Origin: Vandiemenella viatica
Lineage: Eukaryota > Arthropoda > Insecta > Orthoptera > Morabidae
DNA: 64,000 nt
Reading direction: 5' to 3'
NCBI GenBank assembly: GCA_031002005.1
Contig: JARYHS010011408.1
Span: 222,993,473-223,057,472 of the forward strand
The translations under genes were made by a program, and so were the position numbers. Below the pieces are notes generated by a model. That model was given only the letters and a program-made list of their open reading frames with translations. It was not told the origin of the DNA and ran no database searches. Shown here piece by piece: positions 1 to 64,000 of the stretch. The first letter of the stretch is position 1, and each line of letters opens with the position of its first letter.

Positions 1-91
1 TTTTGTTTTCCATGGTCGTCAGAAATTTCTCATGGCGAACGCCGGGATGGTTACTCAAAAACACCATCACCGAATTTCTTCACGTTCCAAG
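1..91 (+). repeat. SINE fragment (3' body, 5' cut by window edge)
   Basis: A diverged copy of the SINE body is readable: a CCATGG-containing segment, then GGCGAACGCCGGGATGG, then a degenerate GAATTTCTTC.CGTTCC. It lacks the tRNA-like head, which would lie outside the window, and ends a few bases before the next SINE copy in the same orientation. Confidence 0.6.
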
Positions 92-99
92 CCAATAAA

Positions 100-340
100 C
101 CGAGCGTGGTGGGTGAACGATTCACTTTCTGGCCTCGCTTTCGGGAGGACACGGGTTCGAATCCCCGTCCGGGCATCCAGATTTGGGCTTTCCATGGTTT
201 CCACAAATCACTCCAGGCGAATGCCGGGATGTTTCCTTCAAAAGGCTATGGCAGAATTCCTTCCTGTTCCTTGTCCCAGTCATTTCCAGCCTCTAATGAC
301 CACGACGTCGACAAGGCGTAAAGCCAAAATCAAAATCCAA
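100..340 (+). repeat. tRNA-derived SINE
   Basis: It has a tRNA-like head beginning CCGAGCGTGGTGGGTGAACG and a Pol III B box (GGGTTCGAATCCC near 153-165). The family body follows (CATCCAGATTTGGG, CCATGGTTTCC, GAATGCCGGGATG, GAATTCCTTCC), then the 3' signature GACGTCGACAAGGCGTAAAGCC and an A-rich end. The short ORFs overlapping it are incidental. It is nearly full length and moderately diverged. Confidence 0.9.
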
Positions 341-1554
341 GCCAACAACATAACGCAGATAATTTTTCCTGACACTATTTCTTATTTTTTACATAAAAAA
401 AACGTTTGCCACTTCACGAAATTTAGTTTTCTTTACACCTGCGAATTGTGAACATGCCTTTTTGAATTTATAATAAGTGAGACTGAAGAATTTACAGCTG
501 TAATTAATGTATTTATTTATTGTAAAGCTATTCATTGTTTGAGGAATTTCTTTGGAATTTTCTATGTTTAGGATTTTATTTAAAATATGTCCCGCCAACT
601 TCTGACATGAATATTTATCCGCCTCTGATGGTGGAAATTTTTTTGCCTCAAAGAATTAGCGATAAACGCATATAGATTGCATATACGAACTACGTTGATT
701 GTCGTGAAGATGTTATTTTACACACCGTAGATAAAATCCTGACCTTATTTTCTGCTCTACGGTGATGCTGAGTTATACTCCGTTAAAATATTGAAAAAAT
801 GCGATATGAACCTATCAGAGAACTGGGGGGAATCTCCGAAATAAAAGAAAATATCTAGAAACAAGTAGTTGATGACAGCTCATATTTGCCAGATTCTGTA
901 GCAAAGGCTTGGATTGAATCCCATATCTTCCCACAATGCTATTGGAATGAGAACATTCACCGTTCATGGTAATTCGTCTGTCGCATTGGAGCCCTTAACT
1001 TGTCGGCATATTGGTCTCTTTCGGAGAAGTTGGCTCGAATAGGCCACAAATGCTTTAATCCTTTCCTTTACTTTACGTATCATACAACATACACCATAAG
1101 AGTTATCCAATATACAGCAAAGTAGATACTGATACCGACGAGTAGTTCAACCGCCAAGTGATAAAGTTTCCATTCATTTGGAGTTCACCTGTATCGTGGC
1201 TTGACATACAGTTAACGATTCATACCTAAAGTAGCGTTTCGTAACATATGACACGCTAGCGAAGGCAAAGGTATACCACAGCTTTCGAATTTCCGGAGGT
1301 GCTGCCATCGGGCATGATTTCTCACCTATAACATCCGCTGTGGCTACCATTCTGTCAATATGATAAATACGATATCATGACACCGTTTCAACGTGTAGCC
1401 CCTGCCCATAGAGTTATGACAGTGTATTTTGTTGGTTGTGGAATGATAGACAGAGTAACCGCAAATTAATAGGAGAAATTAATATTGAACCTGAGATTTT
1501 TCTATGTTTCAAAGACAATATTTATCACAAGAAATGTTTATATGAGTCATCAAT
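341..1554. other. AT-rich stretch, nothing recognised
   Basis: There is no ORF with a recognisable product, no exon-like GC-rich block and no clear repeat structure. Confidence 0.4.
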
Positions 1555-1805
1555 AAATCTCTTTATTTCGGCATACAAATGAAGACCTACATTCTCAATT
1601 ATCTGCTTCATACTATAATCGTCTTCTTCCTTTACAAATCCATCTAAAACTGTTCTCTCCACTTACAAATTAACCATTCCCCCATACCTCAATAAGTAAC
1701 GCACCTTCCTGTCTTTTCTTTCTGTGAGAGTCTTCACAAACTTTTTCGCTCACGCGTCATTTCTGAAAACCTCCATTTTATACTTGACCCTTCCACTTAA
1801 TTTAA
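1555..1805 (-). repeat. RTE-like LINE 3' remnant
   Basis: The plus strand is pyrimidine-rich (CTTCTTCCTTTACA, CTCATTTCTGAAAACCTCC). It resembles the complement of the 3' coding end of the RTE-like LINEs seen at 10497-12300 and 24850-25290. It is heavily decayed with no open frame, and it is assigned by similarity of word pattern only. Confidence 0.45.
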
Positions 1806-1847
1806 GAAAGATTGATTTCGGATATATTTTTTAACTAAAAAATCACG

Positions 1848-2075
1848 TGATTGGTGAGTGGTAACGCTGTGACCTTGGATTCAGATGGATGCAGGTTCGA
1901 ATCATCATCCGACCATCCAGATTTTGTTTTCCCATGGGTTCCCATAATGATGGTTGCTTCAGAAGCCCATGGCAGAATTCCTTACCGTTCTTTGTCCCCC
2001 AGTCCTATCCCACATCTAAGGACTTCGACGTCGATGAGGAATAAAGCCAAAAGCAAAAAAGAAAAAAAAAGAAAA
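1848..2075 (+). repeat. Old tRNA-derived SINE
   Basis: This is a diverged copy of the family. The head contains TGGTGAGTGGTAACGCTGTG and the B box is GGTTCGAATCA. The body keeps CATCCAGATTTTG, CCCATGG and GAATTCCTTACCGTT. The 3' end is ACTTCGACGTCGATGAGGAATAAAGCC followed by an A-rich tail. Confidence 0.8.
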
Positions 2076-2182
2076 TCCATATGTTCTGTTGCTACTTCAT
2101 TTGTTACAATTTGGGGATTACTTATATAGAGTATGATAGACTATAGTTTGGACAAAAAATGTCTATACGACGTTTTTTGGCC

Positions 2183-2285
2183 AAACTATAGGCATAAATA
2201 CAAAAAAGACATGAATACAAAATTATAGACATACTACTACAAACTATAGGCATAAATACAAAAAAAAAAAAAAAAAAAAAAAAAA
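2183..2285 (+). repeat. Short direct repeat with poly(A)
   Basis: A 25 bp unit beginning AAACTATAGGCATAAATAC occurs at 2183-2207 and again from 2241. The second copy runs into an A tract of about 30 bases. This may be the duplicated tail of a retroposon. Confidence 0.6.
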
Positions 2286-5200
2286 TAGCAAGAAACATTT
2301 GACAGATTTTAAAAGTGTAACATTCAAGATGAACATGTAATTGTCTAGATGCCCTTTTTGGAGGAGATAGAAAGTACGTACAGCATTTATGTAGTAGTTA
2401 GTCCAACAGGACTTCTTTCTTTGGAATTGTAGTTTTCACCTTTCAAAAACTGTGCTTTGACATTAGATGTATCCTGTAATGTGAAACGCCGCATCTTACG
2501 TAGTGACCATCTAGTGACGTGTATTGTCGTCTCCGAACGGCCGAGTTAATGTGCCGGTTGACCTGCTGACGAGAAGTTAATTCGATTAGCAAATCACTGG
2601 CAGCGAGCGCGTTGCCTAATTAGCGGGCCTGACATCGCCTCTAAGCAAATAAGAAAAAAGAAGAAGAAAAGTACGAAGAAATCGCCACGAGCGTATTTAT
2701 AGCGAGCGACGACCTGCCTCCTAGCGGCCAGTGCGCTAATTAACCCGAGACGCCTATGACGTCATGGTGATCAGTCGTGAGGTGGCAATCATATCGCTTA
2801 TCGCAGTAATTTAACAGGCGGTAATCACCGGTTTTCGCGTCCACGGCGTAGTCGATATGCCCGTATACTGCAATAACCCGACCAACTGCTAGAAATATCC
2901 TCCGTTATATGTAAGGGGCGTTTAAGTTTCTTTTCCTTTAGGTTAACAGCCGTTAAATAGCTGGCGTTCCGGCCTGTCAACGAGGTGCCTGAGAGCAAGA
3001 CTTTTCGCTGTATACGTAACAGGTTTTCGTTTACACCTGAAACTTGGTAATTACTTGGATCCGGTTCTGAACTAAAATGTAAGTACGTGGATACAGTTTG
3101 AGTAAATGGCAGTTAGAGTGTTAAGTATCTCAACCAAAGATATCTCTCAGTGCTGTAGACAACATAGTAACACAGCCACAAAAGGCTCTCCCAGAGGCAT
3201 ACGCTTTCATCTTCGCCGTTATTCCAGTGGTTAAATGGATAAATGTCCTTCGAAGCAGGGAACTAGAACAACGATAAATGTTCTCCAGTGCGAAGTGTTC
3301 TTGAATAAAATCAAACAAATTCAAGAAAATGGTCACGTCATTAAGGTCCCATATCATAACGATCTACAGACACAAAACAACACCTGACACATCTTTAAGA
3401 TTATGTTATCTACCCGCCTTTCTGACTTATAATCGCTCAGTAATCTCTCATTAATCGACAACTTCACCTAAGGCTAACTGCATTCAAAGTAATCAACTTG
3501 TTTACTTACTAGTTGAGTTCTCGGCGTTGCCAAGTATGATCTAGGTCGATTTGCCCCTACAGTATATATTAAAGTTCATAACAGAGGTCATTTTTCTACA
3601 CTTGTGGATCAAATTTCACGTCAGTCGCTTCTTGTTTTTTATAGGTATTTGAACTACTAACCCGCGGTGTAGCAGAATAGAGATGGAGTTGGGGTTGATT
3701 TATTCGCGCAATATTTTAGCCGCCCTATCAACAACATGTGTACCAAGTTTCATCAACATAACCACAGTAGCAATAGAAACAATGATTTTTTTCAGAAAAT
3801 GAGGAAAAGACCGAATCGTTCAATAATAAATCATAAAAATACCGGAAATTCTAACACTAATGTTTTTAAACAGTTCACTTTTATGTTAAAACCCATTAGA
3901 TATTCGTTACTTACGATTAACAGCGAATATAATTTCACATACAAACACCAGAGATTGTAACTGTGCGACCAGAGATCGTAACTTAAAGAAGCAGAGAAGC
4001 TCTGGGAAGATTCTATGCCTAAGATTTTAAATAGTTCCCTTTCATGTTCAAACCCATCAAATATGCATTACTTACTATTAACAGCGAATATAATTTCACT
4101 TCCTTGTATCATAACTCCAAGAAGCAAACATGCTCTCTGATTGTTTTTTGCATTATATTAATAAAATTAATTCACATATGTTCTTGATTACGCAGTTTCC
4201 TATTAGAATTAAATACGGCCATCTATGGAGTTAAAAACTAACAACTAAAATTTAAGGAAGGAAATATTACACTTGATAATATTAAAATTATTCTTTACGA
4301 AGTGTGACGAATACATCCAGTTTGTATTTCGTCTTTGGTGTTCCACGCTATACGTTCAGATTTTCACTTACTGTTCCGGTGTTATGTTACGTTGAACTAT
4401 AGGACATACTAAACGACTGAATTCAGATTATAATCTTTAAAACGGTGAAAATCCCATCGATATATGCGCAGTTGTCTTTTAGTTTTACTGGTTTTAATAC
4501 TCACGATTTTCGTTTTATAGATATGAAATAGAATCGATAAACCATTGCGTAAATCGCAGTAAAATTTAAGATGATAATAATAAATTAGACTATACATGTA
4601 TATTTTGTCTTTTAATTCATTCCACTCTACAAATAATTAATTTTATAACTAGCTCCAGTAATACCAACACTATTTAATATCATTTGTAAATTCTTTTTTT
4701 GATACCATAGCCGATTCTGGGAGTAGATGGTTGTTACGGAGGATGTAACCCCTCCTAGAGAACTCTCTCGGGAAAATGAACTGGGGTGGGATCCAGTTGC
4801 CTTCCAAAGTGTGTTTATGTGTTTTATAATAGGTGTGGACAATTATGATAGCGTGTTTGTTTAGCATAGTGATTTTGTGTTCTATGAAATGAGAGATGAA
4901 GAAGGGAGAGGGTGAAACACGTTAGCTGTCCATTCAGATCTTCTCTTCCGAAAGACACCTACGGTAGCCGCAGACCTATCTTCCGAATGAGACAGACGAA
5001 TTACAGCCAATAGTGTCATATGCCTCACTCCATAAGCACAGCTGAGAGTTTTGGATTTAACCCAGGACTTTGGCGCACAATCTGCTCCATCACCTCTCCT
5101 ACCCTGCCGGTCAATACCTGTTGAAAATTTTTTGCACCACTATGATTCGAAGTGGAGGACACCATCAAGATGCCGCTGCCAACTGAGCCAACATGGTGGT

Positions 5201-5397
5201 CTTGTTCGTGCACTTTAGAATCTCCCTTAACACTTTAAAATTCATTATGAGCTTATACTATTTCGACATTCATTTTGGTACCACATTAGCATATTCGAGC
5301 AGCGAAAGTCAGAAAAGCATATAGGGAGATGACTCACGGTGTCTCGGTAGCGGCATGTAGTTTCACTGAATTTATATCGCAGACGAATACTGAGAAC
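2286..5397. other. Non-coding stretch; GC-richer block at 2480-2890
   Basis: No coding exon is recognisable. The block 2480-2890 is less AT-rich than its surroundings and holds several homeodomain-type cores (TAATTAG, CTAATTAACC), a perfect TGACGTCA and TTATCGC. It could be a regulatory element or an old repeat. The rest (about 2900-5397) is AT-rich with no supported feature; part of 4920-5230 is GC-richer but not assignable. Confidence 0.3.
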
Positions 5398-5461
5398 CCC
5401 TTTGTATTTATAAACGTTTCTCGGGAAACAAACCGAGTGATGTTGTTATTAATGCACAATA

Positions 5462-5495
5462 TTTCGGCGACTTTATTCTCCGTCGCCATCTTCAG
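5462..5495 (-). ncRNA. Hammerhead-ribozyme-like core, left arm
   Basis: Read on the minus strand: CTGAAGA (5489-5495) fits the CUGANGA box, GGCGAC and GTCGCC form a six-pair stem II around a 10-base loop, and GAAA follows directly (5462-5465). The next bases allow a short TATT/AATA stem III, but the closing pair expected after GAAA is A-A instead of A-U. Motif layout is as in Penelope-type hammerheads. Activity is uncertain. Confidence 0.5.
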
Positions 5496-5591
5496 GTGCA
5501 GTTGCAAGTCTTGAAGTCTGCCTTGAAGTCAGCGTGTTGTTTGTAAACTGGCATGGCAACGACAGATGTTGTTATGTTGCCTAGCAGCATC

Positions 5592-5885
5592 TCAGATGTC
5601 ATTAGACGCCCGCGGAACACAAAAAGCAGAGCGTTGGTGATGAGCAGCCTCAATTACAGGAATCCATGCATCACTTATCTGGTATCCACAATCCCTGTTT
5701 ACCAAATCAGACGCGAGGCGAATTTCAAATGCTTCTTTAATGACGCTGTCCCAGAAGCCTCTCGGATGTGTCAACACCTTAGTCGCTTCGAAATCGAAAC
5801 CATGTCCTTCTGTCAAACTATGTTCCGCCACTGCTGATTTATCTTTCTGCCCCAGGCGATTGTGGATACCAGATAAGTGATGCAT
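5592..5885 (-). pseudogene. GIY-YIG endonuclease C-terminal piece (Penelope-like)
   Basis: The 97-residue frame contains HRLGQKDKSAVAEHSLTEGH, then FWDSVIKEAFEIRL and NRDCGYQISDAWIPV. This is the layout of the region following the GIY-YIG motif in Penelope-like retrotransposons: an HCL-type signature (here AEHSLTEGH), a conserved K-E-A-x-E-I-R block and an NRDxG block. The catalytic GIY and YIG strands and the whole reverse transcriptase are absent. The frame ends inside the left inverted arm, so the arm includes the end of the coding region plus 3' UTR. Confidence 0.75.
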
Positions 5886-6055
5886 GGATTCCTGTAATTG
5901 AGGCTGCTCATCACCAACGCTCTGCTTTTTGTGTTCCGCGGGCGTCTAATGACATCTGAGATGCTGCTAGGCAACATAACAACATCTGTCGTTGCCATGC
6001 CAGTTTACAAACAACACGCTGACTTCAAGGCAGACTTCAAGACTTGCAACTGCAC

Positions 6056-6089
6056 CTGAAGATGGCGACGGAGATTAAAGTCGCCGAAA
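6056..6089 (+). ncRNA. Hammerhead-ribozyme-like core, right arm
   Basis: This is the mirror copy of the left-arm core: CTGAAGA at 6056-6062, stem II GGCGAC (6064-6069) with GTCGCC (6080-6085), then GAAA (6086-6089). It has the same non-canonical A-A at the stem III closing pair as the left arm, so the two copies derive from one source. Confidence 0.5.
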
Positions 6090-6239
6090 TATTGTGCATT
6101 AATAACAACATCACTCGGTTTGTTTCCCGAGAAACGTTTATAAATAAACAACGCCGAGAAAGATTACATTCATTTATACCCTTTGTATTTGTTGGGACTT
6201 AAAAACTTGTTGCTCCGTCTCTAATAATTCTAGAAGAAT

Positions 6240-7080
6240 AACTTTTTTATAGAGCTACGTAAAGATGGTAGAAAAGGTAGAAGACTATAAACAGCTGCAG
6301 GGTTATCTGGATAGGATTTATAGCAGCTTAGGTCCACATGGATGAAGATAAATGCAAGGTACACAGATAAAAAACTAATTACTGATTATGGTTATAATGG
6401 GGAGGGGGGGGGAGGAATTGCTTGTTGAAAACATGGAATGTAAATACCTTGGCATAATATTTGATAACAGAACGGGGAGGGGAGGGGGGAGGGGAGAAAC
6501 GTTGTAAGGTAGTAGGAAAAGGTTTCAAAATCTTTCAATTCTTGGAGAGAGTGATGAGGAGATGTACCAGAGAAGTAAGTGAACTGGATTAAAATAACTT
6601 TGGTCAGACCATTGCTTGAATATGGTAGTGTAGAATGGAACCCACATTTTGGGTATGAAATACAGGAGTTGGAATGTGTACTAAGAAGAGCTGATAGATT
6701 TGTCTCTGGAAATTACCGCAGAATACAGTCAGTAAGTGATATGATAAAGGAGCTGGAATGGGATTCATTGGAAGACAGGAGTATAGTGAAAAGAATCATG
6801 GGAGTGTAGAAGGCGTATATTGGTCATGAGGTCTGGAAATATATTGGTGGAAGAATTTGGAGAAGTGGATGGAAGGGAAAAGTTTACCATTATCACAAAC
6901 TGGCACTCGATTTCAGGCATCAGTGTGTGGGTAGATTTTCTTTGTTAGGTAAGGTGGTCTGGGATTGGAATAAATTAACAAGTGAAATTATGATCATTTT
7001 ACCAAAAAAGCTAAAAGAATTTAAAGTTGAAATTAGTAGAGGGAAAAAGTAGATGCGAAAAGGAAAGGTGAAAAATATGA
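6240..7080 (+). pseudogene. LINE reverse transcriptase remnant
   Basis: Scattered frames give a non-LTR reverse transcriptase C-terminal half: a QLQGYLDRIYSSLG-like stretch near 6290, CKYLGIIFDN near 6450, then an open piece at 6579-6809 with LVRPLLEYGSVEWNPH and an arginine-rich RRADRFVSGNYRR followed by ELEWDSLEDR. Stops and frameshifts separate the parts. G-rich inserts occur at 6400-6420 and 6475-6495. No endonuclease or 5' half is visible, as expected for a 5'-truncated LINE. Confidence 0.7.
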
Positions 7081-7084
7081 GTAT

Positions 7085-9827
7085 AGGGAAATTACAACTG
7101 GAATTAAATTAAACACAATTTAAGTGTCCGCACCCACAAAATAAATGTAATGTCACCGCGTGCGATATTAAAATGTTGTGCAGATAAAAAGGTTAGTAAA
7201 GCTAGCTATGTAAGTTTAAATGTTAGTTACATCAGACAAAGATTGAAAATAAATAAAAGACGATGACACCGCTCTGAGAAAATTCAGTGGAAAACTAGCG
7301 CTAATTCGCAGCATAACTGTACGTAATTTGTTCTTGCTGACTTTCTGATGTAAGCAGTTACTCCATTTGTGTTACGAAAATGTATGATAAACTTCATTAA
7401 GATTTGTCTTTGCTTGATCTGAGAAATAATATGCTTTGGGATTGTATCTGATAGTGCTCATAATATTCAAAAGAGTTGTAAATTAAACTTCATCACGTGA
7501 ATGTAGAAGAGCCTATTATGTATCAGTATTTTGTTGGCCGTTATATTTAATAATAAAACGAAAATAAATGTGTCTAATAAGTTCTCTACTGATAGAGTAT
7601 TGCAATAAGAAAGCATAGAGGCACATTTCTGTATTAAAAGCAACACGTATTGTGGAAAAACAACATACTAAGTCTGAACTATCTTTGTAGTGTGTGCAAT
7701 TGATTGTAACTTAATTGTATGTAACTTCGACAGTTAAAACAATTAATGCATTTGGTATTTTCACGCATTCACTCATTTAAGACAAACTTGGGGTCAATTA
7801 ATTCGCGGTGGAGCCATTTCTAAACGCTTCACTTGGGAAACGCCAAACGTAAATTACAAACTGAATCAACTTCTTATTTTTTTAGCTGTATTGACGTGGC
7901 TGATAATTGGCATTTAATAGCATCGTGACTCGCCAATAGTGTTGCTCAACCTAGCGTACAATATTTCGCTAATTGCCAATACACTTTCGAATCTTCAATC
8001 AACCGGTTACGTGGACTTGCATTACATTATGTTGACATTACGTAACGGGTAGCACTGATGATTCATAGTGATTTCCTTCAGAGAACAATTCTTCCAATAT
8101 AGCACAAACTGATTTTGTGATCTTTATTCACATTAACATTTTACATAGTTACAATACCACCTAAATTTGAAATATCTGCGTTTGCAATATTCATAATTTG
8201 CATAGTGTTTTCTAGCATGCTGTTACATGAACTATAAGGACCAGTATCTCAATCTCAGTATTTCCTGTTTTTCAAAATACAACGGTTTGAATGATAAGTT
8301 CCATCGATCTTGGTGAATAATTATCGGAATTGAAAAGCAAAAACAGTAATTACGAAGGGTGCATGGCAATCGAAATTTTTTACTCTATATCCGTAGGTCT
8401 CAACCGTGCTATCCTTAGCCAATCATTGCTACTATTAGTTTTAGAAAGATCGCTTTCGTTCTATAAACTGTAGGACAGCAAGTGGTCAAGAAATAAATCT
8501 GTTTCTTAGACAATAATAGAAGATGATTCAATTGTTTCCCCAGAAAAAAATGTTAGTCACTCAATAAATCGATGAGATGATGACGTTGGATGCATGTTTC
8601 TGAAGGGAAAAAGACACACACACTTAAAATAACTTTTATTTCAGTAGTCTATAGATAAACGCTTAAAAATAGTAAATACATATTTTTTGCAAAATTTTGA
8701 GGTTATTATGTTATTGTTTCCAAATATTAGACGATATTTAACGCTATCTTTACTATGTCACGATCCAGGGTCATCTGCAGAGGTACAACCTCCTGTTGAT
8801 TTTGCTTGGGGCTTCAGAACATTCCGTAATGAAAGCGGTATGATAATTTTTAAAGTATTTTGCAACAATCAGTATCTGAATGATTATTTACAAGTGTCCT
8901 CCGTTTATCATGTTAACCGGTTTCTCAGAGAGAAATTATCCTGACATTCCATTAATCCACACAGAAATCTTACCAAATAAATAGAGTTAGGGTAGATAGA
9001 TATGGAAGTTACTGATCACAAAGACTTTGAAGGAAACAGAATTTATTTGACTTCACCAGAGGTTAGTTTTTAAACGTGGGATTTTGTAACACGATTTTTA
9101 ATGATTTTCTATTAGTTAATCGATATTTGAAGTAAGGCGGTGTTGAAGCTGGAGAGATAGGTAATTTTGGTTAATTTCATTTTCTTAGTAATAGATTTGG
9201 TTTCGGTAAGAAAGATAATGAATTTAAGCATCTATGGGAGGAGTTTTAACAGTTTTGATATTAATTTTTACGATATTAAAATAATTGAGAATTAACTAGT
9301 GTTTTGATTAGTCGTGGATCGTAGTGTTAGGAAGCGCAGAGTCGGCATGAACAGTCGACAAGAATATATAGGTTGCGAAGTTGATTGCTTGGAGGGTTGC
9401 GAATGTGTCTTAGTCTGATCTGAAAAGTCATACTCAAGTTGTCGACATATTCTTTTGGTCAATTCATGGACTTCTAAGCTTTTTTATGGGAGTTTCCGCG
9501 CATCAGTTGCCTGGTGGTTTATGTGGTAATGCTGTAAGGAGAGAATTTGGCTAAGTACTTTTTAACTGCTTCTACAAGGTCCTGTAGTTGGATTGAAGTC
9601 TGAGAGTATTGTATGTTAATATTTTTTATGATATTGGAGGAATGTTAAGTGAAGATAGTGCATTAAACTTTAACAGTTGTGAACTTGACATTTTGCCTAC
9701 TTTTATACAAATTCATCGTGGTGGCTTATGAGATGCCAAGATCTCGAATAATATGATTGGCGTGCTTACCTTAGATGTAACTTTTACTTAACCCTGAGAG
9801 CATTATGTTTGCAACCATTTCTGTAAT
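7085..9827. other. AT-rich stretch, nothing recognised
   Basis: There are no exon-like or transposase-like frames. The short ORF at 8687-8944 has no recognisable domain. The segment 9000-9780 has a repeat-like texture but I cannot assign it. Confidence 0.35.
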
Positions 9828-10055
9828 ACGTAGTCTCTGATCTCGCTTTCGGGAGGACATTGGTTCGAATCGCCGTCCGGACACGTAAATTTAAGTTTTC
9901 ATGGTTTCCCCAAATCACTACGGGCGAATGCCGGGATGGTTCTTTTAAAAAAACATCCATTGCTGAATTCCTTCCCGTTCCTTGCCCCCTGTCCTTTGCC
10001 GCCTCTAATTGTCTCGACGTCGACGAAGCGTAAACCCATAAGCAAGAAAAAAAAG
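9828..10055 (+). repeat. tRNA-derived SINE, degraded head
   Basis: The copy starts within the head (GATCTCGCTTTCGGGAGGACA). It keeps the B box GGTTCGAATCG, GTTTTCATGGTTTCCCC, GAATGCCGGGATGG, GAATTCCTTCCCG and the 3' signature CTCGACGTCGACGAAGCGTAAACCC plus poly(A). The first ~25 bases of the family head are missing. Confidence 0.85.
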
Positions 10056-10496
10056 GTAGTTTTGCTTCGTTCAACCTGAAATAGAACTCTTCCAAGATTT
10101 GGCTGCTTATCTCATTTATCTCTAAATACTAATTTAGTCTGAATTTGACAGTAAACACTGTATTTAATCTTAAGCCATAAAAATTTCAATACACACCTAA
10201 TAAACTTTACAATATAAACATAAAACAGACGTTCTCATAATATTAATTGCTTCAACTATAGGCAACTAGTTATATGTAGTATCTTATAGTGCCCTTCATA
10301 TTTACTTCAGAATCTCACAATATGAAAAATTCTCTATCATTCATCTTATCTTACCCTGATTCAACTCATCTCCTTTTTCCTTGGTTGGTTGATCTATATT
10401 TTTCTCGCTATTTCATAGAGAATTACCTCGTTTCAAATATAAATTTATATAAATAATAATTATTATTCATATTGGTATATTACATTAAATATATTA
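10056..10496. other. AT-rich stretch, nothing recognised
   Basis: No feature is supported between the SINE and the LINE tail. Confidence 0.4.
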
Positions 10497-12300
10497 ATAA
10501 TCATCATCATCATCATCATCCTCAACAGTTTCCAGCCTCTGGCCGGGTCTGTTTTATGCACAAGCCTCTTCATTTCCTTCTTTCATCCCACCACCTCTCT
10601 GTCATCACTTTGTTCCAGTCCTCTCCTCTCTTCCGTACACCCTCCTCCACTCCTTTCCATTTCTTGGTCTTCCTCTGGGTAGTTTATCATGCATCTTAAT
10701 TTCATGGATTTTTCTTGGGATTCTCTGAGCCTCCATTCTCTTTACATGTCCATACCATCTCAGTCTGGTCCTCTCTACCCTTTCCTGTAGGGGTTCCTCT
10801 TTCATGGTGCGTCTAATCACTTCATTCCTTATTCTGTCCATTTTAGTAACTCCCATTCTAGCTCTTAAAAAAATCATGTCACTTGCTTGTACTCTGCTGA
10901 TGTCCCGCTGTTTCATTGTCCACGTTTCAACAGCATAAGTTAAGATCGGCACATAGTGCGTATGATAGATTACTCTCTTGCTTCTCTGTGGCACCTCTTT
11001 ATTCCATATCAGGCTTCTAATGCTCCTTAGGAACGCCTCTGCTTTTCTTTTTCTTTCACTTATTTCACCATCATTTCCTCCACATTCCTCTAATACGCTC
11101 CCCAAGTACCTTTTACCTTCTTTAATTGTTCCCCTGCCATCACAATTCCCTGGGCTACCCTATTCTTTTTCCTGGTTGTTACCAAGTACTCACATTTCTT
11201 TACATTAAATTTCAGGCCATATTCCTCCACACTGTCTGTCCATACATCGAACTGCCGCTGCACTTCCTCTTCTTCACCTCCCCAGATCATCAGATCATCC
11301 GCAAAAACCATCACCTTCATGTTTTTTCTCTCCCTTCCTCGCTGCCACCTTCTGCATTATTTCATCCATGATTACAATGAAGATTAGTGGTGATAGGGCA
11401 CTTCCTTTTTTTAGTCCATTCCTTTGTTCCAGCCAATCTGACTTCCTTCCCCTATTTTCACATAGATCACACTTCCTTGGTACAGTTCTGTCACTCTCTT
11501 GATGGTTTCTTTGGGAACTCCTCTCTTCTCCAAGGCCTTCCATACCTTACTCCTGTGTACACAATCATATGCTTTCTCAATATCGAGAAATACCAACACT
11601 AGATCCTTTCCATACTCATAATGTTTTTCCTGCAGCTGTCTCATAGCAAATATCAGATCTACCGTCGATCTCCCTGATCTGAAGCCATACTGCTCTTCCC
11701 TTAGCCCTTTTTCCACCCTGTCACGTATTCTTTTTTCAATGATCTTCTCATACACTTTGGCACAGTGGCACATCAATGTAATACCCCTATAGTTTTTAAA
11801 CTCCTTCCTGCTCCATTTTTTGAATATAGTTACAATTATTCCTTTCTTCCAATCTTCAGGAGTTGTGCCCTGATTCCATACCTTTCTCATCACACGGTAT
11901 AGCCACTGCTTTCCTACTACTCCTGCTGCCCTTATCATTTACATGCTCACTTCATCGATGTCTGGTGCCTTTACACCCTTCATCTTACCCAGAGCTGTTT
12001 CCACTTCTTCCCAAGTTAGATCCTTCTCTTTCTCTCCTACACGGTTGCTATTTTCCTTCTTCTCCTGAACAACTGTACCATCCTGTGACCAATTTGGGTT
12101 CAGTAAGGCTTCAAAATACTCCTTCCACATCCTTTTTAGTTTTTCTGAGCTGTTTATTTTGTTTCCATCTTCATCCAGCATGTTGACATTTTCTATCCTC
12201 TCCTTCCTCTTCCTTTTTACCATTCCATATAATACTTTCTTATTTCCTTTGCTATCTTCTTCCATCATATTGGTCCACTTCCTCCTTTCCTCCGTTACAA
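10497..12300 (-). mobile_element. RTE-like LINE, 5'-truncated
   Basis: On the minus strand a non-LTR reverse transcriptase can be followed from about 12300 down to a (GAT)n-type tail at 10497-10520. Successive frames carry: a linker rich in K/E/R (12268-11939); the finger/palm region with a KNYRGITL-like block and EQYGFRSGRSTVDLIF, FLDIEKAYDCV (11938-11411); LSPLIFIVIMDE (about 11400); FADD active site (about 11300); and a C-terminal block with RLRWYGHVKRM and PRGRPR (11105-10605). The FADD box and the simple-repeat tail fit RTE-type LINEs. The endonuclease is missing and frames are broken by several shifts. Confidence 0.85.
10605..11938 (-). pseudogene. Reverse transcriptase of RTE-like LINE (frameshifted)
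   Basis: The ORF pieces 11938-11411, 11543-11295, 11320-11090 and 11105-10605 are successive parts of one reverse transcriptase. Together they give the usual motif order: ITL block, GFR.GRST, LDIEKAYDCV (first catalytic Asp), SPL.F, FADDLM (catalytic Asp pair), then the thumb and the GHVKRM/GRPR C-terminal signature. At least three frame changes make it non-functional, although long stretches remain readable, so decay is moderate. Confidence 0.8.
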
Positions 12301-12639
12301 TTTTTTTTTTACTAATATAGGCTTATTTTATCTATCATGACAAAGTAGAGTGTTACAGACTACTAAATTATTCAGTCTGATAATAAATTTTCCAGTACAA
12401 CAAAGGTGGCGGACGTTTTCTAAACACTCGCATCTTCGAGGTAAATAACATTTTCGTAACTTTCGGTAGTAATGTTTTCAATATTCTCATATTAAGGTAA
12501 CCATCAAACTCGGCCCAAATCGCGTATAAATTGGTTGAAAGGAAAGGATAAAACCAATAGTTCTAACGCGAAAAGTTAAATGTAAATTATTCTCAGCCAA
12601 TGTTTATCATCCTCTGATAAACATAACTGTAAAGGAGCA
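12300..12639. other. AT-rich stretch, nothing recognised
   Basis: A T tract at the LINE boundary is followed by unique-looking AT-rich DNA. Confidence 0.4.
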
Positions 12640-13251
12640 TACACCCTCATCGACCACACAGGCCGAGTGGCTGTCTACGGTGTTCCAGAGAATGCTTAGT
12701 CCGATCAGAGGGAGTACCGGGACTCTCACTCACCACCTTCCTCGCTAAGTTCCCCACTATACCAACTACCCAGCATCCGCCCCCGCGCCGAATTGGTTAC
12801 TTCAAAATTAACCGCCATTACAGCAGAGATGGTGAGGCAAGGCGCATTTCGCCACCCAATTAAGGGTGCCCACGGGGAGCAGCGCGGTCGCAGCGCCCGC
12901 AACGAACCAGGCCGAAGAGGAAACCTGGCCGTATTGCATAAGCCTCTCTGCAAGTCCCACGCGCGTCCGGTCCCACCTGACACCACAGGGGACGAAGCGG
13001 AAGCCGCAGTGACCGAGCACAGCGCGGGCCTGCCCATCTTTGCACATTTCCCCGAGCACAACCGGCACACCGAGCCTGGGCACCCCTGATAGGCACCAGT
13101 TCCCGCGAAAATCAGGGCGAAAATCCTAGTGCTCATTCCACCGCACCCAACTGGCCAGGCGTCCATATTGGAGTACAGATTTCAGAGCACTCGTCCAAGC
13201 TTCGCAGAACACCATCGTACTGCTCGATCTCGCCGCAGCCGCCCCTAAAGC
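12640..13251. other. GC-rich island of unknown origin
   Basis: About 600 bp is markedly GC-rich and CpG-rich compared with both flanks. Open frames exist on both strands (12793-13089 plus, 12726-13166 minus), but none shows a domain, splice-bounded exon pattern or codon signature I recognise, and long frames are expected by chance in GC-rich DNA. It ends where the MITE at 13252 begins. It may be a CpG island, a repeat body or transposon cargo. Confidence 0.4.
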
Positions 13252-13660
13252 GGGCGTCCATTAATTACGTAAGGTGTTTTTCCAGAATACCGGACCCCCC
13301 CCCCCCCCTCTGGTGAGACTTGGTGAGATCTCGTCGGAACCCCGTCCCCACTCTAAAATGATGTGAGACTTTGACTGAGACCCCTTCCCTCTACTAATCG
13401 ACTTCGTAACTTTTTGAGACCTTTTTTTTAGGTCCCATGCTCCCAACGGCGGTTATACCCCCTCTAAGGCCGGTTTTAGTACCAAATACCCCACCTAAAT
13501 TGGACTTTCGCGTCATATGTAGACTTTTTTTTAGCTCTACCAGAATTTCAAAACCTCACGTGAGGTTTCCGTTGACCCCCCACCCCCTTGGTGAGGATTC
13601 GCGATATTTCGCTGGAACCCCCCCCCCTTTTTTCACCTCACGTCATTAATGGACTCCCCC
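13252..13660. mobile_element. MITE with TCCATTAAT-type terminal inverted repeats
   Basis: The left end reads GGGCGTCCATTAATTACG and the right end, reverse-complemented, GGGAGTCCATTAATGACG, so the ~30 bp termini are inverted copies. The interior has C tracts and several diverged GGTGAGA/CTCACGTGAGG motifs. No transposase frame is present. The target duplication is not clear. The termini resemble those of the element at 25466-25864. Confidence 0.6.
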
Positions 13661-13777
13661 AAAGGCGCGGCGATTCCTGGTGGTGTTGCCCCATTCGGGT
13701 AAGATTTTCGGACTCAAGCACATATGTAGAGGGCCTATTATGGCAGTGGATGCCTACAGAGGTGGTTTTTATTGCAG

Positions 13778-14025
13778 GTGCGTGGTGAACCGGCTCCGGA
13801 GGTGCGATGGTACGTGGACGGTCGCGAGCTAGTGGACTGCCCGCCACGGCTGCGGCTCCAACAGGTAGGCGGCAAGTGCTTCTTGCAACTGGCCGCCGTG
13901 GCCGACTCAGACACGGGGCGGTACATGTGCGACGCCGCCAACTCCGCCGGCAGGGTATCCACGTTCGCCAGGCTGCAAGTGGTACACGACCCCGGGCTGC
14001 TAGAGGCAGACTCCAAGCTCAAGAG
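13778..14025 (+). CDS. Ig-domain muscle-type protein, exon 1 of window
   Basis: This internal exon encodes 82 codons plus two bases and is preceded by a T-rich tract with TTGCAG and followed by a GT donor. It holds most of one I-set immunoglobulin domain: PEVRWYVDGREL with the core Trp, and the F-strand signature DSDTGRYMCDAANSAG with its Cys. The B-strand Cys should be in an upstream exon outside or unseen in the window. The exon is GC-rich in AT-rich surroundings, as are the three others. It ends with AG, which pairs with G of the next exon to give Arg. Tandem I-set domains of this kind are found in sarcomeric giants (titin, obscurin/Unc-89, stretchin-Mlck class); I cannot say which. Confidence 0.8.
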
Positions 14026-15339
14026 GTACGCCACTACAACGCTGCTGCAGTCAACTTCTTATACTACTTTAATTATTTTATTAATTAGTAATGGGGCGGG
14101 TTGGGTTTTATTAATTCATTACTGCTTTATTTACAAAGGAAAATAATCTTTTATTATCAATCAGTCTTAAATACGAGCACATTGTATTATCACCCAACAT
14201 GTGGCTGAAAGTATTTGCTTCATGACTAGCTTATCCGCAGGGCAATCGGATACGGTACATTGCCTTGTAGGTTTTTGACGGATTTTGACTATATGTTTTG
14301 CTGCCGGCTATGTGTGAACTCCCATCCACATTAGGACATTTGGAGTTTTGTATCCTTATCGCAAGGGATTAACTGACGCGTAAGAGAAAGTTCAGAGGAG
14401 AGCCGCTCGATTCGTGACTGCTTGTTAAAGCCCTAACGAAACCGTCACAGAATTGATACATAGATTGGGCTTGGATTGTCTGGCAGACACATAACGTCAG
14501 TTTCGTCTAAATTTTTTTGGCCAATATACGAAATTCTTCTTTTATTTACGAGTACGGTGAAATACTTCGTCCACCAACCTATTTAAGTTTCAATGACAGG
14601 AGAGAATAAAATTAGAGAAATAAGATGCCATACTTGTGCTTATATATACTCTTTCTTTCCTCTGGTTATTCGAGACCGGAATGCTCAGAATTTGTTTTGG
14701 TGCAAAGCACCATCTGCCAACCACAATATTTGTGTATTTCAGAGTATGGATGTAGATGTAGATGTAGACAGTGACCTGCCATCCTATTGATCTGCGCTAA
14801 GTACCTGTCCTGTGCAAACAGGTAGCTGAAGTTTTTCACAGTTGCTGTAACGATAAGAAAATAATAATAATAACTCATATAAACCATTTTCTGGTAGCTT
14901 AAAAATTATGTTAGGTGTAAGTAATTCTAATATTTGTCATTTGAATGTATATTGGAAAAAAATTCTGGTTTCTATTTTCAGGAAGATCTAGTAGCGAAAA
15001 TTGTATCAAATTGAAGGTTACAAATTTCTGCAATTATAAGAGTATATTAGTCCTCTAGTAACATACTAGGCTAGTGTAGTATGCATGATGAGTAGGTAGA
15101 GATTTTTTCAACCAGATTTATTTCTATAGAACGCCGAGAATATAACGTTACCAAATTTTTAATTCAATATACATTTTGTGCCGACGAAAGAAGTAACACG
15201 TGCACATTTTCAGCCTAAAACTTATTCTATTACGGAGCTAGCTGCCTATGACAAACGGACATACAGCGGAGCGGCAGTAATGGAGCTCCGTTATCCTTTG
15301 CTACCATATAAACCATTACGAATTGTGTTTGTGTGACAG
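14026..15339 (+). other. Intron 1 of the Ig-domain gene
   Basis: A 1.3 kb intron runs from GTACGCC to a TGTGTGACAG acceptor. It contains a LINE 3' fragment (14365-14775) and otherwise AT-rich DNA without visible features. Confidence 0.7.
14365..14775 (+). repeat. LINE 3' end with GTAGAT tail (copy A)
   Basis: This is the same family as 38033-38519 and 40020-41055. Coding traces include RRAARFVT and NRLGL-like text, PTYLSF.DRREN, then KIREIRCHTCAY. The non-coding end TTTGGTGCAAAGCACCATCTGCC is followed by AGAGTATGGATGTAGATGTAGATGTAGA. It is decayed and inserted in the sense orientation of the Ig gene. Confidence 0.75.
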
Positions 15340-15509
15340 GGAAGCAGTGGAGTCGTCTGAGGGAGTTGAGTGCGCGCCCCAGCTAACAATGAGACTCCGG
15401 GACCGACGCGTGCAGGCTACCTACCCCGTGCGACTGACCTGTCAGGTGGTAGGGTGGCCAGCACCCACTGTCACCTGGGCCAAGGACGGCGTCCCCGTTA
15501 CACCTGACG
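15340..15509 (+). CDS. Ig-domain muscle-type protein, exon 2
   Basis: This is a 170 bp exon between GTGTGACAG and a GTAAGC donor. With the G it donates to the split Arg codon it encodes a short linker (EAVESSEGVECAP) and the first half of the next Ig domain: LTMRLRDRRVQATYP, VRLTCQVVGWPAPTVTW with the B-strand Cys and core Trp, then AKDGVPVTPD. It ends one base into a codon, matching the phase of exon 3. The domain is therefore split between exons 2 and 3, a common arrangement in insect Ig-repeat genes. Confidence 0.85.
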
Positions 15510-16256
15510 GTAAGCGTAATCATTGAAAATCCAGCCTCGAGCATGGGCGTTTTTAATTAATCGTCCTGTCCATACTGTGCCGTCCATAATACAGTGAACA
15601 CAAATACTTGACCAGTAATAGAAGTACTATTATAAAATTGAAGTAATTTTAAAAATCGATATACACTTTTAAAATAATGATATGCAGAAAAATCGATAAT
15701 TAGAAAAATCGAAAATCGATTTGCACTTAAGAATCGAAAATCGATATGCAGTTGAAAAATATATACACACGATCGAAAATCAATTTGTGCCTGAAACTAA
15801 AATGCTTGTGGATTAATATATGTACGCTCACAAAGTTGAAATAGATTTGAAACAATCGATATACACTTGAAAAATCGATACATACTCTTAAAAAATCAAT
15901 ATGTACCTAAAAATCGATATACACTAGAAAAATAGAAATCGATATGAACTTGACACATTTATATTCACTTGAAAAATTTATACCCACTGGAAAATCGAAA
16001 ATCTAATTGCATCTAAAAATCGATATAACTTGTAGAATCAGTATAAAGCTGGTAAAGCCTTCTAAATGCTCTAACTTGAACTTGTACAGGTGTTTTGTTC
16101 AGTCGGCTGCTTAGCATGTGTCTTATTAATTGACCCACACGAGTAAAGATGCATACATTTTCTGGTCTTCCGTTACCTTTTCTGGTCTCTGGTAGCTTTG
16201 ATTGTTGATGTCTATATGGCTAGTTGACGACTGAGGTTGTGTTTGTGGTGTTGCAG
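15510..16256 (+). other. Intron 2 of the Ig-domain gene
   Basis: A 747 bp intron from GTAAGC to GTGTTGCAG. More than half of it is the degenerate ATCGAT tandem repeat described separately. Confidence 0.7.
15650..16035 (+). repeat. Degenerate ATCGAT minisatellite
   Basis: About 20 irregular units of roughly 17-25 bp built on AAAATCGATATRCACTTG are strung together. Variation in unit length and sequence shows it is old. The core ATCGATAT is palindromic. It lies wholly inside intron 2. Confidence 0.7.
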
Positions 16257-16530
16257 AGCGACACGTCGTATCCAGCGACGAGAGCAACTTCCACACGCTT
16301 GAGCTGCCCCAGGCGTCGCTGGAGGACTCTGGAGAGTACAGTGCCACGGCCCGCAACCCGCACGGCGCGGTCTCCTGCAGGGCTACGCTGGTCGTCGACA
16401 AGGGCATCCGCGCCTACGTCGCCCCCGAGTTCGTCTTCGAACTGGAGCCAGCTTCCGCCACCGTCCGCGAGGGGCGCGAGATTCGCCTCAGGGCGCGCGT
16501 CGAGGCGTACCCCGCCGTCGGAGTGATGTG
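16257..16530 (+). CDS. Ig-domain muscle-type protein, exon 3
   Basis: This is a 274 bp exon between GTTGCAG and GTATGC. It completes the Ig domain begun in exon 2 (SNFHTLELPQASLEDSGEYSATARNPHGA), then SCRATLVVDKG, a linker, and the first half of a further domain (APEFVFELEPASATVREGREIRLRARVEAYP, then VGVMW). Two oddities are visible. The F strand of the first domain reads EYSAT where Y-x-C is usual, and the B strand of the second reads RLRARV where a Cys is usual. Each domain thus lacks one half of the canonical disulphide, as is tolerated in intracellular I-set domains. The exon ends TG, completed to Trp by exon 4. Confidence 0.85.
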
Positions 16531-16734
16531 GTATGCTGTGTGCTTCCTCACCCAGTTGCTATGAGTAGACGAGCAGAAACGTAACGAACTCATCTTTAGT
16601 TAGAGTTTTTAGTTACAGGAGGTGGAGCGGGGCAATAAAAAAAGAATAAAAAAAAAGAGAAGAACTCATAAGTGGAAGAGCAAATGAAACGAAACTTCAC
16701 AGGGTACATAATGTCCTTTCAGCGATTACAAAAT

Positions 16735-17430
16735 CTAGTTAAATTTACAAAGAGCATGGCAGTACAAGCTCACTTTATCAGTATGATGTTGCTTCCAATC
16801 TGGCCTGGATGCAGGCACAGATTTAGTTGGGAACGATGTCATAACGGCGTTGTAACCTTTGGCCCACAGCTGTTGTAACTCGTCCTTGATATGCTGGATA
16901 CTGGCACTGGGACGGAGCTGATGTTCGAGCTGATATTGATTGACGGAACTCGGCCTATACAACGGTCCGTAATGGACTTCCCGCGTCCTCATCTGTTACC
17001 TCTCATGCAACAGAACCGTTAAGCCATTTTTCAACTGGACAATGTACGTGTCTCTGTGAACAGTCTGCGTGATGTTGAGGTACTCTTGTGGTTAACAAGA
17101 TCGCCAAATCTGATCCCGATAGAAGATTTGTGTTATCAGCTCGGATGTCAACACTGTCCCAGTGTCAGTATCCAGGATATCAATGACCAGTTACGACAGT
17201 TGTACACCAGCTTGCCTCGGGACAGGATACACCAGCTTTATGACATCTTTTCCAACAAAATTAATGCATGCATCCCGGCCAGAGGAGGTGAAACGTCATT
17301 ACTGATAAGTGGGCTTATACTGCCAGGTTCTTTGGAAAATTGCCTCTGATTTTGAAAATCACATACCCTTTCAATACTTGAAGAATCGTTTAGTTGCCTC
17401 CCCCCTTAACTTTTTTTGTCAAGCAGTGTA
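16735..17430. mobile_element. Tc1-like remnant, inverted duplication of transposase end
   Basis: Two copies of a Tc1 transposase C-terminal region lie back to back. On the minus strand, 16992-16735 reads EHQLRPSASIQHIKDELQQLW. On the plus strand, 17056-17349 reads SPNLIPIEDLCYQLG, then PSVSIQDINDQLRQLY and PRDRIHQLYDIF. The two arms are diverged from one another. The right end (GTCAAGCAGTGTA near 17430) looks like a Tc1 terminus; no matching left terminus was found. There is no intact DDE core. Confidence 0.65.
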
Positions 17431-18769
17431 TATAAAAATTCGAAATTGTTTTATTGTCAAATCTAACTGGAAGGAATAATTTCGTCATGCTAAACTCCAA
17501 ATTTATCTATGATATTGTGTGACTGACTAACTGTTTTTTGTAGTTTTATGTCTTGTCATGTTATGTGTCAAGAACTAAAAGACATTACCGAATGTGGAAA
17601 GCAACGGCCCCCCTTTTTTTTCTCTCCCTTGAATCTGGCCGAACTTCTGTTTATTTATACAGAAATCGAAATGATTAATAGAGGATGAAATATATCCATG
17701 GCATGAATGTCTCGTTTTTAAATTTATATAGTTTTTATTGTTAACATGTGATCGTCAATGGTCACTGGCTCATAGTTTAAAAATTCTTTACGTTCTGCGG
17801 TGAGTTCAAGTTTGATTAAATTATTTTTTTAATCCGCCTTATATTTATGAGATTTGAATCACAGCTAGCATTGTTAAGTGGAAGCTACTTTCGTGCACTA
17901 AAGGTGCCGTTCACATAGGGTGCATAAAACTGAATTAATTAAAAGTATTTTTTTTAAAAAAAGTAATAACAATTGGTATTTAAATAGAGTTCATTATACG
18001 TTTTTCGAAACAGTCTTTTTATTGTATATATCCGATTCATGAAATTCTACATCGAATCACACAAAAACGTTTTTTGTCGAATAAAAATATCTGCTGAAAT
18101 ATCAAATTTGTTAAACTCACTCATTTAGTTACGTTACGAAAATTATAAATTTCAAGATGGCGGTTTTAATTTTCTTCTAAACTTTAGAAGGCATCACTGA
18201 AAATTTTGAAAGAATTTCAATTTTTCAATTTTATTTTTTTAAGATGGAAGGGAGAATTTGTTTCACCAAGAATTTCTCAAAATTGTGGAATTAAAAAAAA
18301 TACAAACATTTTGACAGTTGGCAGGTTTCCAGATTTCATATGAAGCCCTTGATGATTGTATAACGGAAACCTTTTACAGAACCTTAAAAAGGAGAATTTT
18401 TTAAACTTTTTTACCGATTTCTTCCCAGTATACGATACACCATAGATGTTTTATTACTTGCGGCAAATATTGGCATACCATTTTCATCGAAATATATGGC
18501 GACAAAAGAAAATTGACTAAATTACGAGAAACTTTATTAATAACACTACCTGCTCCATCAACCATATTTATGTTATGAAATCAAAAACACGGTATATTGT
18601 TTGACCAAAATACCTAAATGCTCCTACAAACTCTTTTAATCAACCTCTTATTAAGTACTTTACTTTTATTGGCCTCCAAACAAGTATACGGCAATAAACA
18701 AGAAGTCAGTGTATCTTCAAATGACCTTATGTATCACGGTCTCAATCATATATATTATTTCTATAAGGT
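17431..18769. other. AT-rich intronic stretch, nothing recognised
   Basis: Strongly AT-rich DNA with homopolymer runs. No coding or repeat structure was identified until the tandem array begins. Confidence 0.4.
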
Positions 18770-19755
18770 GTGTGTTTTTTTTTTTTGTACCAAGCCATTA
18801 TCTCCCTTCATATCTAACCGAAACTGATAAATGAGGTATCATTTTAAAGCTAAAGGTATCCACTTTGATCACATCATTTTTCGAGAAACTAATTTTTCCA
18901 AATTCAATTTTTAAAGGGCAAATCTTTCTAAAATGCTGTTTTTAGTGCCATGAGTCATTTATTTCCCTGTATACCTAACCTAAATCAATGAAGAAACTAT
19001 CATTTTAAAGATTAAGATCTTAGATTTGGTGACATCATATATTAAGAAAGGAATGTTTCGTAATTCGACCCCTAAAGGGCAATAGTATCAATTTCTTTAC
19101 AGAACGTTTTTCTGTCACGAGTTATTTATCTCCATTGATATGTAACCGATATAAATAAATTGGGTATAATTTTGACGATTAAAGTCTCCGCTTTAGTCGG
19201 ATCATATTTTAGGAAAGAAATATATCGGAATCCGACTATTAGAGTGCTAAAGTATAATTATTTCTATAATGTATTTTCTTTGCTACGAGCCATTTATCTT
19301 CCTTGATATCTAATCGAAATCGAGAAATGAGATATTATTTTAGAGACCAAGGTCTCCGCTTCAGTCAACTCATATTGTAAGAAAGAATTTTTCGGAATTT
19401 GACACTTAAAGGGAAAAAATATCAATAATTCTACAATACGTTTTTGTGTCACGAGCCATTTATCTCCCTTTATAAGTAACAGATATAGATAAATGAGGTA
19501 TCAATTTAAAGATTAAGATCTCTACTTTGGTCACACCATATTTTAAGAAAGTAATTTTTTGGGAATTCGACCCTCAATTGGCAAAAGTATCATTATTTCG
19601 ATAACGTATTTTTTTTCAAGAAAGATTTATTTCCGTTGATACCTAACCGAAAATGAAGCATCATTTAAAAGATTAAGGTCTCCACTCTGGCAACATCATA
19701 AATTAGGAACTAATTAATTCGGAATTTTACGATTGAAGGACAAAAGTAATGTAAC
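18770..19755 (+). repeat. ~165 bp degenerate tandem array (six units)
   Basis: A landmark near CACGAGCCATTTATCTCC recurs at about 18790, 18950, 19117, 19277, 19450 and 19617, a period of about 160-173 bp. Each unit also repeats GATTAAGGTCTCCACTTTGG and a GACCCTTAAAGGGCAAAA-like segment. Units are clearly diverged. No coding potential is seen. Confidence 0.8.
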
Positions 19756-20011
19756 TGTTAATGTTCCGCGTATGAGCCGAGCCGCTAGATAGCAACAGCA
19801 CATATCACAAAGATAGTTATAAACTCCTTCACTGGCGTCGACTTTTGTTACGTAGCTAGAACACTAAACAAATAAACATTTGATACGAATGAGGCGGGTC
19901 TTCCTTCATCCTATTAAAAACTACCAACTTTACTATTCATAGTATACGAAATTTTCTCACGGGTCATCTAGTATCTTTATATATCAAAACATTAATTATG
20001 AAACAAAACTT

Positions 20012-20233
20012 TTTATTCGTTTATGGCTTTACGCCTCGTCGACGTCATTAGAGGAGTGAAAGTACAGTGGGCAAGGAACGGGAAGTAATATGGCCATGGC
20101 ATTTCACAGGAACCGTCTTGGAGTGGTTCGGTGAAACCATGGATAACCGAAATATGGATGGCCCGACGGGGATTCGAACCTGTGTCCTCCCGAATGCTAA
20201 TCCTGAGCATTACCGCTCATCCTCCACGATCGG
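20012..20233 (-). repeat. tRNA-derived SINE
   Basis: On the minus strand the head ends in GATTCGAACCTGTGTCC read in complement. The body has CCATGG and the 3' end is TTTATGGCTTTACGCCTCGTCGACGTC at the left. It is diverged but nearly complete. Confidence 0.8.
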
Positions 20234-20847
20234 TAGAACAAAACTAATGCAATTTTCTTTTTTGTGGCGAAATACGTGTCGTTGGTAGGTTGTTTGTATC
20301 CTTTTACTGCCTTGCAGTTTAACGTCAATCTCTTAAATTTCGTCATACCCTTATGAGCAACATTTTCAGTGACAAACACATAGATATCTCAGCACACTGG
20401 CCTCTAAGCTTCTCTTCGTATCACGCTTTTCATTTTTTCGTTCCAGTGGTCGTATGTTACAAATCATTGAAGAACTTCCGATATCATCACAGTTAATTCA
20501 CCCTTTCGATCTCGATCTGTTTTACGATTCTAACACCGCAAACACTGATTAAACAATGTTGATGAAAAAATCCAGACGGCATTACAAGCCTCTGGTTTGT
20601 AGCGGGTTACAACCTGATATCCAGATCGCTTGTTGGCTGAAACTTTGCGGAAAAACCAGTTTTTAAAAGGGTGCAATTAATTAGAGCAGAGAATCGAACG
20701 TTTTAATTTCTTGGATCTATTCAATTAAGAGTGATGAAAACACTGCGTGGAAAGAATGCAAACTTTCTTGACCAAAGAACTAATGTAACAAAGTACGGTC
20801 AGAGTTATGTACAGCAGCAGAAACTTTTCATCAATAATACTTACATT
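20234..20847. other. Intronic stretch, nothing recognised
   Basis: AT-rich, no supported feature. Confidence 0.35.
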
Positions 20848-21060
20848 TTTTTCTTATGGCTTTATGTCTCATCGACGTCGATATCATTAGAGGCGGGATG
20901 GTATTGGGGACAAGGAACGGGAAGGAAGCATCCCGTCATTCGGCTGGAGTGATTTGGGGAAAACATGGAAAACCAAAATCTGGATGCCCGACCGGGGATG
21001 CGAACCGCCGACCTCCCGAATGCGATGTCAGAGCGTTAACCACTCAATCACCACGCTCTG
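20848..21060 (-). repeat. tRNA-derived SINE with internal deletion
   Basis: The complement carries the 3' signature CTTATGGCTTTATGTCTCATCGACGTCG at the left and the B box region GGGGATGCGAACCGCCGACC on the right. The CGGCCATGGCC segment usually found between GGAAGGAA and GCATCCCG is missing, so about 25 bp are deleted. Confidence 0.8.
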
Positions 21061-21309
21061 TAATAATACTTACAAGTCTGACGACATACAGTGAGTTATG
21101 TTTTAAATGGTCACATCAGCCATTGCAACGAAGTGGAAACCTCTATGCGTTGATTCAACAAGATAACATGCCGAAGGAACTATGGAATCGAGTTAGTGCG
21201 TTACTGTGTGGGGGGCCTGAACCCATTTGGGCCGTCCTATAGGGTATCCGCGTAGGGCAGTCCCTTGAGGTGTCAAGACTTACCGGGCGTGCCAGGTCCC
21301 CATTTGTTG

Positions 21310-21670
21310 CGCGACAAAGTTCAAAACATTAGTCCAATTCTTTGCCAGACAGGCATTAACTCGTCCCTAGTTATCAAACTCAGAGCTGAAACAATTCTAC
21401 CTCGCAGCTGTTGAAGGGTAGCGGTAGTATCTGTAGGTAGGCCTAGTACATACACCTTATCTTTTACGTACCGCACAGATAAAAATCGCAGGGAGATTCC
21501 CTTGCTCATCTGTTCCAATACACCGTTCTGGAATTGTTTTATTCAGGTAATTTTGTACCTCACAGTGCAAGTGAGGAGGAGCACCGTCTTCCATAAACAT
21601 AAAATCATTCCTATATTCTTGAAGTAGGGGAAACAACCAGTTCTGAATCATGCCCTGAAAGGAAATTCCA
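21310..21670 (-). pseudogene. Mariner-type transposase remnant (DUF4817 family, C-terminal)
   Basis: Minus-strand frames give FMEDGAPPHLHCEVQNYLN, then IPERCIGTDEQGNLP, and further on VRYVKDKVYVLGLPTD and RIVSALSLITRDELMPVWQR. The order DGAPPH, cE-x-NYLN, YVKDKV is that of the DDE C-terminal half of transposases that carry an N-terminal DUF4817 domain. The first Asp and the N-terminus are absent. An element with the complementary N-terminal half is at 47321-48173. Confidence 0.7.
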
Positions 21671-22578
21671 GTTAGAATTTTCTCCTTAAAAAGGAATGTC
21701 CATAAACTTTGCTAACAGTAATAGCGCAAAACTCATTCAGCTTCGGTGATCGGGCCCGACAATTGCTTTTAATCATAGGGGATTCCTATTTTTGAACCAG
21801 CCGCACAGTGATTAATACATAATATGTGGATAAGTGGATATTTTTATCTGTTTGGACATTTAAACTAATCTCGGCGCTATTTCAGCTTATTTTTTCTGTT
21901 TTGTAGATCTTTATGTGTTGAAACGGGTTCAACTTAAATCGCCCTTCACTGCAATTTCATATGACATGCCGTTATACTGATAACGGTTACACTAGATTTT
22001 TTTTTTTTTTTTAAAAAAATATTAAAAAAATGACTGAAATTTTTGCAAAATTTTCTGAATATCGTATTATTTCAAAAACGAATAACGTTTAATTATTCCC
22101 TAGTTTCACTTTTTGCATACTGTTATGACTAACAGAAATAACCATTTTTTACATACTTACTGATATATTCGTTGATAGTCTACGTTTAGTGTTGAACTGT
22201 TTATCTGGGTACTTCCTAAACTTCCCTGTTTCAACTAACTTCTACATAGAATAGAGTGCACAAAAACAACTCATAAGTACATTGTAGATTTTGAAGAAAT
22301 ATGTACTTTAAAAAAAAAAAAAAGTTAGTTTGCAAAGGTAAATGGAATTAAATCATTCCATGCAGCGCAATATATCGTATTACAATACCTCCCATTCGTA
22401 GCTTACTATGACAAAGCTATCTATGGGCAGAGAGCACAGCGAAAACTTACGAAAATAGCCGAGCATCTTAATAATTGACATTTGATTTAAATGAAGTTCT
22501 CACCTTTCTTTATGGCCGGTTTGCAATATTAATTGAAAGGTAAAACAAACTAAGCCAATAAGAGCTAAGCTTGGTATT
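21671..22578. other. AT-rich intronic stretch, nothing recognised
   Basis: It contains long T and A runs near 21999-22030 and 22310-22325. No other structure was seen. Confidence 0.4.
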
Positions 22579-22725
22579 CAAACCGAAGGTTGGTTGAATC
22601 CTCCCGCAGGAGGTGTACTTAGCCTGCTTTTGGAGGTAGGGTGGCTAGTTCCTTTCCTCCTTATCTAACCTAACCCGGTCATCCTACAGATAAAGGGGAC
22701 CTACAGTTTAACAGAATCCGAACCA
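22579..22725 (+). repeat. Dispersed repeat, 'CCGAAGGTTGGTTG' family
   Basis: It begins AAACCGAAGGTTGGTTG and continues CCTCCCGCAGGAGGTGTACTTAGCC. The first ~45 bp recur at 52793-52838 inside the P-like element, so this is a dispersed repeat, possibly a SINE. Confidence 0.55.
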
Positions 22726-22739
22726 CGAAAGCTTTCTGA

Positions 22740-23950
22740 TGTACTTCACATTTTCCAACGTTGTACCTCGATTTATTGCGACCTTGATTAGTATCTTCTC
22801 CGTCTACAACCTCTAGTCTCTTTTTACTTTCTTGCAGTTCCCATTTCATTTGATATTTTCATTCCTTCCCAGGACGTCTAACTGTCCTTGTTCCCCACAG
22901 CTGCCTATTCATATACTGCCTTGGTATTAGAGGCCTCACATGCCCAAACTACTTTAACTTTTCGTTACCCTTCCTTTCCTCCTTTAACAGGTCTACCTTC
23001 GATTCCCGTCTCACATCTTCATTTTTGACTTTGTCCAATCTGGGTGTCTGTAGAGCATATTTCAGAAACATCATTTCTAAAGCCTGCAGTTTACTTACTT
23101 GTTAGCCACACAACTCTCTAAACTGTGTATCTTAGTTGACATGACAAATGTCTTATATGTTAGTTGTTCTTGCGACATGCTTCATTTTACTTGGTGTTTG
23201 GAGGGCTTTTTTGCATTCTTCTGTTGGTGTTATTAATTGTTCTTTCACGTAGCCGTTTTTTTTAACAGTGTCACATATATTTACTGGCAATATTTCGTTT
23301 TGATTAATGGGTGTGGTGTCTGATTTTTAGGGTTTGTGTATTCGATTACTAAATTTCAGCCGATAGTTACTGTTTCATATACTACAATCTCTGTTTTTCT
23401 CCACAGATCGTCCATTCAACTTTCCATTCGCCTCTTCCATTTACCAACAAATTAACGAACACCACATATCTTAAAATTATAAAAACCATCGTGCCTCTTT
23501 ATTTTGAAATATTCATCCACAAACCTGTTTTTCTATTCACCCCTTAAGCGACGTTTTCGTTTCGCACCTAATCCATGCACTTAATTCTTTCGTTAGTACC
23601 ACATTTTAATTGCTTCGATTCCCTTCCGTATGGTATTCCTAAACTAGAATCTCCACTTCCATAAAGCGGCGTATTCATAGACGCAGTGTCCCTTTTGAGT
23701 ATCATGACCATTTTTGATACTGAAGGCTCGAATAACGTTGTTTTTGTTAGTTTTCTATTGATACTGGTCTTACTACAGTCACTGTGTATAATTTTAATTC
23801 CTAATTAATGAATTCTCTTACTTCTTCCACTATATCTGTTCTGCCGATTTATATTTGATATGCATTGTGGCTTGTTTTGTTGCAAAATATATCTCACACT
23901 CTTTCTACGACTGTAATCAACAAGACGTTTTCTTCCACAGGGATAATTGC
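22740..23950 (-). pseudogene. RTE-like LINE remnant
   Basis: The minus strand, with frame changes, gives a LINE reverse transcriptase C-terminal text such as LQALEMMFLKYALQTPRLDK, then NEDVRRESKVDLLKEERKGN, FGHVRPLIPRQYMN and RPGKE. This is the same signature order as the RTE-like copy at 10497-12300 (RxDxxRNE, GHVxR, GRPR). Upstream parts (about 23300-23950) are too decayed to read with confidence. Confidence 0.6.
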
Positions 23951-24046
23951 CTTTTAATGACTGCTTCGTTCAGTTTACTTTCAGGCGTCACCTTAGCGGT
24001 TTGAAGTCAGCTAGCGCATTACTTTGCTCCATTACGCTAGAGGTTT

Positions 24047-24268
24047 TTTTTCGCTTTACGCCTCGTCGATGTCGAGGTCATTAGAGGCTGGAATGGACTG
24101 GGTGCAAGGAGTGGGAAGGAATTGGGTCATGGACTTTTTGAAGGAATCATCCCAGTATTCACCTGGAGTGATTTCGGATAACAATGGAAAAGCGAATTCT
24201 GGCTGGCCGGACGGGTATTCGAACCCGCATCCTTCAGAATGCGAGGCCGGAGCTCACCCATCACGTTC
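24047..24268 (-). repeat. tRNA-derived SINE
   Basis: In complement: GCTTTACGCCTCGTCGATGTCGAGG at the left (3' end), GGAAGGAATTGGGTCATGG in the body, B box GGGTATTCGAACCCGCATCC at the right. Confidence 0.85.
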
Positions 24269-24849
24269 AATCATTACGGAAAGATTATATAAAAAATATG
24301 TAAACTACATGTTTTATGTTGCTTTTCTAATAATTTGTAATTTAAATTTAAACGATGCTTGTTATTGTAATTTTGGGTGATTGCTGCAAAGACGGTGGCA
24401 GACAAAACTATCCACTATTTCAAAACTGCCTGTTCGTTCTGGTTGTCACTAACAGCTGATACTTAATTTCCACCAACATTTGTAAACAAAATTAAAGCTG
24501 CGAGAAACCATTATACTTGCAAATATTGGAAACCAGATCACAAGAAATCGCGCGTGACTGATTCACATGGGAAATTTCCAAGCATGAATCAGCTTAAAGA
24601 CAAGTTCAACCCTAAATGGCATTAATCAATTCGTATAGAATTTAGCAACGCTACTTATGAAGCCAGCGGACGTGGTATATACTGTATGTCATTAGAGTAA
24701 TTATGAGGTGGATCTAATTCGAGAATGGTTGTAATGCAGAGTTACAGATGATACAGTTACATCAGTGCCTATAGGGCAAGCCATAAGTTTCATTTTTTCA
24801 TTTAACTAACAAATATAAAAATTATGATTGGCAATTTCGCTAACAACTA
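24269..24849. other. AT-rich intronic stretch, nothing recognised
   Basis: No supported feature. Confidence 0.35.
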
Positions 24850-25290
24850 AATGTTTGTCATCTGTCTCTCGACTGGTTTGTGACAGTCTTCCATCTCTTC
24901 CCATCTTGAGCTAATCTCTTCATCTCAACTTACCAGTTACAACCTATGTCGTCAGTCATCTGCTTTATATACTCTACTCTTTCTCTTCCTCCTCAATGCC
25001 TTCTTTCCACTAGTCCCACCACTAACAAGTTAACCAGTCCCGCATGTCTTAAAATGTGTCAGACAATCCTATGTCTTCTTTATGTTAGGCTCTTCAATAC
25101 ACTTCTTTACTCACTCATCATTTCCAAAACACATTCATTTAGTACAGTATCCGTCCACTTGCTTTTCAGCAACCTTCTGTAGCACCACTCTTCAAATGTT
25201 TCAATTTTACTTTTTTCTGGTTTTTTTGTTTTTTTGGTCTTGCACAAGTCCAATCTTCAGTTCCATGAAGTGCTGTTTTCAACAGTAGCA
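24850..25290 (-). repeat. RTE-like LINE 3' remnant
   Basis: The plus strand shows the pyrimidine-rich complement of the LINE 3' region: CTTCCATCTCTTCCCATCTTGAGC, TCATCTCAACTTACCAGTTACAACC, then TTTCTCTTCCTCCTCAATGCC. It is related in pattern to 1555-1805 and 22740-23950. No intact frame is left. Confidence 0.55.
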
Positions 25291-25465
25291 TTAAAGATCA
25301 GTAAAATGACGTAATTTTTTTATTCTCATTTAAATATCTTTACTAGAATGGTAAACATTTATGTAGCAGTAAACATAACATAGTTAAGTTCAAGATTATT
25401 TTAAAATTCCTTATGAAAACCATCGTTCTGAAGTGAATTCTATAGTGCAAAATGTGTCATCTCAT

Positions 25466-25864
25466 GGGAGTGTGCACAAACTACGTGGCTCGGTCTGGGG
25501 GGGGGAGGGGGGTTGAAGGGTTTGCTGGAAAGCTACGCTGCGCTACATGGGGGGAGGGGGGTTCCGAGCCAGGCCACGTAGCTTTTCGTTCATATTATTT
25601 GCCACAGTTAAAATGAGATACAGAACACACAACAGCTTGTGACCATTTATTTCCGCCACTTAATTATCCCCGTATGTAATTTATGATTGTCTGACAAGAG
25701 AAAAGAGTACAAAATGTCTTCCGGAATCAGTAGGGAAAAAGGCTACGTGCTGCGTGGGGAGAGGGGGGGGGGGTTGGCAGGGACTAATACCACGTTGGAT
25801 TACGAGGGGGGAGGGGAGGTTCACAGGAGGTCAAAATGGAGTTACGTGGTTTATGGACGCTCCC
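25466..25864. mobile_element. MITE with 'GGGAGYGTSCAYAAACYACGT' termini
   Basis: The left end is GGGAGTGTGCACAAACTACG and the right end, complemented, GGGAGCGTCCATAAACCACG, an inverted match over about 20 bp. The interior has G tracts on the plus strand (near 25498, 25550, 25760, 25805). No transposase. No clear target duplication. Confidence 0.65.
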
Positions 25865-25929
25865 AATGGTGAAGTAATCCACGGATCAGCCATGAATGTT
25901 GGTAACCTGTAATATTTTTTTTTTTTTTT

Positions 25930-27040
25930 TTAAAGTTCTATAAAAATTTCTTGTATTATTTCTTTTGAAGTCATCCTCAATATCTTGTATCCTTTTTCTA
26001 TCATATGAACGCTTTTCTTTTCTAATTTCTTTTGAGATTTGTTTCTGTACTGGGTGAAATTACTGCCATGTTTCTGTTGTTCTGTTACTATTGAATTTAG
26101 TCCATGCCTGAATCCTTCGTTCAATAGCCTCGTCACACTTCATATTCCACCATCTATGTCTGCGTTTTCTAGGAGGTTGTCGCCAACGCTTTACCTTTTG
26201 GACTGCATTTGTGAAGTCTTCCCAATTTTGTGCCAAGCATTGTTAGTGTTCCTCTTCTTACTGCAGGTTTGCCCTTATAAATCCTATAATTTTCCGTGTT
26301 GAAATGACTCTCGTCTGTGAATCGCGTCTTCTGTATCACAAGGATCTTAATGTGAAATTTTTGTAGTGTATTTGTAAGTTCTTTAAGTTTACCTACTTTT
26401 ATAAGGGTATTTGCATTGAGAAGCTCCGATCCTTCTCTTCATGATGTTCCTGGTCGCCCAGAATCCCATGACGAGGAGAATCCAGCACATTGACTGGGGC
26501 CTGGGGTAGGAGGTTATTTCCTTGTCGTTTCATCATCATTATTTGAAGTGGGGGGCATGGGCGCCGGGAGGGGGGGTGCGAGGGGGTGCACTTGCACCCC
26601 CCTGACATCCCGGGTCGCCCGTAAATTTGGGCCGATAGGGGGTGGGGAACACCAATTACAGCCCTGGTGCACCCCCCTGCATCCCGGGTGCACCCCCCCT
26701 ACATCCCGCATCCCGGGTCGCCGTGTGGGCAGTAGTAGATCTAAAAATAGAAAAAAAAGGTTGCCCGGAATTTTTGGGCCGATGGAGGGGGGGGGCACCA
26801 ATGCAGCCCTGGTGCACCCCCCTGGAAGCAATCCTGCCGGCGCCCATGGTTGGGGGTGATTGTGGTATACCTCATGTGAAGTATGCGGGTGTTACAATTG
26901 TATTGTTGAGTTCCAGAGGATAGCCAGATGGAAGGCTTTAGTGCTCTTTTGGTCCACGGGTGGTATTTTATTTCCCAACTGTCCTGCATATCTGCAGAAC
27001 GTTCCCACGTGGCGGATGGGCGACAGAAACCCCTCACCGG
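25930..27040 (-). pseudogene. LINE 5' region and endonuclease fragment, interrupted by a MITE
   Basis: Minus-strand text includes LNANTLIKVGKLKELTNTLQ, HIKILVIQKTRF and later NRTEKTW, RKEKRSYDRKRIQDIEDDFK. This fits the start of an apurinic-type LINE endonuclease followed, after a deletion, by the linker before the reverse transcriptase. The stretch to about 27040 is likely its 5' untranslated part, and the G-rich MITE (26556-26848) sits in it. It is heavily decayed. Confidence 0.5.
26556..26848. mobile_element. G/C-tract hAT-type MITE
   Basis: The termini are inverted: CATGGGCGCCGGGAGG at the left and, complemented, CATGGGCGCCGGCAGG at the right. Flanking 8-mers GTGGGGGG (26548-26555) and GTTGGGGG (26849-26856) match at 7 of 8 positions, as expected for a hAT-type target duplication. 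An internal ~55 bp unit (GCCCTGGTGCACCCCCCTG and flank) is present twice, near 26618-26672 and 26762-26823. Confidence 0.7.
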
Positions 27041-28301
27041 GAAACAGTTATTTGTTGATATAGGGTTTTATTTGTTGAAAAGTTGCGAGTTTGCATGAAT
27101 ATAATCAATAGGATTAATTGTTTAGGAAATCTTGAGCCTTCGAGAAGCATTGTCGGGTGCCACTGGTGCACTACGACAGACCTAACTGCTTGATTGTTGT
27201 CATCTGTATCGCGGCACAGTACTGAGGTAGCCGCAAAGCCTGCGGTACGTTCAGACTCAAAATTGCGTAAAAACGTTGTAAATCTAGTAAAAGTTATACA
27301 GAGGTGCTGTTCAGGAGATGTGGAACACTTTGGCATAGTATTCAAGTATTTAGAACTAAGTTTTTTTTCTGCAAGTTTTCGGGATGTGTCGACCCGTCTC
27401 TAAAGACCTCGCTGTTGAGAGACGTAAAGCAGTAAAAAAAAAGAGAGGATGTGTCGAAATTTAGTTTTTTTTTTTTGGCTGGAATTTTTGATTGGTGTTG
27501 TGTCAGCTAAGCCGAAGTGTGGTGAGACCTTGCAATCTTCGGAAAAGTACCTCTGATGAAATTATTTGCACTGCAAAATTGATTAACTGACGTCTCGGTG
27601 GTGGGGTAGAATCTTTTATGTGCTTTATTAATAAATTCAGACTGAACTTTCAGAAAATCAGCAGTGTTATCATTTGATAATACCAAACCACCAACAAGTT
27701 GCCCAGCGACAGTACGTAAATTGCGCCGTACGATAAATCAGCTGTTGTTATACCCGAGTTTCACTGTAGGACAGGCTTTGCCGCCCTAGTTTCGGTGCCA
27801 TGTCGCCCACCGTGGGTGTAGAGCCACTTTCGTCACACCATAAACTACACTCATCAGTATGTATTGATGTTTGGTCAGCTGTCAAGTCACGCCATGGCGG
27901 AATTTCCACCGCCGATAACAAATTACCGCAGCGCGCCCACTAGAGTCGCCCACTAATTACCACGGGCCAGTGCTACAGTTTTTAGACGTGACGGTCGGAG
28001 TGATTAATTAGGGTCCAATGTAATTAGCAGCTCTTTGCCGCTGGATTAAAATTAATAACGATTGCCCTAGCAACCTTGATTGCACTCCATCTCTCGTCTT
28101 GCAGAGGATGTCTTCCTTTTGTATTACTTGTCTTACAGCAACATCGTTCACGTTATGAACTAATCTCAACCAGCCTGCAGTTTTGGTATTAAAGTCACGC
28201 TGTATACCCATGCAGTACAGGTTGAAATTTCTGTTGCGGCGTGCCGGAAATCCTGTTTATGTATTCAGGCTATTTCCCTCTATTACCTATATATGCTGTA
28301 A
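27041..28301. other. Intronic stretch; GC-richer block 27830-28110
   Basis: No exon or transposon body is recognised apart from a short SINE 3' fragment. The block 27830-28110 is GC-richer and has several TAATTA-type motifs (TAATTACCAC, TTAATTAGGG, GTAATTAGC). It may be a conserved regulatory element. Confidence 0.3.
27390..27440 (+). repeat. SINE 3' fragment
   Basis: CCCGTCTCTAAAGACCTCG followed by GAGAGACGTAAAGCAG and an A tract matches the 3' end of the SINE at 28302-28552. It is not the usual GCGTAAAGCC variant, so it belongs to the same subfamily as that copy. Confidence 0.65.
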
Positions 28302-28552
28302 ACCGAGCGGGGTGGTGTAACGGTTAGCGTTCTCGCCTCGCATTCGGGAGGACGGCGGTTCGAATCCCCGTCCGGGCATCCAGATTTGGGTTTTCCATGG
28401 TTTCCCCAAATCACTCCAGGCAAATGCCGGGATGCTTCCTTCAAAAGGCCATGGCCGAATTCCTTCCCATTCCTTGCCCCCATCCTTTCCCGTCTCTAAA
28501 GACCTCGATGTTAAAAAGAGACGTAAAGCAGTTACAAAAAAAAAAAAAAAAA
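28302..28552 (+). repeat. Young full-length tRNA-derived SINE with 9 bp TSD
   Basis: This is the best-preserved copy in the window. It has a tRNA-like head with ACCGAGCGGGGTGG and CGGTTAGCG, a perfect B box GGTTCGAATCC, the full body, the subfamily 3' end GACGTAAAGCAGTTAC and an A tail of about 20. It is flanked by a perfect 9 bp duplication ATGCTGTAA (28293-28301 and 28553-28561). Confidence 0.95.
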
Positions 28553-28659
28553 ATGCTGTAACGTTCTGGTAGTTAAGTGTTTCAGGTGTGTGACTGTGGA
28601 TTGAAGAGTCACAGTTTGAAGCCCGATGTCAGCATTGAGCCTTGCATTCAGCTTTGATG

Positions 28660-28899
28660 TTTGCTTATGGATGTAGTCCACGTCGACGTCAGGTCAATGG
28701 AGGGCGAAATGAACGGATATGGGGCGAGGAAGGGGAAGGAATTCGGCCATGGGTTATTGACGGTGTCATCTCGACATTCGCATGGAATGATATGGAGAAA
28801 TCATGGAAAACCAAAATGTGGATGGCCTGACGAGAATTCGAACCCGCGTTCTCCAGAATGTGAGGCCAGAGCGTTATCACTCGGCCACCACACTCGGTT
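28660..28899 (-). repeat. tRNA-derived SINE
   Basis: In complement: CTTATGGATGTAGTCCACGTCG at the left, GAATTCGGCCATGGG in the body, AATTCGAACCCGCGTTCTCC B box region and ACCACACTCGG head on the right. It abuts the next, oppositely oriented copy head to head. Confidence 0.85.
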
Positions 28900-29103
28900 T
28901 GCATTCGGGATGGCGCGGGTTCGAATTGCCGTCAGGTCATCCAGATTTATGTTTTCCATAGTTTTCCAAAATCACTCCAGGAGAATGTCAGAATGGTTTC
29001 TTCTGCAGGGCCACGGGTGAATTCCATTCCTTTCCTTGCCTCCACTCCTTTCCTGCCTTTGATGGCCTCTATGTCGATAAGGCGTAAAGCCATAAGAAAA
29101 CAA
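28900..29103 (+). repeat. tRNA-derived SINE, head truncated
   Basis: It starts at GCATTCGGGATGG, so about 35 bp of the head are missing. It keeps the B box GGGTTCGAATTGCC and the 3' end GATAAGGCGTAAAGCCATAAG. Confidence 0.85.
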
Positions 29104-29224
29104 CACCAGTGACTAATTGTATTTGCTACAGTGAACCGTACCAAGCTTTTCTGCAGCACATCTCTGACTTTTCGCTGTTGCCTTAAAACCAACACAATGT
29201 GCCACCGTTTTTTCCATAAGTATT

Positions 29225-29530
29225 CTACTTCCCCCGACAGCTCATAATCCTCTTGGTGCTAGATGTAAGGCCGTACTCTTCCCGTTTTTACGAAAATTAT
29301 ACACCAGGCTTTTCCTGGAACGACATATTAAAAGAGCCGAAGCCACAATTTGTGGAGTACAAGTAAAGCCGCAGTGTTTGGTGTTTGTGAAAGCCACTCT
29401 GCAGCTCTCTTCGCTGTGAATGCAGAGCACTCTGACCAGTGACGTTTCGACCACTCCTATACGGTCATCGTCAGGTGCTATGTAGACTATTACACCTCGT
29501 GTGTTAAGGACCCTTTTCACATATCAAGCT
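29225..29530 (-). repeat. Penelope-like / retrozyme-type tail with hammerhead core
   Basis: No protein is recognisable. The minus strand carries a hammerhead core (annotated separately) within a moderately GC-balanced block, flanked by text resembling Penelope-type terminal repeats. The assignment rests mostly on the ribozyme motif. Confidence 0.4.
29445..29474 (-). ncRNA. Hammerhead-ribozyme-like core
   Basis: Minus strand: CTGACGA (29468-29474), GACC and GGTC form stem II, GAAA at 29445-29448, then ACGTCACTGGTC. The latter can close a two-pair stem III (AC/GU) followed by C, matching the U-H cleavage context. All invariant core boxes are present. Stem I pairing was not established. Confidence 0.5.
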
Positions 29531-29756
29531 ACAGTAGTGGCTGCTTGACCTCCATAGTTCATCACCACTTGACGACCGCAAAGGAAGCTGTCGAAATCTA
29601 GCATTTAACAAACAAAATTTTGGTGGCAAACCCGCGAAGATGTCTACAATCTTTGTGCGTAATGACGACGAAAATGTTTACTGTTAAAGATTGTCGCATC
29701 CCATTCTCTGGTGCTTAAGAAAAGTCAATAACACTTCTTATAGTTGGAAAGAGAGG

Positions 29757-29985
29757 ACCGAGGGTTATGGGTGCGCGATAACGCTCTCGCCTCGCATTCT
29801 GGAAGACATTGGTTCTAATCCCCTTCCGGCCATCCAGAGTTTGGTTTCCCCAGATGAAAGATGGGATGATTCTTTTTTTTTAAAAAAAAAACTTGATCGA
29901 ATTCCTTCCCGCTACTTGCTCTCAGACTTTTCTCGCCTCTAATGATCTTGACTTGGGCGAAGAGTAAAGTCATAAAAAAAAGGAA
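29757..29985 (+). repeat. tRNA-derived SINE, diverged
   Basis: The head is ACCGAGGGTTATGGGTGCGCG, the B box has decayed to GGTTCTAATCC, the middle is shortened (the CACTCCAGGCGAATGCC segment is mostly gone), and it ends GAGTAAAGTCATAAAAAAAA. Confidence 0.8.
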
Positions 29986-30096
29986 AAGAGAACTGGTACA
30001 AAAGGGATAAAAACTATTAATTTGACGACGAAGACTAGGTAGTTCAAGGGACATGGCGATTGTCTCGGAGCTGTACGATGGTGTGTGTTGCTGCAG

Positions 30097-30345
30097 GCAC
30101 CGCGACGGGGTGCGTCTACGGCCGAGTCGCAGGGTCATCATGACGCTGGATCACGACGGCGCCGTCGAGCTGGCGCTGGCCGCCGTGACGTCCCGCGACG
30201 CCGGCGTCTACACCTGCACCGCCAGCAACGCCGTTGGGCGCGCAGAGACCAGCGCCACAGTGACGGTACTGCCTGCGGACACCCAGGACACCGAGGACGC
30301 CCTGGACGAGCAGCCGCAGCCACAGCTGCTTGCTCCAGACCTGCC
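30097..30345 (+). CDS. Ig-domain muscle-type protein, exon 4
   Basis: This is a 249 bp exon between GTTGCTGCAG and GTGAGT. Its first G completes Trp with exon 3, then HRDGVRLRPSRRVIM, LDHDGAVELALAAV and the F-strand signature SRDAGVYTCTASNAVG finish the Ig domain begun in exon 3. It ends with a G strand (SATVTVL) and an acidic, proline/glutamine-rich linker (DTQDTEDALDEQPQPQ). The match of phase and domain halves across 13.6 kb is the main evidence that the four exons are one gene. It ends two bases into a codon, so a further exon lies downstream, beyond or unseen in this window. Confidence 0.85.
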
Positions 30346-30591
30346 GTGAGTACAACCACCTGTTGCTCGCAGTAACTATGTCCTACAAAACAGCGGGACA
30401 AGGTTCTAGTCCTGGTACCTGTGTACCAGCCGTGTTGATTGCAGTATTTAGGCAGTTTCCCGCCTTCATCTAGACCAGGGGTACGTTAGGCTGCTTCAAG
30501 GGGTCCGCGCGGTAATCTCTTTGCTAAGGTAATCACTGAGATAATTTTAAATAATTACGCAAACCTTACTATCGCCAAAATACATAGTGTA

Positions 30592-31495
30592 TACCAAAAG
30601 GAGTAGGACTGACTTTTTTTTAAAAAAAAGTATTGAAGATATCTTTACAATTCCTTAATCCTCTTCGAAATAGCACCCTTGGGCAGCTACACGCTTAGAA
30701 TTACGCTGCTGCGATTGGCCGTACGCCTTCTGGAAGTCAGATTCGTTGACGCTGTTGAGAGCCCTCGTCGATGCTGCTTGAATATCCTGAATCGAGTCAA
30801 ACCGCTGTCCCTTCAGCTGCCTTTTCATCTGTGGGAATTTAAAAAAAAGTCATTTGGAGCGAGATTGGGACTGTAGGCGGGGGCAACATGGCATCGCCGA
30901 ATCGGGCCAACAGTTGCCTTCCACATCCACTCGTCCAACGAAGGCTCGCATGAGCAAATCAAAGATCAAGACAATGCTGATCGTGTTTTTTGACCGTCGC
31001 GGGGTAATTCATAAGGAGTTCGTTTCCCCTGGGGAAACTGTCAGTTCGAACTTTTACGTGCAAGTGCTAGCCCGCCTGCGAGACCGAGTGAATCGCGTCC
31101 GACCAGTCATCTCCGCCAACTGGACTCTGCATCACGACAATGCGCCGTGCCAAGGCGCGCCGTCATCAGGCAACTGTTGGCCCAATTTGACATTGCCGCG
31201 TTGCTGCACCCCGCCTACAGTCCTGATTTGGCTCCGTTTGACTGTTTTTACTCACACGGATGAAAAGGCAGCTGAAGGGACAGCGGTTTGACTCGATCCA
31301 GGACGTTCAAGCAGCATCGACGAGGGCTCTCAACAGCGTCACCGAATCTGACTTCCACAAGGCGTACGGCCAATGGCAGCAGCGTAATTCTAAGTGTGTC
31401 GCTGCCCAAGGGTGCTATTTCGAAGAGGATTAAGTAATTGTAAAGATATCTTCAACAATTTTTTTTTTTTTTAATCAGTCCTACTACTTTTGGTG
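30592..31495. mobile_element. Fold-back mariner element
   Basis: The element is flanked by TA on both sides (30590-30591, 31496-31497). Its outermost bases are inverted repeats (ACCAAAAGGAGTAGGACTGA and its near-complement), but the inverted similarity extends about 245 bp (30592-30836 against 31253-31495). The right arm is the natural 3' end of a mariner transposase gene plus terminus. The left arm is an inverted copy of that same end where the normal 5' half should be. T/A runs adjoin both termini. Confidence 0.8.
30930..31433 (+). pseudogene. Mariner transposase, C-terminal half, frameshifted
   Basis: Plus-strand text: ARMSKSKIKTMLIVFFDRRG, VHKEFV-like IHKEFVSPGE, then NWTLHHDNAPC with the second catalytic Asp. 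A frameshift follows, then a PPYSPDLAP-like segment out of frame, then MKRQLKGQRFDSIQDVQA and SESDFHKAYGQW-like text ending CYFEED and TAA (31431). This is the mariner (DD34D) order. The N-terminal helix-turn-helix and the first Asp are missing, replaced by the inverted arm. Confidence 0.75.
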
Positions 31496-31497
31496 TA

Positions 31498-31926
31498 GAC
31501 CTGTATATTTTAAGCAATCTGTGTGTGTGTGTGAATTGTATCACTGTAATGCTGTGGTTGTGCGAAGCACACGACTAGGATGACTGCGTCTATTTATCAT
31601 TTTAGCGTATAAGGGATACGCGAGTTTGAGTTCTTTATTGAAGTACTACTAGAGGAAAAGTAATTGTGAACCACTGATCTAGACGAATGCTGGAACGGTC
31701 TGTAATCTCCAGCTCATAAACTACACATTTCAATTAGAAAATCCACTAATCACACAGAAACTTAATTACACGTTGCACAGACAGCTGGCAACATCAAAAC
31801 TATCCCCCTGGGATTAGGGTTAGCCATGATGGGGTCTTCAGTTCCCGTTTCCGTTTCCATGATTCCCACTAAGATGGCTGAGTAATCAGCCAGCTGGTGT
31901 TTGCGTTGTCCCCAGTAGGGTAAAGG
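31498..31926. other. Stretch without recognised feature
   Basis: There is a short TG repeat near 31521-31533. Nothing else is supported. Confidence 0.35.
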
Positions 31927-32056
31927 TTGTGTGGAATACGAATTTGCCTGGAGTGATTTGGGGAAACCACGTAAAACCCAAATCTGGATGCCCGGACGGG
32001 GATGTGATCCCGCGTCCTCCCGAATGCGAGGCCAGAACATTAACCGTTCACTCACC
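31927..32056 (-). repeat. SINE 5' half, fused to next inverted-repeat element
   Basis: The complement shows the head (GTTCACTCACCAC), B box region GGGGATGTGATCCCGCGTCC and body to TTTGCCTGGAGTG. The 3' half is missing on the left. On the right the head runs straight into the left arm of the 32056-33085 inverted repeat. Confidence 0.75.
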
Positions 32057-33085
32057 ACATCATATCCTACTGTATGTCAAAATTTTATTTTAGTAAAAGT
32101 CTCGCCATTTTCAGTGATAAATAAATTTTGTTATTAAGCCGATAGTTATCTATATTATTTATTACATAGATCCTCAGCTAGGTATCACTATGCCTTGGCA
32201 TTTTCCTGACTATTGTTCCCCAACGTATTAATTGAAAGATGTCAATTTTTTTCGAAACATGTGACTTTGTTCAGTTTATTCCAAGCTATTTCTATAAATT
32301 AAGACTTTTTGAACCCTGTTTTTTTTTTAATTTACTCAAAGATATTTGAGTCATCTAAAACAATGTTATTTTTTTCTTAAAACGATAAAAAAACGTATTA
32401 AAAATCTTAAAATGCATAATTATTTTATTCTTCTTTTAAAATGATTGTTTTATAGTAGTTCAATCTGCTAAAGAGATCATTGTCTATTTTAAACATGTAG
32501 CAAAAAATGATGATAATGATTTAAAGAAAGGTTTTTGCTATGGTGTGCATACAAATAACAGCCATTTCAACAACAAGATAGAGTTCTACGAATTTATTGT
32601 CCAAATGTCCAAAACAGTGAAAAAATACTTGCATTGTAACTTCAATTCGATAGACTTTAATTTTAATAAAGTCCAAGATACCAACCTACGTGCTTTAGAA
32701 TTACCATAAAAACCTAATTTTAACAATTATACCATTTTAAAATTGGCAAAAGCAATTTTTTAATGTAAATGGCACGATCCGTTTGGTACATTTTTTTTCA
32801 CCAAATTCTCTCAAAGTCAGCCGTATGAATAAATTTGTATACACTATTTTCATAAGATTTTTTAACGTTTTAAGAAAAAAGAACATTTTTTTAGATGACT
32901 CAAACATCCTTGAGTAAATTAAGAAAAAACAGGGTTCAAAAATTCTTTATTTGCAGAAATGGCATCGAATAAACTGAACAAAGTCACATATTTCGAAAAA
33001 AAATTAAAAATCAATATCTCGAAAATGGTGAGACTTTTACTAAAATAAAATTTTTTCATATAGCAGGACATGATGTGGCCTATCT
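32056..33085. repeat. 1 kb inverted-repeat element
   Basis: The left arm (32056-32112 and 32237-32400) and right arm (about 32860-33085) are inverted copies: for example ACATCATATCCTACTG against the complement of CAGGACATGATGT, and TTACTCAAAGATATTTGAGTCATC against its mirror. The left arm is interrupted by a ~125 bp segment that also occurs at 36487-36612. The right end reads CTGGATACCCTGTATATG and looks like a transposon terminus. The interior is AT-rich and non-coding. Confidence 0.65.
32113..32243 (+). repeat. Shared ~125 bp repeat, copy 1
   Basis: AGCCGATAGTTATCTATATT, then CCTTGGCATTTTCCTGA and CCCCAACGTATTAATTGAA. It matches 36487-36612 with few differences and interrupts the left arm of the 1 kb inverted repeat. 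Confidence 0.7.
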
Positions 33086-33169
33086 GTCATTCCTGGATAC
33101 CCTGTATATGTATATAATGGGAAGAATTCTGATTTTTAGTTAGATGTAATACTTTGCGAAGTTACTTGA

Positions 33170-33177
33170 GTTTCAAC
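33170..33177 (+). other. 8 bp target-site duplication, left
   Basis: GTTTCAAC, identical to 36285-36292, abuts the left end of the palindrome. Confidence 0.8.
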
Positions 33178-36100
33178 TAGGGATTGCAATCCAGCAAAGC
33201 GGGATCCCGCAATCCCGCGGGATCCCGCATCATTAGACAGTCTGGCGGATCCCGCACAAAATTAAGCGGATCCGCAATCCGCAAAATCGGGCGGAAACGC
33301 TTGTCAGTATGCGTGACTCGTTGCCCCACTCGGTCTCTGTCGGATATTTTGCACTGTTTGCCTGTACCCTTCCAGTTGGCATTTGACTCATGTGAACAAG
33401 GGTTTGATTTTTGTTAACCTTCGTCATTCGTAAGTAAATAAATACACTTTTACGTATTCCTCAAAACTTACGTTTGTTTGGAGTACACATTTCTGTAATT
33501 TGAGTTATGGTGCGTATTTAGTACGATTTTCTAACTATATAATTATTTTTTAAGTGTTGCACAAGTTATCTGAACTACATGGTTACAGCTTTTTATTCAC
33601 GGTTTCATTATTCCCATTTTATGTATTTGCAGATGAAGTAATTGTGACAATTTCCTAATTTGCAGCGGAAAATTTGATTATTCGTTGATATGAAACTGAT
33701 GCTATCGTAATTTTAACGATCGCGTACCTATTTATTTAACAGCTATTAAAAAGAAATTGTATATCCTTTGACATATTGTTGTTTGGGCCGCTGCCTCAAT
33801 GCGTTTCTTTGACGAAAGCCACCTGCTTACATGTGCCACTCAGGCTTTCGATTAATCCCTCTTCTCCTTTTTATTATTTCGACTAAAGGTATTTTCACGG
33901 GTATATCGACGAATTGTGTTGTAGGAACACCGTACTTCGACGGCTGCCTCCGCCGTCTTCCTCACGTGTGTAATTTCGTGTGTTTGCAATGAAATCCGGA
34001 GATACAATCTATGAGGACTTCACTGCAATCATTCGCCGAGAAAGTCTCCTTTCTTACTAAAAAAAAAAAATAATTTCCACTCTAAAAACGTCGCTACGCC
34101 ACATAAGTAAACCTGAAATACTTGACAGTTTACGTGTTGGTGAGTAGTTTCTTTTGATAACATTGAATCATCTGTAATATCAATCAAGGAATCAGGAGAT
34201 ATAATAATGAGTCACGCAAAAAAAGCCAAGTCTCGTGCTTGTGCAGTGACAAAAAGTTATGAGATCTTGTTCTGAGCCAAGTCTACACTTTACACAGTAT
34301 ATTCACTTCACTTTGTAAAATGGGATGCTTTTCTCGGTGTTATGGAACGTTTATTTAGAATTAAAAAAAAAAAAAACTCTGGTAAGTTGGCCACTAATCA
34401 AACCATATTTTTAAACTTATGTGTTGAATTGAATGGCACATAATATGACCTAAAACTCAATATTTTCAATTTTTATTATTTATTTAAAAATTGGTTTAGA
34501 TTAAAAAACAAAAATGTAAAACCTTGAAATACACTTAATACACGCTAAAAAGTTTTAATGTCATTTTACCAATCAAAATATTGTTAACTGTTAATTTTTA
34601 TCATTTAACATTAAAAATTATTTGTTAATTTAATTATTATTTAATTTATTAACGTTTTAAATAACTATGTTTTAAATATATGCGTTAAAAAAACTGTTTG
34701 TACCAATCCCGCGGGATCCGTGCGGGATTTATACAAACAGTTTTTTAATGCGTATATTTAAAACATAGTTACTTAAAATGTTAATAAATTAAATAATAAT
34801 TAAATTAATAAATAATTTTTAATGTTAAATGATAAAAATTAACAGTTAACAAGATTTTGATTGACAAAATGACATTAAAACTTTTTAGCGTGTCTTAAGT
34901 GTGTTTCGAGGTCTTACATTTTTGTTTTTTAATCTAAACCAATTTTTAAATAAATAATAAAAATGGAAAATATTGAGTCGTAGGTCATATTATGTGCCTT
35001 AAAATACATCACGTAAGTTTAAAAATATGGTTTGCTTAGTGGACAAGTTACCAAAGTTTTTTTTTTTTTTTTAATTCTAAATAAACGTTCCATAACACCG
35101 AGAAAAGCATTCCATTTCACAAAGTGAATATACTCTGTAAAGTGTAGACTTGGCTCAGAAAAAGATCTCATAACTTTTTGTCATTGCACAAGCACGAGAC
35201 TTGGCCTTTTTTTTTGCATGATTCATTATTATATCTCCTGATTCCTTGATTGATATTACAGTTGATTCAATGTTATTAACAGAAACTACTCACCAACACG
35301 TAAACTGTCAAGTATTTCAGATTTACTTATGTGGCGTAACGACGTTTGTAGAGTGGAAATTATTATTTTTTTTAGTAAGAAAGGAGACTTTCTCGGCTAA
35401 TGATTGCAGTGAAGTCTTCATAGGTTGTATCTCCGGAATTCATTGCAAACACACGAAATTACACACGTGAGGAAGACGGCGGAGGCAGCCGTCGAAGTGT
35501 GGTGTTCCTACAACACAATTTGTCGATACACCCGTGAAAATTTCAATATAACTTTTTTTTACCTTTAGTCGAAATAATAACAAGGAGAAGAGGGATTAAT
35601 CTATAGCCTGAGTGGCACATGTAAGCAGGTTGCTTTCGTCAAAGAAATGCATTGAGGCAGCGGCCAAAACAACAATAAGTCAAAGGATATACAATTTCCT
35701 TTTGATAGCTGTTAAATAAATAGGTACGCGATCGCTATAATTACGATAACATTAGTTTCATATCAACGAATAATCAAATTTTCAGCCGAAAATTAGGAAA
35801 TTGTCACAATTACCTTATCTGCAAATACAAAAAATGGGAATAATGAAACCGTGAATAAAAAGCTGTAACCGTGTAGTTCAGATAACGTGTGCGACACTTA
35901 AAAAATAATTATATAGTTAGATAATCGTACTAAATACGCAACATAACTCAAATTACAGAAATGTGTACTCGAAACAAAAGTAAGTTTTGATGAATACGTA
36001 AAAGTGTATTTATTTACTTACGAATGACGAAGGTTGACAAAAAGAAACGCTTGTTCACATGAGTCAAATGCCAACTCTAAGGGTACAGCAAACAGTGCAA

Positions 36101-36284
36101 AATATCCGACAGAGACCGAGTGGGGCAGCGAGTCACGCAGACTGACACGCGTTTCCGCCCGATTTTGCGGATTGCGGATCCGCTTAATTTTGTGCGGGAT
36201 CCGCCAAACTGTCTAATGATGCGGGATCCCGCGGGATTGCGGGATCCCGCTTTGCTGGATTGCAATCCTTAATTGCAATCCTTA
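33178..36284. mobile_element. 3.1 kb near-perfect palindromic element (hAT-like)
   Basis: The element is an inverted repeat with arms of about 1.54 kb meeting at 34717. The stem runs almost to the centre (AATCCCGC 34705-34712 with GCGGGATT 34722-34729, loop of nine bases). The outer ends read TAGGGATTGCAATCCAGC, hAT-like in style, and are followed by clustered GGGATCCCGC palindromes; the same GGATCC/CCCGC vocabulary reappears at the centre. The 8 bp target duplication supports insertion by a hAT-type transposase. Arms differ by scattered substitutions and short indels. No transposase frame is present; ORFs in the arms are short and GC-box derived. The right end has an extra 13 bp tandem copy of the terminus. 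Confidence 0.85.
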
Positions 36285-36292
36285 GTTTCAAC
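36285..36292 (+). other. 8 bp target-site duplication, right
   Basis: GTTTCAAC, identical to 33170-33177. Confidence 0.8.
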
Positions 36293-37861
36293 ACAGATCA
36301 GGTGAGCAGGCACAATCGACAGCTGATTTTGTTTTATAGCTGACTCAGAAGTTATCACAGCGATAAATGACGTTTAATGCTGGATGGATACCAGGCAGTC
36401 AGTTTGGATTAACTATTAGCTAATCCGTGGTTCCATTATTCTAGTTCGCCATTCGCGCTCTCAAGTATACGCACGCAGTACTCAGTGATCAATAAATTTG
36501 ATTATTAGGCCGATAGTCACCTATATTATTTATTAGATAGTTTTTCAGCTATGTGTATTATGCCCTGGCATTTTCCTGAATAATGTCCCCAACGTATTAA
36601 TGGAATGATGTCACATTACTCCGTACAAGAAACATTCTTCTGTAGCCCACACGATGTTGTATGCTAAAAGATCAAAATGCCTCAAAATGGGATTCATATT
36701 CAAGAAAGAACCTAAGGCAAGAAGGTCCCGAAGGTTACTCAAACTAATGTCTGCTTTCACTTAAAGCCTACAAAATTAACCCCCATCCGCTCAGAATTCG
36801 GCATTGGGGGTACAGCCAAAGTCTTATAGTAGCAGCCATAACGGAGGGGAGAAAAGGATTATAATTATGTGCACACAATACAGTGAAATTACAATGAATA
36901 TGGACAGATAAGGTACTTAAGGTGGTACTCATAGATGTTAAACATAATTTCATCTCCATACTTTTCTAGAGAAGATACAGCAAACTATTGGCTCGTCGTT
37001 ACGGTGATCTTGTTAATTAAATTATTCGATTTCTAGGTGGTTTATGCTTCCACGAAAATAAATTTTAATTACTTATTAACTTGAAATGAAAGGCTGTTTC
37101 CATAAATGAGAAGTAGCAGATAGAACTAATTAATACTTCTTCTACTTCACCATCTTTTCCTATCTTTTTGGGGTCGGCTGCCTTTGGTGAGCTTTACTCA
37201 TTATTGGCAAGATCAAATTTGGAGTTTTGATTTTACGGCTGCATGCCAAGCATTTTATACTCAACACAGGTCGCACTACGCACTAATGGAGGAAATAAAG
37301 TGTTGCTATCTATCTGAGAAACGTGTAACTATGTTCTGTATGTGATAAGTGTATATTTTGTTTGTGAATTGGCTATTTTTTGAAGCAGAGATCGTCCCGG
37401 CATTCGTCTTGGTGGCTGCAGAAAACCGGCTAAAAACCGCAGTCATAACGACCTTTATGTGGGGGTCTGCACTGTGCCCGGTCCCATAGTGCCTTTCCGA
37501 TTCAGTGTGTGGCTCTTCAGCGCAATGCCACACTAGCGGGTTCGATGGAAGTAACTTACTCGATTTATTATGTATGAGGGTAATTGTGCATATCAAAATT
37601 CTTCTCTGGAGATTCCCAACTAAGAGATTTTACTCCAAAAACTTTACACTGAGGTGGAGTAAAATGTATTCGCTCACTCAGGAGCACTCGGGAGGTCGAT
37701 AGAATCGAATTTTCTCGAAATACGTCTATCCAATCACAACCCATTTCGAACTCTACATCGAACTGGACATCATGTCAAAAATAGGTTACTGTTAATTTGT
37801 GTTACTTGTAACAGTTCAAATATTATTAATATTGATTAAAACTACAGTGCGATAACTCAAA
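36293..37861. other. Mostly unassigned stretch
   Basis: It contains the second copy of the shared 125 bp repeat. A GC-richer block at 37370-37560 contains GCGGGTTCGATGG, reminiscent of a Pol III B box and possibly part of another SINE family. No gene is recognised. Confidence 0.35.
36487..36612 (+). repeat. Shared ~125 bp repeat, copy 2
   Basis: GGCCGATAGTCACCTATATT, CCCTGGCATTTTCCTGA and CCCCAACGTATTAATGGAA match 32113-32243 in order and spacing. Confidence 0.7.
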
Positions 37862-37883
37862 CTATCATCATTATCCTTAACAG

Positions 37884-38615
37884 CAGGGGCGGATCCAGGG
37901 GGAGGGGGGGCTAGGGGGCTCAAAAAGCCCCCCCCCCCAAAAGGTCCATCTCCAACATTGTAATTTTGGAGACTTTTTTTTTTTAGCTCTATGGTTTTGA
38001 GGCCCGAGGAGACTATAATACTACCTTTTGCCCGACAAAGGAGATAGCGTACAAATCTCTTGTGCGTCCACATTTGGATTGTTGTTGTGCCATTTGGGAC
38101 CCGTTTCGTAAGGGATTGATCGAAAGTATAGAGAAAGTACAGAGAAGAGCCGCTCGATTCGTGACCGCTTGCTACAGTCCTTATGAAAGCGTCACAGAAC
38201 TGATTAGTAGATTAGGTTGGGAGTCTCTGGTAGATAGACGACACACGTTTCGTTTAAACTTATTGGAAAACATGCGTACTCCAACTTTCACTCATGAGTG
38301 TAGTGAAATACTTCTTCCACCAACCTATTTGAGTCGGAAGGACAGGAAAGATAAAATTAGAGAAATAAGGTGCCGGACTGATTCTTATATGAATTCTTTT
38401 TTCCCTCGTACCATTAGGGATTGGAATGCACAGCAAAGAGATTAGCTTTGGTGCTGAGCACCCTCTGCCACCCACAATTTTGTGAATTGCAGAGTATATA
38501 TGTAGATGTAGATGTAGACTCAAGCGCCCTCCCCCCCAAGCCAAAATCCACCAGAGGCAAGCTCCCCCCAAACCAAAGTCCGCTCAAGCCCCTCCCAAAC
38601 CTGGATCCGCCCCTG
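37884..38615. mobile_element. hAT-like element with 8 bp TSD, carrying a LINE fragment
   Basis: The termini are inverted: CAGGGGCGGATCCAGG at the left and CCTGGATCCGCCCCTG at the right. The flanks are a perfect 8 bp duplication CTTAACAG (37876-37883 and 38616-38623). There is no transposase. Its middle (38033-38519) is a LINE 3' end. The parts next to the termini are G- or C-tract rich. Confidence 0.85.
38033..38519 (+). repeat. LINE 3' end with GTAGAT tail (copy B)
   Basis: An open frame 38062-38445 reads LDCCCAIWDPFRKGLIESIE, RRAARFVTACYSPYESVTE, LGWESLVDRR and then FPRTIRDWNAQ, the C-terminal end of a non-LTR reverse transcriptase ORF. The end is GTGCTGAGCACCCTCTGCC and GAGTATATATGTAGATGTAGATGTAG. 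It is well preserved compared with copy A. Confidence 0.8.
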
Positions 38616-39202
38616 CTTAACAGTTTCCAGCCACATGCCGGATCTGCTTCATGCACAAGTCTCTTCATTTCCTTCTTTCTTCCCACCACCTCTCTGCCAC
38701 CACCTAGTTCCAGTCCTCTCCTCTCCTCCGTATACACTCGTCCACTCCTTTCAGCCATCCATCTCTAGGTCTTCCTCTGGATCGTTTACCATGCATCTTA
38801 ATTTCGTGAATTGTTCTTGGGATTCTCTGAACCTCCATTCTATTTACATATCCATACCATCTCAGTTTGGTCCTCACTACCCTTTACTGCAAGGGTTCCT
38901 CTTTTATGCTTCATCTAATTACTTAATTCCTTATTCTGTCGATTTTAGTAACTCACACTATTATAAGACTCAGAATTATTAAGTACATTACACTTTTTGA
39001 CCTCCAAACAATCCTCTTAATTAAATATACCTGATCAAAACCAATTAATTGTCACAACCATTAATACACCTAATCTTGGTCATTTTACATTATAAACAAG
39101 CTGCTTGTATCATGATTTATATAAATAAATACGTATAGAGACATTTAAACAATATTACGTACTCCGCACTCGTAGATTATTATTGTTATTATTGTCTTGC
39201 TT

Positions 39203-39414
39203 AGTGCTTTACGCGTCATTGACGCGCAGGTTATTAGAGGCCGTAAAGGATTAGGGACAAGGAACGGGAAGGAATTCGGACAAAAGTCTTTTATATGAAC
39301 CATCCCGAAATTCACCTGGAGGGACTTGGGGAAACCATGGAAACCCCAAATCTGGACGGCCGTACGAGGATTCGAACCCGCGTCCTCCCGAATGCGACCA
39401 TTCATCACGCTTGA
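39203..39414 (-). repeat. tRNA-derived SINE
   Basis: In complement: GTGCTTTACGCGTCATTGACGCG (3' end) at the left, GGAAGGAATTCGGAC in the body, GATTCGAACCCGCGTCCTCC B box region at the right. The head is shortened at the right end. Confidence 0.85.
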
Positions 39415-40019
39415 TGTCCTGTTACAAAGTTTTATTACCAATCGCTACTTTTGCGGTAACAAAGCTACTTGATTAAGCCCACTTACGTATCTTGCATAGT
39501 GAAGCCATCTAATTAAAATCTCTTTGTAAGAATGCTGAATTAACTTCATTTTAGAAAACAGCACGGTATTCCCTCCTGACAATGGCCTAAATTAACAGTT
39601 TGCATTGTCTGTTCTTGAAGATAAATGGAAGACTGATTTACTTTGATTAAAAAATCAAGAAATATAGTTCAAACACTACAGCACGAAAAAACTAATTATG
39701 GCTCTCATCACTTTTCATAATACAATGAGGCTGATTGCTGGTAGTTTGTCGGCTGTTGCAATAAGCAGGATTAATTAGTTTGTACCCGCAAAAACCCTCC
39801 AATATTGAAGAAGAAATGGCCTCTAAGAAATTAAGATCTAGGGTTCAACGTGATGGTGGAAACCCATTTAACAGGCAGTGCCTTGTAAAAGCCTTCTTCC
39901 TAAGGATTAACGTTGGAGTTGTTGAAGATAAGAATCGAGAATGTGAGACAACTTCCTCATAGGCCACGTTGTCAATAAATTCAATAATAATAACATGAAT
40001 AAACGGATTTTTTCATATT
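39415..40019. other. Stretch without recognised feature
   Basis: A 60-codon open frame at 39780-39962 has no recognisable domain. Confidence 0.35.
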
Positions 40020-41055
40020 ACGCAGTGTTACTTTTCTCCAGTTTAGCCTCGCATTTGAAGCGTCTTCCATACAGCAGACATAATAGCTACTACTGCTTTT
40101 GTACTGTGACGGGAGTTTTTGTGATATATTCTTCTAATCTAGATGTTACATATGGTGTACCTCAAGGAATTGTAAGAGGACCACTTCTTTTCTTAATTTT
40201 TATAATTCAGAGACAAAGTGTAAAGCATTTTTAGATTGTCTGGTGATGACGCGGTTATTTATAGGGAAGTAAGGAATTCGGCCTATTGCTTAGAAATTCA
40301 GCGTGATCTGGATGTTATTTTGGCATGGTGCGCTGAATGGCAACTTACACTAAATTGTGAAAAGTGCAAGACAATGAGCATAACTAGCAAAAAGAATGCA
40401 ATTGTTCAGAAATATGGGGTAAACAGTTCAGTTATTGATATGGTCGATTCTGTGAAATATTTGGGAGTAACAGTACAAAGGAACATGAAATGGGACTTAC
40501 ACATTAATTCGTTAGTAGGTACAGCTAGTTCTAGGCTAAGATTCATAGGTCGAGTCTTGAAAAATTGTAATGAACAAACAAAGGAGATAGCGTACAAATC
40601 TCTTCTGCGTACACATTTGGACTCCTGTTGTGCCGTTTGTGATCCGTTTCGTAAGGGGTTGATCGACAGTATAGAGAAAGTACAGAGAAGAGCCGCTCAT
40701 TCGTGACCGCTTGCTACAGTCCTTATGAAAGCGTCACAGAACTGATTAGTAGACTAGGCTGGGAGTCTCTGGTGGATAGAAGACTCACGTTTCGTTTAAA
40801 CTTATTGGTAAGTATGCGTACTCCCATTTTCACTTACGAGTGTAGTGAAATACTTGGTACACCAACCTATTTGAGTCGGAATGACAGGAAAGATAAGATT
40901 AGAGAAATAAGGTGCCACACTGATTCTTATATGAATTCTTTTTGCCCTCGTACCATTCGGGATTGGAATGCACAGCAAAGAGATTAGCTTTGGTGCTGAG
41001 CACCCTCTACCACCCACAACTGCAGAGTATATATGTAGATGTACATGTAGATTTC
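40020..41055 (+). mobile_element. LINE with GTAGAT tail, 5'-truncated (copy C)
   Basis: This is the longest copy of the family. It starts within the reverse transcriptase palm (SSNLDVTYGVPQGIVRGPLLF near 40130), then SGDDAVIYR, a FADD-equivalent active site with G for A, then WLTLNCEKCKTM-like text, VKYLGVTVQRNMKWDLHI and the C-terminal end shared with copy B. It terminates GAGTATATATGTAGATGTACATGTAG. Confidence 0.8.
40236..40987 (+). pseudogene. Reverse transcriptase C-terminal half of the GTAGAT-tail LINE
   Basis: The frames 40236-40706 and 40703-40987 together form one ORF broken by a single-base loss near 40700 (RRAAHS versus RRAARFVTACYSPY in copy B). Seen: catalytic box altered to SGDD, CAEWQLTLNCEKCK, KYLGV, HLDSCCAVCDPFRKGL, YLSRNDRKDKIREIRC and RTIRDWNAQ. 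The missing 5' half and the frameshift make it inactive. The clade (Jockey/CR1-like) is inferred from motif style only. Confidence 0.75.
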
Positions 41056-41406
41056 AGTTACTGTGGTTATACAATCTCTCTGATACCAAAAGAATCATCT
41101 TAGATGTTGATCCGAAAGTTGAATTATAACTATCCATTTCCGAAACGATTAGGTATCCGATTGGCTTGAAAATCATGTTCTCGAACAAACTTAAGAGATT
41201 TGGTTTAGTGAATCATCGCTTAGTTCTTTGTTTTCAGTTTTTAAGGTCTTTTGATAACATATTCTCCCTCCCTTCTGGTCAACCATTCGGTGATGCTTCC
41301 TTACTACTTCATCCCGCCTGTGAAAACCTGAAATCGTGCCTTACGTGACAGACTGAGTGAGAAATGTTTATGATTTAAAACATGATCGCTGTGTCAATCA
41401 CTCATG
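41056..41406. other. Stretch without recognised feature
   Basis: No supported feature before the Tc1 terminus. Confidence 0.35.
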
Positions 41407-41504
41407 TACACTATCTGATGTATCCGGATACCCTATTTAATGCGGAATTGAACACTAGATGTCGCGACAGGCGGAACCATAAGTAAAAAAGAAGGCGTGG
41501 AGTA

Positions 41505-42795
41505 TACGAGGAGGTACCCAGAAATAACCGGAATAGCATTACCGTGGGCGGTGCTTGAGTAGTAAGTTATTCTGCCGCTAGGCATTTATAGCGCAACTCA
41601 TTGTCAGTTCAGTGCCGCCTGTGTTGTCGACCTGGCATGTTCCATTAAGCTTCAGTGATTGTTTTTGCAAGCGCTATTTTGTTATTGTTTCGTTTTTGAT
41701 GACGGCAAGTTTAAGTGAACAACGTGCAGTTGTGACATTTTGTTTTAAACTCAGTAAAATCGCTGCTAAAACTGTTTTAATGTTGAAAACAGTTTACAAA
41801 GAGGACGCTATAAGAAAAACTTAAGTGTACGAGTGGTTCGCTCGGTTTAAAAATGGCGACATGTCGATTGATGAAAAACCTCGTTTTGGACGTCCATCAT
41901 CTGCCCGGATCGACGAAAATGTTGAAAAAATTCGAGAACTGGTGACCGTTAACTGTCAGATATTAGTGGGTTATCTTATAGCTCGGTTCAGCGGATTTTA
42001 AAAGAAGATTTGGGAATGAAAAGAGTTGCTGCCAAGTTTCTTCCTCGGGCTCTGACTGACAATTAAAAAGAATGTCGAGTTGAAACATGTCGTACTTTGA
42101 AACAACAGCTTGAAATTGATCCAGATTTTCTGTCAAAGGTAATTACTGGTGATGAGTCTTAGTGCTCTGGTTGTGACCCATAAATAAAGCAACAGTCAAG
42201 CCAATGGAAGACGTCATTGTCACCCCGTCCAAAAAAATGTCGTCAAATCAAACATCAAAACAGTTCTCATTTGCTTTTTTGATGCCAAGGGTACTTCATT
42301 CACGATTTTTTCCCCCACATCAGACCGTCAATCAAACCTTTTATTTGGAAGTTCTAAGAAAATTATTCAACAGTGTTCGTCAAAAAAGACCCGATTTGTG
42401 GCAGATAGGAGACTGGTTCTTCCACCACGACAATGCACCTCCACACACAGCTGTTACTTTTTGGCAGGTTTTGGCTAAAAATGGCATGGTTTCGCTTCCC
42501 TAAGCACCTTACTTGCCTGAACTGGCTCCGAGCTACGTTTTCTTATTTCCATGTATGAAAAGGGGCATGAAAGGACACCGGTTGAAGAGGTCAAGAAAAT
42601 ACCGAGGTAGGATCTGTTAGCTATTTCTGAATATGACAACAGAAAACGTTTCCAACAGTGGAAACACCGGTCGGACAAATGTATTAGTTGTAATGGAGAG
42701 TATTTTGAAGGGGATAAGGTTATTTTGTAAAAAATTTGAAAATATATAGCTTTTAAAAAATAATTCCGGTTTTTTTTTTTTTTGGTACCCCCTGG
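41505..42795 (+). mobile_element. Mariner element inserted in the Tc1
   Basis: Inverted ends CGAGGAGGTACC and, complemented, CCAGGGGGTACC are each followed within 20 bp by ACCGGAAT. TA duplications are at 41503-41504 and 42796-42797. Removing the element restores a continuous Tc1 sequence. An expanded T tract (42770-42783) lies in the right terminus. Confidence 0.85.
41699..42729 (+). pseudogene. Mariner transposase, several stops and shifts
   Basis: The order is that of a mariner transposase: N-terminal helix (MTASLSEQRAVVTFCFK), VYEWFARFKNGDMSIDEKPR with the GRPS linker, ITGDES with the first Asp, FFDAKG-type region, FFHHDNAPPHTA with the second Asp, and PYLPELAPSYVFLFP where PHSPDLAPCDFFLFP is usual, so the third Asp reads Glu in a decayed context. 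Stops occur at 41822 and elsewhere, and at least two frameshifts are evident. Confidence 0.75.
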
Positions 42796-43934
42796 TATTG
42801 TTGTTAACAGAGAAGCGGTAACAGCAGAATTAGTCAGTCAAGACAGCTCAGTGACTTAGAATGTAGACCAGTAATTGGAAGTCACCAGAGTGAAAAATCC
42901 ATATGGAACATTTCAACCCTTCTCAAGTGGTCCATGTTGACTATTGGTGACATGATTGTGTAATGGAAACGGAAAGGAAGAGGCACAACTAAACCAAGAC
43001 CTAGCTGACCTCCTTTAACAACGAACAGTGGTCGTCGAGCATTGCGGAGGTTGGTTGTAAAAAATCGCAATAAATCAACGGAAGGCATCATTAATGAGTT
43101 CCAAAGTGCTACCAACAGTACAGCTGTGCGTCTGGAGGCGAATAGGATGGGGTACAAAGATCCAGGTTCTGTTTAAAAGCCAAGCAGTTCCGTAATCAGT
43201 GGTAAGCGATGCGTGAGGTGATGTAAAGGGTGACACCAACGGGCAATGGATGACTGGAAACGAATCATTTGGAGCAATAAATAACTTTATATTTTATGGC
43301 AATTTGATGGAACGGTTTGGATTTGGCGATTGTCTGGAGAACGTTAACTGTAAACAGTGAGGTATGGGGGAGGTGGTGTTATGGTATGGGAGTTTTTCAA
43401 GTGTGCGGTCCTCAGATTGCCCTTAAGAAAACTCTGAATGCATAAGCATATGAACACATATTAAAGCATTATGTACTGTGTACGGTGCAGGACCAGTTCG
43501 GAGAAGATGATTGTATCAGCATGACATTGCACTCTGTCATAAAGATGCATCTGTGAAGCAATGGTTTGAGGACGATAACATTTCTGAAATAGACTGTACT
43601 GCCCAAATTCCCAACCTGAACCCAATGGAATTCTTCTCGGATGAGCTAGAACATCGACATCGTTCCAGATGGCAGCATCCAATATCACCACCTTCTCTGC
43701 TTTCAACTCTTTAGGAAGAATGAGCTGTCAGTCCTCCACAGACATTCAGAAAACTCATCGCAAGTCTCCCCAGCAGAGTTAAACCCGTCATAAAGGGAAA
43801 GGGTGGACTCACTCCATATTAATGTCTAATAATATTGAACACGGCTTGAGTAAAGTCTAGGAGCAGTTCCAGGTAGGTGTCTGGATACTTTTTATCAGAT
43901 AGTATATATATGTACATATATGATTATTAGTATA

Positions 43935-44290
43935 ATATTATGGATAGAACAAAAAACATTATATGGAAGTCCTTTTCATAGAATATAGTCTTATTTGGAT
44001 CAGAAACCTGGACACTTGACCAAAGATATATTAAGAAGCTGAAAGCCTTAGAAATGGATTTCTGGAGAAGATCAGCAAGAATTTCATGGAAAGAAGAAAT
44101 AAGAATTACCGGTATAATGAGGCTAATAGAAGTGAAACAATAACTGTATACAACTATAGAACGAAAAAGATTGGAACAGTATAGCCATGTAAGTTCATGG
44201 AAGATACTAGGAAACCTAAACATGTACACAAATTGGAAGTTGAAAGAAGGAGAAGAGAAGGATGACTCATAATTAGCTGTCTCCAAAATT
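43935..44290 (+). pseudogene. LINE reverse transcriptase C-terminal fragment
   Basis: Plus-strand text GSETWTLDQRYIKKLKALEMDFWRR, ARISWKEEIRITGIMRLIE and ERKRLEQYSHV follows the LINE C-terminal order (YGSETW, EMxFLRR, RxxxIxxxE, RLxWYGHV). It is decayed, with no tail identified. It sits between the Tc1 and hAT elements. Confidence 0.55.
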
Positions 44291-44364
44291 TACATTTGTC
44301 GGATCCATCCGGGAAAGATCAGGAGTCGGGTGGGTCGAATGAAGTTCCCGGTTCGAGATAGACG

Positions 44365-45787
44365 TAGGGATGGGCAAAATATATCGATGTATCGATATTT
44401 TTTGTAAATATAATCAATATTTATCGCCGATATTTTTATGTTCGATATATCGATATTGTTTTTGGTGTATCGATTTTAGGCACCAATTCGATATTTTTTC
44501 TACGAACGCAATTCAGTATCCAATTTAATCGTTACATGTATATAGGAAAAATATACATACACATCCAATCTTCTGAAAGTGTCTTAAAAAGTGAATTCGT
44601 CGAAATATAACAGGGTGCAGAGGTTAAAAAAAGCTGTTAAATTTTAACAAATTTGACACAAGCTGTTAGTACCAGATGGAACTCCTGCTTTAATATGTTA
44701 GAACGATTTGTCAAACTCTCTGCAATTGTAGCTAAAATCTTAGCTACAAAAAGGCAGTCAAATATAAACACACCTGATATGGTTGCAACTTCACGGCTTA
44801 ATGTAATATATGTCCTTATTGTCCTTCTTGGTCCTTTCAAAGAAGCCACTGAAGAGGTTAGTTTTACAAATTATATGACTGCTAGCTTAGCCATTCCTGT
44901 TACAAATCTGATTCGACAAGTAACGGAACAAGGTACTCCTTCGTCCACTTTAGATTCACGGTAAAAGAGACTTTACTCCAAAGAATTCAAGAGAAATTAA
45001 GTCCTTTAGAAAGAAATAGATTCTTTACACCAGCTACCATTTTGGACCCTCGTTTTAAACGTATACACTTTACTTCTCCAATCGGTGTGTTAAATGCGAT
45101 TTCTACAATAAGTATTGATATTCGCTTGGAACTAAGACGAAGAGGGCAACGTTCTCCAGAAGTAAGGTCTACAGCAGCAACACAAGATATCGCAGATAAA
45201 ACATCAATTTGGTCCACACATGAAAAGCTATTATCCTTCATCACTACTGTTATGCAAGACGTTCCAAGCTCTGGCTCAGTTCCTAATGAGCTTAAGCAAT
45301 ATCTGGATCAACCATTAATAGACATAAAATCAGACTCAGTAAAGTTTTGGGTGAATTGCCAGCGCTCCAAGCCAGTGTTTTCGGAAATCGCGCTGAAATA
45401 CCTTATATGTCAAGCTTCTTCTGTGTCGTACGAAAGAGTGGCTTCTGCAGTCAACATAGCTGTACCGAACAACAGGAGTAGATTGACGGGGGAACACATA
45501 AAATAGAAAGTCCTTTTGATATCCATATCAGACGAATACTGGTTTGATTGATAGAAACAAATAACAAATAAAAGTTTGTATATTCTACCAGAGTCTTTAA
45601 TTTTAAGAATTTTCTTAAATATGTTGATGTATTTTATGATTGTTTTAAGATAATTACTCCCTTTAGCCAAAAATATCGAAATATCGATATATCGAAATAT
45701 CGATATTTTTCCCCCGATATATATCGATAGTGTTTGTAAATATCGTTTCGATATTTATCGATATATTTTTTTAAATGCCCATCCTTA
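44365..45787 (+). mobile_element. hAT element with ATCGATAT-rich ends
   Basis: Ends are inverted: TAGGGATGGGCA at the left and TGCCCATCCTTA at the right. Flanking 8-mers GATAGACG (44357-44364) and GGTATACG (45788-45795) agree at six of eight positions. Both subterminal regions (44379-44478 and 45661-45775) are dense in ATCGATAT/ATATCGAT motifs, likely transposase binding regions. The transposase is present only in its C-terminal half. Confidence 0.75.
44653..45506 (+). pseudogene. hAT transposase C-terminal part
   Basis: Frame 44653-44964 reads VSTRWNSCFNMLERFVKL, the hAT T-R-W-N-S block before the insertion domain, then VLIVLLGPFKEATEEVS. Frame 45042-45506 has LDPRFK-type MDPRFKRIHF, then a dimerisation domain: DSVKFWVNCQ, PVFSEIALKYLICQASSVSYERVASA and NRSRLTGEHIK where PSSSVPSERVFS is usual. 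One frame change near 44964 separates them. The N-terminal BED finger and the first catalytic Asp are missing. Confidence 0.8.
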
Positions 45788-45795
45788 GGTATACG

Positions 45796-47100
45796 GCTCA
45801 ATAGCGAAGGTAAGCTGTGGATATCCCTCGGACAGTGGAGAGTAACTACGAGAACACAGCTGATACAAGGATCCGGTTTATTAGACTCAGTCTCACAATA
45901 CACAATGACAGATAGCGGAATGGTGTTTCCTCGATGGTCAGGCATGTGCTGTGCGTTGCTGTTAAGTAGATCCTCATAGGTCACTCTACCGTCGCTGTGT
46001 AGCTGGTATCCTGCTTGCTGCGTCTGTGGCGCCATCTAGTAGCGTGGCCCCATACTTCCGATCCGACACATATAACAATGAGAAGATTTGCTGCAGCCTG
46101 CAGAAGAGGAAGATACACAAAACTAAATTATCTGGAGGACTTTTTTTTGTTTATGGCTTTACGCCTCGCCGAGGTCATTAGAGGCGAGGTATCTAGAAAA
46201 ATATTTTGAGAAGTTAAAGTCGTTTTTTGTGTTCCATGTTTTTATGGTAATGTTGGAGAAAAATCTTTGTAGTGAGGAAAACTAATTACTGTAATCCACG
46301 TTTTACATTGATATGTTGCGGCTTATAAAAAATGGTTAAAAATCCGGTCACTCGCATTAAATCCTGTTATAATCGCTACATGTCAGATTTTTTTCCATCT
46401 TACGCCAAACGGTTATACATTTCTTATAAAATCTGTTTTGACGTAAAATCAGGTAAAATTAATGACCTTCCTCAATTCGACATGGCATCAGAAAAACAGC
46501 AAGAAAAAATTCTCAATTACTAGAGGTGACTCAAAGTTGTGAAACTTGTCACCAGAATACTGTGACATCAGTGACATGGAATGTATCATGGAATCACATT
46601 GCTTGCATCTGAACATGACTGGCATCCAGACAATCCCGCTCCATTGCATATTCATTGGCTAAGAGATAATGGACGATACGGGGAAGCAGTCTGACATTCC
46701 GGCCATACTTCCTGGCAGTTAATTGGACGGCCGACTGTGACAGTTGCTGACGAAGCGGGACGTATGGTCTGATGGTATCTTCACGTCTCCCAGCAGACCA
46801 CATTAAAGCACTAGGCTTCCAGCCACTCCCAGCTGTCGAGACTCCTCTGGGTGGCGCTGTCCATCCAACGCATTCTTCTTCTCCAGCCACCGCCATCGTT
46901 TTGATTTCCGTTTCCTAGTGATTGTTCAAGGACTGAGAGAAACGTTTTATGAATCTCGCCTTAAAATGGTTTTATTCTTTCCATTTTAGTCACTATTCTA
47001 TGATTTCTTTTTGAAGTTACAAGTTTTTTCCTATTTCTTTCATTTCCTTCTTTCCGTCTGAATTTAGGTATTTTGGTTGATAATTGAAAACAGCGACCAG
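45796..47100. other. Mostly unassigned stretch
   Basis: It contains one SINE 3' fragment. Frames at 46332-46523 (plus) and 46594-46896 (minus) show no domain I recognise; the latter lies in a GC-balanced block that may be a decayed mobile-element gene. Confidence 0.3.
46143..46190 (-). repeat. SINE 3' fragment
   Basis: TTTATGGCTTTACGCCTCG, then GAGGTCATTAGAGGCG, is the complement of the SINE 3' end. The body and head are missing. Confidence 0.8.
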
Positions 47101-47109
47101 TCACAGTTT

Positions 47110-47190
47110 ATGGTGTTGCTTTATTTTATGTTACCATTACCGGTTTCAAGCATACATTGCTCATCATCACATGGTTTTTAACAATACAGA
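47110..47190 (-). ncRNA. Hammerhead-like core in a retrozyme/Penelope-type tail
   Basis: Minus strand: GTGATGA (47164-47170; the first C of CUGANGA is G here), a short AGC/GCT stem II, GAAA (47144-47147), then ACC-GGTAAT-GGT forming a closed three-pair stem III, followed by A in the cleavage position. The stem III text (GAAACCGGTAATGGTAAC) is typical of arthropod hammerhead repeats. The changed first core base should reduce or abolish activity. Confidence 0.5.
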
Positions 47191-47320
47191 TGCGAATTGC
47201 AGGCGTGTTTTTGTGTCATTAGGTGTCTGCTTATATCCGAGAACAAAGACTTGTATGGAACACAGTTGAGGAGGCACATTTTTGTGTAACACTATGCACT
47301 ATCATTCTATTCCACATATA

Positions 47321-48173
47321 CAGGGCGTTCGCCGGAAAACGCTACCCTCCCAGTCTGTTGCCGTCGGCAACTTGCTCGGTCAGTGGGCCAGCAGTATCCG
47401 CCACACGGCACCGTGAATCACCGCACTGTTTAACACCTCCGCTGACCCAACAGTGCAGTGCAGTGACCCTTACATTGTTAAGAACGGTTTCTTTGCATTG
47501 TAGATAGTTTGTGACTTCAGTCTCTTATTAATCAGTGTTGTGAATAAACGTTTCTTTGCGGTTTGGCTGGTTTGGGGCTTCATACTCTTATTAATCTGTA
47601 CCGTGTTTGAGTGTGAGTAAAATTATGGTACGTTACAGTTTGCAACAAAGAATATTTCTCTACGATACATATGTGAAGAAGAAGTCGTTTAAAAAGTGTC
47701 GCAGTAAATTTCGTCGCGAATTTCCTGGCGCTTTACTGCCAGCTAAATCAACAATTCTGCGTCTGGTTAAAAAAGTAAGAGAAACGGGTTCATTTTTTAA
47801 CAAAAAGAGACTGTCGGTCAACCGTATTCTCACAGATGAGAAAATTGACGATATCGCTTTTCGACTAGAACAGTCACCCAAAAAATCATTAAGTCAGTTA
47901 GGGCAGCGTGTGTCTCGAAATATGTTCAGAAGATGTGAAATGTGCATTACACAAGAGGGTCAACACTTCCAGCATCTTTTATAAGGTAAGCTAATGAATT
48001 ACGTCACATTTAAATGCTTGGCACACAAGTTTCTGAAGTTAATGAAGCGTAATTATTATGAAATAGTCCACGGCCGACGGTCGAACAATGCCGGAAACTG
48101 AGCGCTCGCTCGCCGGGAGCAGTTTCTTCCTTGTAGCGCTAACAGTGGGTTGCGTTTCCCGGCGAACGCCCTG
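47321..48173 (+). mobile_element. DUF4817 transposon, internally deleted
   Basis: Ends are inverted: CAGGGCGTTCGCCGG at the left and CCGGCGAACGCCCTG at the right, with similarity continuing to GAAACGC. Flanks are TA (47319-47320, 48174-48175). The interior encodes only an N-terminal domain (47631-47984); the DDE half is absent. Confidence 0.8.
47631..47984 (+). pseudogene. DUF4817 helix-turn-helix domain protein, truncated
   Basis: A frame that can start earlier (47607) encodes RYSLQQRIFLYDTYVKKKSF, a CRSKFRREFPG segment, PAKSTILRLVKKVRETGSF, LTDEKIDDIAFRLEQSPKKS and LSQLGQRVS. This is the DUF4817 N-terminal region of a mariner-related transposase family, thought to bind DNA. About 118 residues are kept of roughly three times that length; the frame then ends after a junction near 47920. 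Not catalytically competent; it might act as a DNA-binding repressor if expressed, which is inference. Confidence 0.7.
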
Positions 48174-48419
48174 TATTTGTGCAATATAATGATGATATGA
48201 TGGATACGGAAAGTCCGTCACTCGACTAGTTACCAGAAAGGATTTTATTCATATTCGACGACAAGAAATCCTGCAGTCTCAAACTGTAATTATTGGGAAG
48301 CTACGAGGGTATGCTGCAAAGGAATGCTCACATGTTTGTAGAACACGAATAAAAACAAATAGCAAGATCAAACCTAAAGTACATTTAACTGCAATTCCTA
48401 AAATTCCAAATCGTATATT

Positions 48420-49090
48420 TATTTTCCAACATAGTCACTGTGTAGGAGAACAGATTTCTCTCAACGAGTAACACGTTTTTTTATTCCGTTATTGAAAAAT
48501 TCTTCCGGCTTTTGTTGAATCTAGAATTTGACAGCTGCCTTCACCTGATCGTCCGAGGTGAAGCAGTTACCGTTGAGGTCTCTCTTGAGCAGAGGGAGGG
48601 GGGAGGGGCGGGGGGGAATCGCAAGGCGCAGGATGGGGGGAGTCAAAATGGTGTGGAATCGGTTTAGACTTCCGGTTTCGCCGAACCTCTGCAGTTGCGA
48701 GCGAAGTGTTGCCATGTTGCAAGAGTATTTGCGCAAGACTTCCCCTAACACAACAAACTCGACGTAGAGTCTGTATGTACCGAGAAGAATTTACGATTGC
48801 CCCTCGTTCCAGAAAATCGGTCGATGTTTATCGTCTGTGGGAGTGATCCAACGTCCGCTGGGTTCTTCATCAACAATTATAGCTTTTCTAGGCTTGCAAT
48901 CAGGAAATTTTACTGCCCACCATTTTACTGTATTCCTATCAATAGCATAGTCACCATAAATAGTCGTTAATGGACGATGAATCTCAGTAGGAGTCTTTTT
49001 CGGCAGTTACAAATTCGATAGCAGCACGCTATTTAACTCGCAATGGCATATCACTAGAACACGTCTCCATACTTCCCCTTCTCAAAATAC
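48420..49090 (-). pseudogene. Mariner transposase remnant
   Basis: Near 49060-48800 the minus strand shows RAAIEFVTAEKDSY, IHRPLTTIYGDYAIDRNTVKWW and DEEPSGRW, the helix-turn-helix part of a mariner transposase. Near 48590-48440 it shows RDLNGNCFTSDDQVKAAVKF, PEEFFNNGIKKLV-type text and LLHSDYVGK, the mariner C-terminal end. The catalytic core between them is mostly deleted. A stretch of G-rich DNA (48590-48640) lies in the middle. Confidence 0.6.
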
Positions 49091-49604
49091 ACTGGATGAA
49101 TTCAACGACTTCAAACCTGAGCATGCGTATAGAGGGGCAATGTTACTTCCACATGCCACCGGTCGCGTTTCTGAAGGTCATTTTGTTCGCGGTCTACAAG
49201 TATATGTGCATTTTTTTTTTTTTCAGCGGTGACATAAACCTTGCCACTTGCCCCGGACGGGAACTTAAAGGGGGGGGGGGCAAAATCGTATTTGAAGCGT
49301 GCAAATTTATGTCGTGGCGACTTGTTTTTTTTTTTATCTCCATTATTGTCCCGGGCGACAATCGGAGTGGGGAAAATGGGGCGGCAAACTAATATTCGAA
49401 GGGGCGCCAATCTCACAGTTTCTTCACAGGCTCGGAAAATTACTGGATCCCACACTGCTTAACCTCAGCTATGACGATGTGTAATAAGGCTGAATTCTGT
49501 GCGTTAGTTTTTGGATGATACGTGCAAAGAAAGACGCATATTAACTGAAAACATCCATACACACTCTCGCAGGCAGTTTGTGAACGTTGTGTTATAAATA
49601 ATTT
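49090..49604. other. Stretch without recognised feature
   Basis: G and T runs at 49270-49280 and 49326-49337. Short ORFs here have no domain. Confidence 0.35.
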
Positions 49605-51900
49605 TACAGATAACAACCATAGTGTTAACCAGAGGTATTGCAGGCTTCATCACTGCCTATACCATGAACCGACTATCATCTGACCATTCTCCAGTCCTGA
49701 TTGACATAGATGTCGGCTCATGGAGACCAGAAACGACTAGCCAAATTAACTTCAATAAGACGAACTGGGTGGATTTCCGTAACATGATCACGGAATCCCT
49801 TCATCGCCTAAGACCAATCAACGCAAGACAAATTGAGACTGCAATAAAACAAATCTCTACTACTATCGTGGAAGCAGCAAATAGATCTACTCCTTCCACA
49901 GTAACAAGACCTCAATCCCGTCAACTCCCGCCACAATTGCTAGCGCAGATAAAGCACAAAAACAGAGTGGCGAAGGAATGGCGATTAACACGGCGCCCAG
50001 ACACCAGGCGTCTCCTAAATCGTCTCCAGCGAGAGCTGAAGGCTGCGCTACAAGAACACAGAAATAGGGAGTGGTCAGCACGTCTGGCCTCACTCAACAT
50101 AAATGACGGCAATCTTTGGGTTGAGACCAGGCGCTTTACAAAACGGCGTGCCAGACTTCCCCCTCTCCACGGCGAAAGGGGCCTCGTCTTCAGCAATTTG
50201 GACAAAGCCAACGCACTGGCAGATCATTTTGAAAAACAGTTCAGGCCAGCCCAAGACGACGACGAAGAAGAATCTGCCACTATCCGAAGAAGGTTAGCTC
50301 GCTTCCTAGCCGCTGAAGATGACGGATATGTGATCGACGAAATCTCTACTGAAGAAGTTCGACGCATTTTAACACAACTACATCCCAGGAAGGCTCCCGG
50401 CTCTGATACTCTGGGAAATCAACTACTGAAAAATCTTCCACAACAGGCTGTAGAACACATAACCAACATCTTCAATGTTATACTCAGCAGCCAACATTAT
50501 CCCAGTTGCTGGAAGCAAGCGATAGTGATAGCTGTGCCCAAACCGGGTAAGGACAGCCTATTCCCACAGAATTACCGCCCCATAAGCCTGTTATCCTCGC
50601 TCAGCAAGGTCTTCGAGCGACTCTTACTCAGACGACTGGAAGCTCATATACAGAGGGAAAGTATTATTCCGGACTTCCAATTCGGGTTTCAGAAGAGACA
50701 TTCTGCTACTCAACAGATCATGAGAATAGTTGAAAGAGCCACGACAACCTTCAACTATCGCGGCTACTGTCCGCTAGTGCTACTCGACGTGGCGAGGGCT
50801 TTTGATTCTGTTTGGCACAGCGGCCTCCTGTACAAACTTTATGAGCAGGGACTCCCCGGCCCACTCGTGAAGCTAATTCGAAGTTACATATCAGGTAGAT
50901 CCTTCCGAGTGAGGGTAGGTATGGATCTATCAACACGTCGCCCCATAAAGGCAGGAGTACCTCAGGGATCGGTACTAGGACCCGTACTTTACAACTTGTA
51001 TACAGCTGATATACCAGCTCCAACTACAGTCCGTACCGCCCTTTACGCAGATGATACGGCTTTCTTCACGGCACATAGGTGTAAAGCCACTGCCATCCGC
51101 AGACTACAACAGGTTCTACAGCAAACTGAAGCCTGGGCCAGAAGGTGGAGAATTACCCTCAACACTGGAAAAACCCAAGCCATCATGCTGACGAGGCGCC
51201 TGGGGAAGCGGGATCGCCAGCAAAATCGCACCAAGAAGCTGCTCCTAAATGGAGAAGAGATAGAGTGGTCAACCACTGTTAAATACCTCGGTGTCACTAT
51301 GGACTCCCGGTTAACCTGGAAAAGCCACATCGAGGACACTCGACGTAAAGTCGCAGCTAGGCTCCAACAGCTTTACCCGATCCTCAATCGGGACAGCTCA
51401 TTATCAGCCGGTACCGGAGTCAGTATATATTGTAGTCTAGTTCGCCCGATAATTGAATATGCGTGCCCGGTGTGGGGCTACGCATCAAAAACTGGGTTGC
51501 GAAGACTACAAACAATGCAAAACAGAGCGCTTCGGCGGGCACTACATGTCCCGAACCGGTTCCCGACAGCAGACCTGCATGAAGCCGCAGGTGTCCCGCT
51601 GCTCCAAGGAAGAATATTGGCGATAACCAAATCCTTCTACAGAGCTGCAAGAACGTCTACTAATCCACTAATTGCAAATCTCGGACAGTATAACACTGCA
51701 TATGACAAACACGCAAGGCCATTGTCCATCCTAACAAGAAATTAAAACAACGAAAGAGCAAAATTAAAGACATACCATTAACAAAAGACACTCAACCTGA
51801 AAGTCTGAAGGAAATGTCCAGAGACAAAACCTTCTCCTAAACTGCTTGAAAATATAAAAAGCAGAAATTGCTCTCGGGCGAACCAACAACTTTAAAATGC
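49605..51900 (+). mobile_element. Jockey-type LINE, 5'-truncated with intact ORF2 remainder
   Basis: The copy begins inside the endonuclease C-terminus and carries an unbroken frame to its natural stop. The ~150 bp after the stop is AT-rich 3' UTR. The 3' boundary is masked by the P-like element that starts near 51907. No target duplication was found. Confidence 0.75.
49622..51745 (+). CDS. Jockey-type LINE reverse transcriptase (ORF2, 5'-truncated)
   Basis: 707 codons without a stop; the first residue is not a natural start, and the frame enters from a stop near 49600. Residues 18-27 (LSSDHSPVLI) are the last endonuclease motif. The linker runs to about 240. The reverse transcriptase follows: PRKAPGSDTLGNQLLKNL, QAIVIAVPKPGKD, NYRPISLLSSLSKVFERLL, QFGFQKRHSATQQI, LLDVARAFDSVWH (first Asp), AGVPQGSVLGPVLYNLYTADIP, and YADDTA at 475-480 (catalytic pair). 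VKYLGVTMDSRLTWKSHI and a C-terminal region with VRPIIEYACPVWG complete it. It has no RNase H, as in Jockey elements. The open frame implies a recent insertion. Confidence 0.9.
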   Translation: MLTRGIAGFITAYTMNRLSSDHSPVLIDIDVGSWRPETTSQINFNKTNWVDFRNMITESLHRLRPINARQIETAIKQISTTIVEAANRSTPSTVTRPQSRQLPPQLLAQIKHKNRVAKEWRLTRRPDTRRLLNRLQRELKAALQEHRNREWSARLASLNINDGNLWVETRRFTKRRARLPPLHGERGLVFSNLDKANALADHFEKQFRPAQDDDEEESATIRRRLARFLAAEDDGYVIDEISTEEVRRILTQLHPRKAPGSDTLGNQLLKNLPQQAVEHITNIFNVILSSQHYPSCWKQAIVIAVPKPGKDSLFPQNYRPISLLSSLSKVFERLLLRRLEAHIQRESIIPDFQFGFQKRHSATQQIMRIVERATTTFNYRGYCPLVLLDVARAFDSVWHSGLLYKLYEQGLPGPLVKLIRSYISGRSFRVRVGMDLSTRRPIKAGVPQGSVLGPVLYNLYTADIPAPTTVRTALYADDTAFFTAHRCKATAIRRLQQVLQQTEAWARRWRITLNTGKTQAIMLTRRLGKRDRQQNRTKKLLLNGEEIEWSTTVKYLGVTMDSRLTWKSHIEDTRRKVAARLQQLYPILNRDSSLSAGTGVSIYCSLVRPIIEYACPVWGYASKTGLRRLQTMQNRALRRALHVPNRFPTADLHEAAGVPLLQGRILAITKSFYRAARTSTNPLIANLGQYNTAYDKHARPLSILTRN

Positions 51901-52070
51901 ATTTATACCAGGGGGGGTCCAACTTGTATGCGCAGACCAAGCTCAAATTTCTGGCTCTGCGCATGACGTCACCGCAGGAGCACTATGTGTTGTCGGAGCA
52001 TTTGAGTATACGGGCGCGTAGTGTATTTCGATTGTGATTTTGCTTATAACTTGGTTTAAATTGTGCTAAC

Positions 52071-52589
52071 ATGCTTGGATTTGCTGTCGCGGGCTGTACA
52101 ACTTACAGCAGAAAAACTAAAGGTACTGGTATCACGTATCATACCTTTCCAAAGGATTTACAGCTCAGGAAAATATGGGTTCAAAAGTGTTATCGTAAGG
52201 ATGATTTCAGTACAGCAACAGCAACTGTGTTTTCGCAACATTTTGTGCCAGAAGATTATGTTCGTGATTTGCAAGCTGAGTTACTAAATTTACCTGCAAA
52301 GAAAATACTTAAACCAGGTTCTGTGCCGTGTGCTAATCTTCCTATTCTGATGTTTAATGCTCATTGCACGTCTACTGCCATTCAAACTTCACCAACCAAC
52401 ATCAGTCAAAACCAAAGCAGCAGAACTGATAGATATCAAGCCAGATATGTGAGGAAAAGAGCTGTTAAAACCCTTGCCGGTGTGTCGCCTAAAAAAACAA
52501 AAATGGACCAATGCACTTCAACCTCAAATATTGATTCTGGTGAAGTTATGTTACTAAAAAGACGTGTGAAAGAACGAGAAGAGAAATAA
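52071..52589 (+). pseudogene. THAP-domain N-terminus of P-like transposase
   Basis: The frame starts MLGFAVAGCTTYSRKTKG and continues YHTFPKDLQLRKIWVQKC, FSQHFVPEDY and LKPGSVPCANLP, which aligns with the THAP zinc finger (C2CH) through the AVPS-like box. Ligand positions are telling: Cys9 and His57 are kept, but the first Cys is Phe4 and the third is Phe54. Two of four zinc ligands are therefore lost by Cys-to-Phe changes (TGY to TTY). A basic segment (SPKKTK) follows and the frame stops at 52589. Confidence 0.75.
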
Positions 52590-52792
52590 AAAAAACTGGA
52601 AGCTACATGTTTAACTTTGAAGATTAAGAACAAATATCTGCTTGAGGAATTGAGAGCGACTTCCCAGAAACAGAGCTCAAGAATAATATCAAGAAATTAG
52701 TACACAACGAGGCGACAAAAGTACTGAAAAGCATATTTTCGGAAAAGCAGATGAAATGTTTACTAACTTAAAAAAAACTTAAATTAGTCCAC

Positions 52793-52838
52793 AAACCGAA
52801 GGTTGGTTGGGTCCTCCCGAAGAAGGCATACTAAGCCA
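52793..52838 (+). repeat. Dispersed repeat, 'CCGAAGGTTGGTTG' family
   Basis: AAACCGAAGGTTGGTTGG, then TCCTCCCGAAGAAGGCATACTAAGCC, matches the start of the repeat at 22579. Here it splits the P-like coding region. Confidence 0.6.
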
Positions 52839-52839
52839 T

Positions 52840-54044
52840 TGTGTCAGGGAAAGAAACGTGTTAAGTGGAACAGTGATGATATTTGCAAAGCAGTGACATT
52901 ACGTGCTATTTCCAAAAAGTGCTATTTGTTTTTGAGAAATAAGCTTCATTCTCCGCTGCCAGGTTTGTCAACTTTGAAACGGAGTAACTCCGGTTCTTTT
53001 CGCTGTCTGACAGGTGTGTAGCAAGATGTAATACAGCTAATGAAAGCTCAGGCATTAACATTTTCCTACGCTGAACGTGTGTGTGTCTTGTCATGTGGAT
53101 AGTAGCATTGTTTACGACCAGAAAGAAGATCGTATTATAGGGCCGCATAGTAATGTACAATTTGCTATGATTCGTGGTCTTTTCAGTGGCTGGAAACAGC
53201 CCATATACTACGATTTCGACGTTCAGATGACAGCGGCATTGTTGAAATAAATTATTTGCAGCATTGAAAACGCCGGCTACAATGTTGTTGCTATTGTTGC
53301 TGATCTCGGCACAAAGAATCGCTGTGTTTGGAAAGAACTTAATGTAAGCGATACAAATACGTGCTTCCAGAATCCGAGAAATACTTATAAAAGAATATGG
53401 GTGTTTTCAGATGTTCCTCATCTATATAAACTGCTAAGGAATCATTTTATTGATGACTGGTTTATTTTTCCGAGTGGCAAAAAAGTTGTGAAAACAGTGG
53501 TTGAAAAATTAATTGAATTGGATAGTGGTGAAATAAAAGTGTGCCCCAAGCTTATCAGGAGCGCCAGATGGAATAATTGGCATTGCAACTGTTTTCTAAC
53601 ACCACAGCACAGGCAATACGCTATTTCATGCCAGAAGAAGAACACGTTGCTAAATTTTTCCAGCTTGTCAACGACTCATTTGACATTATGAATAGTAGAG
53701 TACTAAAATCTGGATGGATAGAAGTACTGTCACGCGGAAGTCTTATTGTACCATCCGATGACTGGTTAAATAAAGTGTCACAATTTGAACTAATTTTTAT
53801 GGATGTGAATGGTTGTGATTTTATGTTGAAAGAAAAGAATATTGTTAAAAGAATTTGGGCCAAAATAATAGAAAAATATCCAGAGGTGCCAGTGGAAGTG
53901 ATAAAACTCTATGTAAGAACAAGAATGTTTATTCGTTTACGTTACATGAATGCAAAACTTAAAATGCAAAAGGCAGCAGCGGCACATAGGAGGAAATCTC
54001 GTCAATTCCTCGCATCGTCCGTTCAAGATGCGGAGAAAAACTAA
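52840..54044 (+). pseudogene. P-like transposase catalytic and C-terminal region, frameshifted
   Basis: Frames give WNSDDICKAVTLRAISKKCY and YLFLRNKLHSPLPGLSTLKR (P-element coiled region), then SSIVYDQKEDRI and MIRGLFSGWKQPIYYDFD, VVAIVADLGTKN, VFSDVPHLYKLLRNHFIDD (the D-x-PH-x-K-x-x-RN block) and, after a shift near 53600, SNTTAQAIRYF, a GTP-binding-insertion-like stretch and KRIWAKIIEKYPEVPVEVIKLYVRTRMFIRLRYMN. The bases around 53090 appear to lack the F-D-E-M segment that carries the first catalytic Asp. Confidence 0.75.
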
Positions 54045-54234
54045 CATACCAAGGTATGTGAATCTGACTATCAAATACTTAAAAAAATTCATTGAATTAA
54101 TTGCTCTGGCATCCGTAAATTGAATTGTTTAGATCAGCAGCGCGCTTCGCTCATTGCCGCTTGTATCCATTGCTTGTGTTTGCTCCTGCAGTGACGTCAT
54201 TTCAACAGCCAATCGCCGCTCGTTTCGCTTCGGG

Positions 54235-54735
54235 CCCTACCTTTAGTAGAATTACCTTGATTTATACGATCCAATGAATTTGTTCAATATAAATTTGTTT
54301 ACAGTTCCGTAACTGTTTAGGCTGCAGTATATGCTGGATTTACTATATACGTATATTTGGACAACCTAAAATCCCAACAGTTCAACATGACTGGTTTTTA
54401 CGGATCATCTCTCGCCGAATTCATTCTTCTTCTTTTTTCCTCTGTTGTTTCATAGCATCTCTTGTCTATCGAGTCTTCCACTGACTGCTTTAGAACTTGC
54501 CTGTCAAGGATCCTCCAAGGCTCCAACACTTTTAGCATTTGTATTTATCACAGTTATCATAAATAATAAAAATACATTTACAATCATATTTCCAATCTGG
54601 CATGATGTATGTCTCTTACAAAGAGCACCGTACAAGACGGTGGCTTGAATTCCTGCAGACTACATTTTTATCGAAATATTCTGTCGATAAGGCCCATCAA
54701 ATACATTATGAGGATATGACAACTAAGCTTTTCCC
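54235..54735. other. AT-rich stretch, nothing recognised
   Basis: No supported feature. Confidence 0.35.
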
Positions 54736-54845
54736 GGCGTATAGATGAAATTAATAACTCTCGGGTTTTCTGCCGGTTTCTTTATTTAACTCATTACACA
54801 ATGGTTCTCAGCAACCTCCACTGCCTTCGTCAGGTAAGCTGTCAT
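54736..54845 (-). repeat. Penelope-like 3' tail, degenerate hammerhead
   Basis: Minus strand: CCTGACGAAGGCAGTGGAGG with an intact CTGACGA box (54827-54833), a GCA/TGC stem, then TGAGAAC where CGAAAC is expected, and GTGTAATGAGTTAAAT, AACCGGCAGAAAACCCGAG. The wording is that of Penelope-type terminal repeats. The broken GAAA box suggests loss of ribozyme function. Confidence 0.45.
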
Positions 54846-55561
54846 AACAAAGCTAAAATGAGACTGTCACAGATTTCAGATTATGAGGATGATCAGAAAA
54901 CAGCTGCTTTGAGCTTCAATTTTGCTATTCTCATATTATCTAACATTTTCATAAAATCTATAACTGTCGTGATCAGACTGATAGTTACCCACATTACCAT
55001 AGACATTTCGCATCTTATTTGGGTGCATATTTTAGTCTGGTTGTTTGTGTCTACGTTATTTACGAGGAAAGCATAAGAATTTCTTGGTGTTGACCATAAG
55101 TACCGACTCTACCAGCAAAGTACGAAAAATGGAACTACTTTCTACCTATTACGAGATATAATTGTCATTAGGGTGCTGTGTTACTTCTGTATATTTTCTG
55201 GCTATGGAATACCTTCAACTCATTAAGAAAATTGTTCACTTGTGAGTGTATAAAAACACCTCTATCCGGATGAATGCTGCATTCACAATTTCGTCCACAG
55301 CTGCCATTAAAACCTAGGTAAATTTTCCCCCATAGCATAATACTGTCTTCCCGGCCTGCGCACATGGTGGGGTGCACGTTCTGAGCAGCATTTCACCTGG
55401 AAGACTGTATATCTAGACATGACCCTCGACCTGGTATACAAAATACGTTATTCGTCAGACCAGGTGACATTGTTCCATGTATCAAGTCGACTCCACTGTA
55501 CTGGCTGTCCGTTTTGAGTATGATCGAACCGCCTACGATAAGACGATGCAATCGCCTAATA
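54846..55561. other. Unassigned stretch, possible decayed transposase at 55160-55560
   Basis: The minus strand of 55160-55560 has transposase-like shreds (VTWSDE-like, a YGG/GKF patch), too broken to name. The target of the Tc1 at 55562 lies here. Confidence 0.3.
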
Positions 55562-56975
55562 CACTCCTGGAAATTGAAATAAGAACACCGTGAAATCATT
55601 GTCCCAGGAATGGGAAACTTTATATACACAGTCCTGGGGTCAGATACAACACATGATCACACAGACAGAACCATAGGCACATAGACACAGGCAACAGAGC
55701 ATGCACAATGTCGGCACTAGTACCGTGTATATCCTCCTTTCGCAGCAATTCAGGCTGCAATTCTCCCATGGAGACGATCGTAGAGGTGCTGGATGTAGTC
55801 CTGTGGAACGGCATGCCAAGCCATTTCCACCTGGCGCCTCAGCTGGACCAGCGTTCGTGCTGGACGTGCAGACCGCGTGAGACGACGTTTCATCCAGTCC
55901 CAAACATGCTCAATGGGGGACAGATCCGGAGATCTCGCTGGCCAGGGTAGTTGATTTACACCTTCTAGAGCATGTTGGGTGGCACGGGATACATGTGGAC
56001 GTGCATTGTCCTGTTGGAACAGCATGTTCCCTTGCCGGTCTAGGAATGGTAGAACGATGGGTTCGATGTCGGTTTGAATGTACCGTGCACTGTTCAGTGT
56101 CCCCTCGACGATCACCAGAGGTGTACGGCCAGTGTAGGAGATCGCTCCCCACACCATGATGCCGGGTGTTGGTCCTGTGTGCATCGGTCGTATGCAGTCC
56201 TGATTGTGGCGCTCACCTGCACGGCGCCAAACACACATACGACCATCATTGGCACCAAGGCAGAAGCGACTCTCATCACTGAAGACGACACGTCTCCATT
56301 CGTCCCTCCATACACGCCTGTCGCGACACCACTGGAGGCGGGCTGCACGATGTTGGCGCGTGAGCGGAAGACGACCTAACGATGCGCGGGACCGTAGCCC
56401 AGCTTCATGGAAACGGTTGCGAATGGTCCTCTCTGATACCCCAGGAGCAACAGTGTCCCTAATTTGCCGGGAAGTGGCGGTGCGGTCCCCTACGGCACTG
56501 CGTAGGATGCGACGGTCTTGGCGTGCGTCGCTGCTGTCCAGACCCAGGTCGACGGGCTCGTGCACCTTCCGCCGACCACTGGCGACAACATCGATGTACT
56601 GTGGAGACCTCGCGCCCCACATGTTGAGCAATTCGGCGGTACGTCCACCCGGCCTCCCGCATGCCCACTATACGCCCTAGCTCAAAGTCCATCAACTGCA
56701 CATACGGTTCACGTACACGCTGTCGCGGCATGTTACCATTGTTAAAGACTGAGATGGAGCTCCGTATGCGACGGCAAACTGGCTGACACTGACTGCGGCG
56801 GTGTCCAACCGCTGCGCAGCTAGCGCCCTTCGACGGCCAACACTGCTGTTCCTGGTGTGTCCGCTGTGCCGTGCGTTTGATCATTGCTTGTACAGCCCTC
56901 TCGTAGTGTCCGGAGCAAGTATGGTGGGTCTTACACACCGGCGTCAATGTGTTCTTATTTCAATTTCCAGGAGTG
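55562..56975 (-). mobile_element. Tc1-type transposon with perfect 27 bp termini
   Basis: CACTCCTGGAAATTGAAATA and seven more bases are repeated exactly in inverted form at the right end. TA flanks are at 55560-55561 and 56976-56977. The 1.41 kb length and single transposase gene are typical of a complete Tc1 element. The termini are identical, so the insertion is recent. Confidence 0.9.
55750..56731 (-). pseudogene. Tc1 transposase with one frameshift
   Basis: The start codon at 56731 (MPRQRVREPYVQLMDFELGR) follows the terminus sensibly. The N-terminal frame carries the paired helix-turn-helix (GWTYRRIAQHVGREVSTVHR, then ARRPGSG as the AT-hook-like linker). A deletion of a few bases near 56525-56545 shifts into the frame of RRILRSAVGDRTATSRQI. 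The catalytic domain is otherwise whole: FSDESRF (first Asp), QQDNARPH (second Asp), WPARSPDLSPIEHVWDWM (Glu), a DD34E triad. Total about 327 codons. One lesion in an otherwise complete gene. Confidence 0.85.
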
Positions 56976-57079
56976 TATAATAAGATCTGTCTTAATTTGG
57001 ACCTCGCCATCCACGACAACATGGAAACCCAATTTCAGAGACTTAAATAGAGACGTCTAAGCGTAAAAGCTGCAAATTA

Positions 57080-57545
57080 GCTTATATCCAACAACTTTAA
57101 CGGGAGAGAAGCTTGGAGATCGGAGTGGATAGCCTCAGCCACACCAGAACGGCACTCCCCGTTCGACACTCTGCAGACGCTAAACGGACTCGACCTTCCC
57201 CGCAAGAGCTGGGCAGCTCTCAACAGAGCTAGGTCTGGCTATGACAGATCTACTTCATCTCTTTACACTTGGCGAATGAGAGATTAACCGAGAGTGAGGA
57301 GAAACAAACCATCAGTCACACGACCTTTGATTGCCCACTTCGAACATTCAGGGGATCACCGAAAGACTTCATAGACATTTCAAGTGAAGCATTACAATGA
57401 CTGCGCTATGTCGACTTTGAATTCTAACTGCAATTTTAATATGGACTTTTAAATGTAAAATTTTAATAGTGGTAATGTACTAATACAATTAATGTAATGT
57501 ATTATTGATTATGTGTTATGGCCACAGGGTAAATAAATAAATTTC
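57080..57545 (+). repeat. Jockey-type LINE 3' end
   Basis: Plus-strand text WSEWIASAT-like, HSPFDTLQTLNGLDLPRKSW, LNRARSGYDRSTSSLYTW and TFDCPLRTFRGSPKDF, then an AT-rich 3' UTR ending GGGTAAATAAATAAA. This is the C-terminal tail (R-x-G-x-G region and CPLR) of Jockey/R1-style LINE ORFs. Severely 5'-truncated. Confidence 0.6.
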
Positions 57546-57568
57546 CATGATCTCGTATCTACTGTATT

Positions 57569-57815
57569 TTTTTTCCTTGTGGTTCTACGCCTCGTTGACG
57601 TCGAGGTCATTAGAGGCGGGATGGGATTGTGATAAGGAATGGGAAGGAATTCGGCCATGGCCTTTTGAAGGATTGAAGGAAGCATCCCGGCATTCGCCTG
57701 GAATGATTTGGGAAAACCGTGAAAAACCCTATTCTGGATGCCCGGACGGGGATTCGAACCGGCGTCCTCCCAAATGCGAGGCCAGAGCGTTAACCGCTCA
57801 CCCACCACGCTCGGT
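57569..57815 (-). repeat. tRNA-derived SINE, full length
   Basis: In complement: poly(T), GGTTCTACGCCTCGTTGACGTCG, the full body with GAATTCGGCCATGG, perfect B box GGATTCGAACC and head ACCACGCTCGGT. Flanks TATCTACTGTA (left) and TATTTACTGTA (right) agree at 10 of 11 positions and are a likely target duplication. A duplicated GGATTGAAGGAAGCATCC segment lies in the body. Confidence 0.9.
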
Positions 57816-57946
57816 CATATTTACTGTAATCGTAGTTGACGTTGTCGTTGGGTCAACATGGGAACACGGATGGGCTATCTACTGCGGAGCTCCGAAACAC
57901 TTGTGCCTGTGCCAGCATCGTACTCTAGTCAGATCTGCCCCAGATT

Positions 57947-57958
57947 GACCCCTACCCT
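57947..57958 (+). other. 12 bp target-site duplication, left
   Basis: GACCCCTACCCT, identical to 63911-63922, abuts the 3' end of the minus-strand LINE. Confidence 0.85.
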
Positions 57959-58185
57959 TTTTTTTTATATATATATTTATTGGTTTTTGGTCGTAAGACC
58001 ATTTCACCAGCCCACATACAAAATTTTTCCTGTTACAGTTATTCTGACGTTTTCTCTTAACTTAATTAAATATATATGATATTTTATATGTTACATGATT
58101 TACACGAGGGATTTTACATGATTCAGATTTGGGGTTTAACATGATTCAAATTGACATTTTACAGACAAGTTTATATGTACATCTA

Positions 58186-58305
58186 TATACGTACCTACAC
58201 ACATACATACATACACATACACACATATATACAAACACCCATGATCATACAAATATATATATTATACACACACACATATACGCACACATATATATATATA
58301 GCGTC
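58186..58305 (+). repeat. CA/TA-rich microsatellite in the LINE 3' UTR
   Basis: Compound runs of ACAT, ACAC and ATAT. It lies inside the 3' UTR of the I-type LINE and probably belongs to its sequence or arose within it. Confidence 0.8.
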
Positions 58306-58326
58306 CATTTGCTTATATTGTTTTCT

Positions 58327-61300
58327 TCAGATGTTAATCTGCCCATCTCTCAGAAAGTCTATAAGTTTTATGTATATCTTCGCGTGTCTCGACGCTAGAA
58401 GAGTGGTTATCGATGTGGGCAGAGGCACCTGGAGTGATAACAAGCTGTTTAACAGTTTTTGGCTGTGGGTGTGGTATTTGCTGCATGCAAAAAATATGTG
58501 ATTTAAGTCTGCTTCTTCCTCCTCGTCCGCGTCGCATTGTGGTGAGTCAACCACGCCTATTCTATACAAGTGGCTGGGGTAAGTACCGTGTCCTAGTCTC
58601 ATTCGTATTATAGATGTTATATATTGTCTTTTTGCTCTGAAGTCTTGAAACCAAGCCTTTTTTGGGATTGTTGGTTGTATGGTAGCATATTGTTTACCTT
58701 TGTGATACGATGTTGATGTCCAGAATTCTTGGAGGTCTTGTTTCAACTTCTGTTTCACTCTGGGGAGGAAGTCTATGTAAGGTAGGGGCAAGAATAGAGG
58801 CGTGCCTTCTGTAGCTCCGCTTTTAGCGAGGGCGTCTACCAATTCATTGTATATGAGACCCCGAGTGTCCTTTCACCCACATGAATCTTATATCTGGAAC
58901 TTGGTTTGATACTGCGCACTCGATGATGTCCATAATGTAGCTGTTGCTGCTAAGGTTCCACTGTGGGTTCTGGAGCCGCTGTAGTGTACTTCTGGAGTCA
59001 GTTAGGATCAGAATTTTCTCAAAGTTTTGTTCCATCCCATAGTTGATGGCTTCCTTAATGGCTAGTATTTCAGCAGTGTAGATTGAGGTCTCCGGTGGGA
59101 GTGAAAAGGATGCTCCGTAGTTGTTGTCTGGGCAGTAGTAAGCGCATCCTACACTGTGATCTGTTTTCGAACCATCCGTATAGATGTGGGTGAATTCCCC
59201 CCAAATTCGCCGATAAAAGGAGGGAGGCAGATTTCGGATTTAGTTGGGGTGGTAGAATATAGGTTTGCAGGGTTGGAACAGAGCATTCATAGGGTTTCGA
59301 AAAGACTGGTAAGGCGGGTTCCTTCGTTATAAGCGGCTCAGTGAGTCTGAGGTTGAAGTAACTGTACACCAGGAGCGGGCATCGTGGAGGGCGTTTTTCT
59401 CCGAAGGTTCCCATGCTGTTTGTTAAGAGTTGGAGTTTCGGGAGTAAAGGATGTTGTGTGAAGGAGAGCCTTTGGAGTAAGTATTTGTCCGCGAGGTATT
59501 GACGGCGGAGTTCGAGTGGAAGCTCGCTGGTTTCTATGAGTAACGCGTTCGTGGGGGAGCTTTTCATGGCTCCTATGCAGATGCGAAGAGCGCGATACTG
59601 TAGTTGATCTAGTTTCCTTATGTGCTGTTGCGGCGCATTGCCATACACGATGCTTCCATAGTCTATTCGTGATCTAATTAATGACCTGTAGAGTAGTAGG
59701 CAGGTCGCAGGATCTGCACCCCACCATGTGTGAGCTGCTGCGCGAAGTATATTTAAGGAGCTGCTCGTTCTGGCTATTATATCCTTTACATGTGCGATCC
59801 AGGAAAGTCTGCTATCCAAGATGAGTCCAAGGAATTTTACTGTTGATCGTACAGGAAAATCGTATTGTCCAAGTGAATGTGTTCCAGCGAGAGTGGGCAT
59901 CTTTTACGAGTGAACACAACTACTGATGACTTTTGTGGAGATAGGGATAGGCCTTGTTGCAAAAGCCATTGGTGACTTTTGTTACTGCTTCTGAGATCCT
60001 CCGGAGTATCATCCAAAAACACATGGAGTAGACATAGATGCAGATGTCATCAGCATACTGAAGGATCTTGATATGTAACCCCAACAATGTCTCTAGATCA
60101 CTGGTGTATATAGTATACAAAAAGTGGGCTTAGTATGGAACCCTGCGGTATGCCTCGATTTATTGTGAAAGGTCCAAATAGAGCGTTGTTCTTCTTACGA
60201 ATATAGATGGTGCGTTGATGCAGGGGAAGAGTATATACCTTGCAATAGATGTTTCGGGAGGCCCACCTTTTGTAATTTCCTCATGAGGATCGGTAGATGT
60301 ACGTTGTCATAAGCACTCGAGATATCAAGAAAACAGTCCCAGTAAGTATCCGTGGTTATTTATTGCGCGTTCGATATCTGTCGTGAGTATGGCTAGGCTG
60401 TCCATGGTACTACGGGCTTTTCGGAAACCAAATTGTGATGCTGGAAATTGTTTGTTGCGTTCCATCCACCATTCAATGCGATGTTTCCAGAGACGTTCTG
60501 CTACTTTATAGACGCATGAAAGCAACACGATTGGGCGGTATGAAGATGGATCTTTGGGGTCCTTTCCGGGCTTGAGAATTGGAACGATTACTTGAGTAGT
60601 CCATGTATCTGGGAGTTTGTTTGTTGACCACAGCTGTTGTATCAGCTGTAGCAGGTAAATTCTTGCTCTTGGGGACAAATGACGCAACATGGCGTAATGT
60701 ATGTTATCATATCCTGGGGCGGTGTCGCTGCATGAGGCTAATACCCTGTCTAATTCGTGCAGTGAGAAGGGTCTTCGGAATATGTTATGATCGATGTCTT
60801 TTTCCTCTGGGTTGATCATACTCTCGAAAGGAGGTAAGGTGACCGATGGAGGGGCAAGTACTGTGGCAAGGTCTTCGACATCACAGGTGATTGTTGAAGT
60901 AGGTGATGGTTTCTTCTTCATTTTTCTGATCATGTTCCATATTTCCTTTGTTGGCGTGTCCTTAGATATTTTCGAGCAATAGGTTTTCCAGCTGTTCCGT
61001 TTCTGCTGCTTAAGGAAACGTTTAACTTCCGCGTCTATTTTCTTATATTCCGTGTATGTCTCCCATGTGGATTGTTGTTTGTATTTTTTAAATACTAAAC
61101 GTCTCCTGGCAATCATTTTTGAAGCTTCTGGGGACCACCATGGAGCAGGTGTAGCTGGTTTCCTCACATACGAGCGGTTTTGGGGGATCGATATGTTTGC
61201 TGCTTGATTGATTAAGGACATGAAAGAGTTGTAATTTTCCTCCGGTGAGGCATTTTGTACACAAGTGTGGAGCAATGAGTCTACAATTTTGGAATATCGA

Positions 61301-62019
61301 CACCAGTCTGCTTTATGTATGTCCCATTTGTTTTTCGGGAAGCTTACAGTCTGTTTTATTGGGGTTAGATAGGAAATTATAATGGCCAAATGATCCGACC
61401 CCAGCGTGTACGGTACGATACTCCATTGGAAGTCACTTGAGATGGATGGAGAGATTAAAGTTAGGTCCACTGCTGAAGGTCGGTGTCCTGGTCTTGGGAT
61501 AAGAGTGGGTGAACCGTCATTGAGGATTATCAGGTCGTGGTCGTCCAATAATTCTTTAACTGCTTGGCCCGGTAGGTCGTCATATACACATCCCCAAGAT
61601 GTGCTGTGTGCGTTGAAATCACCGCAGAGGATATAGGGAGGCTTTAGTTGTCTGAGTAGGTGGTGCCATTCCTGTAGATCTATCTGCGTGCGTGGGGGAC
61701 GGTAAATAGAAATAACAGTGAGATTGTAAACTGGCAATACGATCTGGGCAGCGACGGCTTGGAACTGATGAATATTGGTTAAGTCTAGTTCAATCTTTCG
61801 GAAATCTAGAGTAGTTTTAATCAGTAGTGCCACACCGCCGTGGCCGTCTATACGATCTTCTTGGAGAGTTGAATATCCCCGAAACTTAGTTGCTTGGCGA
61901 AACCAGGTTTCGCTGATGGCAGCTACTGATATTTTTTGAGAGACTAACGCTTGTTGAAGGGTTTCTTTATTTGAGATCGCTGATCTGGCGTTCCACTGTA
62001 GTATCTTAAATTCCTCCAT
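58327..62019 (-). pseudogene. I-type LINE ORF2 (endonuclease, RT, RNase H), frameshifted
   Basis: ORF2 starts at 62019, overlapping the ORF1 end by 14 bases. Residues 1-230 are the apurinic-type endonuclease (LQWNARSA, ISETWF, CGDFNAHSTSWG, LGSDHLAI). The reverse transcriptase begins near residue 430 (SDTAPGYDNIHYAMLRHL, IVPILKPGKDPKD, YRPIVLLSCVYKVAERL, QFGFRKARSTMDSL). An extra T near 60329 shifts the frame before FLDISSAYDN; further shifts occur near 60240 and 60110. LQYADDICIYV (60046-60057 region) has the catalytic pair. RNase H follows (SIYTAEILAIKEAINYG, LILTDSRSTLQ, WVKGHSG, VDALAKSGA). The C-terminus ends at 58327. All domains are present; only indels break it. Confidence 0.85.
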
Positions 62020-63775
62020 TTGTTGCGAATAAGTTTGTTAGAAGCTGACGGATGACACCAGTTGGAAGTGATCGGTCGGGTGCGGAGAGAGCTTCGGATA
62101 TAAAATATGTAATTAACTGCAGGAGTTGTTCAACTAATCCTTCATGTCTTGCATGGTTGGTTGTATTATGATATAGAGGAGGATATGGATTTTGGATCAT
62201 CGGAGTGATGGGTAGTTGTGCTGGGATATACGGCTTTTGTTGCCAAGGTGGGGTGGCATGGATGTGTTGTGGATTTGTGGAAGGGGTGACAGAAGGTCTG
62301 TCAACTCTAGGTTGTATGGGTTTGCCGGGAGGTGGTGAGATTGGATTGAGATTTGGGGCGGATGCTGCTGCGTTTTCTTGTCGCGGCCAATGGCTTTGTG
62401 GCCTCATTTCTTGCGCTGCGTTTTCCTGTTGAGGTATAGGCTGATGTGGAGGCCTCTGGGTGATAGGTGGAAATTCCTCTTCGTTCTTATGGGAGGGTAT
62501 TGCTGTAGCCATATGTGCATAGCTGTGGAGTCTTGGAGAAGAGATTGTTTGGAGACCTGGATCGTTATGAGCTGCGTTATATTTTAACTGTTTTTGTTGT
62601 TGATATGCCGGGCATGTTATATCTGTGGCGTAATGGGGGCCGTGGCAGTTAACGCATCTGATGGTGGTAATGTCGGAGCAGCCTTCCATGGGGTGGGGTC
62701 CTCCGCACTTATTACATCTAACAGCGCTCCGGCATTGCTGTATCTTATGTCCAAAGCGTAAGCATTTTTTGCACATGATCACTGGTGAGATGTAGGGTTC
62801 TACAGGACAACGCATGCCGAGGATGTAAACATAGCTTGGTAGACACTGAGAGCGGAATGATAACAAACACACCGGTATGGCTACGCGTTCTTCGCTTTCC
62901 TGGTGCGAGCGTTTCCTCGTGAAGCGTTTAACTGATATCACGGGATAGGCTGACTGGATTTCCTCCTTAATTTCATTTTCGCTCAATGATGTGTCGACAT
63001 TTCTGATGATTCCAAGTTTATGCACAAGAAAATTAGGAATATAGGCTTCCAAATTTTTGGAAGTCATTATGGGTAGTTGAACCAGTAGGTTCGCTGCAGC
63101 CGCTGATTTCATTTCGATTCTTATTCTGTTTTTCCCTAATGAGTTGATGTTTATTACATCCTGCTTGATTTGAGGGTTATGTTGGAAAAGCAACTTCCCG
63201 ACTGCCATTGGATGGAGCATGCCAACATTTTTCTCCATGCTCTCGACAAATACGTAAAAAGGTCCTATGTCTGTATCATTATACCGATTGTTTTTACTTG
63301 GATGTTTTTTAGTTAGGGTTGCTGGAGGTATGTTCACTGGAGGAGAGGACTGACTATTTTCACCTTGGTAAAGGGGATTGGAAATGCTTTCCTCTATCAC
63401 TACGTTATTCGTCACTGCTGTACGTAATCTTTTACTTGGTTGCCCGCCGTTATCTAAGATATTTGCTCTGCTTTCGTCTACTGGGGGAGTAGCCATGGCT
63501 GGAGGTGTACCTGTTGTCCTGTGCTGCAGGTGAGAGCTGAGCTGGATGGCAGTGCTGTTTTCTTCCCCAGTTGAGAAGTCCATCTGGTCGTTCTCGTCTG
63601 GTGGAAGCCCTTGCTGGTAGGGCGTCTGTGTTGAATTTGGTATTAGGGCTGCACACATCTGGTTGTCATCCCCGTTGTGGCAGGCCTCCAGAGCTTGGCG
63701 AATGGATTGGCCCGTGTCCCGGACCGTCTCCATTGGGAATTGCCTCCCTACCCTGTTTTTCCCGGCACACGACAC
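62006..63775 (-). CDS. I-type LINE ORF1 (RNA-binding, CCHC zinc knuckles)
   Basis: 589 uninterrupted codons. The first ~190 residues are polar and low-complexity (Q, S, P, N rich). Residues about 195-320 look like an RRM-like fold region (FYVFVESMEKNVGML, IRIEMKSAAAANLLVQ, YIPNFLVHKLGIIRNVD). Three CCHC knuckles follow at about 333-385: CKKCLRFGHKIQQC, CNKCGGPHPMEGC and CVNCHGPHYATDITC. The tail is proline/glutamine rich. ORF1 proteins of I elements bind LINE RNA and are needed for retrotransposition. The ATG at 63775 sits 135 bases into the element, a sensible 5' UTR length. Confidence 0.85.
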   Translation of the reverse strand: MSCAGKNRVGRQFPMETVRDTGQSIRQALEACHNGDDNQMCAALIPNSTQTPYQQGLPPDENDQMDFSTGEENSTAIQLSSHLQHRTTGTPPAMATPPVDESRANILDNGGQPSKRLRTAVTNNVVIEESISNPLYQGENSQSSPPVNIPPATLTKKHPSKNNRYNDTDIGPFYVFVESMEKNVGMLHPMAVGKLLFQHNPQIKQDVININSLGKNRIRIEMKSAAAANLLVQLPIMTSKNLEAYIPNFLVHKLGIIRNVDTSLSENEIKEEIQSAYPVISVKRFTRKRSHQESEERVAIPVCLLSFRSQCLPSYVYILGMRCPVEPYISPVIMCKKCLRFGHKIQQCRSAVRCNKCGGPHPMEGCSDITTIRCVNCHGPHYATDITCPAYQQQKQLKYNAAHNDPGLQTISSPRLHSYAHMATAIPSHKNEEEFPPITQRPPHQPIPQQENAAQEMRPQSHWPRQENAAASAPNLNPISPPPGKPIQPRVDRPSVTPSTNPQHIHATPPWQQKPYIPAQLPITPMIQNPYPPLYHNTTNHARHEGLVEQLLQLITYFISEALSAPDRSLPTGVIRQLLTNLFATNGGI

Positions 63776-63910
63776 TGATTCTTTTGTTGGCGTTAGAACG
63801 GTACTTTAAAATTATGTCACACTCAGATAAAGTCTGCTATTCACAGGTAAACACGATGACTGCACTGCACGTACGAGGAAGTTAACTCCGCGAGCGCTCG
63901 CGCTAGCTCG

Positions 63911-63922
63911 GACCCCTACCCT
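63911..63922 (+). other. 12 bp target-site duplication, right
   Basis: GACCCCTACCCT, identical to 57947-57958, marks the 5' end of the LINE, showing it is not 5'-truncated. Confidence 0.85.
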
Positions 63923-64000
63923 GCTTTACACAGAGGGCAAGCTTCCCACCACCACGTTCTGTAATGTTGGAGTAGACGTTCACCACCGTCCTTCAACCAC

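Follow-up and report, generated by a model that had tools for sequence, protein, structure and literature searches.

A 3.1-kb palindrome in the Vandiemenella viatica genome, probably formed when one hAT-like monomer inserted into the terminal repeat of another

Introduction

Among hAT transposons, the classical double Ds of maize has its copies in inverted orientation. According to the portions of the literature drawn on here, nested Ds elements are rarer, probably because of the chromosome-breaking properties that they acquired, and the account of B73 reports that no chromosome-breaking double Ds was detected (PMC3260210). The Mu killer locus of the maize Mutator system, as described in part of its literature, is an inverted duplication of a DNA transposon in which both ends derive from the same element end, and it has been proposed as a source of long hairpin RNA (PMC3440606). 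Foldback-like Galileo elements are characterized, in the excerpt consulted, by very long inverted arms and form a many-copy family (PMC4168063). Template switching and gap repair have also been described in transposons, again as given in a partial source (PMC8277862).

Here we analyze a palindrome in a 64,000-nucleotide stretch of the genome of the morabid grasshopper Vandiemenella viatica (assembly GCA_031002005.1, contig JARYHS010011408.1, forward-strand positions 222,993,473 to 223,057,472), referred to below as the window. All positions are those of the window unless stated otherwise.

Anatomy of the palindrome

The initial annotation had described a near-perfect palindrome flanked by an 8-bp target duplication. 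Self-comparison of the arms pairs position 33178 with 36284 and continues inward to a nine-base unpaired centre, so that the palindrome and its coordinates hold (Table 1). The arms (33178-34712 and 34722-36284, ~1.54 kb each) pair as far as their innermost segments, 34688-34712 and 34722-34746. The description as near perfect is apt for this extent of pairing but not for identity, since global alignment of the two arms gave 1,444 identities, 86 mismatches, and 47 gap columns, or 94.4% identity over ungapped columns. The palindrome is bracketed by GTTTCAAC, and its right end carries a 13-bp tandem (ATTGCAATCCTTA twice, 36259-36284) that was absent from the initial annotation.

Table 1. Features of the palindrome, with window coordinates and the observations on which each assignment rests
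Feature	Position	Strand	Basis
Target-site duplication 1, left copy, GTTTCAAC	33170..33177		Same 8-mer at 36285-36292; single in empty-site paralog L067; fits NTNNNNAN
Unit 1, hAT-like non-coding monomer	33178..34712	+	Left end at 33178 (TAGGGATTGCAATCC); right end cut off within subterminal array; aligns over its full length, as far as the array, with single genomic monomers
CCAATCCCGC, 10-bp repeat joining both units	34703..34712	+	Direct repeat in facing right ends, also hairpin stem in the monomer; from monomer right-end comparison and hairpin fold
Nine-base palindrome centre (loop)	34713..34721		Arm pairing; 51-mer across the centre matches the genome once (the window itself, 2 mismatches)
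Unit 2, inverted second monomer, right end truncated	34722..36271	-	Left tip at 36257-36271 (GGATTGCAATCCTTA); CCCTA expected, base 36269 deviates
ATTGCAAT, read as target duplication 2, core of unit 1 right terminal repeat	36272..36279		Partner copy would have been in the deleted centre; both copies kept as ATTGCGAT at L050/L054
CCTTA, putative remnant of unit 1 right tip	36280..36284	+	CCTTA ends the right tips of 19/19 monomers with the right end seen
Target-site duplication 1, right copy, GTTTCAAC	36285..36292		8-mer match to left copy; empty-site paralog

An assembly artefact, such as a hairpin read or a collapsed repeat, would be conceivable for a palindrome known from a single assembly sequence. 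However, the difference of 5.6% between the arms (86 substitutions plus indels) and the non-palindromic flanks argue against a hairpin-read origin, and the GTTTCAAC target duplication agrees with an empty site found elsewhere in the genome; we consider the probability of such an artefact to be very low.

Empty site and relative dating

The empty site was recovered with a query joining the two flanks, which had one full-length match, 92% identical, inverted, and located 111 kb away. This flank paralog (L067, C6490:222914300-222916800) has no insert and carries a single GTTTCAAC, bearing out the proposed 8-bp target duplication. The insertion is thus younger than the flank duplication, provided that this site did not lose an insert in the meantime. 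Between the two flank copies, 77 of 2,423 columns (3.2%) are different, compared with 86 of 1,526 between the arms (P = 0.0002); with CpG sites removed, the corresponding values are 67 of 2,284 and 64 of 1,384 (P = 0.01). The arms would thus have diverged before the insertion, which argues for two separate copies. This dating argument would be weaker if gene conversion had reduced the divergence of the flank copies, as is conceivable.

Divergence of the arms before insertion would also fit a palindrome that was formed elsewhere and transposed here ready-made as one unit, and the 8-bp duplication does enclose the entire palindrome. We nevertheless regard that origin as very improbable, because the exact centre matches the genome only in the window, with no donor seen, and because its ends are both of the left type apart from a 5-bp remnant of a right tip.

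The monomer family

The left arm was searched against the window's own 3.72-Gb assembly, 40 of 4,338 candidates were scored, and 20 of these loci (L009-L028) were extracted. At every one of these 20 loci, drawn from the 40 scored candidates, both arms match one and the same stretch, so that each locus holds one unit, and no palindrome was present among them. The monomer starts with TAGGGATTGCAATCCAGC and finishes with GCGGGATTGCAATCCTTA. Flanking 8-bp repeats (7 or 8 of 8 bases matching) were found at 18 of the 20 loci, where the monomer spans 1,485 to 1,654 bases, and at five of six additional loci. Its left end has 5,847 genome matches at up to 3 mismatches, versus none in the control. The left tip is TAGGG at 19 of 20 loci and TAGGA at one, the right tip is CCTTA in all 19 monomers whose right end was seen, and subterminal arrays of the GCGGGATCC type are present. 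A single arm is an ordinary unit, a common non-coding hAT-like monomer of about 1.5 to 1.65 kb.

The longest reading frame in the monomer consensus has 83 codons, and no Rfam family reached its gathering score anywhere in the window. The Pfam search covered 10 open reading frames (ORFs) of the window, all lying outside the palindrome. The target preference of hobo, as given in part of a published account, is NTNNNNAN (PMC3276498); among 22 duplications of the monomer family, T occurs at position 2 in 16 and A at position 7 in 17, with both in 11. The monomer tips were also compared with those of Ac/Ds, reported as C/TAGGGATGAAA in the portion of the source used here (PMC3260210). Short terminal repeats of the C/TAGGG type, 8-bp duplication, target bias, and subterminal repeats together fit a non-autonomous member of the hAT superfamily.

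A separate hAT-like element lies at 44365-45787 of the window; it has TAGGGATGGGC and GCCCATCCTTA as its ends, which are rich in ATATCGATA, has flanks that match at 6 of 8 bases by eye, and includes an ORF with a hAT dimerization domain (44886-45506; Pfam E value, 1.5e-9). This ORF was considered as a helper for the monomer and rejected, as the apparent ends of its element (TAGGGATGGGC...GCCCATCCTTA, by eye) differ from the monomer ends.

Several other transposon sequences were recognized in the window: a mariner-type fragment (Transposase_1) at 30791-31291 (plus strand); a non-LTR retrotransposon ORF with reverse transcriptase at 49598-51745 (plus strand) and another with reverse transcriptase and endonuclease at 60325-62037 (minus strand); a Tc1-like transposase ORF (DDE_3, HTH_Tnp_Tc3_2) at 55750-56667 (minus strand); and, at 52050-54044, an ORF with a THAP domain and, after it, a weak TNP-like match under the Pfam cut-off, which together look like a decayed P-like element. 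A reverse-transcriptase search had a best match of 57% identity, and the four named organisms noted among the matches listed are arthropods. With respect to the assembly as a whole, contigs C7, C8, C4537, and C7729 measure 388,957,591 to 388,957,675 bases, which is odd for separate chromosomes and perhaps reflects a length cut in the assembly.

The palindrome centre

Monomer right ends carry arrays such as CCAATCCCGCACGGATCCCGCGGGATTGGCGCAAATCCC, and the palindrome centre consists of CCAATCCCGC fused to the inverse of this array. Two earlier search patterns for the centre were unspecific (2,452 plus 2,547 places and 481 plus 480 places), as they matched ordinary monomer right ends; of the patterns tried, only a 51-base pattern separates the palindrome from monomers. 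At up to 3 mismatches across the whole genome, this pattern occurs at one place, the window itself (2 mismatches), and at none in the control. The palindrome itself is therefore not an amplified fold-back family, and the earlier suggestion of a fold-back element, if taken to mean a mobile unit that has itself multiplied, finds no support. Its companion proposal, two head-to-head copies of one hAT-like unit joined at GGATCC/CCCGC-rich ends, agrees with the genome search, in which single-arm copies with the same termini are plentiful, and with the nature of the centre, a truncated form of the subterminal array at the right end of this unit. The centre could have formed by either of two routes, namely, deletion between direct copies of CCAATCCCGC in facing right ends or fold-back at a 10-bp stem with a 9-nt loop.

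Right end of the palindrome and the self-insertion model

Read on the plus strand, the right end is CTTTGCTGGATTGCAATCC(T)TA - ATTGCAAT - CCTTA - GTTTCAAC, an order that can be read as the unit 2 left tip followed by an 8-base segment, the terminal five bases of the unit 1 right tip, and the outer target duplication. The 8-base segment, ATTGCAAT, is self-complementary, forms the core of the terminal repeat of the family, and agrees with the hAT target NTNNNNAN, suggesting that unit 2 was inserted in the right terminal repeat of unit 1. We therefore consider it likely that the palindrome consists of two monomers head to head, unit 2 having inserted inverted into the right terminal repeat of unit 1, followed by deletion of the central junction. 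The initial annotation had spoken of fused units; two head-to-head copies are indeed the best reading of the arms, but simple fusion explains the join less well than insertion into a terminal repeat and central deletion.

The proposed sequence of events would begin with unit 1, a non-autonomous hAT-like monomer, inserting at this site and duplicating GTTTCAAC, a step shown by the empty site. Unit 2 would then have inserted in the opposite orientation into the ATTGCAAT core of the unit 1 right terminal repeat, as the right-end anatomy suggests and as a complete arrangement at another locus illustrates, to give a double element in which the units lay head to head and their right-end arrays face to face. 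The highly palindromic central junction would subsequently have been deleted between the 10-bp direct repeats CCAATCCCGC, and the product would be a 3.1-kb fold-back with a left-type end on either side. Because both outer ends are left-type apart from the 5-bp right-tip remnant, further movement of the palindrome as one unit seems doubtful. Two points of the right end run contrary to self-insertion: the inner tip is CCTTA where a left tip should be CCCTA (a difference of one base, 36269), and the proposed second duplication survives in one copy only. A TAAGG left tip does exist at another locus of the family (L040/L065).

Related loci elsewhere in the genome

A pattern representing one family tip inside another matched 20 places in the genome at up to 2 mismatches, versus none in the reversed control, and 19 of the 20 were read. 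The family's own tip was the target in about 12 of these 19, representing at most 11 events, as L040 and L041 have common flanks; the target is ambiguous at L053 and L057, and L059 and L060 show GTTGCAAT. Three further loci (L056, L061, and L063) have family insertions at ATTGGAAT adjoining CAGGG, inside another repeat and with a common flank, perhaps reflecting a recurrent target in that repeat or one insertion copied along with it.

The inner unit at L050/L054/L066, 92% like the consensus, sits in inverted orientation within the right repeat of an outer unit with 74 to 81% matches; it is bracketed by ATTGCGAT, with GTTTCATC/GTTTCACC outside. Judged from this arrangement, the locus reads as the uncut stage, an intact inverted nested pair. 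L051/L055 is a 2,679-bp fold-back with TTCCTGGC on either side and TAAGG-ATTGCAAT-TAGGG at one end; its right-end order is that of the window palindrome, its central deletion differs, and it reads as an end product of the same kind. L047/L068 can be read as two nested units in head-to-tail order, one of whose junctions has partly collapsed, and the far end of L048 (L069) is rearranged. L040/L065 holds a single unit with a doubled tip and ATCACAGC on either side, so that a doubled tip alone is no proof of a nested pair; this locus may have arisen by collapse of a nested pair or simply by duplication of a tip.

ATTGCAAT beside a tip occurs at 26 genome places, versus none in the control. Reading 16 of the 26 yielded five events in the family's own ends, four or five elsewhere, and one ambiguous. 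As a rough rate, own ends were targeted in 5 of the 10 events classified from these 16 of 26 places, versus ~5% of sites, a share estimated from 12 non-core ATTGCAAT occurrences in 198 kb and the 5,847 left ends.

Relationship of the arms and possible in-place copying

In a comparison of 29 rows, the window arms have one exclusive shared substitution, and 35 and 33 substitutions are private to one or the other arm. A sister relationship of the window arms is neither demonstrated nor rejected by the trees (p-AU = 0.645 in one tree and 0.301 in the 29-row tree); in the former, which took in L033 (wrong orientation) and L034 (lacking the right end), both excluded from the 29-row tree, the constraint uniting the window arms scored the higher likelihood. 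The left arm was placed beside L010 with middling support (82/74 in a further tree and 87/81 in the 29-row tree). The L055 arms, in contrast, are 98.6% identical, form a 100/100 clade, and have 16 exclusive shared substitutions; being sisters, they suggest that one unit was copied there or that the arms were homogenized.

These comparisons bear on the fold-back of one copy in place, by which a broken right end would fold at the CCAATCCCGC-9 nt-GCGGGATTGG hairpin already present there, prime copying back to the left end, and rejoin the original right tip via the GGATTGCAATCC core common to both terminal repeats. The sister arms of L055 speak for such a process, as does the palindrome centre, which corresponds exactly to the monomer's 10-bp stem and 9-nt loop, and the inner and outer tips are both CCTTA, as expected of a right tip. 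However, in-place copying leaves the 13-bp tip duplication unexplained, the single exclusive shared change versus 35 and 33 private ones would require the copying to have happened soon after the unit arose, and the arms are more diverged than the flank paralogs. We thus consider it unlikely; the way in which the right end parses, the sister loci, and the comparisons of the arms with each other and with the empty site place it below self-insertion.

Hairpin potential and implications

Folded in silico, the central 1,441 nt form one hairpin (-976 kcal/mol). A transcript forming a long hairpin, as had been suggested, is structurally possible on this evidence but would not be perfect, as the arms are 94% identical. 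The locus looks like a one-off relic and no new kind of mobile element, and we judge that, as a relic, it may have a small chance of a silencing role.

If the proposed self-insertion is right, the palindrome would illustrate, together with its empty site and two comparable loci that represent other stages, how ordinary single elements can give rise to a long transposon palindrome when one inserts into another and the centre is then deleted. The case further suggests that terminal repeats can themselves serve as targets for insertion; if transcribed, palindromic loci of this kind would be ready-made hairpin triggers silencing their own family. More speculatively, and with a low expectation of being right in full, the self-complementary core ATTGCAAT may be a favoured hAT target, which would lead members of the family to insert again and again into their own termini; the resulting head-to-head pairs may then shed their facing inner ends, disarming a chromosome-breaking double element and leaving candidate hairpin loci for small-RNA silencing, with several of these stages seen in one genome.

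Comparison with known systems

The titles and abstract openings listed in searches of an open-licence library held no account of a hAT insertion into its own terminal-repeat core, although one may still have been published. In the parts of the sources consulted, three described systems resemble the window palindrome in some respects. Galileo and its relatives likewise have long inverted arms, but they are many-copy, whereas the exact centre of the window palindrome occurs once. The cod elements are non-coding derivatives of hAT elements whose long inverted repeats are arranged in tandem (PMC12368964); they differ in their internal units of 167 to 169 bp, and section 8 of that report describes no insertion into the element's own terminal repeat. 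Mu killer is likewise an inverted duplication between two ends derived from one element end, but Mutator is not a hAT system, and Mu killer includes transposase sequence, whereas the window unit is non-coding.

The nearest known system that the window palindrome resembles appears to be the maize double Ds, in which two copies of one hAT element are nested and inverted, as proposed here. Relative to the double Ds, the putative pair in the window would differ in targeting the core of the terminal repeat and in having its facing inner ends deleted, leaving a continuous palindrome.
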